Positions 1-64,000 of a DNA stretch of 64,000 nucleotides are shown in pieces. The notes under the pieces were generated by a model. The model was not told the origin of the DNA. It saw nothing but the letters and a program-made list of their open reading frames with translations, and did not search any database. Source of the stretch: Acidobacteriota bacterium (GTDB lineage Bacteria; Acidobacteriota; Terriglobia; Terriglobales; Acidobacteriaceae). The position numbers and the translations under genes were made by a program. How positions within the stretch are numbered: the stretch's first letter is position 1; each line of letters opens with the position of its first letter. The stretch covers positions 62,001 through 126,000 of the forward strand of contig JAJZVX010000007.1 in assembly GCA_021846985.1 (NCBI GenBank), in the 5' to 3' direction.

Positions 1-634
1 TGTCGATGCCGGCATGGAATGCGCCTTCCCCATTGAAGGGATCCTGGCGTTCGCCAAAACTGGAGCCTATGCGGCCGACAACAGGCCAGATCGAGGGAGC
101 ATCGGCCAGTTGAGTCCAGTCGCCGATAAACGAAGGCGTGAGACCGCTCTCGATGGCGCGGGAAACACGGCCGGAGAGGGCCGCGGCACGCAGGCTGTAG
201 AGTTGATTGAACGAAAGCTTCACGTCCTGCGTGCTCACGTTGTCCGTCGAGGCCAGGCTGCTGGGGGTGGGCGCGGCTGCCACAGCTTCAGCGGCGGGCT
301 TGGCGGTGAGCTTGTTCTGGCGAAGACCGTAGAGGGCAGAAACTTCGCTGGCCAGGGCGCCGAGAGACGCTACCTGAATGTCGCGATCATGCGCCAGTTG
401 AGCCATGTGCTTGTAATCGCGGCGAAGGTTCTCGCGATCCTGGCGCATCTGGTTGAAGCTTTCCGTCTTGAGCAACATGCGGGTATAGGAGCCCGCGAGG
501 CCGACAATCGTGAACGCGCCCACAAGAGCCGCGGCCACGAAACCATAGGCATAGCGCAACGGAAGCGAGATCTTGCGGACCCGCCCGTCTTCATCTCTGG
601 CAACAAAGAGAATGTAATAGCGCTTGCGCAGCAT
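1..634 (-). CDS. M23-family metallopeptidase, N-terminal part (runs off left edge)
   Basis: Minus-strand frame from CAT at 632-634 reads MLRKRYYILFVARDEDGRVRKISLPLRYAYGFVAAALVGAFTIVG... (TM segment), a coiled-coil-like region, then ...VGRIGSSFGERQDPFNGEGAFHAGID at the edge, the typical start of an M23 domain. Confidence 0.8.
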   Translation of the reverse strand, partial: MLRKRYYILFVARDEDGRVRKISLPLRYAYGFVAAALVGAFTIVGLAGSYTRMLLKTESFNQMRQDRENLRRDYKHMAQLAHDRDIQVASLGALASEVSALYGLRQNKLTAKPAAEAVAAAPTPSSLASTDNVSTQDVKLSFNQLYSLRAAALSGRVSRAIESGLTPSFIGDWTQLADAPSIWPVVGRIGSSFGERQDPFNGEGAFHAGID

Positions 635-951
635 GAAGGCCTCTCATCCCTGCAAACATCCAGGGCCGCAAATCGCCGATCAAATCAGCTCAAAGCAAGA
701 ACGGCAAAAACAATAGCATCGCCCCGGCTGCAATATCCCCCCCACAGCCTGACTTGCAACTCCCACGGAACGTGTACCTAGGCTAGCAAAGCGGCCGTGC
801 GCGGGTCAACGCAATTCGCTGCGCATAAGTGGCTCCGTCGATGATGGAACCGGAAGAGAACCGCGTGCGAATCCGGTCCGGCCAATCCATCGCGCATCGA
901 GATTCGGTTCGCTTTTTATTCGTGAATACACCGCCGCCTGCCGATTAACCT

Positions 952-1977
952 ATGCTCAAAGGAATGCAACGTAAAGAAAAGACTCGAAACACCCCGGCAA
1001 GCGGCGAGTTGGCCCTCGTCGAGCAGATCCGGCGCAGAGCGGCCGGAGCCGCCGTTGGCGTGCGTCTGGGCATCGGCGACGACTGCGCCCTGCTACGCGT
1101 TCGGCCCGGAGAAGAGTTGGCCGTTACCACGGACCTCTCAATCGCCGGAGAGCATTTCCGGCTGGACTGGCATCCGCCGGAGGCGGCTGGCCACCGCACG
1201 CTGGCGCGGGGGCTCAGCGACCTGGCGGCCATGGGCGCGCGCCCCGTGGCGGCCTTCCTTTCCCTGGGTCTGCCCGCCGAGCTGACGCGGCACAAACGTG
1301 GGCAGCCCGCGTGGGTGGAGCGATTTTTCGACGGTCTGCTGGCGCTGGCCAAAGAGTATGAGGTTCCGCTGGCGGGCGGAGATCTGGCAGGATCGGCGCT
1401 GCCAGTGGCAGACATTGTGCTGGTGGGCGCGGCGCGGCGGGGGAGGGCCCTGCTGCGCTCCGGCGCCCGGGTCGGCGACCTGCTGTATGTAACCGGCAAG
1501 CTGGGCGGCGCGGCGGCGGGGCTGGCGCAACTGGCGAAAAGGAACGGCGCGCGCGGCCGCATCAGCGACGAAGCGGCCCAGGCCATGGCCCGGCACCTGT
1601 ATCCGCAGCCGCGCGTGGAGCAGGGACTTTGGCTCGCCCGTCGCGGCGTGGCCACGGCCGCAATGGATCTTAGCGATGGACTCTCGACGGACCTGGCGCG
1701 CCTTTGCACGGAGTCGGGCTTGGCGGCGGAGGTAGACGCGGATGCGCTGCCGGTAGCGGAAGGAGCCACGCTGGAGCAGGCGCTCAACGGCGGCGAGGAC
1801 TACGAGTTGCTGTTTACCGCGCCGGAAAGCGCACGCCTGCCACGCAGGATCGGCGGGATTGGCGTGACGCGCATCGGCCGGACGATGAAGAACCGGTCGG
1901 GACAACCGCACATCACGCTGCTTGCGGCCGGACGCCGCCGCGCGCTCCAGCCCGGCGGATGGGAGCACTTCACGTGA
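952..1977 (+). CDS. thiL: Thiamine-monophosphate kinase
   Basis: ORF with LGIGDDCALLRV, TTDLSIAGEHF, AARGLSDLAAMGA-like and MDLSDGLSTDLARL motifs of ThiL. Confidence 0.9.
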   Translation: MLKGMQRKEKTRNTPASGELALVEQIRRRAAGAAVGVRLGIGDDCALLRVRPGEELAVTTDLSIAGEHFRLDWHPPEAAGHRTLARGLSDLAAMGARPVAAFLSLGLPAELTRHKRGQPAWVERFFDGLLALAKEYEVPLAGGDLAGSALPVADIVLVGAARRGRALLRSGARVGDLLYVTGKLGGAAAGLAQLAKRNGARGRISDEAAQAMARHLYPQPRVEQGLWLARRGVATAAMDLSDGLSTDLARLCTESGLAAEVDADALPVAEGATLEQALNGGEDYELLFTAPESARLPRRIGGIGVTRIGRTMKNRSGQPHITLLAAGRRRALQPGGWEHFT

Positions 1978-2035
1978 GCGCGCACCCGCGGGCGGGGTTG
2001 CGGCTTGTGGAGGAGGCAATGGGAGCGAGACCGCA

Positions 2036-2593
2036 GTGAAGACGGAGATCGACCTGAGCTTTGCGCACAACTGGAACGCGGAAGCGCTCCCGGCGCGGCT
2101 GGCCATTCTGCCGCGGCGGCATTTTGTCTATCCGCAGGCGGCGGAGGAGGTGGAGCGCGGCGCACTGGAGCTGCTGGTACGGCCCGAGGGCGCAGAGGCG
2201 TTCCTGGCCACGTGCGCGCTGGGGTTTCGCGACGTTGTGGTTCCGAGCGGCATTTGGGCGGCGCCGTGCCCGGCAGCGCTCTGCGCGGTGGCAGGCGGGT
2301 ACGCGTACCTGATCGACACCACGGCGCCGGAGCGGTTCACCATGCTCGCCTACCGGCCGGTGATGGGGGTGCGCGCCGTGCCCGAGGCCGGGCTACTTCT
2401 GTTTGTGGGACATCATCGCATGCTGGCGTGGGGCGCGCAGGGCCTGGCGTGGGAGACGGAAAAGCTTTCCGACGAGGGCGTAACCCTCACGGCCGTCGAG
2501 AACGGCGTGGCGCGCGGCACGAGATGGGAGATGAGGAACGACCGGGAGACGCCGTTTGCGGTCGAACTGCGCACGGGCCGGCAAATCGGCTAA
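2036..2593 (+). CDS. Hypothetical protein
   Basis: Continuous ORF 1922-2593; probable GTG start at 2036 (VKTEIDLSFAHNWNAEALPARL...). Fits the gap between thiL and the convergent glycosyltransferase. Confidence 0.6.
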   Translation: MKTEIDLSFAHNWNAEALPARLAILPRRHFVYPQAAEEVERGALELLVRPEGAEAFLATCALGFRDVVVPSGIWAAPCPAALCAVAGGYAYLIDTTAPERFTMLAYRPVMGVRAVPEAGLLLFVGHHRMLAWGAQGLAWETEKLSDEGVTLTAVENGVARGTRWEMRNDRETPFAVELRTGRQIG

Positions 2594-2596
2594 GAG

Positions 2597-3784
2597 CTAG
2601 ATGCTGCGCCTCCTGCCGCCAAGCATCCGCCGGTAGGCCGTGTAGACGCCTTCAAAGACCGCGTCCCAGCTTGCGGAGAGCACGTGGGCGCGGGCCGCCT
2701 GGCGCATCAGGGCGTGGCGGGCGGGGTCGGCGAGGAGGCCGGAGACGGCGGAGGCGAAATCGGCATCGGGTACGATGCGGCCGGTTACGCCGTCTTGCAC
2801 AATCGTGGCCGGACCGCCGTCGGGCGTGACAATGGCGGGCACGCCGCTGGCCAGGGCTTCCAGGACGACATTGCCGAAGGTATCGGTGTGCGAGGGGAAG
2901 ACGAAAAGATCCATGCCGGCGCAGGCTTCGGCAAGGGCTTCGCCGCGCAACACGCCCGTGAACTCTGCCCGAGGCAGCCGCTCGCGGAGCCAGGACTCCT
3001 CGCCGCCGTGGCCCACGATGCGGAAACGGAATGTTTTGCAGGTTTGGTCGAGTTCCTTCTGAACATCTGCCAGCAGGGCGACGTTTTTCTCCACGGAGAG
3101 ACGGCCCACAAAGCCGAGAACACAATCGCGGTCCTGTGGATCGCGACGGCGTTTGGCGGGGTTGAACAATTCGGCATCGACGCCGCGGGGCATGAGATGG
3201 CAGGGGCGGCCGGTGGCATTTTGAAGCAGCGCGCAGAGGCCGGGGTTGGGCGCGAAGAGGATCTGGGCGACGGAGTAGAAGCGGGCTGCGGTGGCCATGG
3301 CGGCATCTTCGATGAAGTGGCCGATGCGGGCCGACGGCTCCTGGGGCAGCAGGCGCAGAAATCGCCGCGCGCGCCGCGCGGCATATTCGTGCAAGTTGGT
3401 GTGCCAACTGGCCGCCAGCGGCAGGCCGCGATCAAGGGCGAGGCCGGCGCCCAGCATGCCCACCTCACTGGGACCGGTGATGTGCACGAGATCGGGATGG
3501 AAGCGCTCGAGAACGCCGTCGATCAGCGGAATATGGCGGAGGAAGGCGGGATCGAAGCGGAGATCCTTTTCCAGGGCAAAGGAGAGCAGGCCGCGGGGCA
3601 GTTCCAGCGTCCACACGTTGCCTTCTTCCTTGAAAGCCGGCACGCGGCAACCGGCGCGCACGCAGAGAAAGGGAAGATTGCGGCGGCGGGCAAAGGCCTC
3701 AAAGTGCCGGCTGGTGTGGGCGACTCCATTGACCTCGTGGAAGGAGTCGGGAAAGTAGGCCACGCGGGGCGAGTCTTCGCGCAT
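2597..3784 (-). CDS. Glycosyltransferase family 4 (GT-B) protein
   Basis: MREDSPRVAYFPDSFHEVNGVAHTSRHFEAFARRR..., VGRLSVEKNVALL, FPSHTDTFGNVVLEALASGVPAIVTPDGGPATIV. Start chosen at 3784 rather than the longer ORF start at 4000. Confidence 0.85.
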   Translation of the reverse strand: MREDSPRVAYFPDSFHEVNGVAHTSRHFEAFARRRNLPFLCVRAGCRVPAFKEEGNVWTLELPRGLLSFALEKDLRFDPAFLRHIPLIDGVLERFHPDLVHITGPSEVGMLGAGLALDRGLPLAASWHTNLHEYAARRARRFLRLLPQEPSARIGHFIEDAAMATAARFYSVAQILFAPNPGLCALLQNATGRPCHLMPRGVDAELFNPAKRRRDPQDRDCVLGFVGRLSVEKNVALLADVQKELDQTCKTFRFRIVGHGGEESWLRERLPRAEFTGVLRGEALAEACAGMDLFVFPSHTDTFGNVVLEALASGVPAIVTPDGGPATIVQDGVTGRIVPDADFASAVSGLLADPARHALMRQAARAHVLSASWDAVFEGVYTAYRRMLGGRRRSI

Positions 3785-3923
3785 GAATGGGTCAGGATAC
3801 AACATGCGAAGCCGTGTGAGCGCCATCGGGCGCGCCGGCGGGGTTGAGGCGGCCGGGTTTCTCATCCGGAACGTCTTGCGCACGCGCTCCGGAGCGCCGC
3901 ATGGCGGGATGGAGCGGTGCCGG

Positions 3924-5081
3924 TCATCCCTCCTGTTCGCCGAGCGCCAGACGCAGCTGATGCGAATCCCGCCAGGCCATGCGGAGCCCGCCGGAAACAA
4001 AGCCCCGGCCCATCATCTGCACCGCGGCGATCGTCAAGCCAAGCGCCCGCGGGGCGCGGCCCTTCGACCACAACTCGCTGAGCGGCCTCACCACGCCGTT
4101 GGCGTCGGGGTGATAGACACGCTCGTCCCAGGTGCGCGAACCCTGCGGAAACTCCGGGTAGTGGCGGACGGCGTCAATGGTGGACTGAAGGATCCGGTGC
4201 TTCCACGGCTCGGCATACTGGGGCAGGAAGAGCATGTCGCTGCGGCGCTTGCGGCGAATCTCGTGAACAAACTCGGTGAAGCTGGCGGCGTTGGTCAGGT
4301 TGATGTTGGCGTTGGGCTCAACACCGTGACGGTCGCCACCGGCCACGAGCAGCATGTGCCACTGCTCGGCCAGGCGGCGCACGGCGCGGTTTTCGTCCCA
4401 ATTGCGCAGACCGTTGAGTTCCAGAGCATGGAGCCATGCGCCATTCTTTTGCAGAAACTCGTTCACCAGAAACTGGTGGCGCGCGGTGCCAACCAGGTAA
4501 AGATCCCAGAGCGGATGGTTGAAGACAACCAGAACGTTGGGCTCCTCATTCAACGCGACAAGAATCTCGGTGAGCCGCTTGGAATCGGGGTGCGCCGTGT
4601 AATGGGCCAGCGTGGCCATCCACTCCGTGGCGCGGGCGCTGGGAAGATTGTGGATGCCGAGGTGGAACGACTGCTCGCCGTACGGAGCGCTCCACTCCAC
4701 CGAGACGGGAATCTGGCGCGCGCTGGGCACGGTGCGCAGCAGCATCGGCGCCTTGATGTTGTCGTGGTCGGAGATGGAAACCATGGGAGCCAGACCAAGC
4801 TGTTCAATCTGGCGGGTTTCAAGATCGAAGGCCAGCTTCGGCGTCATCGGCGGTGTCCAATAACCAGCCGCGTAGTTGATGCGCAGTCCGTACTTAGCCT
4901 CGGATCGCGCCTCCAGCCGCGAAAGCAGCGGACGGATCACGGGATACTGGCTGCCGAGGTTGGCGAGAAAGTCGAGCGTCTCCTTGGATTGGTTGGTGTG
5001 GCTGTGCAGCGAGACGCCGGTCCGGAAGCCCTGATGAGCGCGCGCGTTGCGCCAGAGATACGAGATGATCGAGTGGGCCAT
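3924..5081 (-). CDS. PHP-superfamily-like metal-dependent protein (paralog 1)
   Basis: HSHTNQS, ISDHDNI, VEWS, FNHPLWD and GGDRHG motifs are consistent with PHP metal ligands. Co-linear with the ORF at 5314-6471. Confidence 0.7.
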   Translation of the reverse strand: MAHSIISYLWRNARAHQGFRTGVSLHSHTNQSKETLDFLANLGSQYPVIRPLLSRLEARSEAKYGLRINYAAGYWTPPMTPKLAFDLETRQIEQLGLAPMVSISDHDNIKAPMLLRTVPSARQIPVSVEWSAPYGEQSFHLGIHNLPSARATEWMATLAHYTAHPDSKRLTEILVALNEEPNVLVVFNHPLWDLYLVGTARHQFLVNEFLQKNGAWLHALELNGLRNWDENRAVRRLAEQWHMLLVAGGDRHGVEPNANINLTNAASFTEFVHEIRRKRRSDMLFLPQYAEPWKHRILQSTIDAVRHYPEFPQGSRTWDERVYHPDANGVVRPLSELWSKGRAPRALGLTIAAVQMMGRGFVSGGLRMAWRDSHQLRLALGEQEG

Positions 5082-5313
5082 ATCCGCTCCTCGAATGCCT
5101 GAAGGGTTTCCAAACTTAGGCTGGAATACCCATAGTCAGTATCGAAAGTGGAAGTAAACACTGGGTTAACGAGGAACGAATGGCCGTTCAATTCAAAGGA
5201 GAATCAAGGAAGTCACCTGGTTCCAGAGAGAATCGTCCGGAACCGCCCCCTCCCGGCATGGGACGAGTCGAGCGTATCCGCAAACGGTCGTTGGGAAGCC
5301 TTGCAGGGGCGGT

Positions 5314-6471
5314 CTAGCCGTCGCGGTCGCCCAGGGCGAGCCGCAACTGGTCGGCGTCGCTCCACACCATACGCAACCCGCCGGAGACAAGGCGGCGGCC
5401 CATCAACTGGAAGAGGGCGACGCTGGAGCGGATGGCCCAGGGCGGCGCGCCTTTCAGCCAGAGCTCGCCGAGCGGGCGCGGAGCGCCGCCGGGGCCGGGA
5501 TGGTAAAAGCGCTCGTCCCAGGCACGGGAGCCGTGAGGAAAGTCGGGATAGTAGCGCACGGCGTCGATGCCGGATTGCAGCATGCGCAGCTTCCACGGCT
5601 CGGCATATTGCGGCAGGAAGAGGATATGGCTGCGGCGCTCGTCGCGTATCTCGTGGACAAAGTCGGTGAAGGTAGAGGCGTTGGTCAGGTTGATGTTGGC
5701 GCTGGGCTCAAGGCCGTGGCGGTCGCCGCCAGAGAGCAGTTGCGTGTGCCACCTCTCGGCCAGCTTGCAGGTGGCGCGGTTCTCCTCCCAGTTGCGCAGG
5801 CCGTTCAGCTCGAGAGCGTGGAAGTGGCTGCCGAATTTCTGCAGGAATTCGTTCACCAGGAAGCGATGCTTCTCGCGGCCGATCAGGTAGAGATCCCACA
5901 TGGGGTGATTGAAGACAATCAGGACATCGTCTTCGGCATGGAGGGCGGCGAGAATCTGCGCCAGGCGGGCATCGCCGGGATCGGCCGTGTGATCGGCAAG
6001 CGCGGCCATCCAGGCGGCGGCGCGGGCCGGGGGCAGGTTGTGAATGCCGAGGTGGAAGGACTGCTCGCCGTAGGGAACGCTCCACTCCACGGAGATGGGG
6101 ATAGGACGGGCGGAGGCAACCGTGCTGAGCAGCAGCGGCGCCTGGATGCTGTCGTGATCGGTAAGGGAGACCATGGCCTCCAGGCCGAGCTTTTCAATCT
6201 GCTCGCGCTCCAAGTCGAAGGCCTGGCGGGGCATGAGAGGCGGCGTCCAGTAGGCGGCGGCGTAGTCGATGCATTGGCCGTCTTTGGCCTCGGAGTGGCT
6301 CTCGATCCACAGCTTCAGGCGGCGCATGGAAGGATACTGGTCCGCCACCTTGGAGAGAAACGACAGCGGCTCGATGGACTGATTGGTGTGGCTGTGCAGC
6401 GAGACGCCCGCGCGGAAGCCATGGTGCGCCCTGCGATCGCGCCACAGATAAGAGATGGACAACTGGGCCAT
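5314..6471 (-). CDS. PHP-superfamily-like metal-dependent protein (paralog 2)
   Basis: HSHTNQS, LTDHDSI, VEWS, FNHPMWD and GGDRHG motifs. Start MAQLSISYLWRDRRAHHGF at 6471, co-linear with paralog 1. Confidence 0.7.
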   Translation of the reverse strand: MAQLSISYLWRDRRAHHGFRAGVSLHSHTNQSIEPLSFLSKVADQYPSMRRLKLWIESHSEAKDGQCIDYAAAYWTPPLMPRQAFDLEREQIEKLGLEAMVSLTDHDSIQAPLLLSTVASARPIPISVEWSVPYGEQSFHLGIHNLPPARAAAWMAALADHTADPGDARLAQILAALHAEDDVLIVFNHPMWDLYLIGREKHRFLVNEFLQKFGSHFHALELNGLRNWEENRATCKLAERWHTQLLSGGDRHGLEPSANINLTNASTFTDFVHEIRDERRSHILFLPQYAEPWKLRMLQSGIDAVRYYPDFPHGSRAWDERFYHPGPGGAPRPLGELWLKGAPPWAIRSSVALFQLMGRRLVSGGLRMVWSDADQLRLALGDRDG

Positions 6472-6689
6472 AAGAGTCGGCGACCTGTCAGATTTGCATG
6501 AGGCCGCAGTTTGCGAACTGCGAAAGACCGGCCGGAACCGCGGGGCAGGAACCCAAGGCCTGAAATGCAAGCGAAAAACAGGATCCTGACCTAACGTTAG
6601 CAGAAGCGGGCCGGATGAAGGGATGAAAATGGGAAAAGCGGGGTGCGCGCGCGAGTGGGCCACTCTCCTGGCGCCTTCTGCAATCTTTT

Positions 6690-7763
6690 CTATTTGCTCG
6701 TCTTGGCGATCTCTGGCCCCAGAAACTCCTCGACCGTGATGCCCGCCAGCAGCTCCTTGTTGAGAATCGACGGACGCACGCCGGCGGCCTGGGCCGCTTC
6801 GGCCTCGGGAGCAAGATAGTTCTCCGTAAGGCCGCCACGCAGAATCTCGAAGGCCTGCTCGGGCGTGTCGGCAAACTGGAACAGATCGAAGTCCTTGGGA
6901 GAAATGGTGCCCGCATCGACGAGCGCCTCCAGGTTCAAAACCTTGCTCCAGTAGTCGGCGCCATAAACCACCACCGTAATCTTCTTGGCCAGCTTGCGCG
7001 TCTGGGCGAGGGTGAGAATCTCAAACATCTCGTCCAGCGTGCCAAAACCGCCGGGAAAAACCACCAGGGCCTTGGAGAGATAGGCAAACCAGAGTTTGCG
7101 CATGAAAAAGTAGTGGAACTCGAAGTTGAGCGAGGGCGTGATGTAGGGGTTGGGAAACTGCTCGAAAGGAAGCCGGATATTGAGCCCGATGGTTTTGCCG
7201 CCGGCCTCGCTGGCGCCGCGGTTGGCGGCCTCCATAATGCCAGGTCCGCCCCCTGACGTAACCACAAAGCGGTGGCGAAGCGAAGGAAGGTTTTTAGACC
7301 AGGCCGTAAGCATGTGGGCCAGACGCCGGGCGTCTTCGTAGTAGCGCGCCATCTTCACCGCGGCCACGGCGCGCTTCATCTGCAGTTCGGAGGGCTCGGC
7401 ATCGGCAGCCGGGTGACCGGCAGGCTGCTCGTGGCCCGGGGCCAGGCGCGCCGAGCCGGTGTTTTCCAGCAGTTCGAGAGCGTGATCGGCCTCCTCGCGG
7501 GGCCGGAAGCGCGCCGAGCCGAAGAAGACCACCGTGTCCTGAATCTGTTCGCGGCGAAAACGCGCCAGCGGCTCCATATACTCGGAGACGATGCGGATCA
7601 GGCGCCCATCCGCGCTGTTCAGAAAGCCCGGATTTTCGTAGGCAAGAGGCGCTTTGGCCAGAGGCGCAAGCGCGCCATTGCCGGGATGGGTGGCCGGCGG
7701 GACGGCAGCTTCGGGGGTTGAATGTGGCTGCGCCTGACCGATTCCGTTGCTCTCCTGATGCAT
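6690..7763 (-). CDS. LOG-family (lysine decarboxylase-like Rossmann) protein, possible nucleotide 5'-monophosphate nucleosidase
   Basis: GGGPGIMEAANRGASEAGGKTIGLNI and VVFPGGFGTLDEMFE match the LOG motifs PGGxGTxxE and GGGxxGxME. Confidence 0.8.
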   Translation of the reverse strand: MHQESNGIGQAQPHSTPEAAVPPATHPGNGALAPLAKAPLAYENPGFLNSADGRLIRIVSEYMEPLARFRREQIQDTVVFFGSARFRPREEADHALELLENTGSARLAPGHEQPAGHPAADAEPSELQMKRAVAAVKMARYYEDARRLAHMLTAWSKNLPSLRHRFVVTSGGGPGIMEAANRGASEAGGKTIGLNIRLPFEQFPNPYITPSLNFEFHYFFMRKLWFAYLSKALVVFPGGFGTLDEMFEILTLAQTRKLAKKITVVVYGADYWSKVLNLEALVDAGTISPKDFDLFQFADTPEQAFEILRGGLTENYLAPEAEAAQAAGVRPSILNKELLAGITVEEFLGPEIAKTSK

Positions 7764-7774
7764 GCGTACCTGCC

Positions 7775-8140
7775 TCACTCGTCGCGGCCGATGGCGCTGC
7801 GAAATGCAAACCACAGGTTCAAAAGGCCTAATCCAGAGACGATGCCGCGCACCGCTCCGTTAGCGGCATAAATGGAAAGGGTAGGGAATTGCACAAAAAG
7901 CGGATTCTGGTCCCAGAACATCCGCGACCACGGCGCATAGCAGACCGCCAGGCCGATGTACATGCGCAGAAGAACGCGGAGAAACAGCTCCGTACGCTCC
8001 AGCCAGCGAGGAATGCGATGGGGCATGCGGCCAACAACCGGCTCCGGGCCGGCAACCTGCGGCGGACGAGGCGTGAGCCCGGGTTCGCGAGCCGGGCTCA
8101 CGGCAAAAGAAGGCGAAGTGGACTCCGGCTGCTGGGGCAT
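7775..8140 (-). CDS. Small membrane-associated hypothetical protein
   Basis: ORF MPQQPESTSPSFAVSP...FLRVLLRMYIGLAVCYAPWSRMFWDQNPLFVQFPTLSIYAANGAVRGIVSGLGLLNLWFAF, with hydrophobic segments. Confidence 0.55.
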   Translation of the reverse strand: MPQQPESTSPSFAVSPAREPGLTPRPPQVAGPEPVVGRMPHRIPRWLERTELFLRVLLRMYIGLAVCYAPWSRMFWDQNPLFVQFPTLSIYAANGAVRGIVSGLGLLNLWFAFRSAIGRDE

Positions 8141-8532
8141 CTTCAAAAGTCTATACGCGGCGCTCACGATGCCTGCCTGGACAGGGAGCTTTGCAGCCGG
8201 CCGGTCGTCCCCGGCCCGGCTCTGAGAGGCCGTAATGCAACGGTACCACAGCCTGGACCCGCGCCAGCGGCGAAGCCTCTGCTGTTTCCGAAGCGCTGCC
8301 GCCAGCGCGCCTGGAGGCTCCACAGCTTCGGCGCCTCACCTGAGGAGCGGCTCGCGCCGACAGGGGAAGACCGGACAGCCCCACCTCGGCCGTGCGTGGA
8401 TAAAAATGAGAGATACGAACATATAAATGATCGGTTTTAATAAAACAAAAATTTATACGGAATTTATATTTATTATCAATTTTTGAATGGACTTTTCGAA
8501 CGTAGAGGGCTACCTTGCGTAAAGGCGGCAGG

Positions 8533-8660
8533 CCGTGCGCCGTCTCAGAACCGCGCACGGAGACTGTAACGGGCATCCGATGCCCGCTCCGCGCATTGGG
8601 CCCAAGGGCCTCTCACTCGCCGGGAGCAAAGGAACTGTGGGACCGTGTTCCTGGGGCGAG
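8533..8660. other. Cluster of strong inverted repeats in ORF-poor intergenic DNA (candidate structured RNA, strand undetermined)
   Basis: CCGTGCGC(8533-8540)/GCGCACGG(8553-8560); CGGGCAT(8570-8576)/ATGCCCG(8580-8586); CTCGCC(8616-8621)/GGCGAG(8655-8660) enclosing AGGAAC(8630-8635)/GTTCCT(8647-8652). Confidence 0.35.
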
Positions 8661-8973
8661 ATTGCCAGAATCTGAGGTGGCATCCCCGTCCAGCGTTGTT
8701 GGGGTACAGGCTCGTGCACATCGCGCATGGGCCTGCACCCAGCCTTAAGGGCTTTCCCTGCCCTCCACTTGCACAATGGATTGCTCCCCAACTCCCCGGT
8801 CTGGGAGCCCGGCGCCTTCGTGTCCAAGATTCTTGGGCCTCGGTGCGCGCGACCATCGGTACCCGCGAAGCAACCGCCCATCCGCTTGCTCGCCCGCTTC
8901 GGGATTGCGGAAATGAGAAAATGAAAGCAGGGGCCGGCCATCTGACGAGAACCAGCCGGTCCCGGGGGAACCC

Positions 8974-9801
8974 TTGATCATGCTGCGTGTCCTTTCGACA
9001 CACTTGTTTCTGAATCAGCGCCTGCATCCCGGCCTGCTGGAGCTTGCCGCCCGCTCCGGAGCCGAGGCGGTGGAGATCTTCGCCGCCCGGCAGCACTTCG
9101 ACTACACCGACCGCGAGCACGTAACCGAGTTGGCCGGGTGGTTCCGGTCAAACAAGCTGCAGCCATTTTCCATGCACGCGCCGCTTTATCCGGATCGCGA
9201 AATGGGCCGAGGCGGCGGGCCGGCCAATAACGTACTGCACCCGGAAAAGGCGCGGCGCATCGACGCCATGGACGACGTGAAGCGCGCCCTGGAGGCGGCC
9301 GATTCCATTCCCTTCCGCAACATGGTGTTGCACCTGGGCGAAGCGATGGACACCTGGTCGCCGCGCACCATCGAGTACGCCATTACCGCCCTCGAGCACC
9401 TGGGCGCCTTTGCCCGCCCGCTGGGGGTGCGCGTGCTGGTGGAAAACCTCATGAGCGAGCCCACCACCCCCGAGCACCTGATGGAGATTCTGCGCATTGG
9501 CCACATGGACCATGTGGGCGTATGCCTGGACCTGGGTCATGCGCATGTGAGTGTGGGCGTGACGGAGGCCATCGGTACGCTGGGAAGCCGGATTGTATCA
9601 GTGCATGCGCACGACAACCACGGGGTGAAGGACGAGCACTTGTGGCCGGGCGAGGGAACCATCGCGTGGCCGGCGGCGGTCAAGGCGCTCAAGACCATCG
9701 ACCCCGCGCCGGCCCTGGTGCTGGAGATCAGCCAGAAGCAGAACGGCGATGCGCAGACGGTGAGCGCCCGGATCGGGCAGGCGTTCGATCTGCTGAACTG
9801 A
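8974..9801 (+). CDS. Sugar phosphate isomerase/epimerase (xylose isomerase-like TIM barrel)
   Basis: LLELAARSGAEAVEIFA, MHAPLYP, VLVENL, GVCLDLGHAHV, VSVHAHDNHGVKDEHLWPGEGTI are typical of the AP-endonuclease-2/IolE-like family. Confidence 0.8.
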   Translation: MIMLRVLSTHLFLNQRLHPGLLELAARSGAEAVEIFAARQHFDYTDREHVTELAGWFRSNKLQPFSMHAPLYPDREMGRGGGPANNVLHPEKARRIDAMDDVKRALEAADSIPFRNMVLHLGEAMDTWSPRTIEYAITALEHLGAFARPLGVRVLVENLMSEPTTPEHLMEILRIGHMDHVGVCLDLGHAHVSVGVTEAIGTLGSRIVSVHAHDNHGVKDEHLWPGEGTIAWPAAVKALKTIDPAPALVLEISQKQNGDAQTVSARIGQAFDLLN

Positions 9802-10015
9802 ACGCGGCAGGCAAAGAAGAAAACATGGGCGGCAATGGGGCAGCGCGAACCCTTGCCGCGTTTGTTCTTTTGCAGGCGCAAACAAAGCCGGCCTCCGCGC
9901 AGGACAGGACACGAGCGAGCCCATGAGAAACGGACGGCAGGAGGCGCTGGAGTTGCTATGCTTGTGGGGCCACGGCGGCGCGGCGCGGCGAAGCGGCACC
10001 GGAACGGAGGCGGCG

Positions 10016-12154
10016 ATGAAAGACGCGGAACAGAGATGGATCAGCCGGCGGCGGGTGCTGCAGAGCGGACTGCTGGCGGCAGGCGCCGCCGCCGCTCCCT
10101 GGGGCTGGCAGGCGGCGGCCGAAGAACCTGCGGGACCAAGCTGGACGATCGGCAACGATCGAATTGAGAGGACGCTGACCTTCGATCCCGCCCGGGGCCT
10201 GTACACGAGCCGCTTTTCTCATCTGCAAACCGGCGCGCAGTTGGTCACGGCGGGCCGAGGCGGCCGCAGCGCGGGGCAGGAGTTCTCGTTTCTGTGTAAC
10301 GGCCAGGGGTGCGCCGGAACCAACCGAGCCTTCGGTCTGGTGAGCGGCGGCCTGTCGACATGGCCGAAGGGTAAAGCGCTGACGGTGCGGCTGCGGCACC
10401 GCAAACTGCCGCTGGAAGTGGATGCGGTGTACAGCGTCTACGACGGTCACGCAGCAACGCGCAAGCACCTCGTACTGCGGAACACGGGGACGGAGCCGCT
10501 GCATCTCTCGCATCTGAACGTGGAGGCGCTCGACCTCTCTCTCGGCCCGGAAAACGAGCTCACGCTGCTCACACAATATGGGGCAGTCCCGCGCGAGATC
10601 TTCTACACCGGCCGCTCGGAGGACGCGGGCCTGCTGGTGGCGAATGGGCGGACGGGCCAGGGGATGGCGGTGATCAGCGAGGTGCCGGGGTACATGAAGC
10701 GCACGGAGATCGGCGGGTGGGACAGCCCGGACGCGGTGCGGATCGGCGTGATGTACGACACGGACCTGATGCCGTTCGAGCGGATGATCGAGCCGGGAGA
10801 GGAGTTTGCCACCGCGGCGGCCTCGCTGGTGTCGTTCCGGAACGGAGACGGCTTCCGCGATCCGCATTGGGCGCTGCCGTCCTACACCGCACAGGTGCTG
10901 GAGCGGCGGGTGGATCGCGAGGGTCCGCCGTGGATCTACAACACCTGGGAGCCGTTCGAGCGGGGGATCAATCGCGACAAGGCGCTGGAGCTGATCGAGG
11001 CCGCCGGCGCGATGGGCATGGAGATCTTCACCATCGACGACGGATGGCAACAGGACTACGGCAGCAACGCCGTGAACCTCAGCTCGTTTCCGGGCGGGCT
11101 GGAGCCGATTCTCAAGGCCGTCGAATCGCGTGGCATGCGGCTGGGCCTGTGGATTCCGATGGCGGCGATTGCGAAGACGGCCGCGGATTACCGGCCGGAG
11201 TGGGCGGCGCTCGACCAGCAGGGAAACCCCAAGACTACCGGCACCATGGCCGGCCAGATGACGGTGATGTGCATGGCTACCGATTATCGCGATCGCGCCG
11301 CCGCGCGCATCAACGACGCCATCGAGCGCTTCCGCCTGGCCTACGTGAAGCTCGACCTGACCACCATCTTCAATGCCTACGGAGAAGCGCCCGGCTGCTG
11401 GGCCAAGGGCCACTACCACGCCGGCTGGGCCGAGTCCCTCATCCGCATCTATGAAGGCATCTCCTATGTAACTGCCAAGGTTTACGAGAAACATCCGGAC
11501 GTGCTGCTCGATCTTACCTTCGAGTTATGGGGACAGAAACACATCATCGATGCCGGCCTGCTGGCCGCGGGCGACCTGGACTGGATGAGCAACGTGGACG
11601 ACCGCACGCGGGATGCGGCGGGTCCGCGGCAGGCGCGGCAACTGCTCTACGCGCGCGCAGCGACGATGCCGGCGGAGGCCATGCTGATCGGCAACCTGCA
11701 CGCGGAGCTGCCCACCATCGAAGAGAGCTTTGCTACGGCCATCGGCTCGGCGCCGCTGCTGCTGGGCGACCTGCGGAAGCTGAGCGCGGCGGACCGCGCC
11801 TGGTACCACGAGAAGACCGGGTGGTTCAAAGCGTTGCGGCGGAAGACGAAGATCAGCGAGAGCTTTTTCCCGCTGGGCAGTTGGCGGCAGGTGACGGCGG
11901 CGGCGTGGGATGGGTTTGCGCGAATGGCGCGGAACGGGGATGGGGTGATTGTGCTGTTCCGCAACGAATCGGATGCGGCGGAGGCGCGGGTGAAGCTGCC
12001 GCTGCTGCCTGCCGGCGCCTACCGGCTGCGTTCGGTAATTACGGGGGTGGAAGTGGGCACCGTGAGCCAGGCGGACTGGGCGGGCGGCGTAGCGGTACGG
12101 TTCCCGGAGGGTCAGCCGGTTGAGGTGCTTGAAGTGACCGCCGTGCGCAGTTAG
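10016..12154 (+). CDS. Alpha-galactosidase-like glycoside hydrolase (GH36-type), Tat signal
   Basis: Probable start MKDAEQRWISRRRVLQSGLLAAGAAAA (twin-arginine). FTIDDGWQQDYG, VKLDLTTIFN and LDWMSNVDDRTRD resemble GH36/melibiase motifs. Confidence 0.7.
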   Translation: MKDAEQRWISRRRVLQSGLLAAGAAAAPWGWQAAAEEPAGPSWTIGNDRIERTLTFDPARGLYTSRFSHLQTGAQLVTAGRGGRSAGQEFSFLCNGQGCAGTNRAFGLVSGGLSTWPKGKALTVRLRHRKLPLEVDAVYSVYDGHAATRKHLVLRNTGTEPLHLSHLNVEALDLSLGPENELTLLTQYGAVPREIFYTGRSEDAGLLVANGRTGQGMAVISEVPGYMKRTEIGGWDSPDAVRIGVMYDTDLMPFERMIEPGEEFATAAASLVSFRNGDGFRDPHWALPSYTAQVLERRVDREGPPWIYNTWEPFERGINRDKALELIEAAGAMGMEIFTIDDGWQQDYGSNAVNLSSFPGGLEPILKAVESRGMRLGLWIPMAAIAKTAADYRPEWAALDQQGNPKTTGTMAGQMTVMCMATDYRDRAAARINDAIERFRLAYVKLDLTTIFNAYGEAPGCWAKGHYHAGWAESLIRIYEGISYVTAKVYEKHPDVLLDLTFELWGQKHIIDAGLLAAGDLDWMSNVDDRTRDAAGPRQARQLLYARAATMPAEAMLIGNLHAELPTIEESFATAIGSAPLLLGDLRKLSAADRAWYHEKTGWFKALRRKTKISESFFPLGSWRQVTAAAWDGFARMARNGDGVIVLFRNESDAAEARVKLPLLPAGAYRLRSVITGVEVGTVSQADWAGGVAVRFPEGQPVEVLEVTAVRS

Positions 12155-12158
12155 GCTC

Positions 12159-13235
12159 TCAGCAGATTCGCGGCAGTTGCTCGCCGATCTGGAGGGGGAT
12201 GACGCGATTGGCGCCCATGGCGGTGCGGGCTACGAGCATGCGCGGATGCTGGGCGGTGACCTGGCCGATGCGGGCGGCGTCGCGGCCCAGCGGATGCGCG
12301 CGCAGCGTGGCCAGAACCCGGTCGGCGGCCTCGGGCGCGACAAGGAAGACGGCCTTGCCCTCGTTGGCGACGTAGACGGGATCGAGGCCGAGTAACTCGC
12401 AGGCCGATTGCACTTCCGCGCGCACGGGTAGCGCCGCTTCGTCAATCTCGATGCCCACGCCGGAGGAGGATGCGATCTCGTTGAGCGTGGAGGCCAGGCC
12501 GCCGCGCGTGGGGTCGCGCATGGTGTGGACGGCGGGGCCGGCGGCGGCGAGGACTTGGGCGACAAGGCCGTTGAGCGCGGCGCAGTCGGAGCGGATGGGG
12601 CTTTCAAACTCCAGGCCTTCGCGCACGCTCATGATGGCCATGCCGTGGTCGCCCAGGGTTCCGGAGACAAGAATCGCATCGCCCACCCGGGCTCGCCGCG
12701 GCCCGACCTCGATGCCGGGGCGCAGCAGGCCCACGCCCGCTGTGTTGATGTAGCAGCCGTCGCCGTGGCCGCGTTCCACCACCTTGGTATCGCCGGTGAC
12801 GATGCGCACGCCGGCGCTGGAAGCCGCGGCAGCCATGGCCTGAACGATGGCGGCAAGCTGGTTGAGGGCAAAGCCTTCTTCCAGGATGAAGCTGGCGGAA
12901 AGATACTTCGGTTCCGCGCCGGAGACGGCAAGATCGTTTACGGTGCCGTTCACGGCCAGTTCGCCGATGGATCCGCCCGGAAAGAAGAGTGGCTGCACGA
13001 CAAAGGAGTCGGTGGACATGGCCAGGCGGCCCGATGCCAGATCGACCAGGGCGGCGTCGCCAAGATTTTCCAGGACGGGATTGCGAAAGGCGGGCAGGAA
13101 GAGATGCTCCACCAGCTCGTTGCCCAGCTTGCCGCCCCCGCCGTGGCCCATCACGATGGCGGGATAGTCGGCCAGAGGCAGGGGGCAGGACCAGTTGGAA
13201 AAATCGGGAGAGGCGATGCGGTCTTGGTCGGCCAA
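12159..13235 (-). CDS. hypE: Hydrogenase expression/formation protein HypE
   Basis: MGHGGGGKLGNELVEHLFLPAFRNP, STDSFVVQPLFFPGGSIGELAVNGTVNDLAVSGA, RDPTRGGLASTLNEIA, C-terminal ...PRIC. Confidence 0.9.
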   Translation of the reverse strand: MADQDRIASPDFSNWSCPLPLADYPAIVMGHGGGGKLGNELVEHLFLPAFRNPVLENLGDAALVDLASGRLAMSTDSFVVQPLFFPGGSIGELAVNGTVNDLAVSGAEPKYLSASFILEEGFALNQLAAIVQAMAAAASSAGVRIVTGDTKVVERGHGDGCYINTAGVGLLRPGIEVGPRRARVGDAILVSGTLGDHGMAIMSVREGLEFESPIRSDCAALNGLVAQVLAAAGPAVHTMRDPTRGGLASTLNEIASSSGVGIEIDEAALPVRAEVQSACELLGLDPVYVANEGKAVFLVAPEAADRVLATLRAHPLGRDAARIGQVTAQHPRMLVARTAMGANRVIPLQIGEQLPRIC

Positions 13236-13383
13236 AGGATTCCCTTTCGAGCTGACGGGCCCCGGTGAGGCGTTTGGGCGGCAGCTCTATCCGACTCCAT
13301 TCTAAAGAAACGGCCAACGGCTGTCTGGAGTGCGCCGCAAGCCGCGCCCGCAAAGGACCGGTGCGAAGCCTGCCAGGCTCGTC

Positions 13384-14973
13384 TCACGCCTCTCCGCTTT
13401 TTGCCGCCTTCTCTTCGTGGTATTCCATCTCCGTATTGATGGCCCAGATGTTCTCCTTTGCTGTTACGCCTTTGGCAATGTTCTCCACCGCCGTCATCGC
13501 CGTCAGCATCGAGTGGTCCTGGTTGTTGTATTTGTGCATTCCGTTCCGTCCCACCAGGAACAGGTTCTCCAGGCTGTCCGTATAGCCGCGTATCACTTCG
13601 AAGCGGTCGTAACTGCCAAAGTAAGCCGGATAGGTCTTCGGCACATGCACCACATGCGCATCCTCCACATCCCCGGCCTTCAGGATTCCGATCCGCGCCA
13701 CCTCCTCGATCGCCAGCCGCGTCATCTCTTCGTCCGAAAGCTTCCAGATGGGGTCCGTCTCATTACAGAAATACTCCAGCCCAATCCATACCTTCTCTGT
13801 GTCTTTCACCAGCCACGGGCTCCAATTATTGAAGATCTGCAGCCGCCCCACCGTCACATCCGGCTCCTGAATATAAATCCAGTTATCCTTCAGCGGCGCG
13901 CCGTCCGGCTCCGTCACGCTCAGCTTCCTGGCCAGCAGCCCCACGGTGATGAAGTCGCGATACATCAGCCCCTCGCTCACCTCTCTCACCTCGGCCGGCA
14001 CGCTGCCATTCACCGCGCGGATCAGGTCGCGCACCGGCATGGTGGAGAAAAAGTAGTCGCCCGCAAAGCGCTCGCGCGCGCCCGCGCCGTTCACAGCTTC
14101 CACCGAGGTCACGCGGTTGCCCTCCACGTTCACGCGGTCCACCCGCATGCCAAACCGGATCTCGCCGCCGCCCTGGCGCACCAGCCCCGCCACGTGTTCC
14201 CACAACTGGCCCGGCCCCAGCTTGGGATAAAGAAAACGCTCGATCAGCGAGGTCTCCGTATTCTTCTGCGCCAGCCCGCCGGATTTTCCACCCCCGAACG
14301 CCTTCTTCAGAAAGTGCGCAGCCACGCCCTTCAGTGACAATCCCTTGATGCGCTGCGCGCCCCACTCCGCGCTGATCTGGTGGCACGGCACGCCCCACAC
14401 TTTCTCTGTGTACGATTTGAAAAACGTCAGGTAAAGCTGCTTGCCGAAGCGGTTGATCAGGAAATCTTCGAGCGAACGCTCCTGCCGCCGCGGCAGCAAC
14501 GCCGCGCGCAGGTAGCTCACTCCCGCCTGTACGGTGCGCACCGCGCCCATCTTCTTCAGCGTGTCCGCTGTCAGCCGGATCGGGTAGTCAAAGAACCGCC
14601 GCAGAAAGTAGATCCGGCTCTTCCGCTGCCGCACCAGCATCACCAGGTCGTCGCTGCGCGGGTCCGCGCCCGGCCCCGCCTCGGGCACTGTGCGCTGCTG
14701 GCCCTGGTAGCGCAGTTCGCCGTCCTTGTGCGCTCCCGCCTCCACCGGCATCAGATCGAGCCACCACTGCATCACCCGGTCCGACTTCGAGAAGAAGCGG
14801 TGCCCGCCAATGTCCATCCGGTTGCCCTTATAGACCACGGTGCGGGAGATGCCGCCGATTTCATGGCTGGTCTCCAGCACCACCGGCTTGATGCCCGTCT
14901 GCCGCTCCAGCTCCAGCGCCGCCGTCAACCCCGCCGGCCCGGCGCCGATGATGATGGCTGTGCCTCTCTTCAT
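13384..14973 (-). CDS. NAD(P)/FAD-dependent oxidoreductase, amine oxidase / UDP-galactopyranose mutase-like
   Basis: [55 protein letters not shown] is an N-terminal FAD-binding Rossmann signature. Confidence 0.8.
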
Positions 14974-15052
14974 GCGTTTTCCATCTGTCCTTTCAGGAGA
15001 CAGCGTGCACTCTGCCGCGAATGGTCGATATCGGTGGCGCCAGTCCCTTCAT

Positions 15053-16582
15053 TCAGGGCCGCGGCTGCGTGACGCTTCGTACCTCACCCTTCCTTACATA
15101 CAAATCGCACCCGTATCCCCATTGCGCCCGCATCACGCGATGGCCAAACAGCGTAATCCACATGTGCTGCGGGGCCGGCTGGATGATCTCGAAATTTGAG
15201 GCGTCCAACACCTCCGGCAGCGGAATCTGTGCCTTATCGGCACCATGAAACGACGCGTAACAATTGGCCACTCCTGCTATTCCGCTATAGGCGTCGTTGC
15301 CCATGTATCCGATGGCCACTAGATGCCGGAACTTGGGTTTGAACAGGTCGTAACTTCCGCTCCCTCCAGCTAACCCGACTACCGCATCGGGCGAGGCAAG
15401 GCGAGCCAGAAGATAAGCAGGTTGGCCCTTGGCTGCGGCATACGACGCCCTCTGCTCCACGCGCTGAATCACGTCCACCACCACGGCCGGAATACGCACA
15501 AAAATCGCTAGCGCCAGCAGTGCCACCGCGGCACTCGCCAGCTTGCCGCCCGGAGCGCCTGTAATCAACAGTCCTAATGGGATGAAGAATGCAAGCAGCA
15601 TCAGGTAGCCCGGCTGGGTCGGGAAAAAACCAAAAGAGACAATCCCGCATACCAAGCCAGCGCCCGCCGTCAGCCAGTCCCGTTGTTGCATATCCTTGCG
15701 GCGCAGCAGCAACCAGCCGGCAAGGAAGAAAAACGTCGCTAGCGTCCCCATAAACATCCATGCGGCCAGCATCGAGAACGCCACCTCATGTCGTATCACA
15801 GCAATGAGGCTATGGCCCAATGGCGAAACCCCCGCCGCACCCACTCCGCTATGTTTTCCAAAGGCGTGTGCTGCGAAGCGACGCAGAGAATTGTGGTCAA
15901 TGTGGTAATAAAGAAGAGCCACGGAGCCAATCGCGGCCATGCAAACCAGCCCAGTGATCACCGTTTCCTTTAGCGTTTTCAGCCAGCGATCCGCCGCCGT
16001 CCAGTTCCTCGAGAGCAGAAGTGCCACTGCCCAGATACTTTCCGCCACCGCGGCGAACGGATGCGCAAGAAACACCAGCGCGATCAGCAGGCCGATCCAC
16101 ACCGGGCGCACACGGTCCCTGGCTACCAAGGCAAGGGCCGTAACCGATAACACCAGGCCGATCGGCTCGGGCCGATCCATAAAAACAAATGCCACGGGCA
16201 GGACTGCGATACCGCATGCTGTCCCTGTCCGCAGCCAGCTTGGCGGCTGGCGCAACACCCAATAGAGCGATACTCCCGCGGCAAGTAGGCCCAATAGAAG
16301 GTTGAAGACCGTTCCAGCATACGCATTGCGCGGAAACACGCTGGCATAACCAGAGAACAACAACGCAAAGATGGGAGGGTAATGGGAATAGAGCTTCGGC
16401 GCCAGATCCCGCATGTACAGAAGTCCAGCGGATTCAAAGTGTCCATAGGCGGCCAGATTCCATCCCGCGTCCCGGAAAATGAACACGTCGCCCCCGCTCA
16501 TCGCGGGCGCCATCCACAGTGAAGCAATCAGCCAGACGATCGAACATGCCACAAACAGAACCCACAAGCGCAGATTCTTCAT
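15053..16582 (-). CDS. Polytopic membrane protein, GT-C glycosyltransferase-like
   Basis: 509-aa ORF with many hydrophobic segments and a large C-terminal soluble domain. Architecture resembles dolichyl-phosphate-mannose-type or GT87 transferases. Confidence 0.5.
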   Translation of the reverse strand: MKNLRLWVLFVACSIVWLIASLWMAPAMSGGDVFIFRDAGWNLAAYGHFESAGLLYMRDLAPKLYSHYPPIFALLFSGYASVFPRNAYAGTVFNLLLGLLAAGVSLYWVLRQPPSWLRTGTACGIAVLPVAFVFMDRPEPIGLVLSVTALALVARDRVRPVWIGLLIALVFLAHPFAAVAESIWAVALLLSRNWTAADRWLKTLKETVITGLVCMAAIGSVALLYYHIDHNSLRRFAAHAFGKHSGVGAAGVSPLGHSLIAVIRHEVAFSMLAAWMFMGTLATFFFLAGWLLLRRKDMQQRDWLTAGAGLVCGIVSFGFFPTQPGYLMLLAFFIPLGLLITGAPGGKLASAAVALLALAIFVRIPAVVVDVIQRVEQRASYAAAKGQPAYLLARLASPDAVVGLAGGSGSYDLFKPKFRHLVAIGYMGNDAYSGIAGVANCYASFHGADKAQIPLPEVLDASNFEIIQPAPQHMWITLFGHRVMRAQWGYGCDLYVRKGEVRSVTQPRP

Positions 16583-16735
16583 CGAAGCTCCATTCCTGAA
16601 TGGAAAAAGCTACCCTTATCGCCCGCCCCGCTCCGCCAACAGGTTTCCGTAGAATATCAGACGGTTACCACGACCTTTGTTAAGTTGCCGAGTCCGCTCC
16701 CAGAAACCGCCGGATCGCTTTCCGCCCCTGGTCGG

Positions 16736-17806
16736 TCACGCGTACGCGCCGTACCTCTTCCCGGCCTCCAGGTACGCCATCACGTTTTCATAGGGCATGC
16801 CGTCGTGAATCGAGTGGTCGGTTGACAGGATGTATCCTCCGCCCGGCTTGCCGATGCGCATGCACTCCTTCACCTCGTTCTCCACCTCTTCCGGCGTCCC
16901 TGTGCTCATCACGTATTTGTTGTCCACGTTCCCGATGGGGCAAAGCCGCCCGGCGTAGTGCTCTTTCACCCAGCTCAGGTCGCCGCCCGCCGCCCGCTCC
17001 ACCGGGTGGAAGCCATTGATTCCCGTATCCACCAGGTCGTCCAGAACATCCCAAATCCGCCCGTCGTTGTGCATCACCACCGGCATGCCCAGGCTCTTCA
17101 GACCCTGTACCAGCTTCCGGAACGGCGGCACGAAGAACGCGCGCAGGTGTTTGGGCGACATCAGCAGCGACTTTGTCCCGCCCCAGTCGTCCGATATCTC
17201 AAACACCGAAACCCCTCCCAGATCCTTCGCGCCCTGGGCCGACTTGAGCGCCCAGTCGACAAAGGCGTCGGCCATCTCCCGCACCAACTCCGGGTCGTCA
17301 TGAATCGTAAAGGCCAGCGTCTCGATATCCATCAGGTACCAGTACATCATCGTGAAAGGCCCCAGAAGACCAGCCTTGATCGCAAGGTCCGCAGTGTTGG
17401 CCTTGATCGCCGCTTTCAACATCGTGAACCGGTGCGGCGCCGCCGGCGACGGCGCCTTGTACTTCTCCCAGTCCGCGCGGTTCTTAACGGGCGTGTCCGT
17501 CTGCGCCATGATGGGCCAGCCGTTTTTGATGTAGGTCACACCCCACTCGTCCTGATACTTCGTCCCCTCCGCGTGCGGCTCTTCTTCCAGCCCGCAAAAC
17601 CCGTTGATCGCCACCCACATGCAGTCTTCGCCCAGCTTCGTTGCCAGCTCGACCTGCTTGTCGGCCTCATAGAGCACCGGCGTGTGGTTCAGCACCTTCT
17701 TCAGCAGGTTTCGGCTGAACATGTAATCGCCAATTGGCACCCGGTCGGGCGTGCCGCCGGTCAGCGCGGTCAAAAATCGTTCTCGTGGACTCATCGTTCC
17801 TTTCAC
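16736..17806 (-). CDS. Uroporphyrinogen decarboxylase (URO-D) fold protein, probably corrinoid methyltransferase-related
   Basis: TPDRVPIGDYMFSR, GLLGPFTMMYWYL, FEISDDWGGTKSLLMSPKHLRAFFVPPFRKLV, PVVMHNDGRIWDVLDDLVDTGINGFHPVE. Confidence 0.75.
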   Translation of the reverse strand: MKGTMSPRERFLTALTGGTPDRVPIGDYMFSRNLLKKVLNHTPVLYEADKQVELATKLGEDCMWVAINGFCGLEEEPHAEGTKYQDEWGVTYIKNGWPIMAQTDTPVKNRADWEKYKAPSPAAPHRFTMLKAAIKANTADLAIKAGLLGPFTMMYWYLMDIETLAFTIHDDPELVREMADAFVDWALKSAQGAKDLGGVSVFEISDDWGGTKSLLMSPKHLRAFFVPPFRKLVQGLKSLGMPVVMHNDGRIWDVLDDLVDTGINGFHPVERAAGGDLSWVKEHYAGRLCPIGNVDNKYVMSTGTPEEVENEVKECMRIGKPGGGYILSTDHSIHDGMPYENVMAYLEAGKRYGAYA

Positions 17807-17848
17807 TCCTTGCTTCCGCGGTCGGAGGCCGCAGAGCCGGCCCCGTTT

Positions 17849-19000
17849 CTACCGCGCGACTTGGCCCGCCATCGCCCCCGCATGGTTGCGCAGGATCAGC
17901 GTCCGCGCCTGCATGTCTTCCTTTGTGTTCAGAGGCGTCTTCCGCGCCGGATCGTAGAGCGCCCACCAGTCCCCGCCCGCCCCCGGCACCGCCATCGGCG
18001 TTCCGTCGTCTCTGGGCGCGCGCAGGGCCCAGAACAGGTCGCCGGCGATATCCTTATCCGCCAGGATCGCATTCAGATTGCTTTTCAGCTGCTCCACCGA
18101 GACGTTCCCGCGATCCCATCCGAACTCGTCCACAACGAACACCTTGTTGGCCCTCTTGGCCAGCGCCGCATCGTGTTCCAGATTCCACACGTACTCCTTG
18201 CCGAAGAAGGGATAGTAGTGCCGGCTCAGAATGTCGATCTGCTGGATCGCCGCATGGGCCGGCTCCAGGCTGTGGAAGTCATTGCTGCTGATGATCAGGT
18301 GGTGGGGGTCCAGCTCTTTGATATACCGCGTCATCTCCCGCTCCCACTCCACCGGAGCCTCGCGCAGCTCGTTGCCAGGCTGCCAGGCCAGAATCGTTGG
18401 ATCGTCCCGGTATCGCACCCCGGTGTAGGTGTTCTTGCGGTTGATCAGCGTGGAAACATACAGCTTGTAATCGGCGATCAGCTTGGGATCGCGGAAGAAG
18501 TCTCCACCCCCGCGCCACTTCTTGTACTGCTCGATGCCGCCCGTGTAATACCCCCACGGATCGACAAAGAGCAAAATCAACCGCACATGGTGTTTGCCCG
18601 CGGAATAGACTACGTAGTCCAGTTGCCGCAGGGCCGCCTCGCTGAACTGGCCGAGTTCTGGCTCCACGCACAACGCACACCCCTGGCTCGCCGACGACCA
18701 TACCCGCGTCACCGTCCCGTTCATCTGTTTCAGCGCCGCAAAGGCGTTATCGACCATCGTGTGCGATGGCCGGTACACATCCTTCGCGCCGATCTTCCCA
18801 AAGCTGTCGCTGGCCAGCGCGAGGTAGTCCAGGTTGCCACCCGCAAACCGGAAGGGCTTGCCGTCCAGGATCAGCCGTGTACCCGTGCGCGTAACAAAAT
18901 GTTCTTGCCCGCTCAACGGTCCGGCCGCGGCAACCGCCAGCATGGCCAGCGCCCCGCAAATCCCGATTCGCAGCGTCCACTGCCGCTTGCGTCTGTTCAT
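17849..19000 (-). CDS. Secreted GH5-like glycosidase (mannanase-like)
   Basis: Signal peptide-like N-terminus; GGNLDYL, RDDPTILAWQPGNELREAP (acid/base NE), SRHYYP, VFVVDEFGW (nucleophile E). Confidence 0.75.
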   Translation of the reverse strand: MNRRKRQWTLRIGICGALAMLAVAAAGPLSGQEHFVTRTGTRLILDGKPFRFAGGNLDYLALASDSFGKIGAKDVYRPSHTMVDNAFAALKQMNGTVTRVWSSASQGCALCVEPELGQFSEAALRQLDYVVYSAGKHHVRLILLFVDPWGYYTGGIEQYKKWRGGGDFFRDPKLIADYKLYVSTLINRKNTYTGVRYRDDPTILAWQPGNELREAPVEWEREMTRYIKELDPHHLIISSNDFHSLEPAHAAIQQIDILSRHYYPFFGKEYVWNLEHDAALAKRANKVFVVDEFGWDRGNVSVEQLKSNLNAILADKDIAGDLFWALRAPRDDGTPMAVPGAGGDWWALYDPARKTPLNTKEDMQARTLILRNHAGAMAGQVAR

Positions 19001-19384
19001 GTTTCACCCCCGCGCCGCGAAGTTGCGCTCCACCGGGACTCGATGGGCCCCGTGCAAGCAGAATCGTTCTGGCGGGGCCATCCCCCTCGCGCCCTTGGGC
19101 GCTCACAAGGCTGCCGCACCCCCGAATGCGGCGGGGCGGCCCGGAAGCCAGGCGCCTCGCTTCAAGAAAAAGCCCGCGCGGCAGCAGACACAGCCATCAA
19201 AGCGCATCCGAAGCTTGGAACCGGTCAGGATACTCCAGCCTGGGCTCCGCCTGGAACGTAATCCGCGCGCGAACTCATTTTCTCCTCATCCCGCAGGCCA
19301 GTCCGCCGCAAACAGAGCGAGGGCCGGGATCGCTCCCAGCCCTCGCGTTTGCTTGCTCGATTCTGCCGGAATCCGGCCCTCAAC

Positions 19385-19585
19385 TTACAGCGGCTGCACG
19401 TCGGCAGCCTGCCATCCCTTGGGCCCCTTCACCACGTTGAACTGCACGGCCTGCCCTTCCTGCAAACTCTTAAAACCGCTCGAATTGATTGCAGAATAGT
19501 GCACAAACACATCTTCGCCGTTCTGGCGCGAAATGAAACCGAATCCCTTCGCGTCATTGAACCACTTCACAGTACCTTGTTCCAT
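19385..19585 (-). CDS. Cold-shock protein (CspA family), copy 1
   Basis: [69 protein letters not shown]1/RNP2 motifs. Confidence 0.95.
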
Positions 19586-19700
19586 CTTGTTCGTATTTCC
19601 TGGATTGAATTGCGCTGGATGACTCGGAGCGACCACTGGCAGAATCTTGCTTGGTTGGGCGAGGACTGCTGACGCCCGCTTCCGCTCTAACGCTGACCGT

Positions 19701-19709
19701 AGTGTAGCA
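19701..19709 (-). promoter_or_regulatory. Candidate extended -10 (TGCTACACT) for csp copy 1
   Basis: Minus-strand TGCTACACT ~115 nt upstream of the csp1 start; same 9-mer at the equivalent position upstream of csp2. Confidence 0.45.
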
Positions 19710-19834
19710 TTGCTCTGGAAAACACGGACAAAAAATCTTCCCTTTCGCCCCTATTTCTCTGTTTCTTTTCTGGAACATGTTGATATATATATGTTTAAAA
19801 TCAGACTCCAGGCTGTGATACTGTAATAGGTCGC

Positions 19835-21223
19835 ATGCCTCTCGATCCAGTTCCCGCTCTGTTGGCCCGCGCCACCGAGCGCCTCGAGCGCCACTTCGCC
19901 TCGCTTCCGCCGCTCGCCGCCTCCACCGGCAACTTTGCCGCCACACCCGGCCCCGGCTCGGCGCCCGCTGCGCAAGCCGCCCTCGAAGAGGTTCTTGAGG
20001 CCGTGGCCACTCGCCTCGCCGACAATTACCCCTACTTCCACCCCCTCTACGCCGGCCAGATGCTCAAGCCGCCCCATCCCGTGGCCCGCGCCGCCTACGC
20101 GCTCGCCATGGCCATCAACCCCAACAACCACGCCCGCGACGGCGGACGCGCCAGCTCCGAGATGGAGATCGAGGCCGTCCGCCACATCGCCCAACTCTTC
20201 GGCTGGACGGAATGCCTCGGCCACCTCACCTCCAGCGGTACCCTCGCCAACCTCGAGGCGCTCTGGGTCGCCGGACTCTCCGCTCCCGGCAAGCGCATTC
20301 TAGCCTCCGCGCAGGCCCACTATACCCACAACCGCATCTCCGCCGTCCTCAAGCTTCCTTTCACGCCCATCCCTGCCGATGACCGCGGCCGCATGGATCT
20401 CAACGCCCTCGAGGATGAGCTGCGCCGCGGCGATGTCGGTGCCGTCGTCGTGACCCTTGGCACCACCGCCATGGGCGCCGTCGACCCTCTGCATCAGGTT
20501 CTCGCCCTCCGCCAGCGCTACGGCTTTCGCATCCATGTCGACGCCGCCTACGGGGGTTACTTCCGCCTCATCTCCGCCGCGCTCGACGAACCCGCCCGCC
20601 TTGCCTACGCCGCCCTCCACCAGGCCGACTCCATCGTCGTCGATCCCCACAAGCATGGGCTCCAGCCCTACGGCTGCGGCTGCATCCTCTTCCGCGATCC
20701 CTCCGTGGGCCGTTTTTACAAGCACGACTCCCCTTATACCTACTTCACCTCCCACCAGCTCCATCTTGGAGAAATCAGCCTTGAGTGTTCCCGCGCCGGA
20801 GCCTCTGCTGTCGCCCTGTGGGCCACCCATCAGCTCCTGCCTCTGCTGCCCCACGGCGAGTTTGCCCGCGGTCTCGGCCAGGGCCGTGCAGCCACCCTCG
20901 ATCTGGACCTCCGCCTGCGCCTCGATGCCCGCTTCGAGCCCCTCCGCGCCGGTCCGCCCGAGCTCGATATTGTCGTCTGGAAGCTAGCCGCCCCCACCCC
21001 CCGGCAAGCTGCCGCGCTCGCGCAGAGTGTCTTTGCCGCCTGCGCCGCGCGCGACCTTCATCTTGCCCTTGTAGAATTGCCGCTGACCTGGTTCCAAGCC
21101 GGGGCTGGCGCTGGCACGGTCACCTGCCTGCGCTCCGTGCTCATGAAGCCAGAACACCAGGCCTGGCTCGGCCAGATCTGGGACAAACTCAGCGCCGCAA
21201 CCACCGAAGTTCTGAGAGGATAA
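19835..21223 (+). CDS. PLP-dependent group II decarboxylase / aminotransferase-like
   Basis: TSSGTLANLEALWVAG, IHVDAAYGGYFRLIS, SIVVDPHKHGLQPYGCGCILFRD (PLP lysine). Confidence 0.8.
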   Translation: MPLDPVPALLARATERLERHFASLPPLAASTGNFAATPGPGSAPAAQAALEEVLEAVATRLADNYPYFHPLYAGQMLKPPHPVARAAYALAMAINPNNHARDGGRASSEMEIEAVRHIAQLFGWTECLGHLTSSGTLANLEALWVAGLSAPGKRILASAQAHYTHNRISAVLKLPFTPIPADDRGRMDLNALEDELRRGDVGAVVVTLGTTAMGAVDPLHQVLALRQRYGFRIHVDAAYGGYFRLISAALDEPARLAYAALHQADSIVVDPHKHGLQPYGCGCILFRDPSVGRFYKHDSPYTYFTSHQLHLGEISLECSRAGASAVALWATHQLLPLLPHGEFARGLGQGRAATLDLDLRLRLDARFEPLRAGPPELDIVVWKLAAPTPRQAAALAQSVFAACAARDLHLALVELPLTWFQAGAGAGTVTCLRSVLMKPEHQAWLGQIWDKLSAATTEVLRG

Positions 21224-21228
21224 GGCGT

Positions 21229-22188
21229 ATGGCAGACCATCCGGTCTCAACCGCACCTCTGGAAAACGTTCTCATCTCCAACGGAGACTGTTCCGTCACC
21301 ATCAATCCCCGTCTGGGCGGCAAAATCGCCTCCATCTCCGTCCGCGGCCACGAGCTGCTGCAGCCGCCCCTCGCTCCCTGCGCTCCGCGCACGCCCACCC
21401 AACCCTTCGACGAGAGCGATGCCAGCGGCTGGGACGAGTGCCTGCCTTCCGTCGCCTCCTGCGCCATTCAAACTCCCTCCGGCCCTGTCTCCATTCCCGA
21501 CCACGGCGACTTGTGGCGTGTCCCCTGGGAGCTTCTCAACTCGAGCTCCATGTGCGCTGCCTTCCGCGCCTGCTGTTTCTCCCTGCCCCTCGAACTCCGC
21601 CGCGCCACCACGCTGCTGACCTCCGAGTCCGGTTGGCGCCTGCGCGCCGACTACCTGCTCACCAACACTGGCGATGTACCCGTGCCTTGGTCCTGGGCCG
21701 CCCATCCACTGTTTACCGCCGAAGCCGGCGACCGCATCCTCCTGCCCGCGTCCATCCGCGCGCTGCGCCTTGAAGGCTCCGGCGGCGGACGCCTTGGCCA
21801 GCCCGGCGATCGCATCGCCTGGCCCGTCGCCACCCTCGCCACCGGCGGCCAGACTGACCTCAGCCTTGCCCAGCCCCCTGAGTCCGCCATCGGCGACAAG
21901 CTCTTTGCCGGACCTCTGGAAACAGGCGAAAACTGGTGCGCCCTGGAGCGAGTCAGGCTCGGCCTGCGCATCCGCGTCCGCTTTAACCCCATGGCCACGC
22001 CTTATCTCGGCCTTTGGATCTGCTACGGAGGCTGGCCGGCACGCCCCGGAACCAAACAAACCTGCGTCGCCCTCGAACCAGCCACCGCGCCCGTCGACTC
22101 CCTCGCCCAAACCGGCCCCTGGTCCCACACGCTCGCGCCCGGACAGTCCGTCTCCTGGCCCATGATTGTTGAAATTGAATCCATCTGA
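21229..22188 (+). CDS. Aldose 1-epimerase (galactose mutarotase)-like protein
   Basis: INPRLGGKIASISVRGHELLQPP, SGWDECLPSV, PDHGDLWRVPWEL, WAAHPLFTA. Start at 21229 immediately after the decarboxylase stop. Confidence 0.7.
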   Translation: MADHPVSTAPLENVLISNGDCSVTINPRLGGKIASISVRGHELLQPPLAPCAPRTPTQPFDESDASGWDECLPSVASCAIQTPSGPVSIPDHGDLWRVPWELLNSSSMCAAFRACCFSLPLELRRATTLLTSESGWRLRADYLLTNTGDVPVPWSWAAHPLFTAEAGDRILLPASIRALRLEGSGGGRLGQPGDRIAWPVATLATGGQTDLSLAQPPESAIGDKLFAGPLETGENWCALERVRLGLRIRVRFNPMATPYLGLWICYGGWPARPGTKQTCVALEPATAPVDSLAQTGPWSHTLAPGQSVSWPMIVEIESI

Positions 22189-22202
22189 GGTGGCATCTCT
22201 CC

Positions 22203-23354
22203 ATGCATGATCCCGCTCTTCTCCGCTCCATGCACCGTGCCCGCTTCCACGCCGAGCCCGCCGTCTTCGTCGCTCCCGGCCGCGTCAACCTCATCGGTGA
22301 GCACACCGACTACGCCGAAGGTTTCGTCATGCCCGCGGCGATCGACTTTGCCACCCTCGCCGCCATCTCGCTCCGTTCCGACGGCAAATTCGTACTCTAC
22401 TCCGAAAACTTCGGCGAGGAACGCGCCTTCGACGCCGCTCTCCCGCCCGCGCCCTCCAAACACTGGACCGACTATCCTCTCGGCGTGGTCTCCATCCTCG
22501 CCGGCGAAGGCCACAAGATCCCCGGCTTCAGCCTTACCCTCTGGGGCGATGTCCCTCTGGGCTCCGGCCTCTCCAGCTCCGCCAGCGTCGAGGTCGCCAG
22601 CGCCTTGGCCATGCTCTCGCTGTTGGGCGCCAGCTATCCGGGCCCCGTCCTTGCGCGCCTCTGCCAGCGTGTCGAGAACGAGTTCGTCGGCGCCAACTGC
22701 GGCGTGATGGATCAGTTCATCTCCGCCAACGGCAAAAAGGATCACGCCCTCCTGCTCGACTGCCGCGACCTCAGCTTCCGCCTCGCCCCCATCCCCTCCC
22801 ATCTCGCCCTGGTCATCGCCAACACCATGGTGAAGCACTCCATCGCCGGCGGCGACTATCCCACCCGCCGCCGCGAGTCAGAGGCCGCCTGCGCCGTGAT
22901 CGCCAGCCACCGTCCCGGCGTGCCTTTCCTCCGCGACGCCACCCTCGAAGATCTCGACAAGTGGGGTTATGAGATGGCGCCCAAATCGCTCATGCGCGCC
23001 CGCCATGTCATTAGCGAGAACCTCCGCACCGTGGCCGCCGCCGAGGCTCTCCTCAAAGGCGACCTTGCCGAGCTCGGCCGCCTGATGGCTGAAGCCCACA
23101 AAAGCTACAGCATCGACTTCGAGGGCAGTTGCACAGAGGCCGATCTCATGGTCGAGCTCGCCCAGGACATCCCCGGCCTCATTGGCGCCCGCCTCACCGG
23201 CGGCGGCTTCGGCGGCTGCACCATCAACCTCGTCGAGCAGGCTCAGGCCAGCCCCTTCGCCGCCGAGCTCGGCCGCCGCTACGCCGACCGCACCTCCATC
23301 GTGCCCGAGATCCACATCTGCCACGCCTCCGACGGCGCGCGCCAACTGGAGTAG
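22203..23354 (+). CDS. galK: Galactokinase
   Basis: APGRVNLIGEHTDYAEGFVMPAAID, PLGSGLSSSASVEVASALAM, GARLTGGGFGGCTINLV (GHMP motifs 1-3). Confidence 0.93.
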   Translation: MHDPALLRSMHRARFHAEPAVFVAPGRVNLIGEHTDYAEGFVMPAAIDFATLAAISLRSDGKFVLYSENFGEERAFDAALPPAPSKHWTDYPLGVVSILAGEGHKIPGFSLTLWGDVPLGSGLSSSASVEVASALAMLSLLGASYPGPVLARLCQRVENEFVGANCGVMDQFISANGKKDHALLLDCRDLSFRLAPIPSHLALVIANTMVKHSIAGGDYPTRRRESEAACAVIASHRPGVPFLRDATLEDLDKWGYEMAPKSLMRARHVISENLRTVAAAEALLKGDLAELGRLMAEAHKSYSIDFEGSCTEADLMVELAQDIPGLIGARLTGGGFGGCTINLVEQAQASPFAAELGRRYADRTSIVPEIHICHASDGARQLE

Positions 23355-23650
23355 GAGCCTTTTACCCCGTTCGCCCTCATGGCCGGATCCCTTCATCATG
23401 CCGAATCCAGTCCGGCCGTCTTTTCATCTCACGCAATCTTTTTCCTTGCACTTCAAATTCGCCCCCAATCGACTTCCCCTTCCCGGAACATCCCTTGTCT
23501 ACCCCTCGCTATTTACCGGGTCCTTGTTAAAATTGGAAGATGTTTGCCCCGATAATGTCTGGAAGGGGAGGGCAAACCCGGATCCGGCAATGACCCCAGA
23601 CCAGCGGATCACTGCTTTGCCCCCGCCAAAGCCACGGAGAATAGCCAAAT

Positions 23651-25414
23651 ATGCAGCCAAATTCGTCTAAACCCTTTTCTTATGAAGCTTTTCCCGCCTC
23701 GGGCGTGGTTGCCTACTACTCCATGGAGATCGCCATCTGCCCCGGCATGCCCACCTACTCCGGCGGTCTCGGCATGCTCGCAGGTGATACCCTTCGCTCC
23801 GCCGCCGACCTCGGCGTCCCCCTTGTCGCCTTCACCCTTCTTCATCGCAAAGGTTACTTCGAGCAGCACATCGATCCCGCTGGCATCCAGACAGAAGACG
23901 TCCAGCCCTGGAATCCCGCCGACTTCTGCGTCGAGGAAGCCGCTCGCGTCACCGTCTCCATCGAGGGCCGGACCGTCCAGCTCCGCGCCTGGCGCTACGA
24001 TCTCGCCGGCCGCTATGGCCACATCGTTCCCGTCTACCTCCTCGACACCGACCTCGATGCCAACTCCGGCTGGGATCGCGGCCTCACCGACCACCTTTAT
24101 GGCGGCGACAGCAACTACCGCCTCCAGCAGGAAGTCGTCCTCGGAATGGGTGGCGTTCGCATGGTCCATGCCCTCGGCTACCGCGTCAACGTTTACCACA
24201 TGAACGAGGGTCACGCCGCTCTGCTCACTCTCGCCCTGCTCGAACGCCAGCTCGGCGGAGGACCGCTCGGCGCCGCCACAGAAGCCGACATCGAGCAGGT
24301 CCGCCAGAAGTGCGTTTTTACCACCCACACCCCGGTTCCCGCGGGCCACGACCGCTTCTCCAACGAGCAGGCCATCCGCATCCTCGGCGGCGACCGCACC
24401 GCCCGCCTCGAGCAGCAGTGCTGCTTCCGGGACGGAATGCTCAACATGACCCTCCTTGCCCTCCGCTTCTCCCGCTACGCCAATGGCGTCGCCCTCCAGC
24501 ACGGCAAGGTTTCGCGCGACATGTTCCCCGAGTTCGCCATCGACTCCATCACCAATGGCGTCCACGCCCCCACCTGGATCGCCGAACCATTCCAGCAGCT
24601 CTTTGACGAGCGCATTCCCAGCTGGCGCCGCGACACCCTCTGTCTCCGCAACGCCATCGATCTGCCCGAAGACACCGTCCTTGCCGCCCATGCCCGCGCC
24701 AAGGAAGAGCTGCTTGCCGCCGTGGCCGCGCGCACCGGCCACCTCCTCAATCCGAGCGTGCTCACCCTCGGCTTTGCCCGCCGCGCCGCCACCTACAAGC
24801 GCGCCACCCTCATGTTCTCTGACCCCCAGCGCCTGCAGGCCATTGCCGCCGAGGCTGGCGGCCTTCAGATTCTCTACGCCGGCAAGGCCCATCCCCAGGA
24901 CGATCCCGGCAAGGCCCTTATCCACCAGGTGGTGGAAGACGCCGCCCGGCTCTCCAACGATCTGCTCCGCATTGTCTTCATCGAAAATTACGACTGGGAA
25001 CTCGGCGCCCTGCTTACCTCCGGCGTCGATGTCTGGATCAACACCCCCCGCCGCCCCTACGAGGCTTCCGGAACCAGTGGCATGAAGGCCGCCCTGAACG
25101 GCGTTCCCAGCCTTTCGGTCCTCGATGGCTGGTGGATCGAGGGTTGCATCGAGGGCGTCACCGGCTGGGCCATCGAAGACGGCGTCAACGACGCCGAAGA
25201 GGCCAGCTCCCTCTATGACAAACTCGCCGGCGACGTCGTTGCCCTCTTCCGCCACGACCCGCGGCGCTGGGCGCGCCTCATGCGCGCCACCATCGCCTTC
25301 AACGGCTCCTTCTTCAATACCAACCGCATGGTCCGTCAGTACAACAGCAACGCCTACTATCCCGTGACCCTCACCGAAAGAGAATCCGTCCGCGAAGAAA
25401 CCTTCGCCGATTAA
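23651..25414 (+). CDS. Alpha-glucan (glycogen/maltodextrin) phosphorylase-like
   Basis: YYSMEIAICPGMPTYSGGLGMLAGDTLRSAADLGVP, FTTHTPVPAGHDRF, INTPRRPYEASGTSGMKAALNGVPSLSVLDGWW. Confidence 0.88.
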   Translation: MQPNSSKPFSYEAFPASGVVAYYSMEIAICPGMPTYSGGLGMLAGDTLRSAADLGVPLVAFTLLHRKGYFEQHIDPAGIQTEDVQPWNPADFCVEEAARVTVSIEGRTVQLRAWRYDLAGRYGHIVPVYLLDTDLDANSGWDRGLTDHLYGGDSNYRLQQEVVLGMGGVRMVHALGYRVNVYHMNEGHAALLTLALLERQLGGGPLGAATEADIEQVRQKCVFTTHTPVPAGHDRFSNEQAIRILGGDRTARLEQQCCFRDGMLNMTLLALRFSRYANGVALQHGKVSRDMFPEFAIDSITNGVHAPTWIAEPFQQLFDERIPSWRRDTLCLRNAIDLPEDTVLAAHARAKEELLAAVAARTGHLLNPSVLTLGFARRAATYKRATLMFSDPQRLQAIAAEAGGLQILYAGKAHPQDDPGKALIHQVVEDAARLSNDLLRIVFIENYDWELGALLTSGVDVWINTPRRPYEASGTSGMKAALNGVPSLSVLDGWWIEGCIEGVTGWAIEDGVNDAEEASSLYDKLAGDVVALFRHDPRRWARLMRATIAFNGSFFNTNRMVRQYNSNAYYPVTLTERESVREETFAD

Positions 25415-25639
25415 GGCGCTACGGGCGGCGCAGAAATCTGCTGCGTTCAAGAGGCGCGGCCTGGCAGACCATGGAAAGACGCATGATTTTGGAAAAGTCC
25501 GGCTTCAGCCGCACCGTCCATGTCTCCGCATCCATGCGGCCTTCAGGCCAGCGCAACTCTCTTGCGGCTTTTGCCCGGCATTGCGAGCTTCTCCGCAAAC
25601 CGCGGCCTGCACCAGGCCACGGTGAACGACGAACGGCCT

Positions 25640-28600
25640 TTAATCTCCGGGCGCATCTTCCAATTCAGAGCCGATCCGGTGCAGCTTCATCACGTGCCAC
25701 TGCAGCCGGTCAAAGAATAAATACACCACCGGCGTGGTAAACAGCGTCAGCATCTGCGACACAATCAGCCCGCCTACAATCGTAATGCCCAGCGGCTTGC
25801 GCAACTCCGAGCCCACGCCCATGCCGATGGCCAGCGGCAGGCCGCCGAACAGCGCCGCCATGGTCGTCATCATGATCGGCCGGAAGCGCAGCAGGCAGGC
25901 CTGGTAGATGGCCTCCATGGGCGGCAGCCCCTGGTCCCGTTCCGCCTGCAGCGCAAAGTCGATCATCATGATGGCGTTCTTCTTCACAATGCCGATCAGC
26001 AGGATGATGCCGATCAGAGCAATGATGCTCAGATCCGTCCCCGTGAGCAGCAGCGCCAGGATGGCCCCCACTCCCGCCGGCGGCAGCGTGGACAGAATCG
26101 TCAGCGGATGGATCAGGCTCTCATACAAAATCCCCAGCACGATATAGACCGCCAGCAGCGCTGCAAGGATCAGGTATGGCTCGTTCTTCAGCGAGTCCTG
26201 GAAGGCCTGTGCCGTGCCCTGGAAGCTGGCGTGCACCGCGCTCGGCATGCCGATCTCCTGCTCCATCTTTTCGATCGCCGTCACTGCCTGTCCCAGCGCC
26301 ACGTTGGGCGCCAGGTTGAAGGTCAGCGTCACCGCTGGATACTGCCCCTGGTGGTTCACCGTCAGGAAAGTTCGCTGCGTCTGATACTTCGCGATCGCCG
26401 AAAGCGGCACCATCGACCCCGTGGAGGACTTGACGAAGATTCCCTTCAGCGAGTCCGGGCTGAGCTGGTACTGCGGGTCCACCTCCATCACCACAAAATA
26501 CTGGTTCAGCGCCGTGTACATGGTCGAGACTTCCCGCTGCCCGAAGGCGTCGTAGAGCACCTGGTCGATCGCCGTGGCCGTGATGCCCAGCCGCGATGCC
26601 GTGTCCCGGTCGATCACCAGATTCGCTGCCAGCCCCTGGTCCTGCTGGTCGCTCGATACGTCGCGCAGCTCCGGCATCCGCCGCATCCGCTCCTCCAGCC
26701 GCGGCGCCCATGTGTTCAGCTCCTTCAGGTTCTCGTCGGAAAGCGTGTACTGAAACTGCGCCGCGCTGGCGCGTCCGCCAATTTGAATCTCCTGAAAGGT
26801 CTGCAGATAAAGCCGCGCCCCCGGCACGCTGCTCAACTTGGCCCGCAGCCGGTTCACCACCTGGTCGGCCGAAACGCGCCCCGGCCGCTGGCGTAGCGGC
26901 TTCAGGTCCACAAACATGAACCCCACGTTATTGCTGTTGCGTCCCCCGCCGGCAAACGCCGTTACCGTTCGCACGGCCGGATCGTCCAGCGTCATCTGCG
27001 CCAGTGTCCGCTGCTTGTCCCGCATGGCCGGGAAGCTGATGTCCTGTGCCGCCACCGTCTGGCCGCCCAGCCTGCCCGTGTCCTGCTGCGGGAAGAACCC
27101 CTTGGGCACAACGATGTAAAGATAGACATTCAATGCGAACGTCCCAATCAACACCAGCAGCATTGGCCACTGGTGCCGTAGCACCCAGCGCAGCCCGCTC
27201 GCATACTCGTTGTGCAGCCAGTTGAACGCCTGCTCGCTCGCCCGGTAGATCCGCCCGTGCCGCGCCTCGTCCCGCGATTTCAGAAACTTTGCGCACAGCA
27301 TCGGCGTCGTGGTCAGCGACACCAGCAGCGACACCGCAATGGCCACGCTCAGCGTCACCGCGAACTCCCGGAAGAGCTTGCCCACAATCCCGCCCATCAG
27401 CAGAATGGGAATGAACACCGCGATCAGCGACATGCTCATCGACAGCACTGTGAAGCCGATCTCCTTGGACCCCTTCATGGCCGCTTCGAACGGCTGGTAG
27501 CCCTGCTCCAGGTAGCGCGTGATGTTTTCGATCACCACGATCGCGTCGTCCACCACAAAGCCCGTCGCAATCGTCAGCGCCATCAGCGACAGGTTGTCCA
27601 CCGTGTAGCCCAGGATGTACATCACCCCGAAGGTGCCCACCAGCGAGAGCGGCACCGCCACCGACGGTATGATCGTCGCCCACACCTCGCGCAGGAACAG
27701 GAACACCACCAACACCACCAGGCACACGCTGATAAACAGGGAGATCTCCACATCCCGCACGCTCGACCGGATCGTCGTCGTGCGGTCCACCGCCACGTCG
27801 ATGTGGATGGTCGGGGGGATCGCCGCCTGTAGCCGCGGCATCTCCGCCATCACGCTGTCCACCGTCGAAATCACGTTGGCGCCGGGGATCTTGAAGATGA
27901 TGATCAGCACCGCGCTCTTCAGCTTCGCCGGCGGGCCTTTGGGCGGATTGATGCCCGACACTCCCGCCGTATGAATATCGGCGATGCTGTTCGTCACCGT
28001 GCCCACGTCTCCCACGCGCACCGGAGCGCCGGTGGCCTGGTTGTAGCCCACGATGATCGGCTCGTAGTCGCGCGCCTTGAAGATCTGATCGTTGTCGCTG
28101 ATCTGCCAGCGATGCGCCGCATCCTGGAACGAGCCTTTCGGCCGATTGGCGTTGGCAGCGCCCAGCGCGGTCCGCACCGCCTCCAGACCTACCCCGTTGT
28201 TGGCCAGTTGCATCGGATTCAATTCCACCCGCACCGCAGGTTGCGACGTGCCACCGACAAACACCTGCCCCACACCCTGAATCTGCGCGATCCGCTGCGC
28301 CAGAATCGAATCCGCCAGATCGTAGATCTCCGGCTTCGGCACCACATCCGAGGTCAACGTCAGAATCAGAATCGGCGAATCCGCCGGATTCGCCTTCCGG
28401 TAACCCGGATTCTGCGGCAGATACGCCGGTAACTGGTTCCGCGCCGCGTTGATGGCCGCCTGTACGTCCCGCGCCGCCGCGTCGATGTTGCGGTTGATGT
28501 CGAACTGGAGAATCACCGAGCTCGCCCCCAGCGAGCTCGTCGAGGTCATCTGGTTAACGCCCGCTATCCGCCCGAACTGCCGCTCCAGGGGCGTGGCCAC

Positions 28601-28786
28601 AGAGGAAGCCATGGTCTCCGGACTCGCTCCGGGCAAACCCGCGCTCACGCCGATCACAGGAAAATCCACGTCCGGCAGCGAGGCCACCGGCAGGAGCGAG
28701 TAAGCCACCGAGCCCGCCAGCAACAGCGCCACACTCAGCAGCGAGGTGGCCACCGGCCGGCGAATAAAGGGTGCGGAAAGATGCAT
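25640..28786 (-). CDS. RND multidrug efflux permease (MdtC/MuxC-like)
   Basis: 1048-aa [57 protein letters not shown]; adjacent to a second RND permease. Confidence 0.9.
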   Translation of the reverse strand: MHLSAPFIRRPVATSLLSVALLLAGSVAYSLLPVASLPDVDFPVIGVSAGLPGASPETMASSVATPLERQFGRIAGVNQMTSTSSLGASSVILQFDINRNIDAAARDVQAAINAARNQLPAYLPQNPGYRKANPADSPILILTLTSDVVPKPEIYDLADSILAQRIAQIQGVGQVFVGGTSQPAVRVELNPMQLANNGVGLEAVRTALGAANANRPKGSFQDAAHRWQISDNDQIFKARDYEPIIVGYNQATGAPVRVGDVGTVTNSIADIHTAGVSGINPPKGPPAKLKSAVLIIIFKIPGANVISTVDSVMAEMPRLQAAIPPTIHIDVAVDRTTTIRSSVRDVEISLFISVCLVVLVVFLFLREVWATIIPSVAVPLSLVGTFGVMYILGYTVDNLSLMALTIATGFVVDDAIVVIENITRYLEQGYQPFEAAMKGSKEIGFTVLSMSMSLIAVFIPILLMGGIVGKLFREFAVTLSVAIAVSLLVSLTTTPMLCAKFLKSRDEARHGRIYRASEQAFNWLHNEYASGLRWVLRHQWPMLLVLIGTFALNVYLYIVVPKGFFPQQDTGRLGGQTVAAQDISFPAMRDKQRTLAQMTLDDPAVRTVTAFAGGGRNSNNVGFMFVDLKPLRQRPGRVSADQVVNRLRAKLSSVPGARLYLQTFQEIQIGGRASAAQFQYTLSDENLKELNTWAPRLEERMRRMPELRDVSSDQQDQGLAANLVIDRDTASRLGITATAIDQVLYDAFGQREVSTMYTALNQYFVVMEVDPQYQLSPDSLKGIFVKSSTGSMVPLSAIAKYQTQRTFLTVNHQGQYPAVTLTFNLAPNVALGQAVTAIEKMEQEIGMPSAVHASFQGTAQAFQDSLKNEPYLILAALLAVYIVLGILYESLIHPLTILSTLPPAGVGAILALLLTGTDLSIIALIGIILLIGIVKKNAIMMIDFALQAERDQGLPPMEAIYQACLLRFRPIMMTTMAALFGGLPLAIGMGVGSELRKPLGITIVGGLIVSQMLTLFTTPVVYLFFDRLQWHVMKLHRIGSELEDAPGD

Positions 28787-28798
28787 GGCTCCTGATCC

Positions 28799-31700
28799 TC
28801 AGTCGGCGGTTGCCGTTTCCTCGACGTAGCTCGGCGCCGCCGTCCGCGGCCGCATGTACCGCGCCAGCTTGTCAAAGTAGAGATAGATCACCGGCACCGT
28901 ATAGAGCGTCAGCAGTTGCGAAAAGATCAACCCGCCTACGATGGTGATGCCCAGAGGACGGCGCAACTCCGCGCCCACGCCGCCGCCCAGCGCCAGCGGC
29001 AGTCCGCCCAGCAGCGCCGCCATGGTCGTCATGATGATCGGCCTGAACCGCAGCAGACACGCCTGGAAAATAGCCGCATCCGCGCTCTTGCCCTCCTGCC
29101 GCTCCGCCTGCAGCGCAAAGTCAATCATCATGATCGCGTTCTTCTGCACAATGCCGATCAGCAAAATGATGCCGATCAGTGCAATCACGCTGAACTCGCT
29201 GTGCGTCATCAGCAGCGCCAGCAGCGCTCCCACTCCCGCCGACGGAAGCGACGAGATAATCGTGATGGGGTGTATATAGCTCTCGTACAGCACCCCCAGC
29301 ACAATGTAAACCGTCACCAGCGCCGCCAGGATCAGCAGTGGTTCGTTGGCCAGCGAGCTTTGGAACGCCGCCGCTGTGCCCTGGAAGCTGGCGTTGATCG
29401 CCGCCGGCATCTCGATGCGGTTTTCCACGCGCTGCACTGCCGCCACCGCGTCGCCCAGCGCCTTGCCCGGCGCCAGGTTGAAGCTGATCACCGTGGAGGG
29501 AAACTGCCCCTGGTGCCCGATGGACAGTTGCGCCTTCGCCTGCTCCCAGCGCGCCAGCATGCTCAGCGGAACCTGCGTCCCATTCGAAGATTTCACATAA
29601 AGATCGCTCAGCACCGTCGGGTCGGTCTGGAAGTTCGGCGCCACCTCCATCACCACGTGATATTGGTTCAACTGCGTGAAGATCGTCGAGACCTGCCGCT
29701 GCCCGAACGCGTCGTAGAGCGTGTTGTCCACGTCGGCCATGGCGATGCCCAGCCGCGCCGCCGTGTCGCGGTCGATCACCAGCCGCGCTCCCAGCCCCTG
29801 GTCCTGCAAATCGCTGGCCACGTCGGTCAGTGCCGGCTCCTGCTTCAGATCCTGCACCATCAACCGCGTATACTTTGCCAACTCATCCGGATTGGGATCC
29901 TCGAGCGAATACTGGAACTGGGTCCGGCTCACGCGGTCTTCCACCGTCAGATCCTGCAGCGGCTGCAGGAAAAGCTGAATGCCCTGCACCGCGTTCACCT
30001 TCGGCTGCAGACGCCGGATCACCTCTGTCGCGGAAATCCCGCGCTGCTCCAGCGGCTTCAACGTAATCTGGATGCGCCCCGAGTTCAGCGTGGTGTTGGT
30101 GCCGTCCACGCCAATGAACGACGACACGTTGTCCACCGCCGGGTCCTGCAGAATCATGTCCACCAGCTTCTGCTGCCGCGCCGCCATGCTGGTAAAGCTC
30201 ACCGTCTGCGGCGCCTCGCTGATGCCCAGAATCACGCCCGTGTCCTGCACCGGGAAAAAACCTTTGGGCACCACCAGGAACAGCAAAATCGTCGCCACCA
30301 GCGTCGAGATCGTCACCAGCAGCGTTGTGAAGCGGTAGCGCAGCACCACCCGCAGCGTCCGCCCATACGCGGCAATGATGGTATTGAAGATCTTCTCCGA
30401 CCAGTGATAGAAGCGCGTCTGCTGCGCTACGCTCTTGTCCTTCAGGATGCGCGAGCACATCATCGGCGTCAGCGTCAGCGACACAAACGCCGACACCAGA
30501 ATGGTCACCGCCAGCGTAATGGCGAACTCGCGGAACAAACGTCCCACCACATCCCGCATGAACAGCAAAGGGATCAGCACCGCGATCAAAGACACCGTCA
30601 GCGACATGATGGTGAATCCAATCTGCTCGCTGCCCTTCAGCGCCGCCCGCATCGGGCTGTCGCCCTCTTCGATAAAGCGCGAGATGTTCTCGATCATCAC
30701 GATGGCGTCGTCCACCACGAATCCCGTCGAGATCGTCAGCGCCATCAGCGTCAGGTTATTCAGGCTGTACCCCAGCAGGTACATCACCCCGAAGGTGCCC
30801 ACAATGGACAGCGGCACCGCAACCGAGGGAATGATCGTCGCCGCCAGGTTCCTCAGAAAGAGGAAGATGACCATCACCACCAGCGCCACGGTCAGCATCA
30901 GTTCGAACTCCACGTCCTTCACCGATGCCCGGATCGTTTCCGTCCGGTCCGTCAGAATCTGTACCTGCACGTTGGCGGGCAAGCTGGCCTTCAACTGCGG
31001 CAGCAGCTTGTGGATGCGGTTCACCACGGCGATGATGTTCGCGCCCGGCTGCCGCTGGATATTCACGATCACCGCCGGCGTCCGGTTCATCCATGCCGCC
31101 TGCTGCGAATTCTCCGCCGCATCCACAATCGTGGCCACGTCCGAGGCCCGCACCGCGGCCCCGTTGCGGTAAGCCACAATCACCGGCTTATAGTCCGCGC
31201 TCGACTGCAGCTGGTCGTTGGCTCCAATGGTGTATGCCTGCCGGTTCCCATTCAGCGTTCCCTTGGCCTGGTCTACATTGGCCGCCGCCAGCGCCGTGCG
31301 CAGATCCTCCAGGCTCAGGTTGTAGGCCGCCAGTTGCGCCGGATTCGCCTGCACCCGCACCGACGGCTTCTGACCACCTGCAATCGACACCAGCCCTACG
31401 CCCGATACCTGCGAGATTTTCTGGGCCAAATTGGTGTCCGCGGCGTCCTCGATCTTGTCCAGCGGCAGCGAATTCGAATACAGCGCCAGCGTCAGAACGG
31501 GCGCGTCCGCCGGGTTCACCTTGCTGTAGATCGGCGGATTGGGCAAATCCGTGGGCAGAAAATTCGTGGCCGCGTTGATCGCCGCCTGCACTTCCTGCTC
31601 TGACACGTCGATGTTTTCGTCCAGATTGAACTCCAGCGTGATCACCGATCCGCCGCCCGAGCTCACCGACGTCATCTGCTTCAGTCCCGGCATCTGCCCG

Positions 31701-31918
31701 AACTGCCGCTCCAGAGGCGCCGTCACCGACGACGCCATCACCTCCGGCCCCGCTCCCGGATAGAACGTCAGCACCTCGATGATGGGATAATCCACCTCAG
31801 GCAGCGCGGAGATCGGCAACTGCTGGTAGCCCACGAACCCCGCCAGCAGAATGGCTACCATCAACAGCGATGTCGCCACCGGGCGAAGAATAAAGGGCCG
31901 GCTTGGACTCAGGCTCAC
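28799..31918 (-). CDS. RND multidrug efflux permease (MdtB/MuxB-like)
   Basis: 1039-aa [61 protein letters not shown]. Confidence 0.9.
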
Positions 31919-33273
31919 TTCATTTTCCTCTTATCGCTTCCGCGGTGCCCATTCCCCATCGGGCGCATGGCCGGCGGCGCGCCGGTCTGCGGCGCTGAAA
32001 ATAGATTCTCGCCCGGCGTCTGGCCCGCGCCACCGGCCGGTCCGCTCCGCTGCGGCCCCGCGCTGATCTCCACCGCCTGGCCCGGCCGCAACCGGTCCGC
32101 GCCATCCACCACCACCTTATCGCCGCTGCGCACGCCGCTGTCGACAATCGTCACCTGGCCCTCGGAGAGCGCCACCTTCACCGTCTGAATACGCGCCTTC
32201 CCCGCGCCGCTTGCATCCGTCTCGATGACCCACACAAAGGCGCCCTGCTGCCCGCTCTGGATCGCCGCCGATGGCACCACCAATGCGTCCATACGGTCCT
32301 GCATGATCAGGTGAATATTCACAAACTGGTTCGGGAACAACTCCCCATCCCGGTTGTCAAAAACGGCCTTCAGCTTCGCCGTCCCCGTGGTCGTGTCAAT
32401 CTGGTTGTCTGTCGCCAGCAGGTACCCCGTCGCCAGCTTGTGCACGTCGCCCCTGTCGTAGGCGTCCGCCACCATCTGCCGGTCCGTCGCCAGTTGTCGC
32501 AGCACCTGCGGCAGCTCGTTCTCCGGCAGCGTGAAGTACACCGCAATCGGCTCTACCTGATTGATCACCACCAGGTTCGTCGTGTTCGCCGTGATAATGT
32601 TGCCCGGATCCACCAGCCGCAGACCGATCTTCCCATTGATGGGCGACTGGATCGTGCACCAGTCCAGTTGCAGCCGCGCGTTCTCCACCGCCGCCTTGTC
32701 CGACTCGATTGCGCCCTGGTACTGCCCCATCGCCGCTTCGTCGGCGTCCAGCGTCTCCTTCGAAACCACACCCGCCTCGTACAGCGCCTTGTACCGCCTG
32801 TACTCCGCCTCCGCATTCACCAGCAGAGCCTGGTCGTGCACCAACGTCCCCTTGGCCTGGTCCAGAGCCGCCTGGTAAGGCCTCGGATCGACATTCATGA
32901 TCGTCTCATTCTGCCGCACCTGCTGGCCTTCCACAAACTTCACCGGCAACAGCTCACCGCCCACCCGCGCCTTCACCGTCACGCTCATGTAGGGCGTCAC
33001 CGTGCCCAGCGCGGTCAGGTAGATCGGCATCGGCTTCTCTTCCACTGCCGCCACCTGCACCGGCACCGGCCGGCTCATCAGCGCCGCCGCCTGGCGATTC
33101 GCCTGGGTCTTGGCCGCCTGCTGATTTTCGTAGATCCGCCACACCATGAAGCCCAGCGCAGCCAACAGAATTGCGTAAACCACCAGGCGCACCAGAATGC
33201 TCTTCCGCGCTGGGGGCGGGTCGAATGCCGTGCCTGCTGACAAGGTGTGCTTCTGCGTGTCTTCAATGGACAT
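31915..33273 (-). CDS. RND periplasmic adaptor/membrane fusion protein (MdtA-like)
   Basis: [63 protein letters not shown]; stop overlaps the next permease start. Confidence 0.9.
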
Positions 33274-33850
33274 ATGGATGGTTCCTGTCGTTTTTCAATG
33301 GTTCGATTCCTGGCAAGCGCTCTGGACAGACTGAGCCGCAGAACTCCAAATTTGCCTGCTACGTTTCTAAGGACGAATTAGTTACGGCAAAGGTTTCGGC
33401 CATCTCCTCCCCTGTCCGCATCGCCTCCGGCTCCTCACCCTCGGCGCGTTGTGACGTGTCTATTCCAGGCGAGCCAGTACCGCGCTGGCGACTCCCGTTC
33501 CCCTTCGCCCACGGTCGATTTCAGACGGCTTATGCCGGTTGGACGAATTCCGCCCATACCAGGTTTACCCTCGCCCGTTTCCCCGCTTTCACACGCCTTT
33601 TCTGCATCTTCCGCCCGCCCCGGCCCATCTCTATTCTTTGTATGCCGAGGCTTCTTCGCAGCCCAGCCACCCATCGGACCACCTTCTTCAGCTACGATGG
33701 AACATTAGCGGCTACCATGGTTCCTTCACCTTGATTCGGGTCGCGGCGGTTCCCTGCCGCACCCCGGAAACCGAAGAGCCGGCCCCTGTCGGATGCGGCT
33801 AACCTTCCTCCGTTCTCCGCCGGGCCTGCTCGGGAGCGAGTACCTACTTT

Positions 33851-36800
33851 ATGTGGATTGTCCGGCTTGCGCTGCGGCGGCCTTATACGTTTGCCGTCTT
33901 TGCGCTCTTCATCCTCATCTTGGGCGCCTACAGCATCGAATCGATGCCCGTGGATATCTTTCCGAACATCGATATTCCGGTGGTCACCGTGGTGTGGCAA
34001 TTCCAGGGCCTCTCCGCCGACCAGATCGCGAACCGCATCATCTTCAACGCCGAGCGCGGCCTCACCGTCACCGTCAACGACATTGACCATATCGAGTCGC
34101 AGTCGCTGGTTGGTGTAGGCATCATCAAGGTCTACTTCAAGCCCCACGTCGATATTGGGAATGCTGTGGCCCAGGTGGTGGCCATCAGCCAGGTGGAACT
34201 GCGCTCCATGCCGCCCGGCACCTTCCCCCCCTTCATCATCCAGTACAACGCATCGAGCGTACCCATTCTGCAACTCGGGCTCTCCGGCCGGGGGCTGAAC
34301 GAGCAGCAGCTCAATGACCTTACCACCAACAATATTCGTACCCAGCTCGCCACCATCGAGGGTGCCCAGATACCGTATCCCTATGGCGGCAATGTGCGGC
34401 AGATTCAGGTGGACATCGATCTGCCGGCGCTGCAGGCCAGGGGGCTTTCGCCGGCAGACGTCGTCAACGCCGTGGCCGCGCAGAACATCATCGCCCCTTC
34501 GGGCACCATCAAGATCAATCGCTTCGAGTACCAGGTGGAGACGAACTCCGCCCCCACGGTCCTGGAGGCGCTGAACAACCTTCCCATCAAGGCAGTCAAC
34601 GGGACCGTGATCTACATCCATGATGTGGCCCACGTCCGCGACGGCAATCCTCCGCAAACCAACATCGTCCGCGTCGACGGCCGCCGCGCCGTGCTGATGA
34701 ATGTGCTCAAGACCGGTTCGTCCTCCACGCTCGACATCATCAAAGGCGTGCGTGACAAGCTGGCCTACATCCGCGGCGAACTGCCTCCCACGCTGAAGAT
34801 CAACGCCGTCTCCGATCAGTCCATCTTCGTGCGCTCGGCCATCAGCGGTGTCGTGCGCGAAGCCATCATCGCCGCCTGCCTCACCGCGGTGATGATTCTA
34901 ATCTTCCTGGGAAGTTGGCGATCGACACTGATCATCGCGGTTTCAATCCCTCTTGCGATTCTCTGTTCGCTCGCGGCGCTCTACGCGCTGCACGAGACCG
35001 TAAACATCATGACCCTGGGCGGCCTGGCGCTGGCCGTCGGCATCCTGGTGGACGACGCTACTGTCGAGATCGAAAACATCAATCGCAACCTGGAAGAAGG
35101 CAAGGAGATCGAGCAGGCCATCCTCGACGGCGCCGCCCAGATCGCCATTCCCGCCTTTGTCTCCACCCTCTCCATCTGCATCGTCTTCGCGCCCATGTTC
35201 CTGCTGAGCGGCGTGGCGCGCTACCTCTTCGTTCCCATGGCCGAGGCCGTGGTATTCGCCATGCTGGCCAGCTATTTGCTCTCGCGCACTGTGGTGCCGA
35301 CCATGGCGCGTTATTTGCTGCACGAGCATGACGATACCGAAATCCAGCGCAGGAAGACCAGCCGCAATCCGCTGGTGCAGTTTCAGCTTGCCTTCGAAGC
35401 AGGCTTCGCGAAGATGCGCGACGGCTATCTGAGCCTGCTCACCATCTGCATCGACCACGCGGGAACTTTCATGATTCTGTTCCTCCTCTTCGCCGCTGCC
35501 TCCCTTTGCCTGGCGCCCGAGCTCGGTCAGGACTTCTTCCCGGCTGTCGATGCCGGCCAGTTCAAGATTCACGTGCGCGCCCATACCGGCACGCGCATTG
35601 AGGAGGCCGCCGCGCTCTGCGACCGCGTCGATCAGACCATCCGCGAGCAGATTCCCCCCCAAGAGCTGGTCACTATCCTCGACAATATCGGGCTGCCGGC
35701 CTCTTCGCTAAACCTCTCTTACTCCACCTCCGCCCCTGTCGGACCCGAGGACGCTGACATCCAGGTGCAACTCGCTCCCCACCATCACCCCACACAGCAA
35801 TATGTGGTGAAGGTCCGACAGGCACTGGAACGCGATTATCCCGGCGTGATGTTCTACACCACACCCGTCGATATCGTTACCCAGATCCTCAACTTCGGCC
35901 TGGCGGCGCCCATCGACCTGCAGATCGTCGGCAACAAACTCCAGGCTAATCGCACCCTGGCCGAGCACATCCTGAATGAGGTGCGGTATATCCCCGGCGC
36001 CGTTGATGTGCGCGTGCAGCAGCCCTTCAACTATCCCAATCTCACCGTCGACGTCGACCGCACCCGCGCCGAAGATACGGGGCTGACCCAACTGAATGTG
36101 ACTCAAAGCCTGCTCGTGGCCTTGAGCGGCAGCTTCCAAACCACTCCCGAGTTCTTCCTCGATCCTCGCAACGGCGTCTCCTACAACATCGCCGTGCAAT
36201 CGCCGCAATACCGGGTGGACACGATGGCCGCCCTCAGGAGCCTGCCCATCACCGGCTCGGGTTCCGTGCTCCAAACCGGCGCAGCGGCCACGACGTCCGC
36301 ACCCGGCGCGGCGTTGCTGGCTACCCCCGGCACGGCCTCCACGCTTGCCCCCGGCGCGGCCTCCACAGCCGCCCCCGGTGCGCCCAGGCCGGTACAGGTG
36401 CTCAGCAACCTGGCCGCCATCGTCCCCGGCACTGAGCAGGGCGAGGTCAGCCATTACGACATCGAGCCGGTCATCGACATTTATGCCAACGTCGAAGGCA
36501 CAGACCTCGGCTCCGTAACCCGCGCCATGGAGCGCATCGTCCGCGAACACGGAAATGACCTGCCCCGCGGCTCGCACTTCATTCTCAGGGGCCAGAGCGA
36601 GACCATGTATCGCTCCTATGTGGGCCTGTTGGCGGGCCTCGCGATTTCCATCCTGCTTATCTACCTGCTCATCGTCGTCAACTTTCAGTCCTGGCTTGAT
36701 CCATTCCTCATCATCTCTGCGCTGCCGGCTGCCCTGGCTGGCATCGTATGGTTCCTCTTCCTCACCAATACCCGCCTCAGCGTTCCTGCTCTCACGGGCG

Positions 36801-37180
36801 CCATCATGTGCATGGGCGTGGCCACCGCCAACTCCATCCTGGTGGTAAGCTTTGCGCGGGAAGAGATGGAAATCCTGGTGGGCGACGCGCGCCAGGCGGC
36901 GCTGAACGCCGGCTTTGTCCGCATCCGCCCCGTCCTCATGACCGCCCTGGCCATGATCATCGGCATGGTTCCCATGGCCTTGGGACTCGGTGACGGCGGC
37001 GAGCAGAATGCACCTTTGGGCCGCGCCGTAATTGGCGGCCTGTTGCTGGCCACCGTCGCAACGCTGTTTTTTGTTCCTTCCTTCTTTTCCTTCATTCATG
37101 GCCACCTGCAGCGGAGGCGCCGTGCCCTGAGCAGCCCCTTGCCTGCCAATTTTGAAGAGTTCGACGAAAAACCGGAGTAA
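33851..37180 (+). CDS. RND efflux permease (AcrB/MexB superfamily), second system
   Basis: MWIVRLALRRPYTFAVFALFILILGAYSIESMPVDIFPNIDIP, GILVDDATVEIENINRNLEEGKE; 1109 aa. Confidence 0.9.
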   Translation: MWIVRLALRRPYTFAVFALFILILGAYSIESMPVDIFPNIDIPVVTVVWQFQGLSADQIANRIIFNAERGLTVTVNDIDHIESQSLVGVGIIKVYFKPHVDIGNAVAQVVAISQVELRSMPPGTFPPFIIQYNASSVPILQLGLSGRGLNEQQLNDLTTNNIRTQLATIEGAQIPYPYGGNVRQIQVDIDLPALQARGLSPADVVNAVAAQNIIAPSGTIKINRFEYQVETNSAPTVLEALNNLPIKAVNGTVIYIHDVAHVRDGNPPQTNIVRVDGRRAVLMNVLKTGSSSTLDIIKGVRDKLAYIRGELPPTLKINAVSDQSIFVRSAISGVVREAIIAACLTAVMILIFLGSWRSTLIIAVSIPLAILCSLAALYALHETVNIMTLGGLALAVGILVDDATVEIENINRNLEEGKEIEQAILDGAAQIAIPAFVSTLSICIVFAPMFLLSGVARYLFVPMAEAVVFAMLASYLLSRTVVPTMARYLLHEHDDTEIQRRKTSRNPLVQFQLAFEAGFAKMRDGYLSLLTICIDHAGTFMILFLLFAAASLCLAPELGQDFFPAVDAGQFKIHVRAHTGTRIEEAAALCDRVDQTIREQIPPQELVTILDNIGLPASSLNLSYSTSAPVGPEDADIQVQLAPHHHPTQQYVVKVRQALERDYPGVMFYTTPVDIVTQILNFGLAAPIDLQIVGNKLQANRTLAEHILNEVRYIPGAVDVRVQQPFNYPNLTVDVDRTRAEDTGLTQLNVTQSLLVALSGSFQTTPEFFLDPRNGVSYNIAVQSPQYRVDTMAALRSLPITGSGSVLQTGAAATTSAPGAALLATPGTASTLAPGAASTAAPGAPRPVQVLSNLAAIVPGTEQGEVSHYDIEPVIDIYANVEGTDLGSVTRAMERIVREHGNDLPRGSHFILRGQSETMYRSYVGLLAGLAISILLIYLLIVVNFQSWLDPFLIISALPAALAGIVWFLFLTNTRLSVPALTGAIMCMGVATANSILVVSFAREEMEILVGDARQAALNAGFVRIRPVLMTALAMIIGMVPMALGLGDGGEQNAPLGRAVIGGLLLATVATLFFVPSFFSFIHGHLQRRRRALSSPLPANFEEFDEKPE
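36299..36394 (+). repeat. Degenerate 24-bp/8-aa tandem repeat within the RND permease
   Basis: In-frame APGAALLA-TPGTASTL-APGAASTA-APGAPRPV, four consecutive octapeptides. Confidence 0.7.
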
Positions 37181-38409
37181 TGCCCATGAACAACCAAACC
37201 AACCACAACTCCCAACCGCCTGAAAATCAGTCCAGCGCAGCCAGGCAAGGCTCCATCCCCGTGCGTCGTGCGGTGGCGGGCCTGTTGGCCGTCCTCGCGG
37301 TGTTCCTCATTCTCGCGGTCGTCGGAATACTGCACCGGCGCCATGACAACGTCGTGCTCGCGGAACGTACCAATTTGCTGGCCCCGCCTACCGTTGGTGT
37401 TGCGCCTCCCCGTCTCGGCGCTCCTACTGACAATTTCACCCTGCCCGGCAACGTAACGGCGTACACCGATTCGCCCATCTATGCCCGTACCGACGGTTAC
37501 TTGCTGCACTGGTACTACGACATCGGCGCGCATGTGAAGAAAGGCGCCCTGCTCGCCGAGATTTCGACCCCGGAACTCGATCAGCAGCTTCGCCAGGCTG
37601 AGTCGGACCTGAACACTGCCGAGGCTAACGCGAACATCGCCTCCATCCAGGCCAGGCGTTACACCGATCTCGTGAAGTCCGACGCGGTTTCGCAGCAGGA
37701 TACCGATACCTTCGTCAATCAAGCCGCGGCCACCTCCGCCGCGGTGCGTTCCGCGCAGGCCAACGTGCAACGCCTCAAAGAATTGCAGTCCTTCGAAAAG
37801 GTGTACGCTCCGTTCAATGGCGTCGTCACCGCTCGCAACGTCGATACCGGCCAATTAATCAATTCCGGCGCCGGCGCCGAGCTCTTCCACATGCAGGCTC
37901 TTTCTGTGCTGCGCGTCTACACCAACGTGCCGCAGATCTATTCGCAATCGGTCAAGCGGGGGGATAAGATCGCGCTTGCCTTTCCCGAGTACCCGGGCAA
38001 AATCTTCTGGGGAACGCTGGTGCGCACGGCCCACGCCATCGACCCCGTCAGCCGCACGCTGCTCGTCGAAATCGACGTGAACAACAGAAACGGCACGTTG
38101 ATGCCGGGCGCACTGGCGCAGGTGCACTTCAAGGTGCCTCCCATTGCGGCCACTTATGTTGTGCCCGTCGCCGCGCTCATCTTCCGTAAAGAAGGCCTGC
38201 GCGTGGGAACGGTGGTAAAGAACCAGCATGACCAGAACGTGGCGCGTCTGATTCCTGTCATCGTAGGCGAAGACGACGGCGCAACCGTCCAGATCATCAG
38301 CGGCCTCCAGGCCGGCGACAAAGTCATTCAGGATCCGCCCGATTCCCTCATCGAAGGCGAAAAAGTCACCGTCGTCTCCTCCTCCCATGAAACCCCGGGA
38401 GGCAAATAA
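37180..38409 (+). CDS. RND periplasmic adaptor subunit
   Basis: GNVTAYTDSPIYARTDGYLLHWYYDIGAHVKKGALLAEISTPELDQQLRQAE, VYAPFNGVVTARNVDTGQLI; TAATG overlap with the permease. Confidence 0.9.
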   Translation: MPMNNQTNHNSQPPENQSSAARQGSIPVRRAVAGLLAVLAVFLILAVVGILHRRHDNVVLAERTNLLAPPTVGVAPPRLGAPTDNFTLPGNVTAYTDSPIYARTDGYLLHWYYDIGAHVKKGALLAEISTPELDQQLRQAESDLNTAEANANIASIQARRYTDLVKSDAVSQQDTDTFVNQAAATSAAVRSAQANVQRLKELQSFEKVYAPFNGVVTARNVDTGQLINSGAGAELFHMQALSVLRVYTNVPQIYSQSVKRGDKIALAFPEYPGKIFWGTLVRTAHAIDPVSRTLLVEIDVNNRNGTLMPGALAQVHFKVPPIAATYVVPVAALIFRKEGLRVGTVVKNQHDQNVARLIPVIVGEDDGATVQIISGLQAGDKVIQDPPDSLIEGEKVTVVSSSHETPGGK

Positions 38410-38411
38410 CC

Positions 38412-40022
38412 ATGCCGGCGAACCGAAGCAGTTGTCCTCCTCGGCGCATCTGCGCAGCGGTTGAATCAAAGCTCCGGCGCTTGCCTCTTGGCATACCGGC
38501 CAGCCCACCACCCTTGAGCGCCCCATCCTTGCGCGCTTTTTGCCAAAGCGCGGCGCGCCGCGTCCCCCATCGCGCGGCCCTCCTTCTCGCCGCCTGCGCC
38601 CTCACCGCCTGCAAACCCGTAGGCCCCAACTACAACCGCCCTGTCTACACCGCCCCCGCAGACTACAAGGAAACCGGCGCCACTTCGGTCGTTGTTCCGC
38701 CGCCCAATCCCCAGGGAGGCGCCTGGCAGCCCGCCTCGCCCTCGGACGGCATGCTGCGCGGCAAATGGTGGGAGATCTACCAGGATCCGCAGCTCAACAA
38801 GCTCGAAGACCGCATCGCCACCGATAACCAAAGCCTCCGCCAGGCCCTGGAAACCTACCTCGCCGTCCGCGACCTGGTCGCCGTGGCCCGCGCCAACCTC
38901 TATCCCCAGTTCTCCGCCGGTCTTGGCGCCGCCCGCTCGAGCGTCTCCACCAACGGACCCGCCTACGCCCCCGGTAATCCCAACGCCCGCAGCGATTACC
39001 TCCTCACCGGCCAGGCCACCTGGGAGCCCGACTTCTGGGGCCGCATCCGCCGCTCCATCGAGGCCGCCCGCACCACCGCCCAGGCCAGCGCCGCCGACCT
39101 CGCCACCATCGACCTCAGCCTCCACGCTGAAATGGCCTCCGACTACTTCCAGTTGCGCGGCCTCGACGCACAAGCCCGCCTACTCACCGCCACCGTCGCC
39201 GATCTCGAACACCAGCTCAGCCTCACCCAGCGCCGCCTCGCCGGCGGCGTCGCCACCGAGGCCGACGTCGCCTTGGCCCAAACCGAACTGGAAACCGTCC
39301 GCGCCCAGCTCGTCGATATCGGCGTCGCCCGCGCCCAGTTCGAACACACCATCGGCGCCCTCGCCAATCTCGACCTCTCCACCTTCTCCATTCCCCCTTC
39401 GCCGCTCGACCTCGCCCTGCCCCAGGTTCCCCTCGGCGTCCCCTCCCAGCTCCTCGAGCGCCGCCCCGACATCGCCGCCGCCGAGCGCCGCACCGCCGCC
39501 GCCAACGCCCAAATCGGCATCGCCATCAGCGCCTTCTATCCCACCATCGGCCTCGGCGGTACCGGCGGCTTCGAAACCACCCACCCCGGCACCTGGATTC
39601 AGGGCCCCAGCTCCCTCTGGAGCCTCGGCGCCCAGGCCACGGAGCTCCTCTTCGACGCCGGCCAGCGCCACGCCCTCACCAGCCAGGCCCGCCACGCCTA
39701 CGAGGCCCAGGTCGCCGCCTACAAGAATACCGTCATCTTCGCCTTCAGCGACGTCGAAGACCAACTCTCCTCCCTCCGCATCCTCCAACACGAATCCGCT
39801 ACCGAGCAGAGAGCCGTCACCGCCGCCCAGAACTCTTTCGACATCTCCAATCAGCGCTATAAAGGCGGCGTCACCAGCTACCTCGAGGTCCTTACCGCCG
39901 AGCAGGCCCTCCTTGCCAACCAGCGCTCCGCCATCGACATCGCCACCCGCCAATTCGTCTCCAGCGTCGGCCTCGTCCGCTCCCTCGGCGGCGGCTGGGA
40001 TACCACCCAACTGCCGCGGTAG
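38412..40022 (+). CDS. Outer-membrane efflux lipoprotein (NodT/OprM-like TolC family)
   Basis: LLLAACALTACKPVGPNYNRP lipobox, LLERRPDIAAAERRTAAANAQIGIAISAFYPTIGLGGTGGF, GGVTSYLEVLTAEQALL. Confidence 0.9.
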   Translation: MPANRSSCPPRRICAAVESKLRRLPLGIPASPPPLSAPSLRAFCQSAARRVPHRAALLLAACALTACKPVGPNYNRPVYTAPADYKETGATSVVVPPPNPQGGAWQPASPSDGMLRGKWWEIYQDPQLNKLEDRIATDNQSLRQALETYLAVRDLVAVARANLYPQFSAGLGAARSSVSTNGPAYAPGNPNARSDYLLTGQATWEPDFWGRIRRSIEAARTTAQASAADLATIDLSLHAEMASDYFQLRGLDAQARLLTATVADLEHQLSLTQRRLAGGVATEADVALAQTELETVRAQLVDIGVARAQFEHTIGALANLDLSTFSIPPSPLDLALPQVPLGVPSQLLERRPDIAAAERRTAAANAQIGIAISAFYPTIGLGGTGGFETTHPGTWIQGPSSLWSLGAQATELLFDAGQRHALTSQARHAYEAQVAAYKNTVIFAFSDVEDQLSSLRILQHESATEQRAVTAAQNSFDISNQRYKGGVTSYLEVLTAEQALLANQRSAIDIATRQFVSSVGLVRSLGGGWDTTQLPR

Positions 40023-40049
40023 CGCCGGACAAGGAGCAGAGTCGCCCGC

Positions 40050-41174
40050 CTACCTCTGCTCCCGCCCGCCCATCGCCTCGCCCGCGTCCTCGCGCCCGTC
40101 GACGATATATACCCATCCGCTCAACGGCGCGGGCTCCACCGTCCTTTCTCCGCCCAGGAACGAGTAGGCAAACCGCAGGTCCGTGAACCGCACCGTCGTC
40201 CAATCCCGTCCTTGGGGAAGCCGCGGCGGCACCATGCCCGCAATCGGCTCCTTGCCCAGATCCTCCACCACCGCCCATCGTCCCCAGTCCATGTACACCC
40301 GCCCCAGAAACGTCCCCTCTGCCGCCTTCGCGGCCGCCGTCTGCTGCGGTTTGTAGAGCACGTCGCGCCGCGGGTCGCTCACAATCGCGCCCGTCCGCGT
40401 ATCGATCTCCGCCGTCTGGTAGTAGCCTGGCGTCTCCACCAGCGCGTGCCACCGGAACGGATTCACCGGGTAGGGCTCCGCCGTCATCCGCAGCACCGGG
40501 TCCGCCGTCACCTCGTTGTTCGCCAGCAGCTTCAGCGCCCGGCTGTGTTCCGACCACCGCCAGCCCCACAGCACCGCCATCCCCGTCAACGCGAAAATCG
40601 CCCACCCGCGCCCCGCGAACGGCTTCGGCCGCGCCCCAATCTCGCCGCTCACCAGCCCAGCCAGCCACGGAGCGATCAATGCCGCCGCCAGCAGCGCCCA
40701 CAGCACCGGCTCGGCAATAAACACAAGGTTTCCCGCGTACCAACGCCCGTTCCACGGCAAAAACGGCCGCAGTCCGTAGTTATTCGTCCAGTCCAGCAGC
40801 AAGTGGCTCAGCGCCGCCGCCAGCGCCGACCCATATACCCATCGCCACACCACCGGCTGCCGCGTCTTTCGCACCGGGGCCCGCGGGTCCACCTCCACCG
40901 TGGCTTGTTTCCGTTTCCTCCGTGACTCGCTCCAGCGGTGCAGCAGCCACACCACGCCCACCACCACGGCCGCCACCACCGGCGCCGCCACAAAGGTATG
41001 CGTGATCCCCCGGTGATGCTTAAGCTCTTCCACAGGCCCGGCAAAGCCCCACAACACGTCCAGGTCCGCTGCCTCCGCCGCCAGCACCGCCGCCAGCGTG
41101 GCGTAGGCCGTCTTCCTGTTCAGCCCCGCGCGCCCAATGCACGCGCCCGTCAATAAATGCGTTACAGGTTCCAT
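40050..41174 (-). CDS. Membrane-bound metal-dependent hydrolase (YdjM/DUF457-like)
   Basis: MEPVTHLLTGACIGRAGLNRKTAYATLAAVLAAEAADLDVLW...HHRGITHTF, with TM helices. Confidence 0.75.
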   Translation of the reverse strand: MEPVTHLLTGACIGRAGLNRKTAYATLAAVLAAEAADLDVLWGFAGPVEELKHHRGITHTFVAAPVVAAVVVGVVWLLHRWSESRRKRKQATVEVDPRAPVRKTRQPVVWRWVYGSALAAALSHLLLDWTNNYGLRPFLPWNGRWYAGNLVFIAEPVLWALLAAALIAPWLAGLVSGEIGARPKPFAGRGWAIFALTGMAVLWGWRWSEHSRALKLLANNEVTADPVLRMTAEPYPVNPFRWHALVETPGYYQTAEIDTRTGAIVSDPRRDVLYKPQQTAAAKAAEGTFLGRVYMDWGRWAVVEDLGKEPIAGMVPPRLPQGRDWTTVRFTDLRFAYSFLGGERTVEPAPLSGWVYIVDGREDAGEAMGGREQR

Positions 41175-41268
41175 ATCGTTGCGATCATACCGATTCCAGC
41201 CGGTGCCCCGCGACGCGCGGCGGCCTTTCGCGCCGAAGCGCCATCCGGGCACCGAACTTGACGCCTGA

Positions 41269-43419
<2,151 letters not shown>

Positions 43420-43470
43420 CAGGCGGTTGGTATACAATCGAGCCGCCCCAACGCGAGGAGAAATGTTGGA

Positions 43471-44379
43471 ATGGAATTTGAGGTCGTTGATGTTGAGACC
43501 GCAAACGCGAATTTATCAAGCATCTGCCAAATTGGTATCGCGTCGTTTCGTGATAGAGAATTGGCCGACTCATGGGTGTCGCTGGTTAACCCGGAAGACT
43601 ATTTTAGTGCCGTGAATGTTTCCATTCACGGCATAGATGAGGCTCAAGTTTTGCACGCCCCGACATGGGCACAAGTCCTTCCACAGGTCAATTCTCGGCT
43701 GCACGACAGAATTGTCGTAAGCCACACTCCCTTCGACCGAGTGGCCTTGACGCGGGCATGTAACCGCTACGATTTGTCGACGTGCGCTTGCACATGGCTC
43801 GATTCCGCGAGGGTGGTAAGGATGGTTTGGCCAGAGTTTTTGAGGTCTGGGTATGGCCTTGCAAACGTAGCGGCGCGTTTCGGCATAGCGTATCAAGCAC
43901 ACGATGCGCTAGAAGATGCTCGATGTGCCGGAATGATTTTGCTCCGGGCAGTCGCTGAGACCGGTCTTGGCCCCGAAGAATGGGTCATCCGCGCCGCTCA
44001 TCCAATCGATCTGGACAATCACGCGCATAATGGCTTTCATGAGTTTCCACCTTCCGCGAAGAGAAGCGGAGACCCAAACGGTGACCTGTTTGGCGAAGTT
44101 CTTGTATTTACTGGCTCTCTGTCCATCCCGCGGCAGGAAGCCGCGGATGCGGCGGCAGCAGCAGGGTGCCGCGTCGACGACGGCGTAACAAAGCATACGA
44201 CAATGCTTGTTGTAGGCGATCAGGATTTGCGAAGGCGAGCAGGCCACGAAAAGAGCTCAAAAAACATGAAGGCTGAGCGGCTCATCGCCCAGGGGCAACA
44301 TATCCGTATCCTTGGTGAAAGCGATTTCATGCGTATCGTGTCGTGGACTGAGTCGCCAAGCGCGGGGAACCCGAATTGA
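43471..44379 (+). CDS. DEDDh 3'-5' exonuclease domain fused to a C-terminal BRCT domain
   Basis: VVDVETAN (DxE) ... AHDALEDARCA (HxxxxD); C-terminal GEVLVFTGSLSIPRQEAADAAAAAGCRVDDGVTKHTTMLVVGDQD BRCT signature. Confidence 0.8.
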   Translation: MEFEVVDVETANANLSSICQIGIASFRDRELADSWVSLVNPEDYFSAVNVSIHGIDEAQVLHAPTWAQVLPQVNSRLHDRIVVSHTPFDRVALTRACNRYDLSTCACTWLDSARVVRMVWPEFLRSGYGLANVAARFGIAYQAHDALEDARCAGMILLRAVAETGLGPEEWVIRAAHPIDLDNHAHNGFHEFPPSAKRSGDPNGDLFGEVLVFTGSLSIPRQEAADAAAAAGCRVDDGVTKHTTMLVVGDQDLRRRAGHEKSSKNMKAERLIAQGQHIRILGESDFMRIVSWTESPSAGNPN

Positions 44380-44455
44380 ATGAATTGCCGGAGACTCGCG
44401 TGTCGGCGAGCTTGGTCGCCTCCTGCCGCGACATCGCCCCTTTCCTGGCCGCCCC

Positions 44456-45004
44456 TCAGCTCGATCGCCGCCGCAGCGCCAGTTCCGGATGCTGTTCCGC
44501 CGTACGTAGCTCTCGCGCCCGTTCGCGTTCCCATGCCTCCACGCGCCACTGCCGCGACATAAAGACCGGCGTCTCGTCCAGCCGCTCCGGCTCCGGGCCC
44601 CGCGCCCGCGCCGCAGACGGAACCAGTTCCACCGGCGCCTTCAATACCGGCCGCGCCGGGACCTCCGCCGGAGTCAGCAGCCGCGCGCTCGAACCCACCT
44701 CTTCGTACGCCGCGGCCGACGTCAGGCTCGCGTTGGTCTCCCGCGCCAGCGGCGCCACCACCTCGGTCTCCGCATCTTCCGCCGCCTGCGGCGCGCGCAT
44801 TTGCAGCGTCCGCGCCATGAACTCATCCACCAGCTTGTGCAGGCACGTCTGTCCGCACAGGTGCTTTGACCCTGCCCGCAGACGGTTCTTGCTGTTCCAC
44901 CCGCTCACGCGCAACTCCCCGCCCTGGTCGTAGGCCACAAACCAGTGGTTGGTCAGCTTCTTCTCTGTGCCGCAAATGTCGCAGGATATCGCCTGCCGGA
45001 TCAC
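44456..45004 (-). CDS. Putative zinc-binding hypothetical protein
   Basis: MIRQAISCDICGTEKKLTNHWFVAYDQGG...KHLCGQTCLHKLVDEFMARTLQM; CxxC...HxC...C spacing. Confidence 0.6.
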   Translation of the reverse strand: MIRQAISCDICGTEKKLTNHWFVAYDQGGELRVSGWNSKNRLRAGSKHLCGQTCLHKLVDEFMARTLQMRAPQAAEDAETEVVAPLARETNASLTSAAAYEEVGSSARLLTPAEVPARPVLKAPVELVPSAARARGPEPERLDETPVFMSRQWRVEAWERERARELRTAEQHPELALRRRSS

Positions 45005-45342
45005 AGCCGCCTCCCCCTGTCCGCGCGGATCGCTCCGCCGGCCTCCCCACCCGGTTCCACCGGCCCGCCGCGCTTTCCGGAAAAAATAACCGGCCCGCGG
45101 CCCGGCCGATGCCGGATCGGGTGAGATGCTTCTTCGCTCTCCCCCATTTCATCGTCCAACACCGCAAATCGGTGAGCCACGGAAGAAAAGATTATGCATG
45201 TGAAGCAATTTCGGACAATCGCAGCGTGGGAACGTCCTCAAATGGAACGCGCGCCCCGGCTTCCCCGCGGCGCGCGTCCTTTCTTCCCACTCGATTTCTG
45301 CGGCGGGCTCCTGCCCCCTCCGGCTAGCCGAGCCTCTCGCCC

Positions 45343-46380
45343 TTACTGCGTGGGCGCGAAATACCCCTGCCGTGTCCGCACAATATACCGCCGGTCCGTG
45401 CAGAACAGGTAAATCGGCCGGAACCGGCCGTCATATTTGAAGTCCGCCGGCGTATACGTCAGCGAATACTGGCTGCGCAGCTCCTCTTCGATCCCCGCAA
45501 ACGAGTTCGACATGTCTTCCTCCGAGGGCGGATAAAATACCTTGCCGCCCGTCTCCTCGGCCATCCGCTTCAGCACCTGGTCGCCCTTGCCCCGGCTGGG
45601 CGTCCAGTTCGTGCTCACCGTGTAGATGATTGTGTCTGCCCGCTGGCACATCTTGATCGCTTCGCTCTCGAACACCCGGCTCTGGTCGTCGTCGCCGTCG
45701 GAAAGCAGCACCATCGCCTTCCGTACCGGCTCCTGCCCGCGCGAAATGTCCTGCAACTTGTCCCGGCACGCCGTATACACCGCATCGAACAGCGCCGTGC
45801 CGCCTCCCGGCCGCAGCCGGTTCACCCCCGCCTCCAGCGCGTCCAGGTTGTTCGTCCAGTCCTGAGACACCCTCGGCGTCTCCGCAAACTCCATCACAAA
45901 CGCCCGATCCGTCCGCGCCCGAATGATCTGCAGCAGAAAATCGACGGCCGCCTGCTGCTCGAACTGAAAGCGCCGCTTGATCGACGAGCTGGTGTCAATC
46001 ACGATCCCCACCCGCAGCGGCAGGTTGATCTGCTGGTGAAACGAGTTCACCCGCTCCGGCGCACGCTGGTCGTCGAGCAGCGCGAAGTCGCTCTGCCGCA
46101 AGTTCGGCACATAGCGCCCATGCTTGTCCGTCACCGTGAAGATCAGGTTCACTTCGTTCACGCCCAACCGGATCGTCGGCGTGCCCACGTCCGTCGGCGC
46201 CTCGTTCGCGCCCGCTGGCGCCGCCTGCTGCCCCATGCCTGCTTGCGTTGCGGCCGGCTGTCCCGCCGCCGCAGGCGTTGCCGCCGCGGGTTTTGCCGCA
46301 GGCGCCGCCTGCTGCGCCTGCGCAACGGCCGCGCAACATGCCGCCGCCACCGCCCATTGAGCCAGGATCTTCATCGTCAC
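45343..46380 (-). CDS. VWFA-domain protein (acidobacterial VWFA-related type), secreted
   Basis: Signal peptide; Ala/Gln/Pro-rich linker; IRLGVNEVNLIFTVTDKHGRYVPNLRQSDFALLDDQRAPERV; VGIVIDTSSSIKRRF (MIDAS DxSxS). Confidence 0.85.
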   Translation of the reverse strand: MTMKILAQWAVAAACCAAVAQAQQAAPAAKPAAATPAAAGQPAATQAGMGQQAAPAGANEAPTDVGTPTIRLGVNEVNLIFTVTDKHGRYVPNLRQSDFALLDDQRAPERVNSFHQQINLPLRVGIVIDTSSSIKRRFQFEQQAAVDFLLQIIRARTDRAFVMEFAETPRVSQDWTNNLDALEAGVNRLRPGGGTALFDAVYTACRDKLQDISRGQEPVRKAMVLLSDGDDDQSRVFESEAIKMCQRADTIIYTVSTNWTPSRGKGDQVLKRMAEETGGKVFYPPSEEDMSNSFAGIEEELRSQYSLTYTPADFKYDGRFRPIYLFCTDRRYIVRTRQGYFAPTQ

Positions 46381-46415
46381 TCCCTCATCTTATCAATCGC
46401 GCCCGCGCCCAACCC

Positions 46416-47447
46416 TCATTTTCCAGGCTTCCTGCCGCCCTCTGCCGGCGCCGCTTCCAACCGTTCCAGGAACGCCCTCAACTCCAGCGGAAGCTCCGCC
46501 TCCAGTTCCAGCATCTTGCCCGTTGCCGGATGCCAGAACTCCAGCCGCGCCGCGTGCAGAAAATTCCGCCCCAGCCGCAGCCGTTCCGGCTCCGTTCCGC
46601 GCCGCCCCAGCTGCGCCGCCGCCTGGTCCGTCAGTTGTCCCGCGCCTCCATACAGAGTGTCGCCCATCACTGGATGGCCTATGGACGCCATATGCACGCG
46701 AATCTGGTGCGTACGCCCCGTTTCGATCCTCACCTTCACCAGAGTGAAACGGCCGAACCGCGTCTCCAACCTCCGCACCACCTCATAGTGGGAGACAGCC
46801 GCGCGCGCATTTTCGGTAGGCCGCGCCGTCATCCGCGTCCGCCGCACGGGGTCCCGCCCGATGGCCGCCGCAATCGTCCCCCGCGCCCGCTCCACCTTCC
46901 CCTGCACCAGCGCCACATACGTCTTCTTCACCTGTCGGCTCGCAAACATCTCGCCCAACGCCAGATGCGTGCGGTCGTTCTTCGCCACCACCATCAGCCC
47001 GCTGGTCTCCTTGTCCAGCCGGTGCACAATGCCCGGCCGCAGTTCCCCGCCCGTCTGCGACAGCTTTTTGAAGCGGTACAGCAGCGCATTCACCAGCGTC
47101 CCGCGGTTGCGCGCGTCTTCGCTTGCTCCCGCCCCGGCGTGCACCATCATCCCCGCCGGCTTGTTCACCACCGCCAGATGCGCGTCCTCAAAAACCACCT
47201 CCAGCGGAATATCCTCCGCCTCGGCCCGCAGCGGCGCCGGATGCGGCTCGCCCGTAATCGTGATGGTCTCGTTCCCGCGCAGCTTCTGGCTCGGCTTCTC
47301 CCGCGCCCCGTCCACCCGCACGCCGCCCTGCTCCATCAGCAGTTGCACCCGCGACCGGCTCACCCCCTCCAGTTGCGAAGCTACAAACTGATCCAGCCGC
47401 TGGCCGCGCGCCTCCGCCGGTACCGTGATCCTCCGCGCCTCAGCCAT
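46416..47447 (-). CDS. RluA-family 23S rRNA pseudouridine synthase (RluD-like)
   Basis: S4-like N-terminus GQRLDQFVASQLEGVSRSRVQLLMEQGGVRVDG; PGIVHRLDKETSGLMVVAKND catalytic HRLDxxTSG; RTHQIRVHMASIGHPVMGDTLYGG. Confidence 0.92.
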   Translation of the reverse strand: MAEARRITVPAEARGQRLDQFVASQLEGVSRSRVQLLMEQGGVRVDGAREKPSQKLRGNETITITGEPHPAPLRAEAEDIPLEVVFEDAHLAVVNKPAGMMVHAGAGASEDARNRGTLVNALLYRFKKLSQTGGELRPGIVHRLDKETSGLMVVAKNDRTHLALGEMFASRQVKKTYVALVQGKVERARGTIAAAIGRDPVRRTRMTARPTENARAAVSHYEVVRRLETRFGRFTLVKVRIETGRTHQIRVHMASIGHPVMGDTLYGGAGQLTDQAAAQLGRRGTEPERLRLGRNFLHAARLEFWHPATGKMLELEAELPLELRAFLERLEAAPAEGGRKPGK

Positions 47448-48234
47448 GCCGCGCCTCGTCCCGCCGCTTCCACTCCAGCAGCACCAGGCCGCCCGCCAGC
47501 ACCAATGCCACCGCCGCCGCCTGCGGACCGTCCAGCGCTCCTCCCAGCAGCCGCCCCCGCCCCGCCGGATCCCGCCAGAGCTCGGTCACAAACACCGCGA
47601 TCCCCGCGCCCAGCAGTCCCAGTCCCGCTACGTCGCCCTCTCTCTGCTTTTGCCGCAGCCAGAAACACAAAAACAGCGCCAGCGTCAGCAGCGCCACCGC
47701 CGCGTAGGCCTGCACCGGGTGCAGCGGAATCCCCAGCGGCGTCCCGCTCCACAGCGCCGTCAACGGATCGGTATAGATCACCGCCCACCGCACATGCGTC
47801 TCCGTGCCATAGCCCGACCCGGCCAGCAGCGATCCTGCCTCCTCGATCGCCAGGGCCAGCGCCAGCGGCGCCGCCAGCACGTCCGCCGTTGCCCGCAGCG
47901 GCAGCTTGTGCGCCCGCGCGTAGGCCAACCCTACCATGCCGCCCACCGCTGCGCCCACGGCCGTCACCAGCGGATGATGGATCATCGCCAGTCCCAGCAG
48001 CCACTGCGGATACACCCGCACTATGCTCCAGTTGGCCGCCGCCAGCAGCAGCCGCGTCCCCACCAGCGCCGCAAACAGCGACACGATATACAGGTTCCAC
48101 ACCTGGTCCGCGTCCACGCCCGCCAGCCGCGCCAGCCGCGCCGCCAGCAACAGCCCCAGCAGAACGCCCAGTGCGCTCACCGCCCCGTACGACGGAATCA
48201 CCAGCGCTCCGATGTGGACCAGAATGGGATGCAT
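47440..48234 (-). CDS. lgt: Prolipoprotein diacylglyceryl transferase
   Basis: MHPILVHIGALVIPSYGAVSALGVLLG; AIEEAGSLLAGSGYGTETH; IPLHPVQAYAAVALL. Overlaps the rluD-like ORF. Confidence 0.8.
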   Translation of the reverse strand: MHPILVHIGALVIPSYGAVSALGVLLGLLLAARLARLAGVDADQVWNLYIVSLFAALVGTRLLLAAANWSIVRVYPQWLLGLAMIHHPLVTAVGAAVGGMVGLAYARAHKLPLRATADVLAAPLALALAIEEAGSLLAGSGYGTETHVRWAVIYTDPLTALWSGTPLGIPLHPVQAYAAVALLTLALFLCFWLRQKQREGDVAGLGLLGAGIAVFVTELWRDPAGRGRLLGGALDGPQAAAVALVLAGGLVLLEWKRRDEARHG

Positions 48235-48288
48235 TGCTGCCAGAATAAGCTATCCGCCCGGAAGTCCAGGAGAAGCTGGGGATTGAGC

Positions 48289-49464
48289 CAGGGCCGACGC
48301 ATCTTAATTGCTCTATGCGACAGGACCAGTCAGGGGGTTGGATGGGCCTATGTGCAGTCCATTGCGGTATTTTTCCCGTCTGACGGATCCGCGCGTGGAG
48401 CGGACGCGCGAAGATGTTCTGAAAGAGATCCTGCTGATCGCTATCGCGGCGGTATTGAGCGGGGCCGAGAGTTGGAACGAGATCGCGGACTACGGCGAGT
48501 CGAAGCAGGAGTGGCTCAAGATCTTCCTTCATCTTCCCTGCGGTATTCCCTCGCACGACACCTTCAACCGGGTCTTTGCCGCGCTCGATCCGGCAGAGTT
48601 TGAGCAGAGTTTTGCCGATTGGGTCACCTCCATCGCCCGGCTGACGGCGGGTGAGGTTGTGGCCACCGATGGCAAGACCCTGTGCGGCACACGTCAGGCA
48701 GGCAAAAAGCAGCTTGTTCAAATGGTTCCAGCCTGGTCCGGGGCCAACAACCTGGTGCTGGGTCAACGCAAGGTCGAAGACAAGTCGCATGAAATCAACG
48801 CCATCCCCGATCTGATCGAGGCTCTGGAGTTGAGCTGAACTGTGGTGACCATCGACGCCATGGGGTGCCAAAAATCGATTGCCGGAAAGATCGTCGAAGA
48901 AGGCCAACTACATTCTGGCGGTCAAGGAAAACCAGCCCTTGCGGCTTGAGGACGTAAAGGATTCCTTCAAGATGCTCCCCGCCGAATCGGTCGATGAGCA
49001 AGTCGATTGTGGCACGGGCGGGTGGAAATGCGGGCGCGGCTCGGTGGTGGGCGATCGGACGCTGCTCGATCAATCCGGCGATTGGGAGGGGCTACGCGCG
49101 CGGGTGCGCATCGAGGCCGAACGCTATCACAAGGCCACCGGCAAAACCGAACGCGAAATCCGTTACTACATCAACGGCCTCGCACCCCAGGCCGCGCCGA
49201 TCAACACGCTGGTGCGCCAGCACTGGGGAATTGGAAACAAGCTGCACTGGGTGCTGGATGTGGCCTTTGGGTGAGGATCTGAGCCGTAAACGCGCCGGAA
49301 ACGCCGCTCAGAACTTCTCTCTGCTCAACCGCATCGCCCTAAATATGCCGAAGCGCGAGACCTCCCTCAGGCGTGGAATCAAGGGAAAACGACTCAAAGC
49401 CGCATGGGACCATCCCTACCTGTTCCGCCTGCTCGGTATCGAGAATTAAAACGCGTCGGCCCTG
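48289..49464 (+). mobile_element. ISAs1-family-like insertion sequence, decayed
   Basis: Terminal inverted repeats CAGGGCCGACGCATCTTAATT (48289-48309) and the reverse complement of CAGGGCCGACGCGTTTTAATT (49444-49464), 19/21 identical, flank a disrupted transposase. Confidence 0.85.
48350..49449 (+). pseudogene. ISAs1-like transposase, interrupted by a stop and two frameshifts
   Basis: PLRYFSRLTDPRVERTREDVLKEILLIAIAAVLSGAESWNEIADYGE... stop TGA at 48836-48838; frame continues TVVTIDAMGCQKSIAGKIVEE then shifts near 48905 to ANYILAVKENQPL..., then again near 49270 (DVAFG/EDLSRKRAGNAAQNFSLLNRIALN). Confidence 0.85.
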
Positions 49465-49503
49465 GCCCCAGGGGAGAATTGACCGCGGAATATCGGTAAT
49501 TCG

Positions 49504-49512
49504 TGCTACACT
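49504..49512 (+). promoter_or_regulatory. Candidate extended -10 (TGCTACACT) for csp copy 2
   Basis: Identical 9-mer at the equivalent distance upstream of csp1; implies a ~106-nt leader. Confidence 0.45.
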
Positions 49513-49624
49513 CTAGATAATCGTAGAATTCGATTTAGAAGTCATTGCCTGTTCCGTGTTACCGCACACTCGCAAACACTTCCACATTGCGTTCGCGGTA
49601 AATCAGTATCAGAAGGAGTAGTAC

Positions 49625-49825
49625 ATGGAACAAGGTACAGTGAAGTGGTTCAACGATGCCAAAGGGTTCGGATTTTTGAGCCGTGAGAACGGCGAGGACG
49701 TCTTCGTCCATCACACCGCCATCCAGTCGAACGGATTCCGCTCGCTGCAGGAAGGCCAGCGGGTTCAGTTCAACGTGACCAAAGGCCCCAAGGGCTGGCA
49801 GGCAGAGAACGTCCAGGTGATCTAA
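49625..49825 (+). CDS. Cold-shock protein (CspA family), copy 2
   Basis: [66 protein letters not shown]; upstream AGAAGGAG RBS. Confidence 0.95.
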
Positions 49826-49883
49826 GCGCTGGGCGCAGTCGGCCAAAGATTCTGAAACAAACAGTTCGGGATCAGAGAACCGA

Positions 49884-49911
49884 AGAGGGACGGCCAACGA
49901 GCCGTCCCTCT
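49884..49911 (+). terminator. Strong hairpin downstream of csp2 (probable terminator)
   Basis: AGAGGGACGGC-CAACGA-GCCGTCCCTCT, 11-bp perfect stem, 6-nt loop; weak downstream T content. Confidence 0.6.
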
Positions 49912-50058
49912 GTGCATTTGGGGTGGCCGAAGCACCCTCGTTGCGGGCGCTTCGGCGTTGCCAGCGCTGCTTATCCCGAAACCGGGAGGCAAAGTGGCAT
50001 CGCTCCGGCGCGCCCCTTTGCACTGAAGCGCCAGGGACACTTTGACCCTGGAACCGCT

Positions 50059-50283
50059 TTATGCGGCGGTGCGCAGCCCGTCCGGGCTCTCCGTCGGCGC
50101 GGCCGGGTGGAGGCTTCCGGCAGGCGTGTCGTGGGTGCCCAGGTATTGCAGCACATCGTTGATGGAATCTTCGAAGCGGGAGCCAGTCTTGTGCGTGGCT
50201 TGAACGCCCTTGGAAACCAGTACGCAGACCTCAAAACGATTCAAGCCCTGCGCGAGGGCACGATGAATCTGGTTGGAACGCAT
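50059..50283 (-). CDS. Small protein resembling RNA polymerase omega subunit (RpoZ-like)
   Basis: MRSNQIHRALAQGLNRFEVCVLVSKGVQATHKTGSRFEDSINDVLQYLGTHD; NRFxxCxLxSKxxxxxHK...NDVL pattern recalls the RpoZ core. Confidence 0.4.
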   Translation of the reverse strand: MRSNQIHRALAQGLNRFEVCVLVSKGVQATHKTGSRFEDSINDVLQYLGTHDTPAGSLHPAAPTESPDGLRTAA

Positions 50284-50567
50284 AGAGAGACTCCGGGAAA
50301 CAGGGTAGATGTCGCGTGCGGAACGGAGCTCGTCAGAAGCGATCTAAAAGGCAAAAGCCGAGCAGGCTTCTCGTGCCCCAAAAGAAGTGGTTTCGATTCC
50401 CAGTCTGTCTTTATTGTACGCTGGGGGTAGCGCCGTCGTGCCAGAGGACCATGGCGGAGACGGGGCGTGGGGCGCTTTCGCGAGACGAAAATCCCTGTTA
50501 ACATAGGGGTTACGTCTACCCGAAAATCGGGAAATCCAGAAAGAGATTGCTGTGAAAGAGGTTACCA

Positions 50568-50723
50568 GTGGCGGATACCACCAAGATTGAGGACAAGCAG
50601 GAGCGGAAAAAACTGAAAAGGGCGGCGCGAAAAGCGGCTCCCCCAAAGGCGAAACGGACAGAACCGCGTGGCTCGAAGAAGAAAAGAGTGAAGAAGATGG
50701 TGCGCGGCCAAACGAAGCGCTAG
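50568..50723 (+). CDS. 51-aa highly basic small protein (GTG start), absent from ORF track
   Basis: GTG at 50568 preceded by AAAGAGG; translation MADTTKIEDKQERKKLKRAARKAAPPKAKRTEPRGSKKKRVKKMVRGQTKR then TAG at 50721-50723. Confidence 0.5.
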   Translation: MADTTKIEDKQERKKLKRAARKAAPPKAKRTEPRGSKKKRVKKMVRGQTKR

Positions 50724-50893
50724 AGCAGGCGGCAACCGCTGACAATCTGGCGCCGGACGCCGGGCAGAGACCCCGGCGCCGGCGCCGCTTCCCTCCCGTT
50801 CCGGCGGGTGGGTAATAGAGCGCGTGCGCGGCCTGCAGGGAATGCGAGGCGCCAACCTACAGAACAGTCAAGGCACAAGCGCGCAGGGATCGG

Positions 50894-52522
50894 GTGCGGC
50901 CAGGTGACGCGGCGGCAAACGCCGCGGCCTCGGCGGCTCAAGACCCCGCGACGCGCGGGACGAGGAGAACCGCACTGGTCCGCCAACTGCTTGCCCGCAA
51001 GTCGATCGACAAGCTGATCCGCGAGTCGGAGGAGCCGGAGCACTCTCTCAAGAAATCGCTCGACCCCTGGTCGCTCACGGCGCTGGGCATAGGCGCCGTG
51101 ATCGGCTCGGGCATCTTTACGGTGATCGGGACGGCAATGGCGGGCCAGAAGTTTGACGTGCCCTCCATCAGCAATACGCCACTGCTGCACTATCTACTCT
51201 TTCATTCCGCGCTGGACGGCCGCCCTGGCGCCGGACCGGCGCTCGCCCTCTCGCTGGTGCTGGTGGCCATTGTCTGCGTCTTTACCGGGCTTTGCTACGC
51301 CGAGCTGGCCTCGATGATCCCCATCGCCGGGTCCGCCTACACCTATACCTACGCGACATTGGGTGAACTGGTGGCGTGGGTCATCGGCTGGGACCTGATC
51401 CTGGAGTACGCCTTCAGCAACATGAGCGTGAGCGTGGGGTTTGCCGCGCACATCGTGGACCTTCTGGACTGGTTCGGCCTGCACCCGCCGGCGCGATGGA
51501 TCTCGCCGGCCTATCTGCCTACGGGCTTGCAGGATCTTGCCGGGCAAAACATCTACGCGCCCGGTTGGCACTTCGGCTTCAATATCCCGGCCTTCCTGGT
51601 GGTCATGCTGCTGACGGTGATCCTGGTGCGGGGCATCCGCGAGTCGGCCCGGACCAACAACATCATGGTGCTGGTGAAGATGGCCGCGATCCTGGTCTTC
51701 ATCTTCGCGGCGGCCAGCTACATCAAACCCCACTACTGGCATCCCTTCATGCCCAATGGATGGACCGGCGTGCTCACCGGCGGCTCCATCATCTTCTTTA
51801 CCTACATCGGCTTCGATTCGGTCTCCACGGCGGCCGAAGAGTGTAGAAATCCTCAGCGCGATCTGCCCTTCGGGATTCTGGCCACGCTGGTCGCCTGCAC
51901 GCTGCTCTATGGCGGCGTGGCCATTGTCCTCAGCGGCATCGTGCCGTGGCAAAGCGTGATGGGCGACGCCGCGCCCGTGGTCAACGCCCTGCGCCGCCTC
52001 TCCTTCGGCCCGGCCGGCGCCCACCTGCACTGGATCAGGCTCTTTGTCCTCATCGGCGCCCTGATGGGCATGATCTCCTCGATCCTCGTCTTCCAGCTCG
52101 GCCAGGCGCGCGTGTGGTTTGCCATGTCGCGCGACGGCTTGCTGCCCCCCGTCTTCGGCAAGATTCATCCGCGCTTCCGCACCCCCGCGGTGGCCACCTG
52201 GGTGGCCGGCTTCCTGGTCGGCATTCCCGCCGGCGTGCTCGACATCGGCACGGTCTCGAACCTGTCGAACATCGGCACCCTCTTTGCCTTCGTGCTGGTC
52301 TCCATCGCGGTGCTGATCCTGCGCTATCGCGAGCCGGAGCGCCATCGCGCCTTCCGCGCCCCGCTGGGGCCGGTGTTTCCGCTGCTGAGCATTGTCTTCT
52401 GTATCGTTCTCATGATGGGCCTGGAAGTGCTCACCTGGATGGCCTTTTTCCTCTGGCTCGCCACCGGCCTGCTCGTCTACTTCTTCTATTCGCGCCACCG
52501 GTCGGAGTTCGCGGGGTTGTAG
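50894..52522 (+). CDS. APC-family (cationic) amino acid permease
   Basis: LKKSLDPWSLTALGIGAVIGSGIFTVIGTA, IPIAGSAYTYTYATLGELVAWVIGWDLILEYA, FFTYIGFDSVSTAAEECRNPQRDLP. N-terminal start uncertain. Confidence 0.88.
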   Translation: MRPGDAAANAAASAAQDPATRGTRRTALVRQLLARKSIDKLIRESEEPEHSLKKSLDPWSLTALGIGAVIGSGIFTVIGTAMAGQKFDVPSISNTPLLHYLLFHSALDGRPGAGPALALSLVLVAIVCVFTGLCYAELASMIPIAGSAYTYTYATLGELVAWVIGWDLILEYAFSNMSVSVGFAAHIVDLLDWFGLHPPARWISPAYLPTGLQDLAGQNIYAPGWHFGFNIPAFLVVMLLTVILVRGIRESARTNNIMVLVKMAAILVFIFAAASYIKPHYWHPFMPNGWTGVLTGGSIIFFTYIGFDSVSTAAEECRNPQRDLPFGILATLVACTLLYGGVAIVLSGIVPWQSVMGDAAPVVNALRRLSFGPAGAHLHWIRLFVLIGALMGMISSILVFQLGQARVWFAMSRDGLLPPVFGKIHPRFRTPAVATWVAGFLVGIPAGVLDIGTVSNLSNIGTLFAFVLVSIAVLILRYREPERHRAFRAPLGPVFPLLSIVFCIVLMMGLEVLTWMAFFLWLATGLLVYFFYSRHRSEFAGL

Positions 52523-52607
52523 GGCTGTGGCTCGAGCGCGCAAGTCTTTCAGATCTGCCGACGATCCGTGCGAGACAGTGCGTAGATCGACTTATAATTG
52601 GACGGCA

Positions 52608-53315
52608 ATGACTGAGGAACTTGTGCCTGGCGAAGTAATCTCACACCACGACATGTGCTCTGCTGTCGGTGTGAGCTTGCAAAAGGGAATGAACTTCAGA
52701 CTCCGTGGGGGCCCCATCCTTCTCATGAGCAGAAGACGCGGAGCGCCCTACGATGACCACGTAGACGAGTCAGGCGAAACGTTGATCTACGAAGGACACG
52801 ATTGCTCTAGAACAGCAGATTGCCCTCTTCCCAAGCGGATCGATCAACCCGAACGATCCCCGAAGGGTACTCTCACAGAGAACGGTCTCTTCGCGGCGGC
52901 TGCTAGAGATCACACGAAAGATGGGCTCCCTCCGGCCAAGGTCAGGGTCTTCGAAAAGATCAGAGCCGGGATCTGGGTCTACAACGGGATATTCGACTTG
53001 GTCGATTCCTGGATCGATGACTCGTCTGGTCGTCGTGTGTTTAAGTTCAAGCTCAAGCTGGTCCACGCAATCTGTCCCTTCTCGACGGTGCAATCTTCTG
53101 CACAAGAGCAAGAAGATGATCGCATCATCCCATCATGGGTCAAACAGGCCGTATGGAAACGAGACAAAGGGAAGTGTCGGGAATGCGGCGCTAGCACTAG
53201 CCTTCATTTTGACCACATCATTCCGTTCTCGAAGGGTGGCTCATCAAAGGATCCGAAAAACATCCAGATCCTTTGTGGACGGCATAATCTCGCAAAACAC
53301 AACAAAATCGAATAA
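52608..53315 (+). CDS. SRA/YDG-like domain + HNH endonuclease, putative modification-dependent (type IV) restriction enzyme
   Basis: SRRRGAPYDDHVDESGETLIYEGHD and NGLFAAAARDHTKDGLPPAKVRVFEK...WVYNGIFDLVDSWID...RVFKFKLK resemble SRA; C-terminal VWKRDKGKCRECGASTSLHFDHIIPFSKGGSSKDPKNIQILCGRHNLAKHNKIE is a canonical HNH. Confidence 0.75.
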   Translation: MTEELVPGEVISHHDMCSAVGVSLQKGMNFRLRGGPILLMSRRRGAPYDDHVDESGETLIYEGHDCSRTADCPLPKRIDQPERSPKGTLTENGLFAAAARDHTKDGLPPAKVRVFEKIRAGIWVYNGIFDLVDSWIDDSSGRRVFKFKLKLVHAICPFSTVQSSAQEQEDDRIIPSWVKQAVWKRDKGKCRECGASTSLHFDHIIPFSKGGSSKDPKNIQILCGRHNLAKHNKIE

Positions 53316-53538
53316 CCGCGATCAGAACTTCGCCGCATTTTGCCTCACGTCGTGCGCCGTACACCTGTCGGGTCAACCCTGCCCGGGTAGCAGACACTGC
53401 GCGCCACGGCGGGCCATATCGCGATCGAAGGTGCCCGGGACGCCGCCGGCGGCCTGGGCAACAGCGAGAAGCCCAGCGTGGGCCCAGACCTTGGGCGACA
53501 CGAGATGGCCGGCGGCTATCGCCCGGTAGACTGAAAGA

Positions 53539-54555
53539 GTGACTGCCATTGAGGATTTCATCCGCCGCCTGCCCAAGGCGGAACTGCATCTGCACCTGGA
53601 AGGAACCGTCCTGCCCTCCACGCTGGTGGAGCTGAGCGCGCGCCACCGCGGGCGGCCGATGGCGCTCGACGAGGCTGAAGCCCTCTACCGCTTCACCGAT
53701 TTCACCGGGTTCCTGAATGCCTTCAAGGCGGTCACGGAGTTGCTCGCCGATCCTGGCGACTACGAGCTGGCCGCCTGGCGCATGATGGAGCGGCTGGCGG
53801 AGCAGGGCGTGGTGCACGCAGAGGTCTTCGTCTCGGTGGGCGTCATCTATCTCTGGCGCAAACACAAAGAAGGTTGCTTTGAGCCCATCTTCGCGGCTCT
53901 CGAACGGGCGCGGCAGCGGGCCGAGGACGAGCTCGGCCTCTCCGTTTATTGGATCTTCGACGCTGTGCGGCACTTTACGGTCGAGGAGGCGGCGCGGGTC
54001 TTTCGCAAGGCAGCGGAGCTGAAAGCGGCGCACCCGTCGGTCATTGGCATCGGCCTCGGCGGCGACGAGCGGCGCACCGGCTCGGAGCCGTTCCGGACAT
54101 TATTCGCCGAGGCGCGCGCCGCCGGGCTGCGCCTCACCAACCACGCTGGCGAAACCACCGGCCCCGAGGCCATCCGCGAGGCGCTGCGCATCGGCTCGGA
54201 GCGCATCGGGCACGCGCTCTCGGCCCAGCGGGACTTCTACCTGATCGAAGAGATCAAGGAACGCCGCACTCCGCTGGAACTGAACATGACCTCGAATGTG
54301 CGCACCGGCCTCTGCCGCTCCTATGCGGAGCATCCCCTCCGGCGGTACTACGATGCGGGACTGCTGGTGACACTCAATTCCGACGATCCGGCCTTCTTCG
54401 CGTCGGATGTGGAGAACGAGTACCGGCTGGCCCACCGCAACCACGGATTCACGCCAGAGGAGTTACGCGATCTGGCGCGCAACTCGATGCGAGCAAGTTT
54501 CCTTCCTGAAGCCAAAAAGACTGCGTGGATTTCCCAAATCGACTCTTTGCAGTAA
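53539..54555 (+). CDS. add: Adenosine deaminase family protein
   Basis: LPKAELHLHLEGTVLPSTLVELSARH, GIGLGGDERRTGSEPFRTLFAEARAAGLRLTNHAGET, RIGHALSAQ, LNSDDPAFFASDVENEY. Confidence 0.85.
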   Translation: MTAIEDFIRRLPKAELHLHLEGTVLPSTLVELSARHRGRPMALDEAEALYRFTDFTGFLNAFKAVTELLADPGDYELAAWRMMERLAEQGVVHAEVFVSVGVIYLWRKHKEGCFEPIFAALERARQRAEDELGLSVYWIFDAVRHFTVEEAARVFRKAAELKAAHPSVIGIGLGGDERRTGSEPFRTLFAEARAAGLRLTNHAGETTGPEAIREALRIGSERIGHALSAQRDFYLIEEIKERRTPLELNMTSNVRTGLCRSYAEHPLRRYYDAGLLVTLNSDDPAFFASDVENEYRLAHRNHGFTPEELRDLARNSMRASFLPEAKKTAWISQIDSLQ

Positions 54556-54636
54556 ACAAAATCTGGATTTCGGCCTGCGCCCCAGCAATCAGCCGCGACG
54601 AAAACTGGGGTATCATCGGATGCAGGAGAAGTTTTC

Positions 54637-54858
54637 ATGTCAGCCGAGCTTGATGCCGTCCAGGCCGCGGAAGAAACAAAAGAGTCCAGCGCTCTTCAGG
54701 TCATCACATGGTTTTCCGTGGGCATGGCAGTGGCCGCCGCAGGCATTCTGCTGGGCCGCGAGCTGCGCAGCCGCTACAAGTTCAAAAAACGGACTCCCTA
54801 CGACTTCTACTCCCGCGCCAGCGAGCGCCAGACCGGCGAATACGGCGTGGGCATTTAG
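54637..54858 (+). CDS. Small single-TM hypothetical protein
   Basis: MSAELDAVQAAEETKESSALQVITWFSVGMAVAAAGILLGRELRSRYKFKKRTPYDFYSRASERQTGEYGVGI; upstream AGGAG RBS. Confidence 0.65.
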   Translation: MSAELDAVQAAEETKESSALQVITWFSVGMAVAAAGILLGRELRSRYKFKKRTPYDFYSRASERQTGEYGVGI

Positions 54859-54885
54859 GCCCGAACGGTATAACCAGGAGTTTGA

Positions 54886-54911
54886 CAGATGCCGCCCGTG
54901 GGCGGCATCTG
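54886..54911 (+). terminator. Hairpin (terminator/attenuator candidate)
   Basis: CAGATGCCGCC-CGTG-GGCGGCATCTG, 11-bp perfect stem followed by CATTTTGG. Confidence 0.5.
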
Positions 54912-55017
54912 CATTTTGGAGTGCGCCGCCGGCGTCTCCGGAAGAGCCGGGAACCGGGGCCGCCTGGCGGCATCTGCATGGTAAGCTTGCCGTCAGAAGT
55001 GCGGAGAGAGGACCAGT

Positions 55018-55887
55018 GTGCAGGTACGGAAAGCCATTCTTACCGCGGCGGCTCGAACGCAGCGCGCCTTGCCGTTGCAAACCCTGATCGACAGCGAGGG
55101 AAACAAAAAGGCGCTGCTTGAAATTCTGATCGAGCAGTCGCTCGCGGCCGGAGTGGAGGAGATCGCGGTCGTGGTCTTCCCCGGCGACGAGACCTCGTAT
55201 GCGCAGGCGGCAGGACCGCACGGCGCCTGCGTGACGTTCATTCCGCAGCCCGAGCCGTTGGGTTACGGTCATGCCCTTTACTGCGGGCATGAGTTCACAG
55301 GGAGCGATCCGTTTCTGCACATGGTGGGCGACCACCTGTATGTGAGCACGGGAACGACGCCCTCGGCGCGGCGTCTGGTGGAACTGGCCGGCCAGGAACG
55401 CTGCTCGGTGAGCGGTGTGCAGCCGACCCGGGAGAGCCTGCTGCCGCGCTATGGCACGGTGGGCGGACGGCGCGTGTCCGGACGCAGCGACCTCTATCGC
55501 GTGGAAACCGTCATCGAAAAACCAACGCCGACCGAAGCCGAACAGCGGCTGCTGGTGCCGGGGATTCGCACCGGCTCTTATCTCTGCTTCTTCGGAATCC
55601 ACGTCCTTACGCCCAAGGTAATGGAGATTCTGGGACGGAAGCTGGCGGAGGCCAAGGGCCAGCCGGTGACGTTGGTGGATGCGCTGGCGGAACTGGCGCG
55701 ACAGGAGCAGTACCTGGCGGTGGAAGACACCGGCCGGCGGTACGACCTGGGCGATCCCTACGGGCTGCTGATTGCGCAACTGGCCATGGCGCTCAGCGGG
55801 CGCGACCGGACCGAAGTGCTGCGCCAGATCCTGGAGCTGATGGCCGACCGCGAACTGGCCCGAAGCGAGGCAGGAGCGGCACGGTGA
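55018..55887 (+). CDS. Sugar-phosphate nucleotidyltransferase (GalU/RmlA-like)
   Basis: [79 protein letters not shown]. Start is GTG at 55018. Confidence 0.75.
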
Positions 55888-58800
55888 GCCGCTTAACCAG
55901 CATCATCACGAGCTGCGGAGAAAAGCGCGACCTGGCGCTCGACGCGGTGTGCCGCGGACTGGACCTTGCCGGGCTGCTGGAAGAGTGCCGCGCGATGGAG
56001 CGCTTCCGGCGCGAGACTGACAGCTTCTACGAACGCGTCCGGGCGCTCTTCTTTCTCTATGCCATGCACCGTTTTCATCTGCCTCGGGTGGTGGGAGACG
56101 CGCCGCGGCTGATTCCTTTCGACGGCTACGAAAACCTGCTGCAACGGCGGTTTGAAGAGGCGATCGAAGTGTTTCTGGCCGCGCAGGAGCGGGAAGGCGC
56201 GAGTGCGGCCATCTCCAGCGCCCTGGCCGCCAGCTACCGCGCGCTGGGCTTTCAAACGCTGGCCGATCAGGTGCGGCGCAGCGTGCGCAGCGTGCGCGGC
56301 AACCAGTGGATGTTTCGCGCCGGGCACACAGAAAACTATCCGCTGCGGCTCAGAAAAGAACTGCTGCAGGGCGAGCCCGCCTTTCCCATTCTGCGCGAGG
56401 CCACGCCGGTGCGGATGGACCTCACCCACAGCGGGTGGAGCGACATCTTTTTCCTGGGGATGGACTTTCCCGAGGGCGCGCGCGTGGTGAACGCGTCCAT
56501 CAACCTGGCCGTACACGGAGCCGGCGGAAGCGCGCCAAGCCCGCGGCCCCCCGTGGAGGCCTGGTTCCGGGTGATCGACGAGCCGGTGATCCGGCTCACC
56601 AGCGTGGACCTGAAAGCCACGGCGGATGTCCGCTCGTTTGACGAAGTCTTCGATTTCCCGCGCGACTATCTGGGCCTGCTCAAAGCAGGCGTGATCGCCA
56701 GCGGCCTGGTGCCGCCGGGGATCGAGGGATCCACCGAGCCGCTCGAGCCGCTGTTGGAGCGGCTCACGGGCCGCACGGGCCACGGCATCGAGCTTGTGAC
56801 CTGCGTCAACGATATCCCCAAGGGATCGCGGCTGGCAGTCTCCACCAATCTGCTGGCGTCGATCATCGCGGTGTGCATGCGCGCCACCGCACAGATTCGC
56901 ACCCTCACCGGCGGCATGGAGGAAGCCGATCGCCGCATCGTCGCGGCAAGGGCGATTCTGGGCGAGTGGCTGGGCGGCAGCGGCGGCGGCTGGCAGGACT
57001 CGGGCGGCGTGTGGCCGGGCATCAAGCTTATCCACGGCGTGAACGCGGCGCAGGGCGATCCGGAGTATGGCATCAGCCGGGGAAGATTGCTGCCGGATCA
57101 CAAGGTCTTCAGCCGGACGGAGATTCCGACCGCGACGCGCGAAAAACTCGAAGCCAGCCTCGTGCTGGTGCACGGCGGCATGGCCCAGGACGTGGGACCG
57201 ATCCTCGAAATGGTGACGGAGAAGTACCTGCTGCGCAGTGAATTGGAGTGGCAGGGGCGGCGGGAGGCGATCCGCCTGCTGGACGAGATTACCGGGCACC
57301 TGCAACGCGGTGACATGCGCGCGCTGGGCGCGAGCCTGCAGCGGAACTTCGAAGGCCCCTTGCAAACCATCATTCCCTGGGCGGCCAATCTCTATACGAA
57401 TACCCTCATCGAACGAGCGCGCAGGGAGTGGGGCGAGGACTTCTGGGGCTTTTGGATGCTGGGCGGGATGAGCGGAGGCGGCATGGGCTTCCTGTTCAAC
57501 CCCCAGCGCAAGGCCGAGGCGCAGACGCGCATGCAGACCATGATGAGCCAGACGCGCCGGGCAATGGAGCACTGCGTCCCCTTCGCCATGGAGCCGGTGG
57601 TCTACGACTTCACCATCAACGAGCAGGGATCGCAGGCCGTGCTCTGCCGGGACGCCGAAGCCCTGATGCCGGCGGCCTACTACACCCTGCACGTGCCGCC
57701 CCTGGTGCGAACCCGGATGCCGCGGCTTTCTGCTGTCCGGCGCACGGAACTGGAGCGCTTTACGGCGGCATGCCGCACCCGCTCCGAGTATGCCGGTATG
57801 GTCGAAACGATCTTTGACCACCTGCTGCCGGCTGGCCAGATGACGGCGGACGGCGCGGGCCAGTCGCTCAAAGATCTGCTGCAAGCCTATGGCTTCGATC
57901 GCGTGCAGCACGAGCAGATTCGCCAGGAGTTGCGCGCGGGCCGCATCGGCTTGGCCCAGAACCGGTTGCCAGACACCAGCCTCATTGAAGACGCGGAGGC
58001 TGACCCGCTCGACGAGAGTCACCGCGAGACGGGGATCGATGCTCTGGCCGTCGGCCAGGTGGCCGTGGTTTCGCTGGCCGGGGGCGTGGGCACGCGCTGG
58101 ACCCGCGGCGCCGGCGTGGTCAAGGCGCTCCATCCCTTCTGCAAACTGGGCGGACGCTACCGTAACTTCCTCGAGGTGCACCTCGCCAAGAGCCTGCGCG
58201 CCAGCCGGCAGTACGGAGCGGAAATCCCCCACGTGATCACCACCAGCTACCTGACCCACGAAGCCATTGCGGCCCACCTCGATGCAGAGGCGAATTACGG
58301 CTATCCCGGCCCGCTGCTCCTCTCCCCGGGACGCACCATCGGCTTGCGCATGGTGCCCATGGAGCGCGACCTGCGCTTCGCCTGGGAGGAGACGCCCCAG
58401 CAGATGCTGGACGCACAGGCGCAGAAGCAGCGCGAGGGGCTGCACGCGGCCCTGATCGCCTGGGCCCGGAGCGCCGGTGAGGGCTCGGACTACACCGCCA
58501 ACCTGCCCCTGCAGTGCCTGCACCCTGTGGGCCACTGGTTTGAGGTGGCCAACCTGCTGCGCAACGGCACCCTGCTCCAGCTGATCGCGATCCGGCCGCG
58601 GCTTCGCTCCATCCTCGTGCATAACATCGACACTGTGGGGGCGAGCGTCGATGCGGCCGTGCTGGGCGTCCACCTGGCCAGCGGCGCGGGCATGACCACC
58701 GAGGTGATTGCGCGCCACCTGGAGGATCGCGGCGGCGGACTGGCGCGCGTGGACGGCCGTGTGCGGCTGGTCGAAGGGCTGGCTCTGCCCCGCGAGGAAC

Positions 58801-59201
58801 TGGAAAGCCGGCTGCGCTACTACAACAGCGCCACCTACTGGATCGACGTAGACAAGCTGCTGGCGGCCTTTGGGCTGACCCGGGCGATGCTTGAGGATGC
58901 GGCACAGGTGGACGCGGCGGTGCGGGCGCTGGCCATGCGCATGCCAACCTATGTCACCCTGAAGGACGTGAAGAAGCGCTGGGGAAAGGGACAGGAAGAC
59001 GTCTTTCCCGTGGCCCAGTTTGAAAAGCTGTGGGGCGACATGACGGCCCTGCCGGAACTGCAGTGCCGCTTTGTGGAGGTGCCGCGCGTGCGCGGACAGC
59101 AGCTCAAGGAGCCGGCCCAACTGGACGCATGGCTGCGCGACGGAAGCGCCGCCTATGCCGAGGGGCTGTGCACTTGGCGGGAGAGCCAGAGCCTGGAATA
59201 G
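55884..59201 (+). CDS. Fusion: fucokinase-like GHMP kinase domain + UDP-sugar (UDPGP-type) pyrophosphorylase domain
   Basis: N-terminal half: [20 protein letters not shown]...[71 protein letters not shown]-terminal half: [54 protein letters not shown] overlap with the upstream gene. Confidence 0.75.
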
Positions 59202-59240
59202 AAGGCGCGGCGATCGAACTCTGCGATAACCTAGGACGTT

Positions 59241-61298
59241 ATGGGGCGCATCCGAGTACTTTCAGACCAGGTGGCCAACCAGATCGCCGCGGGCGAGGTG
59301 GTGGATCGCCCGGCATCGGTGGTGAAGGAACTGCTGGAGAACGCACTGGACGCAGGGGCCAATCGCATCCGCGTGGAGGTGGAGGCGGGCGGCCGGCGGC
59401 TGATCCGCATCGCGGACGACGGCTGTGGCATGAACCGCGACGATGCGCTTCTGGCCTTCGAGCGGCACGCCACCTCGAAGCTGCGAACGGCGGAGGATCT
59501 GCTGGCCATTGCGACGCTGGGGTTTCGGGGCGAGGCGCTACCCTCGATTGCGTCGGTGGCGCGGGTGACGCTGGAGACGGCCACCGGCGAAGACGGCACG
59601 GGAACCCGGGTGGAGATCGCCGGTGGGAAGATTCTGCGCGTGGAGGATGCGGCGCTGCCGCGCGGAACCACGCTGACGGTGGCGGATCTGTTCTTCAATA
59701 CCCCAGCGAGACGCAAGTTTCTGCGGGCCGAGGCGACGGAACTGGCGCATGTGACGGCGCTGGTGACGCACTATGCCCTGGTGCATCCGGAAAAGCACTT
59801 CGAACTGGTCTCGTCGGCGGGCACACTCGTGCTAGCGCCTCCCGTGGCGCGGACGGCGGAGCGGATCTATCAAATTTTTGGCAAGGAGACGCTGGCGGCA
59901 CTGTTGCCGGTGGCGGCGGAGACGCCGCTGGAGCATGCCGGACTGCCCGAGCCCCCTCCCTGGAAGCGCGATCCGGACGCTCCAGCCCGGCAGCCCGGCA
60001 GCCTGCGGCTCTCTGGCTTCTACTCCAAACCCGAACTGCAGAAGCTGAACCGCAATTCGATCTATATTTTTGTGAACAAACGTCTTATACGGGATCGTCT
60101 ACTGCTGCACGCGATTATCGAGGCCTACCGGAACGTGATTCCGCCTACCAGTTTCCCGGTGGTGCTGCTGTTTCTGGAGATGCCTCCGGAAGAGGTGGAC
60201 GTGAACGTGCATCCGGCGAAGACCGAGGTGCGCTTCCGGCAGCAGAGCCGGGTGCATGACTTTGTGCGCGACAGCCTGCGGACGGCGCTGATCCAGTCGC
60301 GTCCGGCGGCGGGGTTCCTCGCGGCGCTGGATGCGGCGCCCAGCGCAAGCCCCTCTCTGATGCCGCCGGCGGCCTCTCCTCTGCCCGGCTCGCCCGAGGG
60401 GAATGTTTCCACGCCGCTGCCGGATTCGGAGGGCGCGAGCTATGCCTCCGGCGAGGCGGAAAGCTTCCACCTGACGGAACAGGCGCCGCCGGCGATTCCG
60501 ATACGGCTGCCGTTCGACCAGACGTCGATGAACAACGGCGGGTGGATGGACCGGAATGCATGGAGCGACGCGGCGAAGGCGCTCTTTGCTCCTGCGGGAG
60601 AAGGAACAACAGGATGCGTCTCCAGCGCCGCTGCCATGGACAAGGAGGCAGCCCGGGCCACGGCCCAGGTGGAGGCGGAACGCTCGGCAACGAATCTGAA
60701 CGGACTGGGGTCTCTGCGGCCGCTCGGGCAATTGCGCGATTCGTTCATTCTGGCCACTGGAGACGATGGATTGTGGATCATCGACCAGCATGTTGCCCAC
60801 GAAAGAGTGCTTTTTGAGAAGATTCTTCGTGACCGGCAGGTGGAACAGGTGCAGCGACAGAGGTTGCTGATGCCGTTGCTGGTTGAACTGAAGCCGTGGC
60901 AGATGGTGGTCTTCGCGCGCATTGCGGAAGAACTGGAGCGAAACGGATTTGAGGTGGAACCCTTTGGTCCGCAGACACTTGCGGTAAAAGCTGCGCCGGT
61001 GGGACTGGAGGGCGCAGCCCTGGAGCGGATGCTCGCGGAGGTCATCGAACAGTCCAGCACGGAAGACGGCAGAGAAGCTGCGCAGAATGAGGATCTTACG
61101 GCGCTGCGCACACGCATTGCAGCCTCCATCGCATGTCATGCCGCAATCAAGGTGAATACCGCCCTTGACCCGGCACAAATGGATTGGTTACTGTTAGAAC
61201 TGGCAAAAACCAGCCACCCAACCAGTTGCCCGCATGGACGTCCAATCGCTTTGCTGTATTCTTGGAAGGAGATCCAGCGGGCCTTCCACCGTATTTAG
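59241..61298 (+). CDS. mutL: DNA mismatch repair protein MutL
   Basis: IRVLSDQVANQIAAGEVVDRPASVVKELLENALDAGANRIRVEVEAGGRRLIRIADDGCGM, TLGFRGEALPSIASV; C-terminal ACHAAIKVN...CPHGRPIALLYSWKEIQRAF. Confidence 0.95.
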   Translation: MGRIRVLSDQVANQIAAGEVVDRPASVVKELLENALDAGANRIRVEVEAGGRRLIRIADDGCGMNRDDALLAFERHATSKLRTAEDLLAIATLGFRGEALPSIASVARVTLETATGEDGTGTRVEIAGGKILRVEDAALPRGTTLTVADLFFNTPARRKFLRAEATELAHVTALVTHYALVHPEKHFELVSSAGTLVLAPPVARTAERIYQIFGKETLAALLPVAAETPLEHAGLPEPPPWKRDPDAPARQPGSLRLSGFYSKPELQKLNRNSIYIFVNKRLIRDRLLLHAIIEAYRNVIPPTSFPVVLLFLEMPPEEVDVNVHPAKTEVRFRQQSRVHDFVRDSLRTALIQSRPAAGFLAALDAAPSASPSLMPPAASPLPGSPEGNVSTPLPDSEGASYASGEAESFHLTEQAPPAIPIRLPFDQTSMNNGGWMDRNAWSDAAKALFAPAGEGTTGCVSSAAAMDKEAARATAQVEAERSATNLNGLGSLRPLGQLRDSFILATGDDGLWIIDQHVAHERVLFEKILRDRQVEQVQRQRLLMPLLVELKPWQMVVFARIAEELERNGFEVEPFGPQTLAVKAAPVGLEGAALERMLAEVIEQSSTEDGREAAQNEDLTALRTRIAASIACHAAIKVNTALDPAQMDWLLLELAKTSHPTSCPHGRPIALLYSWKEIQRAFHRI

Positions 61299-61381
61299 AC
61301 ACGTTTGGGAGGTGGCGGCCGTTCCCCCCAGGGGGAAGGAGCCGTCCGGCGCCAACGCCAACCTGGAAGTGAGGTTTTTCT

Positions 61382-62863
61382 TTGACAGCAGAGCAATTGG
61401 AAGCTTCGCGCGCCGAAAGGATGCGCCTGAACGGACATGGGGCCCTCACGTTAGAGGACGCCCGGACGTGGATTGAAGAGACCGGACTGTGCTTGTTCCT
61501 GCCGCGGCGGCAATTCTCCCAAGGCGTCGCTCCCTCCTTTGTGGAGGCCATAGGTGGAGTGCGGAATCCGACTCCCGATGCCAGGCTCATTGGAGTTGCC
61601 GAGGATCTGTTGGTCCGCCTGGAGCATGAGAACATCGCGGTGCGGCTGAATCTGCAGGGCCAGCCCGGCGAGCAACCCGATTACGTGGTGGCTGCCTGGG
61701 TGCTCCCCTATGTGTATGCCCTGCGAGGCGACCGCGACTGGAGACGCAGCCCGCAGTTGACGGGTTCGCGGCAGGTTTCGCCGCTGGCGGTCCAGGCCTA
61801 TAAGCTGCTTGAACAAAGCGAAGCGACCATTGCCGCGCTGAAATATGCCCTCGGCCGTGAAGTGAGCGAAGTGGCGGTTCTGCGCGCGATTACCGAACTC
61901 TGGCAACAACTCAGGATTATCCCCGTGGTGCCTGCTCAGGGCCAGCCCGCCCGGTGGCAATTGCTGCGCGTGCGCTTTCAAAAAGCGATCGCGGAGGGCG
62001 CATCGACATCGCAGGTGACGGCCATCTCCGTGCTGGCGTCCATTTATCTGCAGGCTGTGATTGCCGCCAGCATGGAAGACGTGGAATTGTTTTTGGCGCC
62101 GCTGACCGCGCGGAGCAAGGTGCGCGAGGTGGTGCGGGGCCTGGTGGCCACGCGCCAGGTGCACACCATTGCGATGGGCCATGCACCGCACTTTTATGTG
62201 GCTGGAACCCTGCCGGAGTTCGCCTCCGCACCGACGGTGTATGCGAGCGTACAGATGCCGGCCTCGGCCTATTTCCTGGGCGAGTACGAACGTGAAGAGA
62301 AACCGCCGGAGGCGGAGGCCACGAAGGCGGCTCCCTCTCCAGAGCCGGAACCGGCGCGCAAGGCCGCTGCCCACGCGCCGCGGAAACCGGCCCACAGCGA
62401 AAACGCCAAGGCTCGCCCGCACTACAGCCGCACTGCGGCGCATGGCCGCGACCGTAAACCCGCAGCCGCCAAGAACCGCCCCGCACGGCGCCAGGCTGCA
62501 GAAGAGCGCAGACCGGCAAATGCGCGGTGGAACGGAAGCGCAGGCAAGCCCGCGAATGCCAGTCACCGCCTGAACGGCAGCCGCAATGGCCCGCGGGGAT
62601 CAAACGGCGCGCGGCCGGGTGGCAATGACGCCGGAAACGCCAAAGGGACCGGCTCGGCCTGGAGCAAGCGCAACGGACACACAACCAGCGTCAAGACGAC
62701 CGGCAAGGCGGCCGTGAGCAGCCGCAGCGGAAGCTCTGCACGCAAGGAAGTCCGTCCGGCGCGCGGCCGGAGCAAGCCGCTGTCGGCGGGGGCAAAATCA
62801 GGTAATAACAAGCGGTTTCGCTTTGCTTCCAGGACTAAGCAAGGGGCCAAGAAACGCGGATGA
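61382..62863 (+). CDS. AlkZ-related-like (winged-helix) hypothetical protein with long basic C-terminal tail
   Basis: TTG start; GALTLEDARTWIEETGLCLFLPRR...PSFVEAIGG...LPYVYALRGDRDWRR...LLEQSEATIAALKYALGREVSEVAVLRAITELWQQLRIIPV; final ~190 aa K/R/A/P/S-rich low complexity. Confidence 0.5.
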   Translation: MTAEQLEASRAERMRLNGHGALTLEDARTWIEETGLCLFLPRRQFSQGVAPSFVEAIGGVRNPTPDARLIGVAEDLLVRLEHENIAVRLNLQGQPGEQPDYVVAAWVLPYVYALRGDRDWRRSPQLTGSRQVSPLAVQAYKLLEQSEATIAALKYALGREVSEVAVLRAITELWQQLRIIPVVPAQGQPARWQLLRVRFQKAIAEGASTSQVTAISVLASIYLQAVIAASMEDVELFLAPLTARSKVREVVRGLVATRQVHTIAMGHAPHFYVAGTLPEFASAPTVYASVQMPASAYFLGEYEREEKPPEAEATKAAPSPEPEPARKAAAHAPRKPAHSENAKARPHYSRTAAHGRDRKPAAAKNRPARRQAAEERRPANARWNGSAGKPANASHRLNGSRNGPRGSNGARPGGNDAGNAKGTGSAWSKRNGHTTSVKTTGKAAVSSRSGSSARKEVRPARGRSKPLSAGAKSGNNKRFRFASRTKQGAKKRG

Positions 62864-63585
62864 GCGAGAAACTAGGCTCATCGCAGCTGGCGCGGCCGGG
62901 CAGCAGCATCATTGTCGCCATCGACGGACCGGCAGGCGCCGGCAAAAGCACCATTGCCCGTCATCTTGCCCAGCGTTTCGGGTTGCTGAACATCGAGACA
63001 GGCGCCATGTACAGGGCGTATGCCCTCAAGGCGTTGCGGGCCGCCATGCCGCTGGACGAAAGCAGCGCACTGGAAAGACTGGCAGACGAAACCACGATCC
63101 GGCTGGAAGCCGGAGAGAGCGGCAATCGGGTCCTGCTGGACGGCGAGGATGTTACCGGACTGCTGCGCGATCCGTTGGTGACCGAGACGGCCTCGCGGGT
63201 GAGCGTTTTTCCGGCCATTCGCGCGTGGATGGTCAAACTGCAGCAGCAGTTGGGGGAAGGCGGCGGCGTGGTCATGGAAGGCCGCGACATTGGGACGGTG
63301 GTTTTTCCCGGGGCCCAGGTGAAGATTTTTCTCGACGCCGCTCCAGAAGTCCGAGGCCAGAGGCGATTTGACCAGTTGGGTCCAACGCCCGATCAGCTTC
63401 CCGAGGAAGTGATACGGGAGATGCGGGCGCGGGACGAGCGTGATCGGAACCGGGTGGATTCGCCGCTGCGGGCGGCTGCGGACGCCGTGCTTCTGGATAC
63501 GACCCACATGACGCTGGAAGAAGTGCTGCAAGCGGCGGAAGCCCTTGTGACTGAGCGGATAGACGCGGCGCCAACGCCCCGCTGA
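62860..63585 (+). CDS. cmk: Cytidylate kinase
   Basis: SIIVAIDGPAGAGKSTIARHLAQRFGLLNIETGAMYRAYALKAL, VVMEGRDIGTVVFPGAQVKIFLDAAPEVRGQRRFDQL; ATGA overlap with upstream ORF. Confidence 0.95.
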   Translation: MSEKLGSSQLARPGSSIIVAIDGPAGAGKSTIARHLAQRFGLLNIETGAMYRAYALKALRAAMPLDESSALERLADETTIRLEAGESGNRVLLDGEDVTGLLRDPLVTETASRVSVFPAIRAWMVKLQQQLGEGGGVVMEGRDIGTVVFPGAQVKIFLDAAPEVRGQRRFDQLGPTPDQLPEEVIREMRARDERDRNRVDSPLRAAADAVLLDTTHMTLEEVLQAAEALVTERIDAAPTPR

Positions 63586-63645
63586 AAACTCCGTTACTGT
63601 GGTGTGTTTTCGCAGTTTACCGCCATGCGATAGGCTTTTACTCAT

Positions 63646-64000
63646 ATGGAAACCACTTGCACACGGTGTCACCGGACTGTCCAGGCCGAGAGTTGCTTCT
63701 GTTCTTACTGCGGCATGCCGCAGCTGACTTACGAGTCAGACGGGACGGCGGGAACAGAAGATTTGGAGCTATTGAGCGAGGGCCTTCTGGACGCAGGCAC
63801 AGTAGCCTGGAAGCCGGCCTTGCGGGCGGCCATGCTGCTGGCGGTTCCGGCGGGATTGCTGGCGAGCGATGTTTCACCGCTGGGGATGACAGGCATGCTA
63901 TGGGTAGCGCTGGGCGCGGCGCTGGCAGTGGTCGTCTACGTGCGCAGGCAGCGCGCGCCCTGGATCACGATGGGCGCCGGAGCGCGGATTGGGTTGGTGA
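63646..64000 (+). CDS. Zinc-ribbon membrane protein (truncated by window edge)
   Basis: METTCTRCHRTVQAESCFCSYCGMPQLTYE (two CxxC) then hydrophobic segments; no stop before 64000. Confidence 0.65.
   Translation, partial: METTCTRCHRTVQAESCFCSYCGMPQLTYESDGTAGTEDLELLSEGLLDAGTVAWKPALRAAMLLAVPAGLLASDVSPLGMTGMLWVALGAALAVVVYVRRQRAPWITMGAGARIGLV

Follow-up and report, generated by a model that had tools for sequence, protein, structure and literature searches.

Flanked by genes for an amino-acid permease (50894-52522; PF13520) on one side and for an adenosine deaminase (53539-54555; PF00962) on the other, an AT-rich gene for a 235-residue protein lies in the window, that is, the whole analysed stretch of 64,000 nucleotides, and the question raised by this locus is what such a protein does and which DNA it might attack. 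An earlier note, made from the sequence alone, had taken it for a type IV, modification-dependent restriction enzyme. An SRA domain is combined here with an HNH nuclease and a cognate methylase is missing, and we also regard dependence on modified DNA as the best reading: the product is very probably a solitary, NTP-independent, 5mC/5hmC-dependent type IV restriction endonuclease working like the SRA-HNH enzymes TagI and ScoA3IV, with its activity and specificity predicted from the features collected in Table 1.

Table 1. Position of the SRA-HNH gene, its upstream element and its domains in the window
Feature	Position	Strand	Basis
SRA-HNH endonuclease gene, 235 aa + stop	52608..53315	+	ORF and translation; about 40 full-length homologues, 37-65% identity
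TATAAT box, 9 nt 5' of the start codon	52593..52598	+	sequence and upstream comparison; tentative
SRA (SAD/YDG) domain, residues ~8-151; pocket Q25 (thumb), Y48, D50, Y61	52629..53060	+	Pfam, profile match, AF2 model with Foldseek
Linker, variable, low-confidence, residues ~152-172	53061..53123	+	pLDDT <50 at 156-169; poorly conserved columns
HNH-superfamily (beta-beta-alpha-Me) nuclease, H-N-N: D202-H203, N218, N227; zinc ligands C190, C193, C223, H226	53124..53312	+	Pfam, alignment A1, model

The reading frame is uninterrupted and contains the motifs quoted in the earlier note; since the homologues can be aligned from about residue 5 through the C-terminus, the gene is considered to be real and conserved. 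The TATAAT box is kept in two congeners, G043 and G053 (TATAATTGAG..GC(A)ATG). The promoter scan revealed no consensus -35 element for it, and if the box is a -10 element the transcript might, tentatively, be nearly leaderless. About 3 kb upstream of the gene a DDE transposase, broken over several frames, was recognized (48308-49450, plus strand; DDE_Tnp_1_assoc, 5e-32).

Pfam identified only HNH and SRA domains in the 235 residues, and no NTPase or helicase. The SAD_SRA match covers residues 47-150 with an E-value of 6e-5, which is under the gathering score of the family; 36 of the 38 members of the homologue alignment A1 are matched by the same profile, the best with 2.6e-9. A1 also served as input to the AlphaFold2 (AF2) model, a monomer with a mean pLDDT of 85.6, and a Foldseek search with this model placed SRA-DNA complexes of SUVH5 at the top (E ~1e-7), followed by ScoMcrA (E 9e-7, about 300 columns), MspJI (E 7e-5) and UHRF1/2. 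Profile comparison matched the SRA domain to the SUVH5 SRA structure 3q0b (E 7e-5). On the basis of the Pfam matches within the family and of the Foldseek results the N-terminal fold is an SRA; the AlphaFold check that had been proposed thus favoured the original suggestion, and the assignment as an SRA reader fused to an HNH-superfamily nuclease stands.

In the profile alignment Q25, Y48, D50 and Y61 are paired with residues 31, 55, 57 and 67 of the 3q0b chain, which correspond to Q392, Y416, D418 and Y428 of SUVH5 with a numbering offset of 361 deduced from the same four positions. In SUVH5 Gln392 occupies the position vacated by the flipped base, which is itself contacted by stacking of Tyr416 and Tyr428, and Asp418 forms hydrogen bonds with the Watson-Crick edge of both 5mC and 5hmC (PMC4740795); the respective set in TagI is Gln35, Tyr55, Asp58 and Tyr67 (PMC6212794). 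Y61 is invariant among the 38 sequences of A1, and Q25, Y48 and D50 are each conserved in at least 90% of them. The two aromatics, the carboxylate and the gap-filling thumb residue which define a flipped-base pocket are all present by alignment, and judged by these residues the pocket is a conventional one, of the 5mC/5hmC-reader type.

The closeness to SUVH5 gives room to a variant of this picture, which we consider unlikely but still worth keeping in view: among the SRA nucleases of bacteria and archaea the proteins might form a separate, unstudied branch with an H-N-N site, whose SRA, nearer to plant SUVH than to TagI, might resemble SUVH5 also in turning out the cytosines of both strands at fully modified sites, and this in various sequence contexts. 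In that case the protein would be a candidate for a living relative of those bacterial proteins from which the eukaryotic SRA readers came. A literature search found no bench biochemistry on this SRA-HNH branch.

The earlier note regarded the SRA as divergent and its target as perhaps a non-standard modification; that the same architecture reads another modification, e.g. glucosyl-5hmC, N6-methyladenine or 7-deazaguanine, is in our opinion improbable. It is true that glucosylated 5hmC is accepted by the SRA of PvuRts1I, and an SRA-containing enzyme of an archaeal virus is reported to be m6A-dependent (PMC10101028); this enzyme, however, is described there with an extra winged-helix domain which is absent from the 235-aa protein. 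A broken homologue in the congener G002 adjoins queE/queC-like genes (named by eye), yet these are housekeeping queuosine genes, and among about 40 loci compared no recurrent modification gene adjoins the homologues. In the pocket the aspartate selects the Watson-Crick edge of cytosine and purines would clash (PMC6212794), and since the Tyr/Asp/Tyr pocket with its thumb Gln matches the set of 5mC/5hmC readers, SUVH5 and TagI included, a non-standard target is without sequence support.

The nuclease domain was recognized by Pfam HNH PF01844 at residues 190-233 (5e-9, over the cut-off) and in all 38 members of A1. The strand-strand-helix arrangement could be located in the AF2 model at residues 199-203, 219-223 and 224-233; C190, C193, D202, H203, N218, C223, N227 and K230 are invariant in A1, and H226 is nearly so (at least 90%). 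The domain had been called a canonical HNH, which needs correction: the third active-site position is Asn (N227) instead of the metal-binding His in 38 of the 38 aligned members, and by its aligned residues the nuclease is an H-N-N variant lacking the His-Asn-His triad. Some other beta-beta-alpha-Me nucleases, e.g. T4 endonuclease VII, likewise have Asn here. The nuclease residues of TagI are Cys210, Cys213, His229, Asn245, Cys250, Asp253 and His254; an acidic metal ligand preceding the general-base His occurs in many HNH endonucleases and is absent from TagI (TagI paper).

As a 5mC/5hmC-dependent restriction enzyme, the protein would scan DNA via the minor groove with its SRA domain, and 5mC or 5hmC would be flipped into the Y48/D50/Y61 pocket while Q25 plugs the gap. 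The zinc-stabilised beta-beta-alpha-metal nuclease would cut nearby, H203 serving as general base and the metal being bound by D202 and N227; the active form is probably a dimer, and the distance between the cut and the modified base is probably not strictly fixed. The presumed target is incoming phage or other foreign DNA with C5-modified cytosine, and the host would be spared since it makes no C5-methylcytosine. Among the observations that run counter to this model, the link to TagI by sequence is weak (profile E 0.29, in the HNH domain only), and the third catalytic residue is Asn instead of His.

Full-length homologues are scattered over about 15 bacterial and archaeal phyla, and their hosts include Chloroflexota, Gemmatimonadota, Thermodesulfobacteriota, Verrucomicrobiota, Bacteroidota, Cyanobacteriota, Planctomycetota, candidate phyla and a woesearchaeote. 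The gene stands alone in these genomes: comparison of about 40 loci revealed no recurrent partner or operon gene across the phyla, and since no partner is conserved the SRA-HNH protein probably acts by itself. A phage or plasmid reservoir could not be detected, as matches in plasmid and phage records all stayed under 80% coverage of the protein and IMG/VR gave a good match only at one contig edge. Genes of the lptE/holA type were seen as neighbours of SRA-HNH genes at L048, L049, L051 and L052, in four other genera of the family and on two separate branches of the tree; this looks like a second preferred site.

The absence of a cognate methylase, observed in the neighbourhood by the earlier note, extends to the entire genome of the window, where no C5-methyltransferase (PF00145) was matched. 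A conflict between amino-methyltransferases and a 5mC reader is not to be expected. At the original threshold PF00145 was present in 10 of the 42 carriers of the SRA-HNH gene and in 151 of the 396 genomes of the window's phylum (p 0.09); at E < 1e-30, a threshold chosen post hoc and applied to groups that differ in taxonomy, the numbers were 5 of 42 and 110 of 396 (Fisher p 0.03). Three of the ten matches in carriers have a PPCQPF(C)R-type motif and are taken by us as DNMT2-like. The exclusion is not strict, since C5-methyltransferases with intact motifs occur alongside a few homologues, e.g. in G646, G649 and G099. The depletion fits a 5mC-dependent nuclease and is compatible with it, although it is no proof.

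These data also bear on another possible role, in which the protein would be no restriction enzyme but an epigenetic or repair factor with the modified DNA of its own host as substrate. Among solved structures its SRA is indeed nearest to eukaryotic epigenetic readers; nevertheless the host has no C5-methyltransferase match, the gene is missing from most congeners and decayed in some of them, and the nuclease residues are invariant, so this role is very improbable.

With respect to its origin, the gene has a GC content of 52.3% compared with 63.8% for the window, which bears out the remark of the earlier note on its composition; it is the lowest-GC 708-bp stretch of the window (50-bp steps), and its GC3 is 0.59 against 0.75-0.87 in the other genes. 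Low GC had been read as a sign of recent arrival, and this did not hold: the homologous gene is AT-richer than its own flanks in 39 of 40 hosts, with a mean difference of 11 points, and several congeners carry an orthologue at this very locus. Low GC thus characterizes the gene family as such, and the arrival cannot be dated from it.

Among 80 congeneric genomes, the window's own included, seven carry the gene, all of them in a low-GC form and three in a broken one; orthologues fixed at the locus with normal composition, which had been named as evidence against a restriction enzyme of foreign origin, were thus not encountered. Intact copies were found in the window's genome and in G043, G053 and G005, only the nuclease half in G042 and G046, and a disrupted copy in G002. 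The permease/adenosine-deaminase junction holds an orthologue in at least five of the 79 congeners (three intact, two truncated; in G053 the contig ends just past the gene and the permease side alone is visible), and the G002 copy lies elsewhere. The intact congener copies form one clade in the tree (support 100/98). Twelve congener intervals have an empty site with a permease-deaminase gap of 13-66 bp, and other intervals hold unrelated genes. Recent horizontal acquisition was rejected, since the synteny of about 58 congener intervals and the tree favour an older arrival followed by losses. The most parsimonious view is that the gene was acquired once, at an older date, and then lost repeatedly: the SRA-HNH gene is horizontally mobile and not recently arrived.

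At L117 and L118 (G042 and G046, respectively) the SRA half is deleted and an open, nuclease-only frame of 101-105 aa remains. The two genomes are 97% identical at the locus and are therefore counted as a single deletion event; both encode C5-methyltransferases, and this one deletion may represent the loss of a self-toxic reader.

The junction itself (52523-53538; loci L117-L173) varies in length within the genus (13 bp to 5.3 kb) and contains, depending on the species, VapBC, thymidine-kinase-like, thioredoxin-like, regulator or SRA-HNH genes, most of them named by eye. In the window the C-terminal remnant of a VapC-like PIN-domain toxin (53376-53531, minus strand; 56% identity over 52 residues, E 1.6e-12) sits between the SRA-HNH gene and the adenosine deaminase, and in five congeners (L128, L136, L143, L166 and L168) a complete VapBC pair is found at this junction.

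A selfish element, namely a mobile or homing endonuclease of the HNH type whose additional domain binds DNA and which is not kept for defence, would agree with the frequency of HNH domains among phage proteins and with an AT-rich, patchy gene at a variable intergenic site, but it is the least credible of the alternatives, because the insertion is intergenic and involves no intron, intein or conserved coding site, the contexts of the homologues differ without a common target neighbourhood, the base-flipping residues of the SRA are strongly conserved, and the gene is nearly absent from phages and plasmids. Defence genes, to which that of a 5mC/5hmC-dependent restriction enzyme would belong, typically show such a patchy distribution, decay in relatives and a low GC, the last seen here in 39 of 40 hosts.

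It should be emphasized that a dedicated family for the SRA-HNH protein is absent from the libraries searched: NCBIfam matched the nuclease only weakly, as 'IscB', far under the cut-off of that family, and a PADLOC model of its own is lacking. The family will therefore probably be overlooked or given a wrong name in genome annotation and in surveys of defence genes. The SRA-HNH type of enzyme is already known, and it is the sequence-divergent member with an H-N-N site which is new. The SRA-HNH type IV enzymes are hereby extended to a compact 235-aa branch in many phyla, candidate phyla included. If active, the protein would provide a small nuclease dependent on 5mC/5hmC, and it would help to indicate which modified phages these hosts encounter.

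The closest known systems are TagI, ScoA3IV (Sco5333) and TbiR51I, which likewise consist of an N-terminal SRA and a C-terminal HNH nuclease without an NTPase, and share with the present protein the thumb Gln, the Tyr/Asp/Tyr flipped-base pocket and a CxxC...Cxx[C/D/H] zinc site; the host of TagI is also reported to lack a C5-methyltransferase, as here. The differences are nevertheless considerable: about 235 residues stand against 287 in the TagI chain (6ghc), and an H-N-N active site against H-N-H; D202 directly precedes H203, whereas TagI has Ala228 at this place and uses Asp258 instead; and the pocket Tyr and Asp are separated by one residue (Tyr48, Asp50), as in SUVH5, and by two in TagI (Tyr55, Asp58). 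ScoMcrA (SBD-SRA-HNH) has the same order of SRA and HNH, but it also has a sulfur-binding domain which is absent from the far shorter protein described here. MspJI and PvuRts1I read modified cytosine with an SRA as well, but their nuclease is of the PD-(D/E)XK type and not HNH/beta-beta-alpha-Me. The nearest solved SRA domains, by both profile and fold, are those of plant SUVH5 and SUVH9, with which the Y-x-D spacing of the pocket is held in common, although these proteins are histone methyltransferases or their relatives and have no nuclease.
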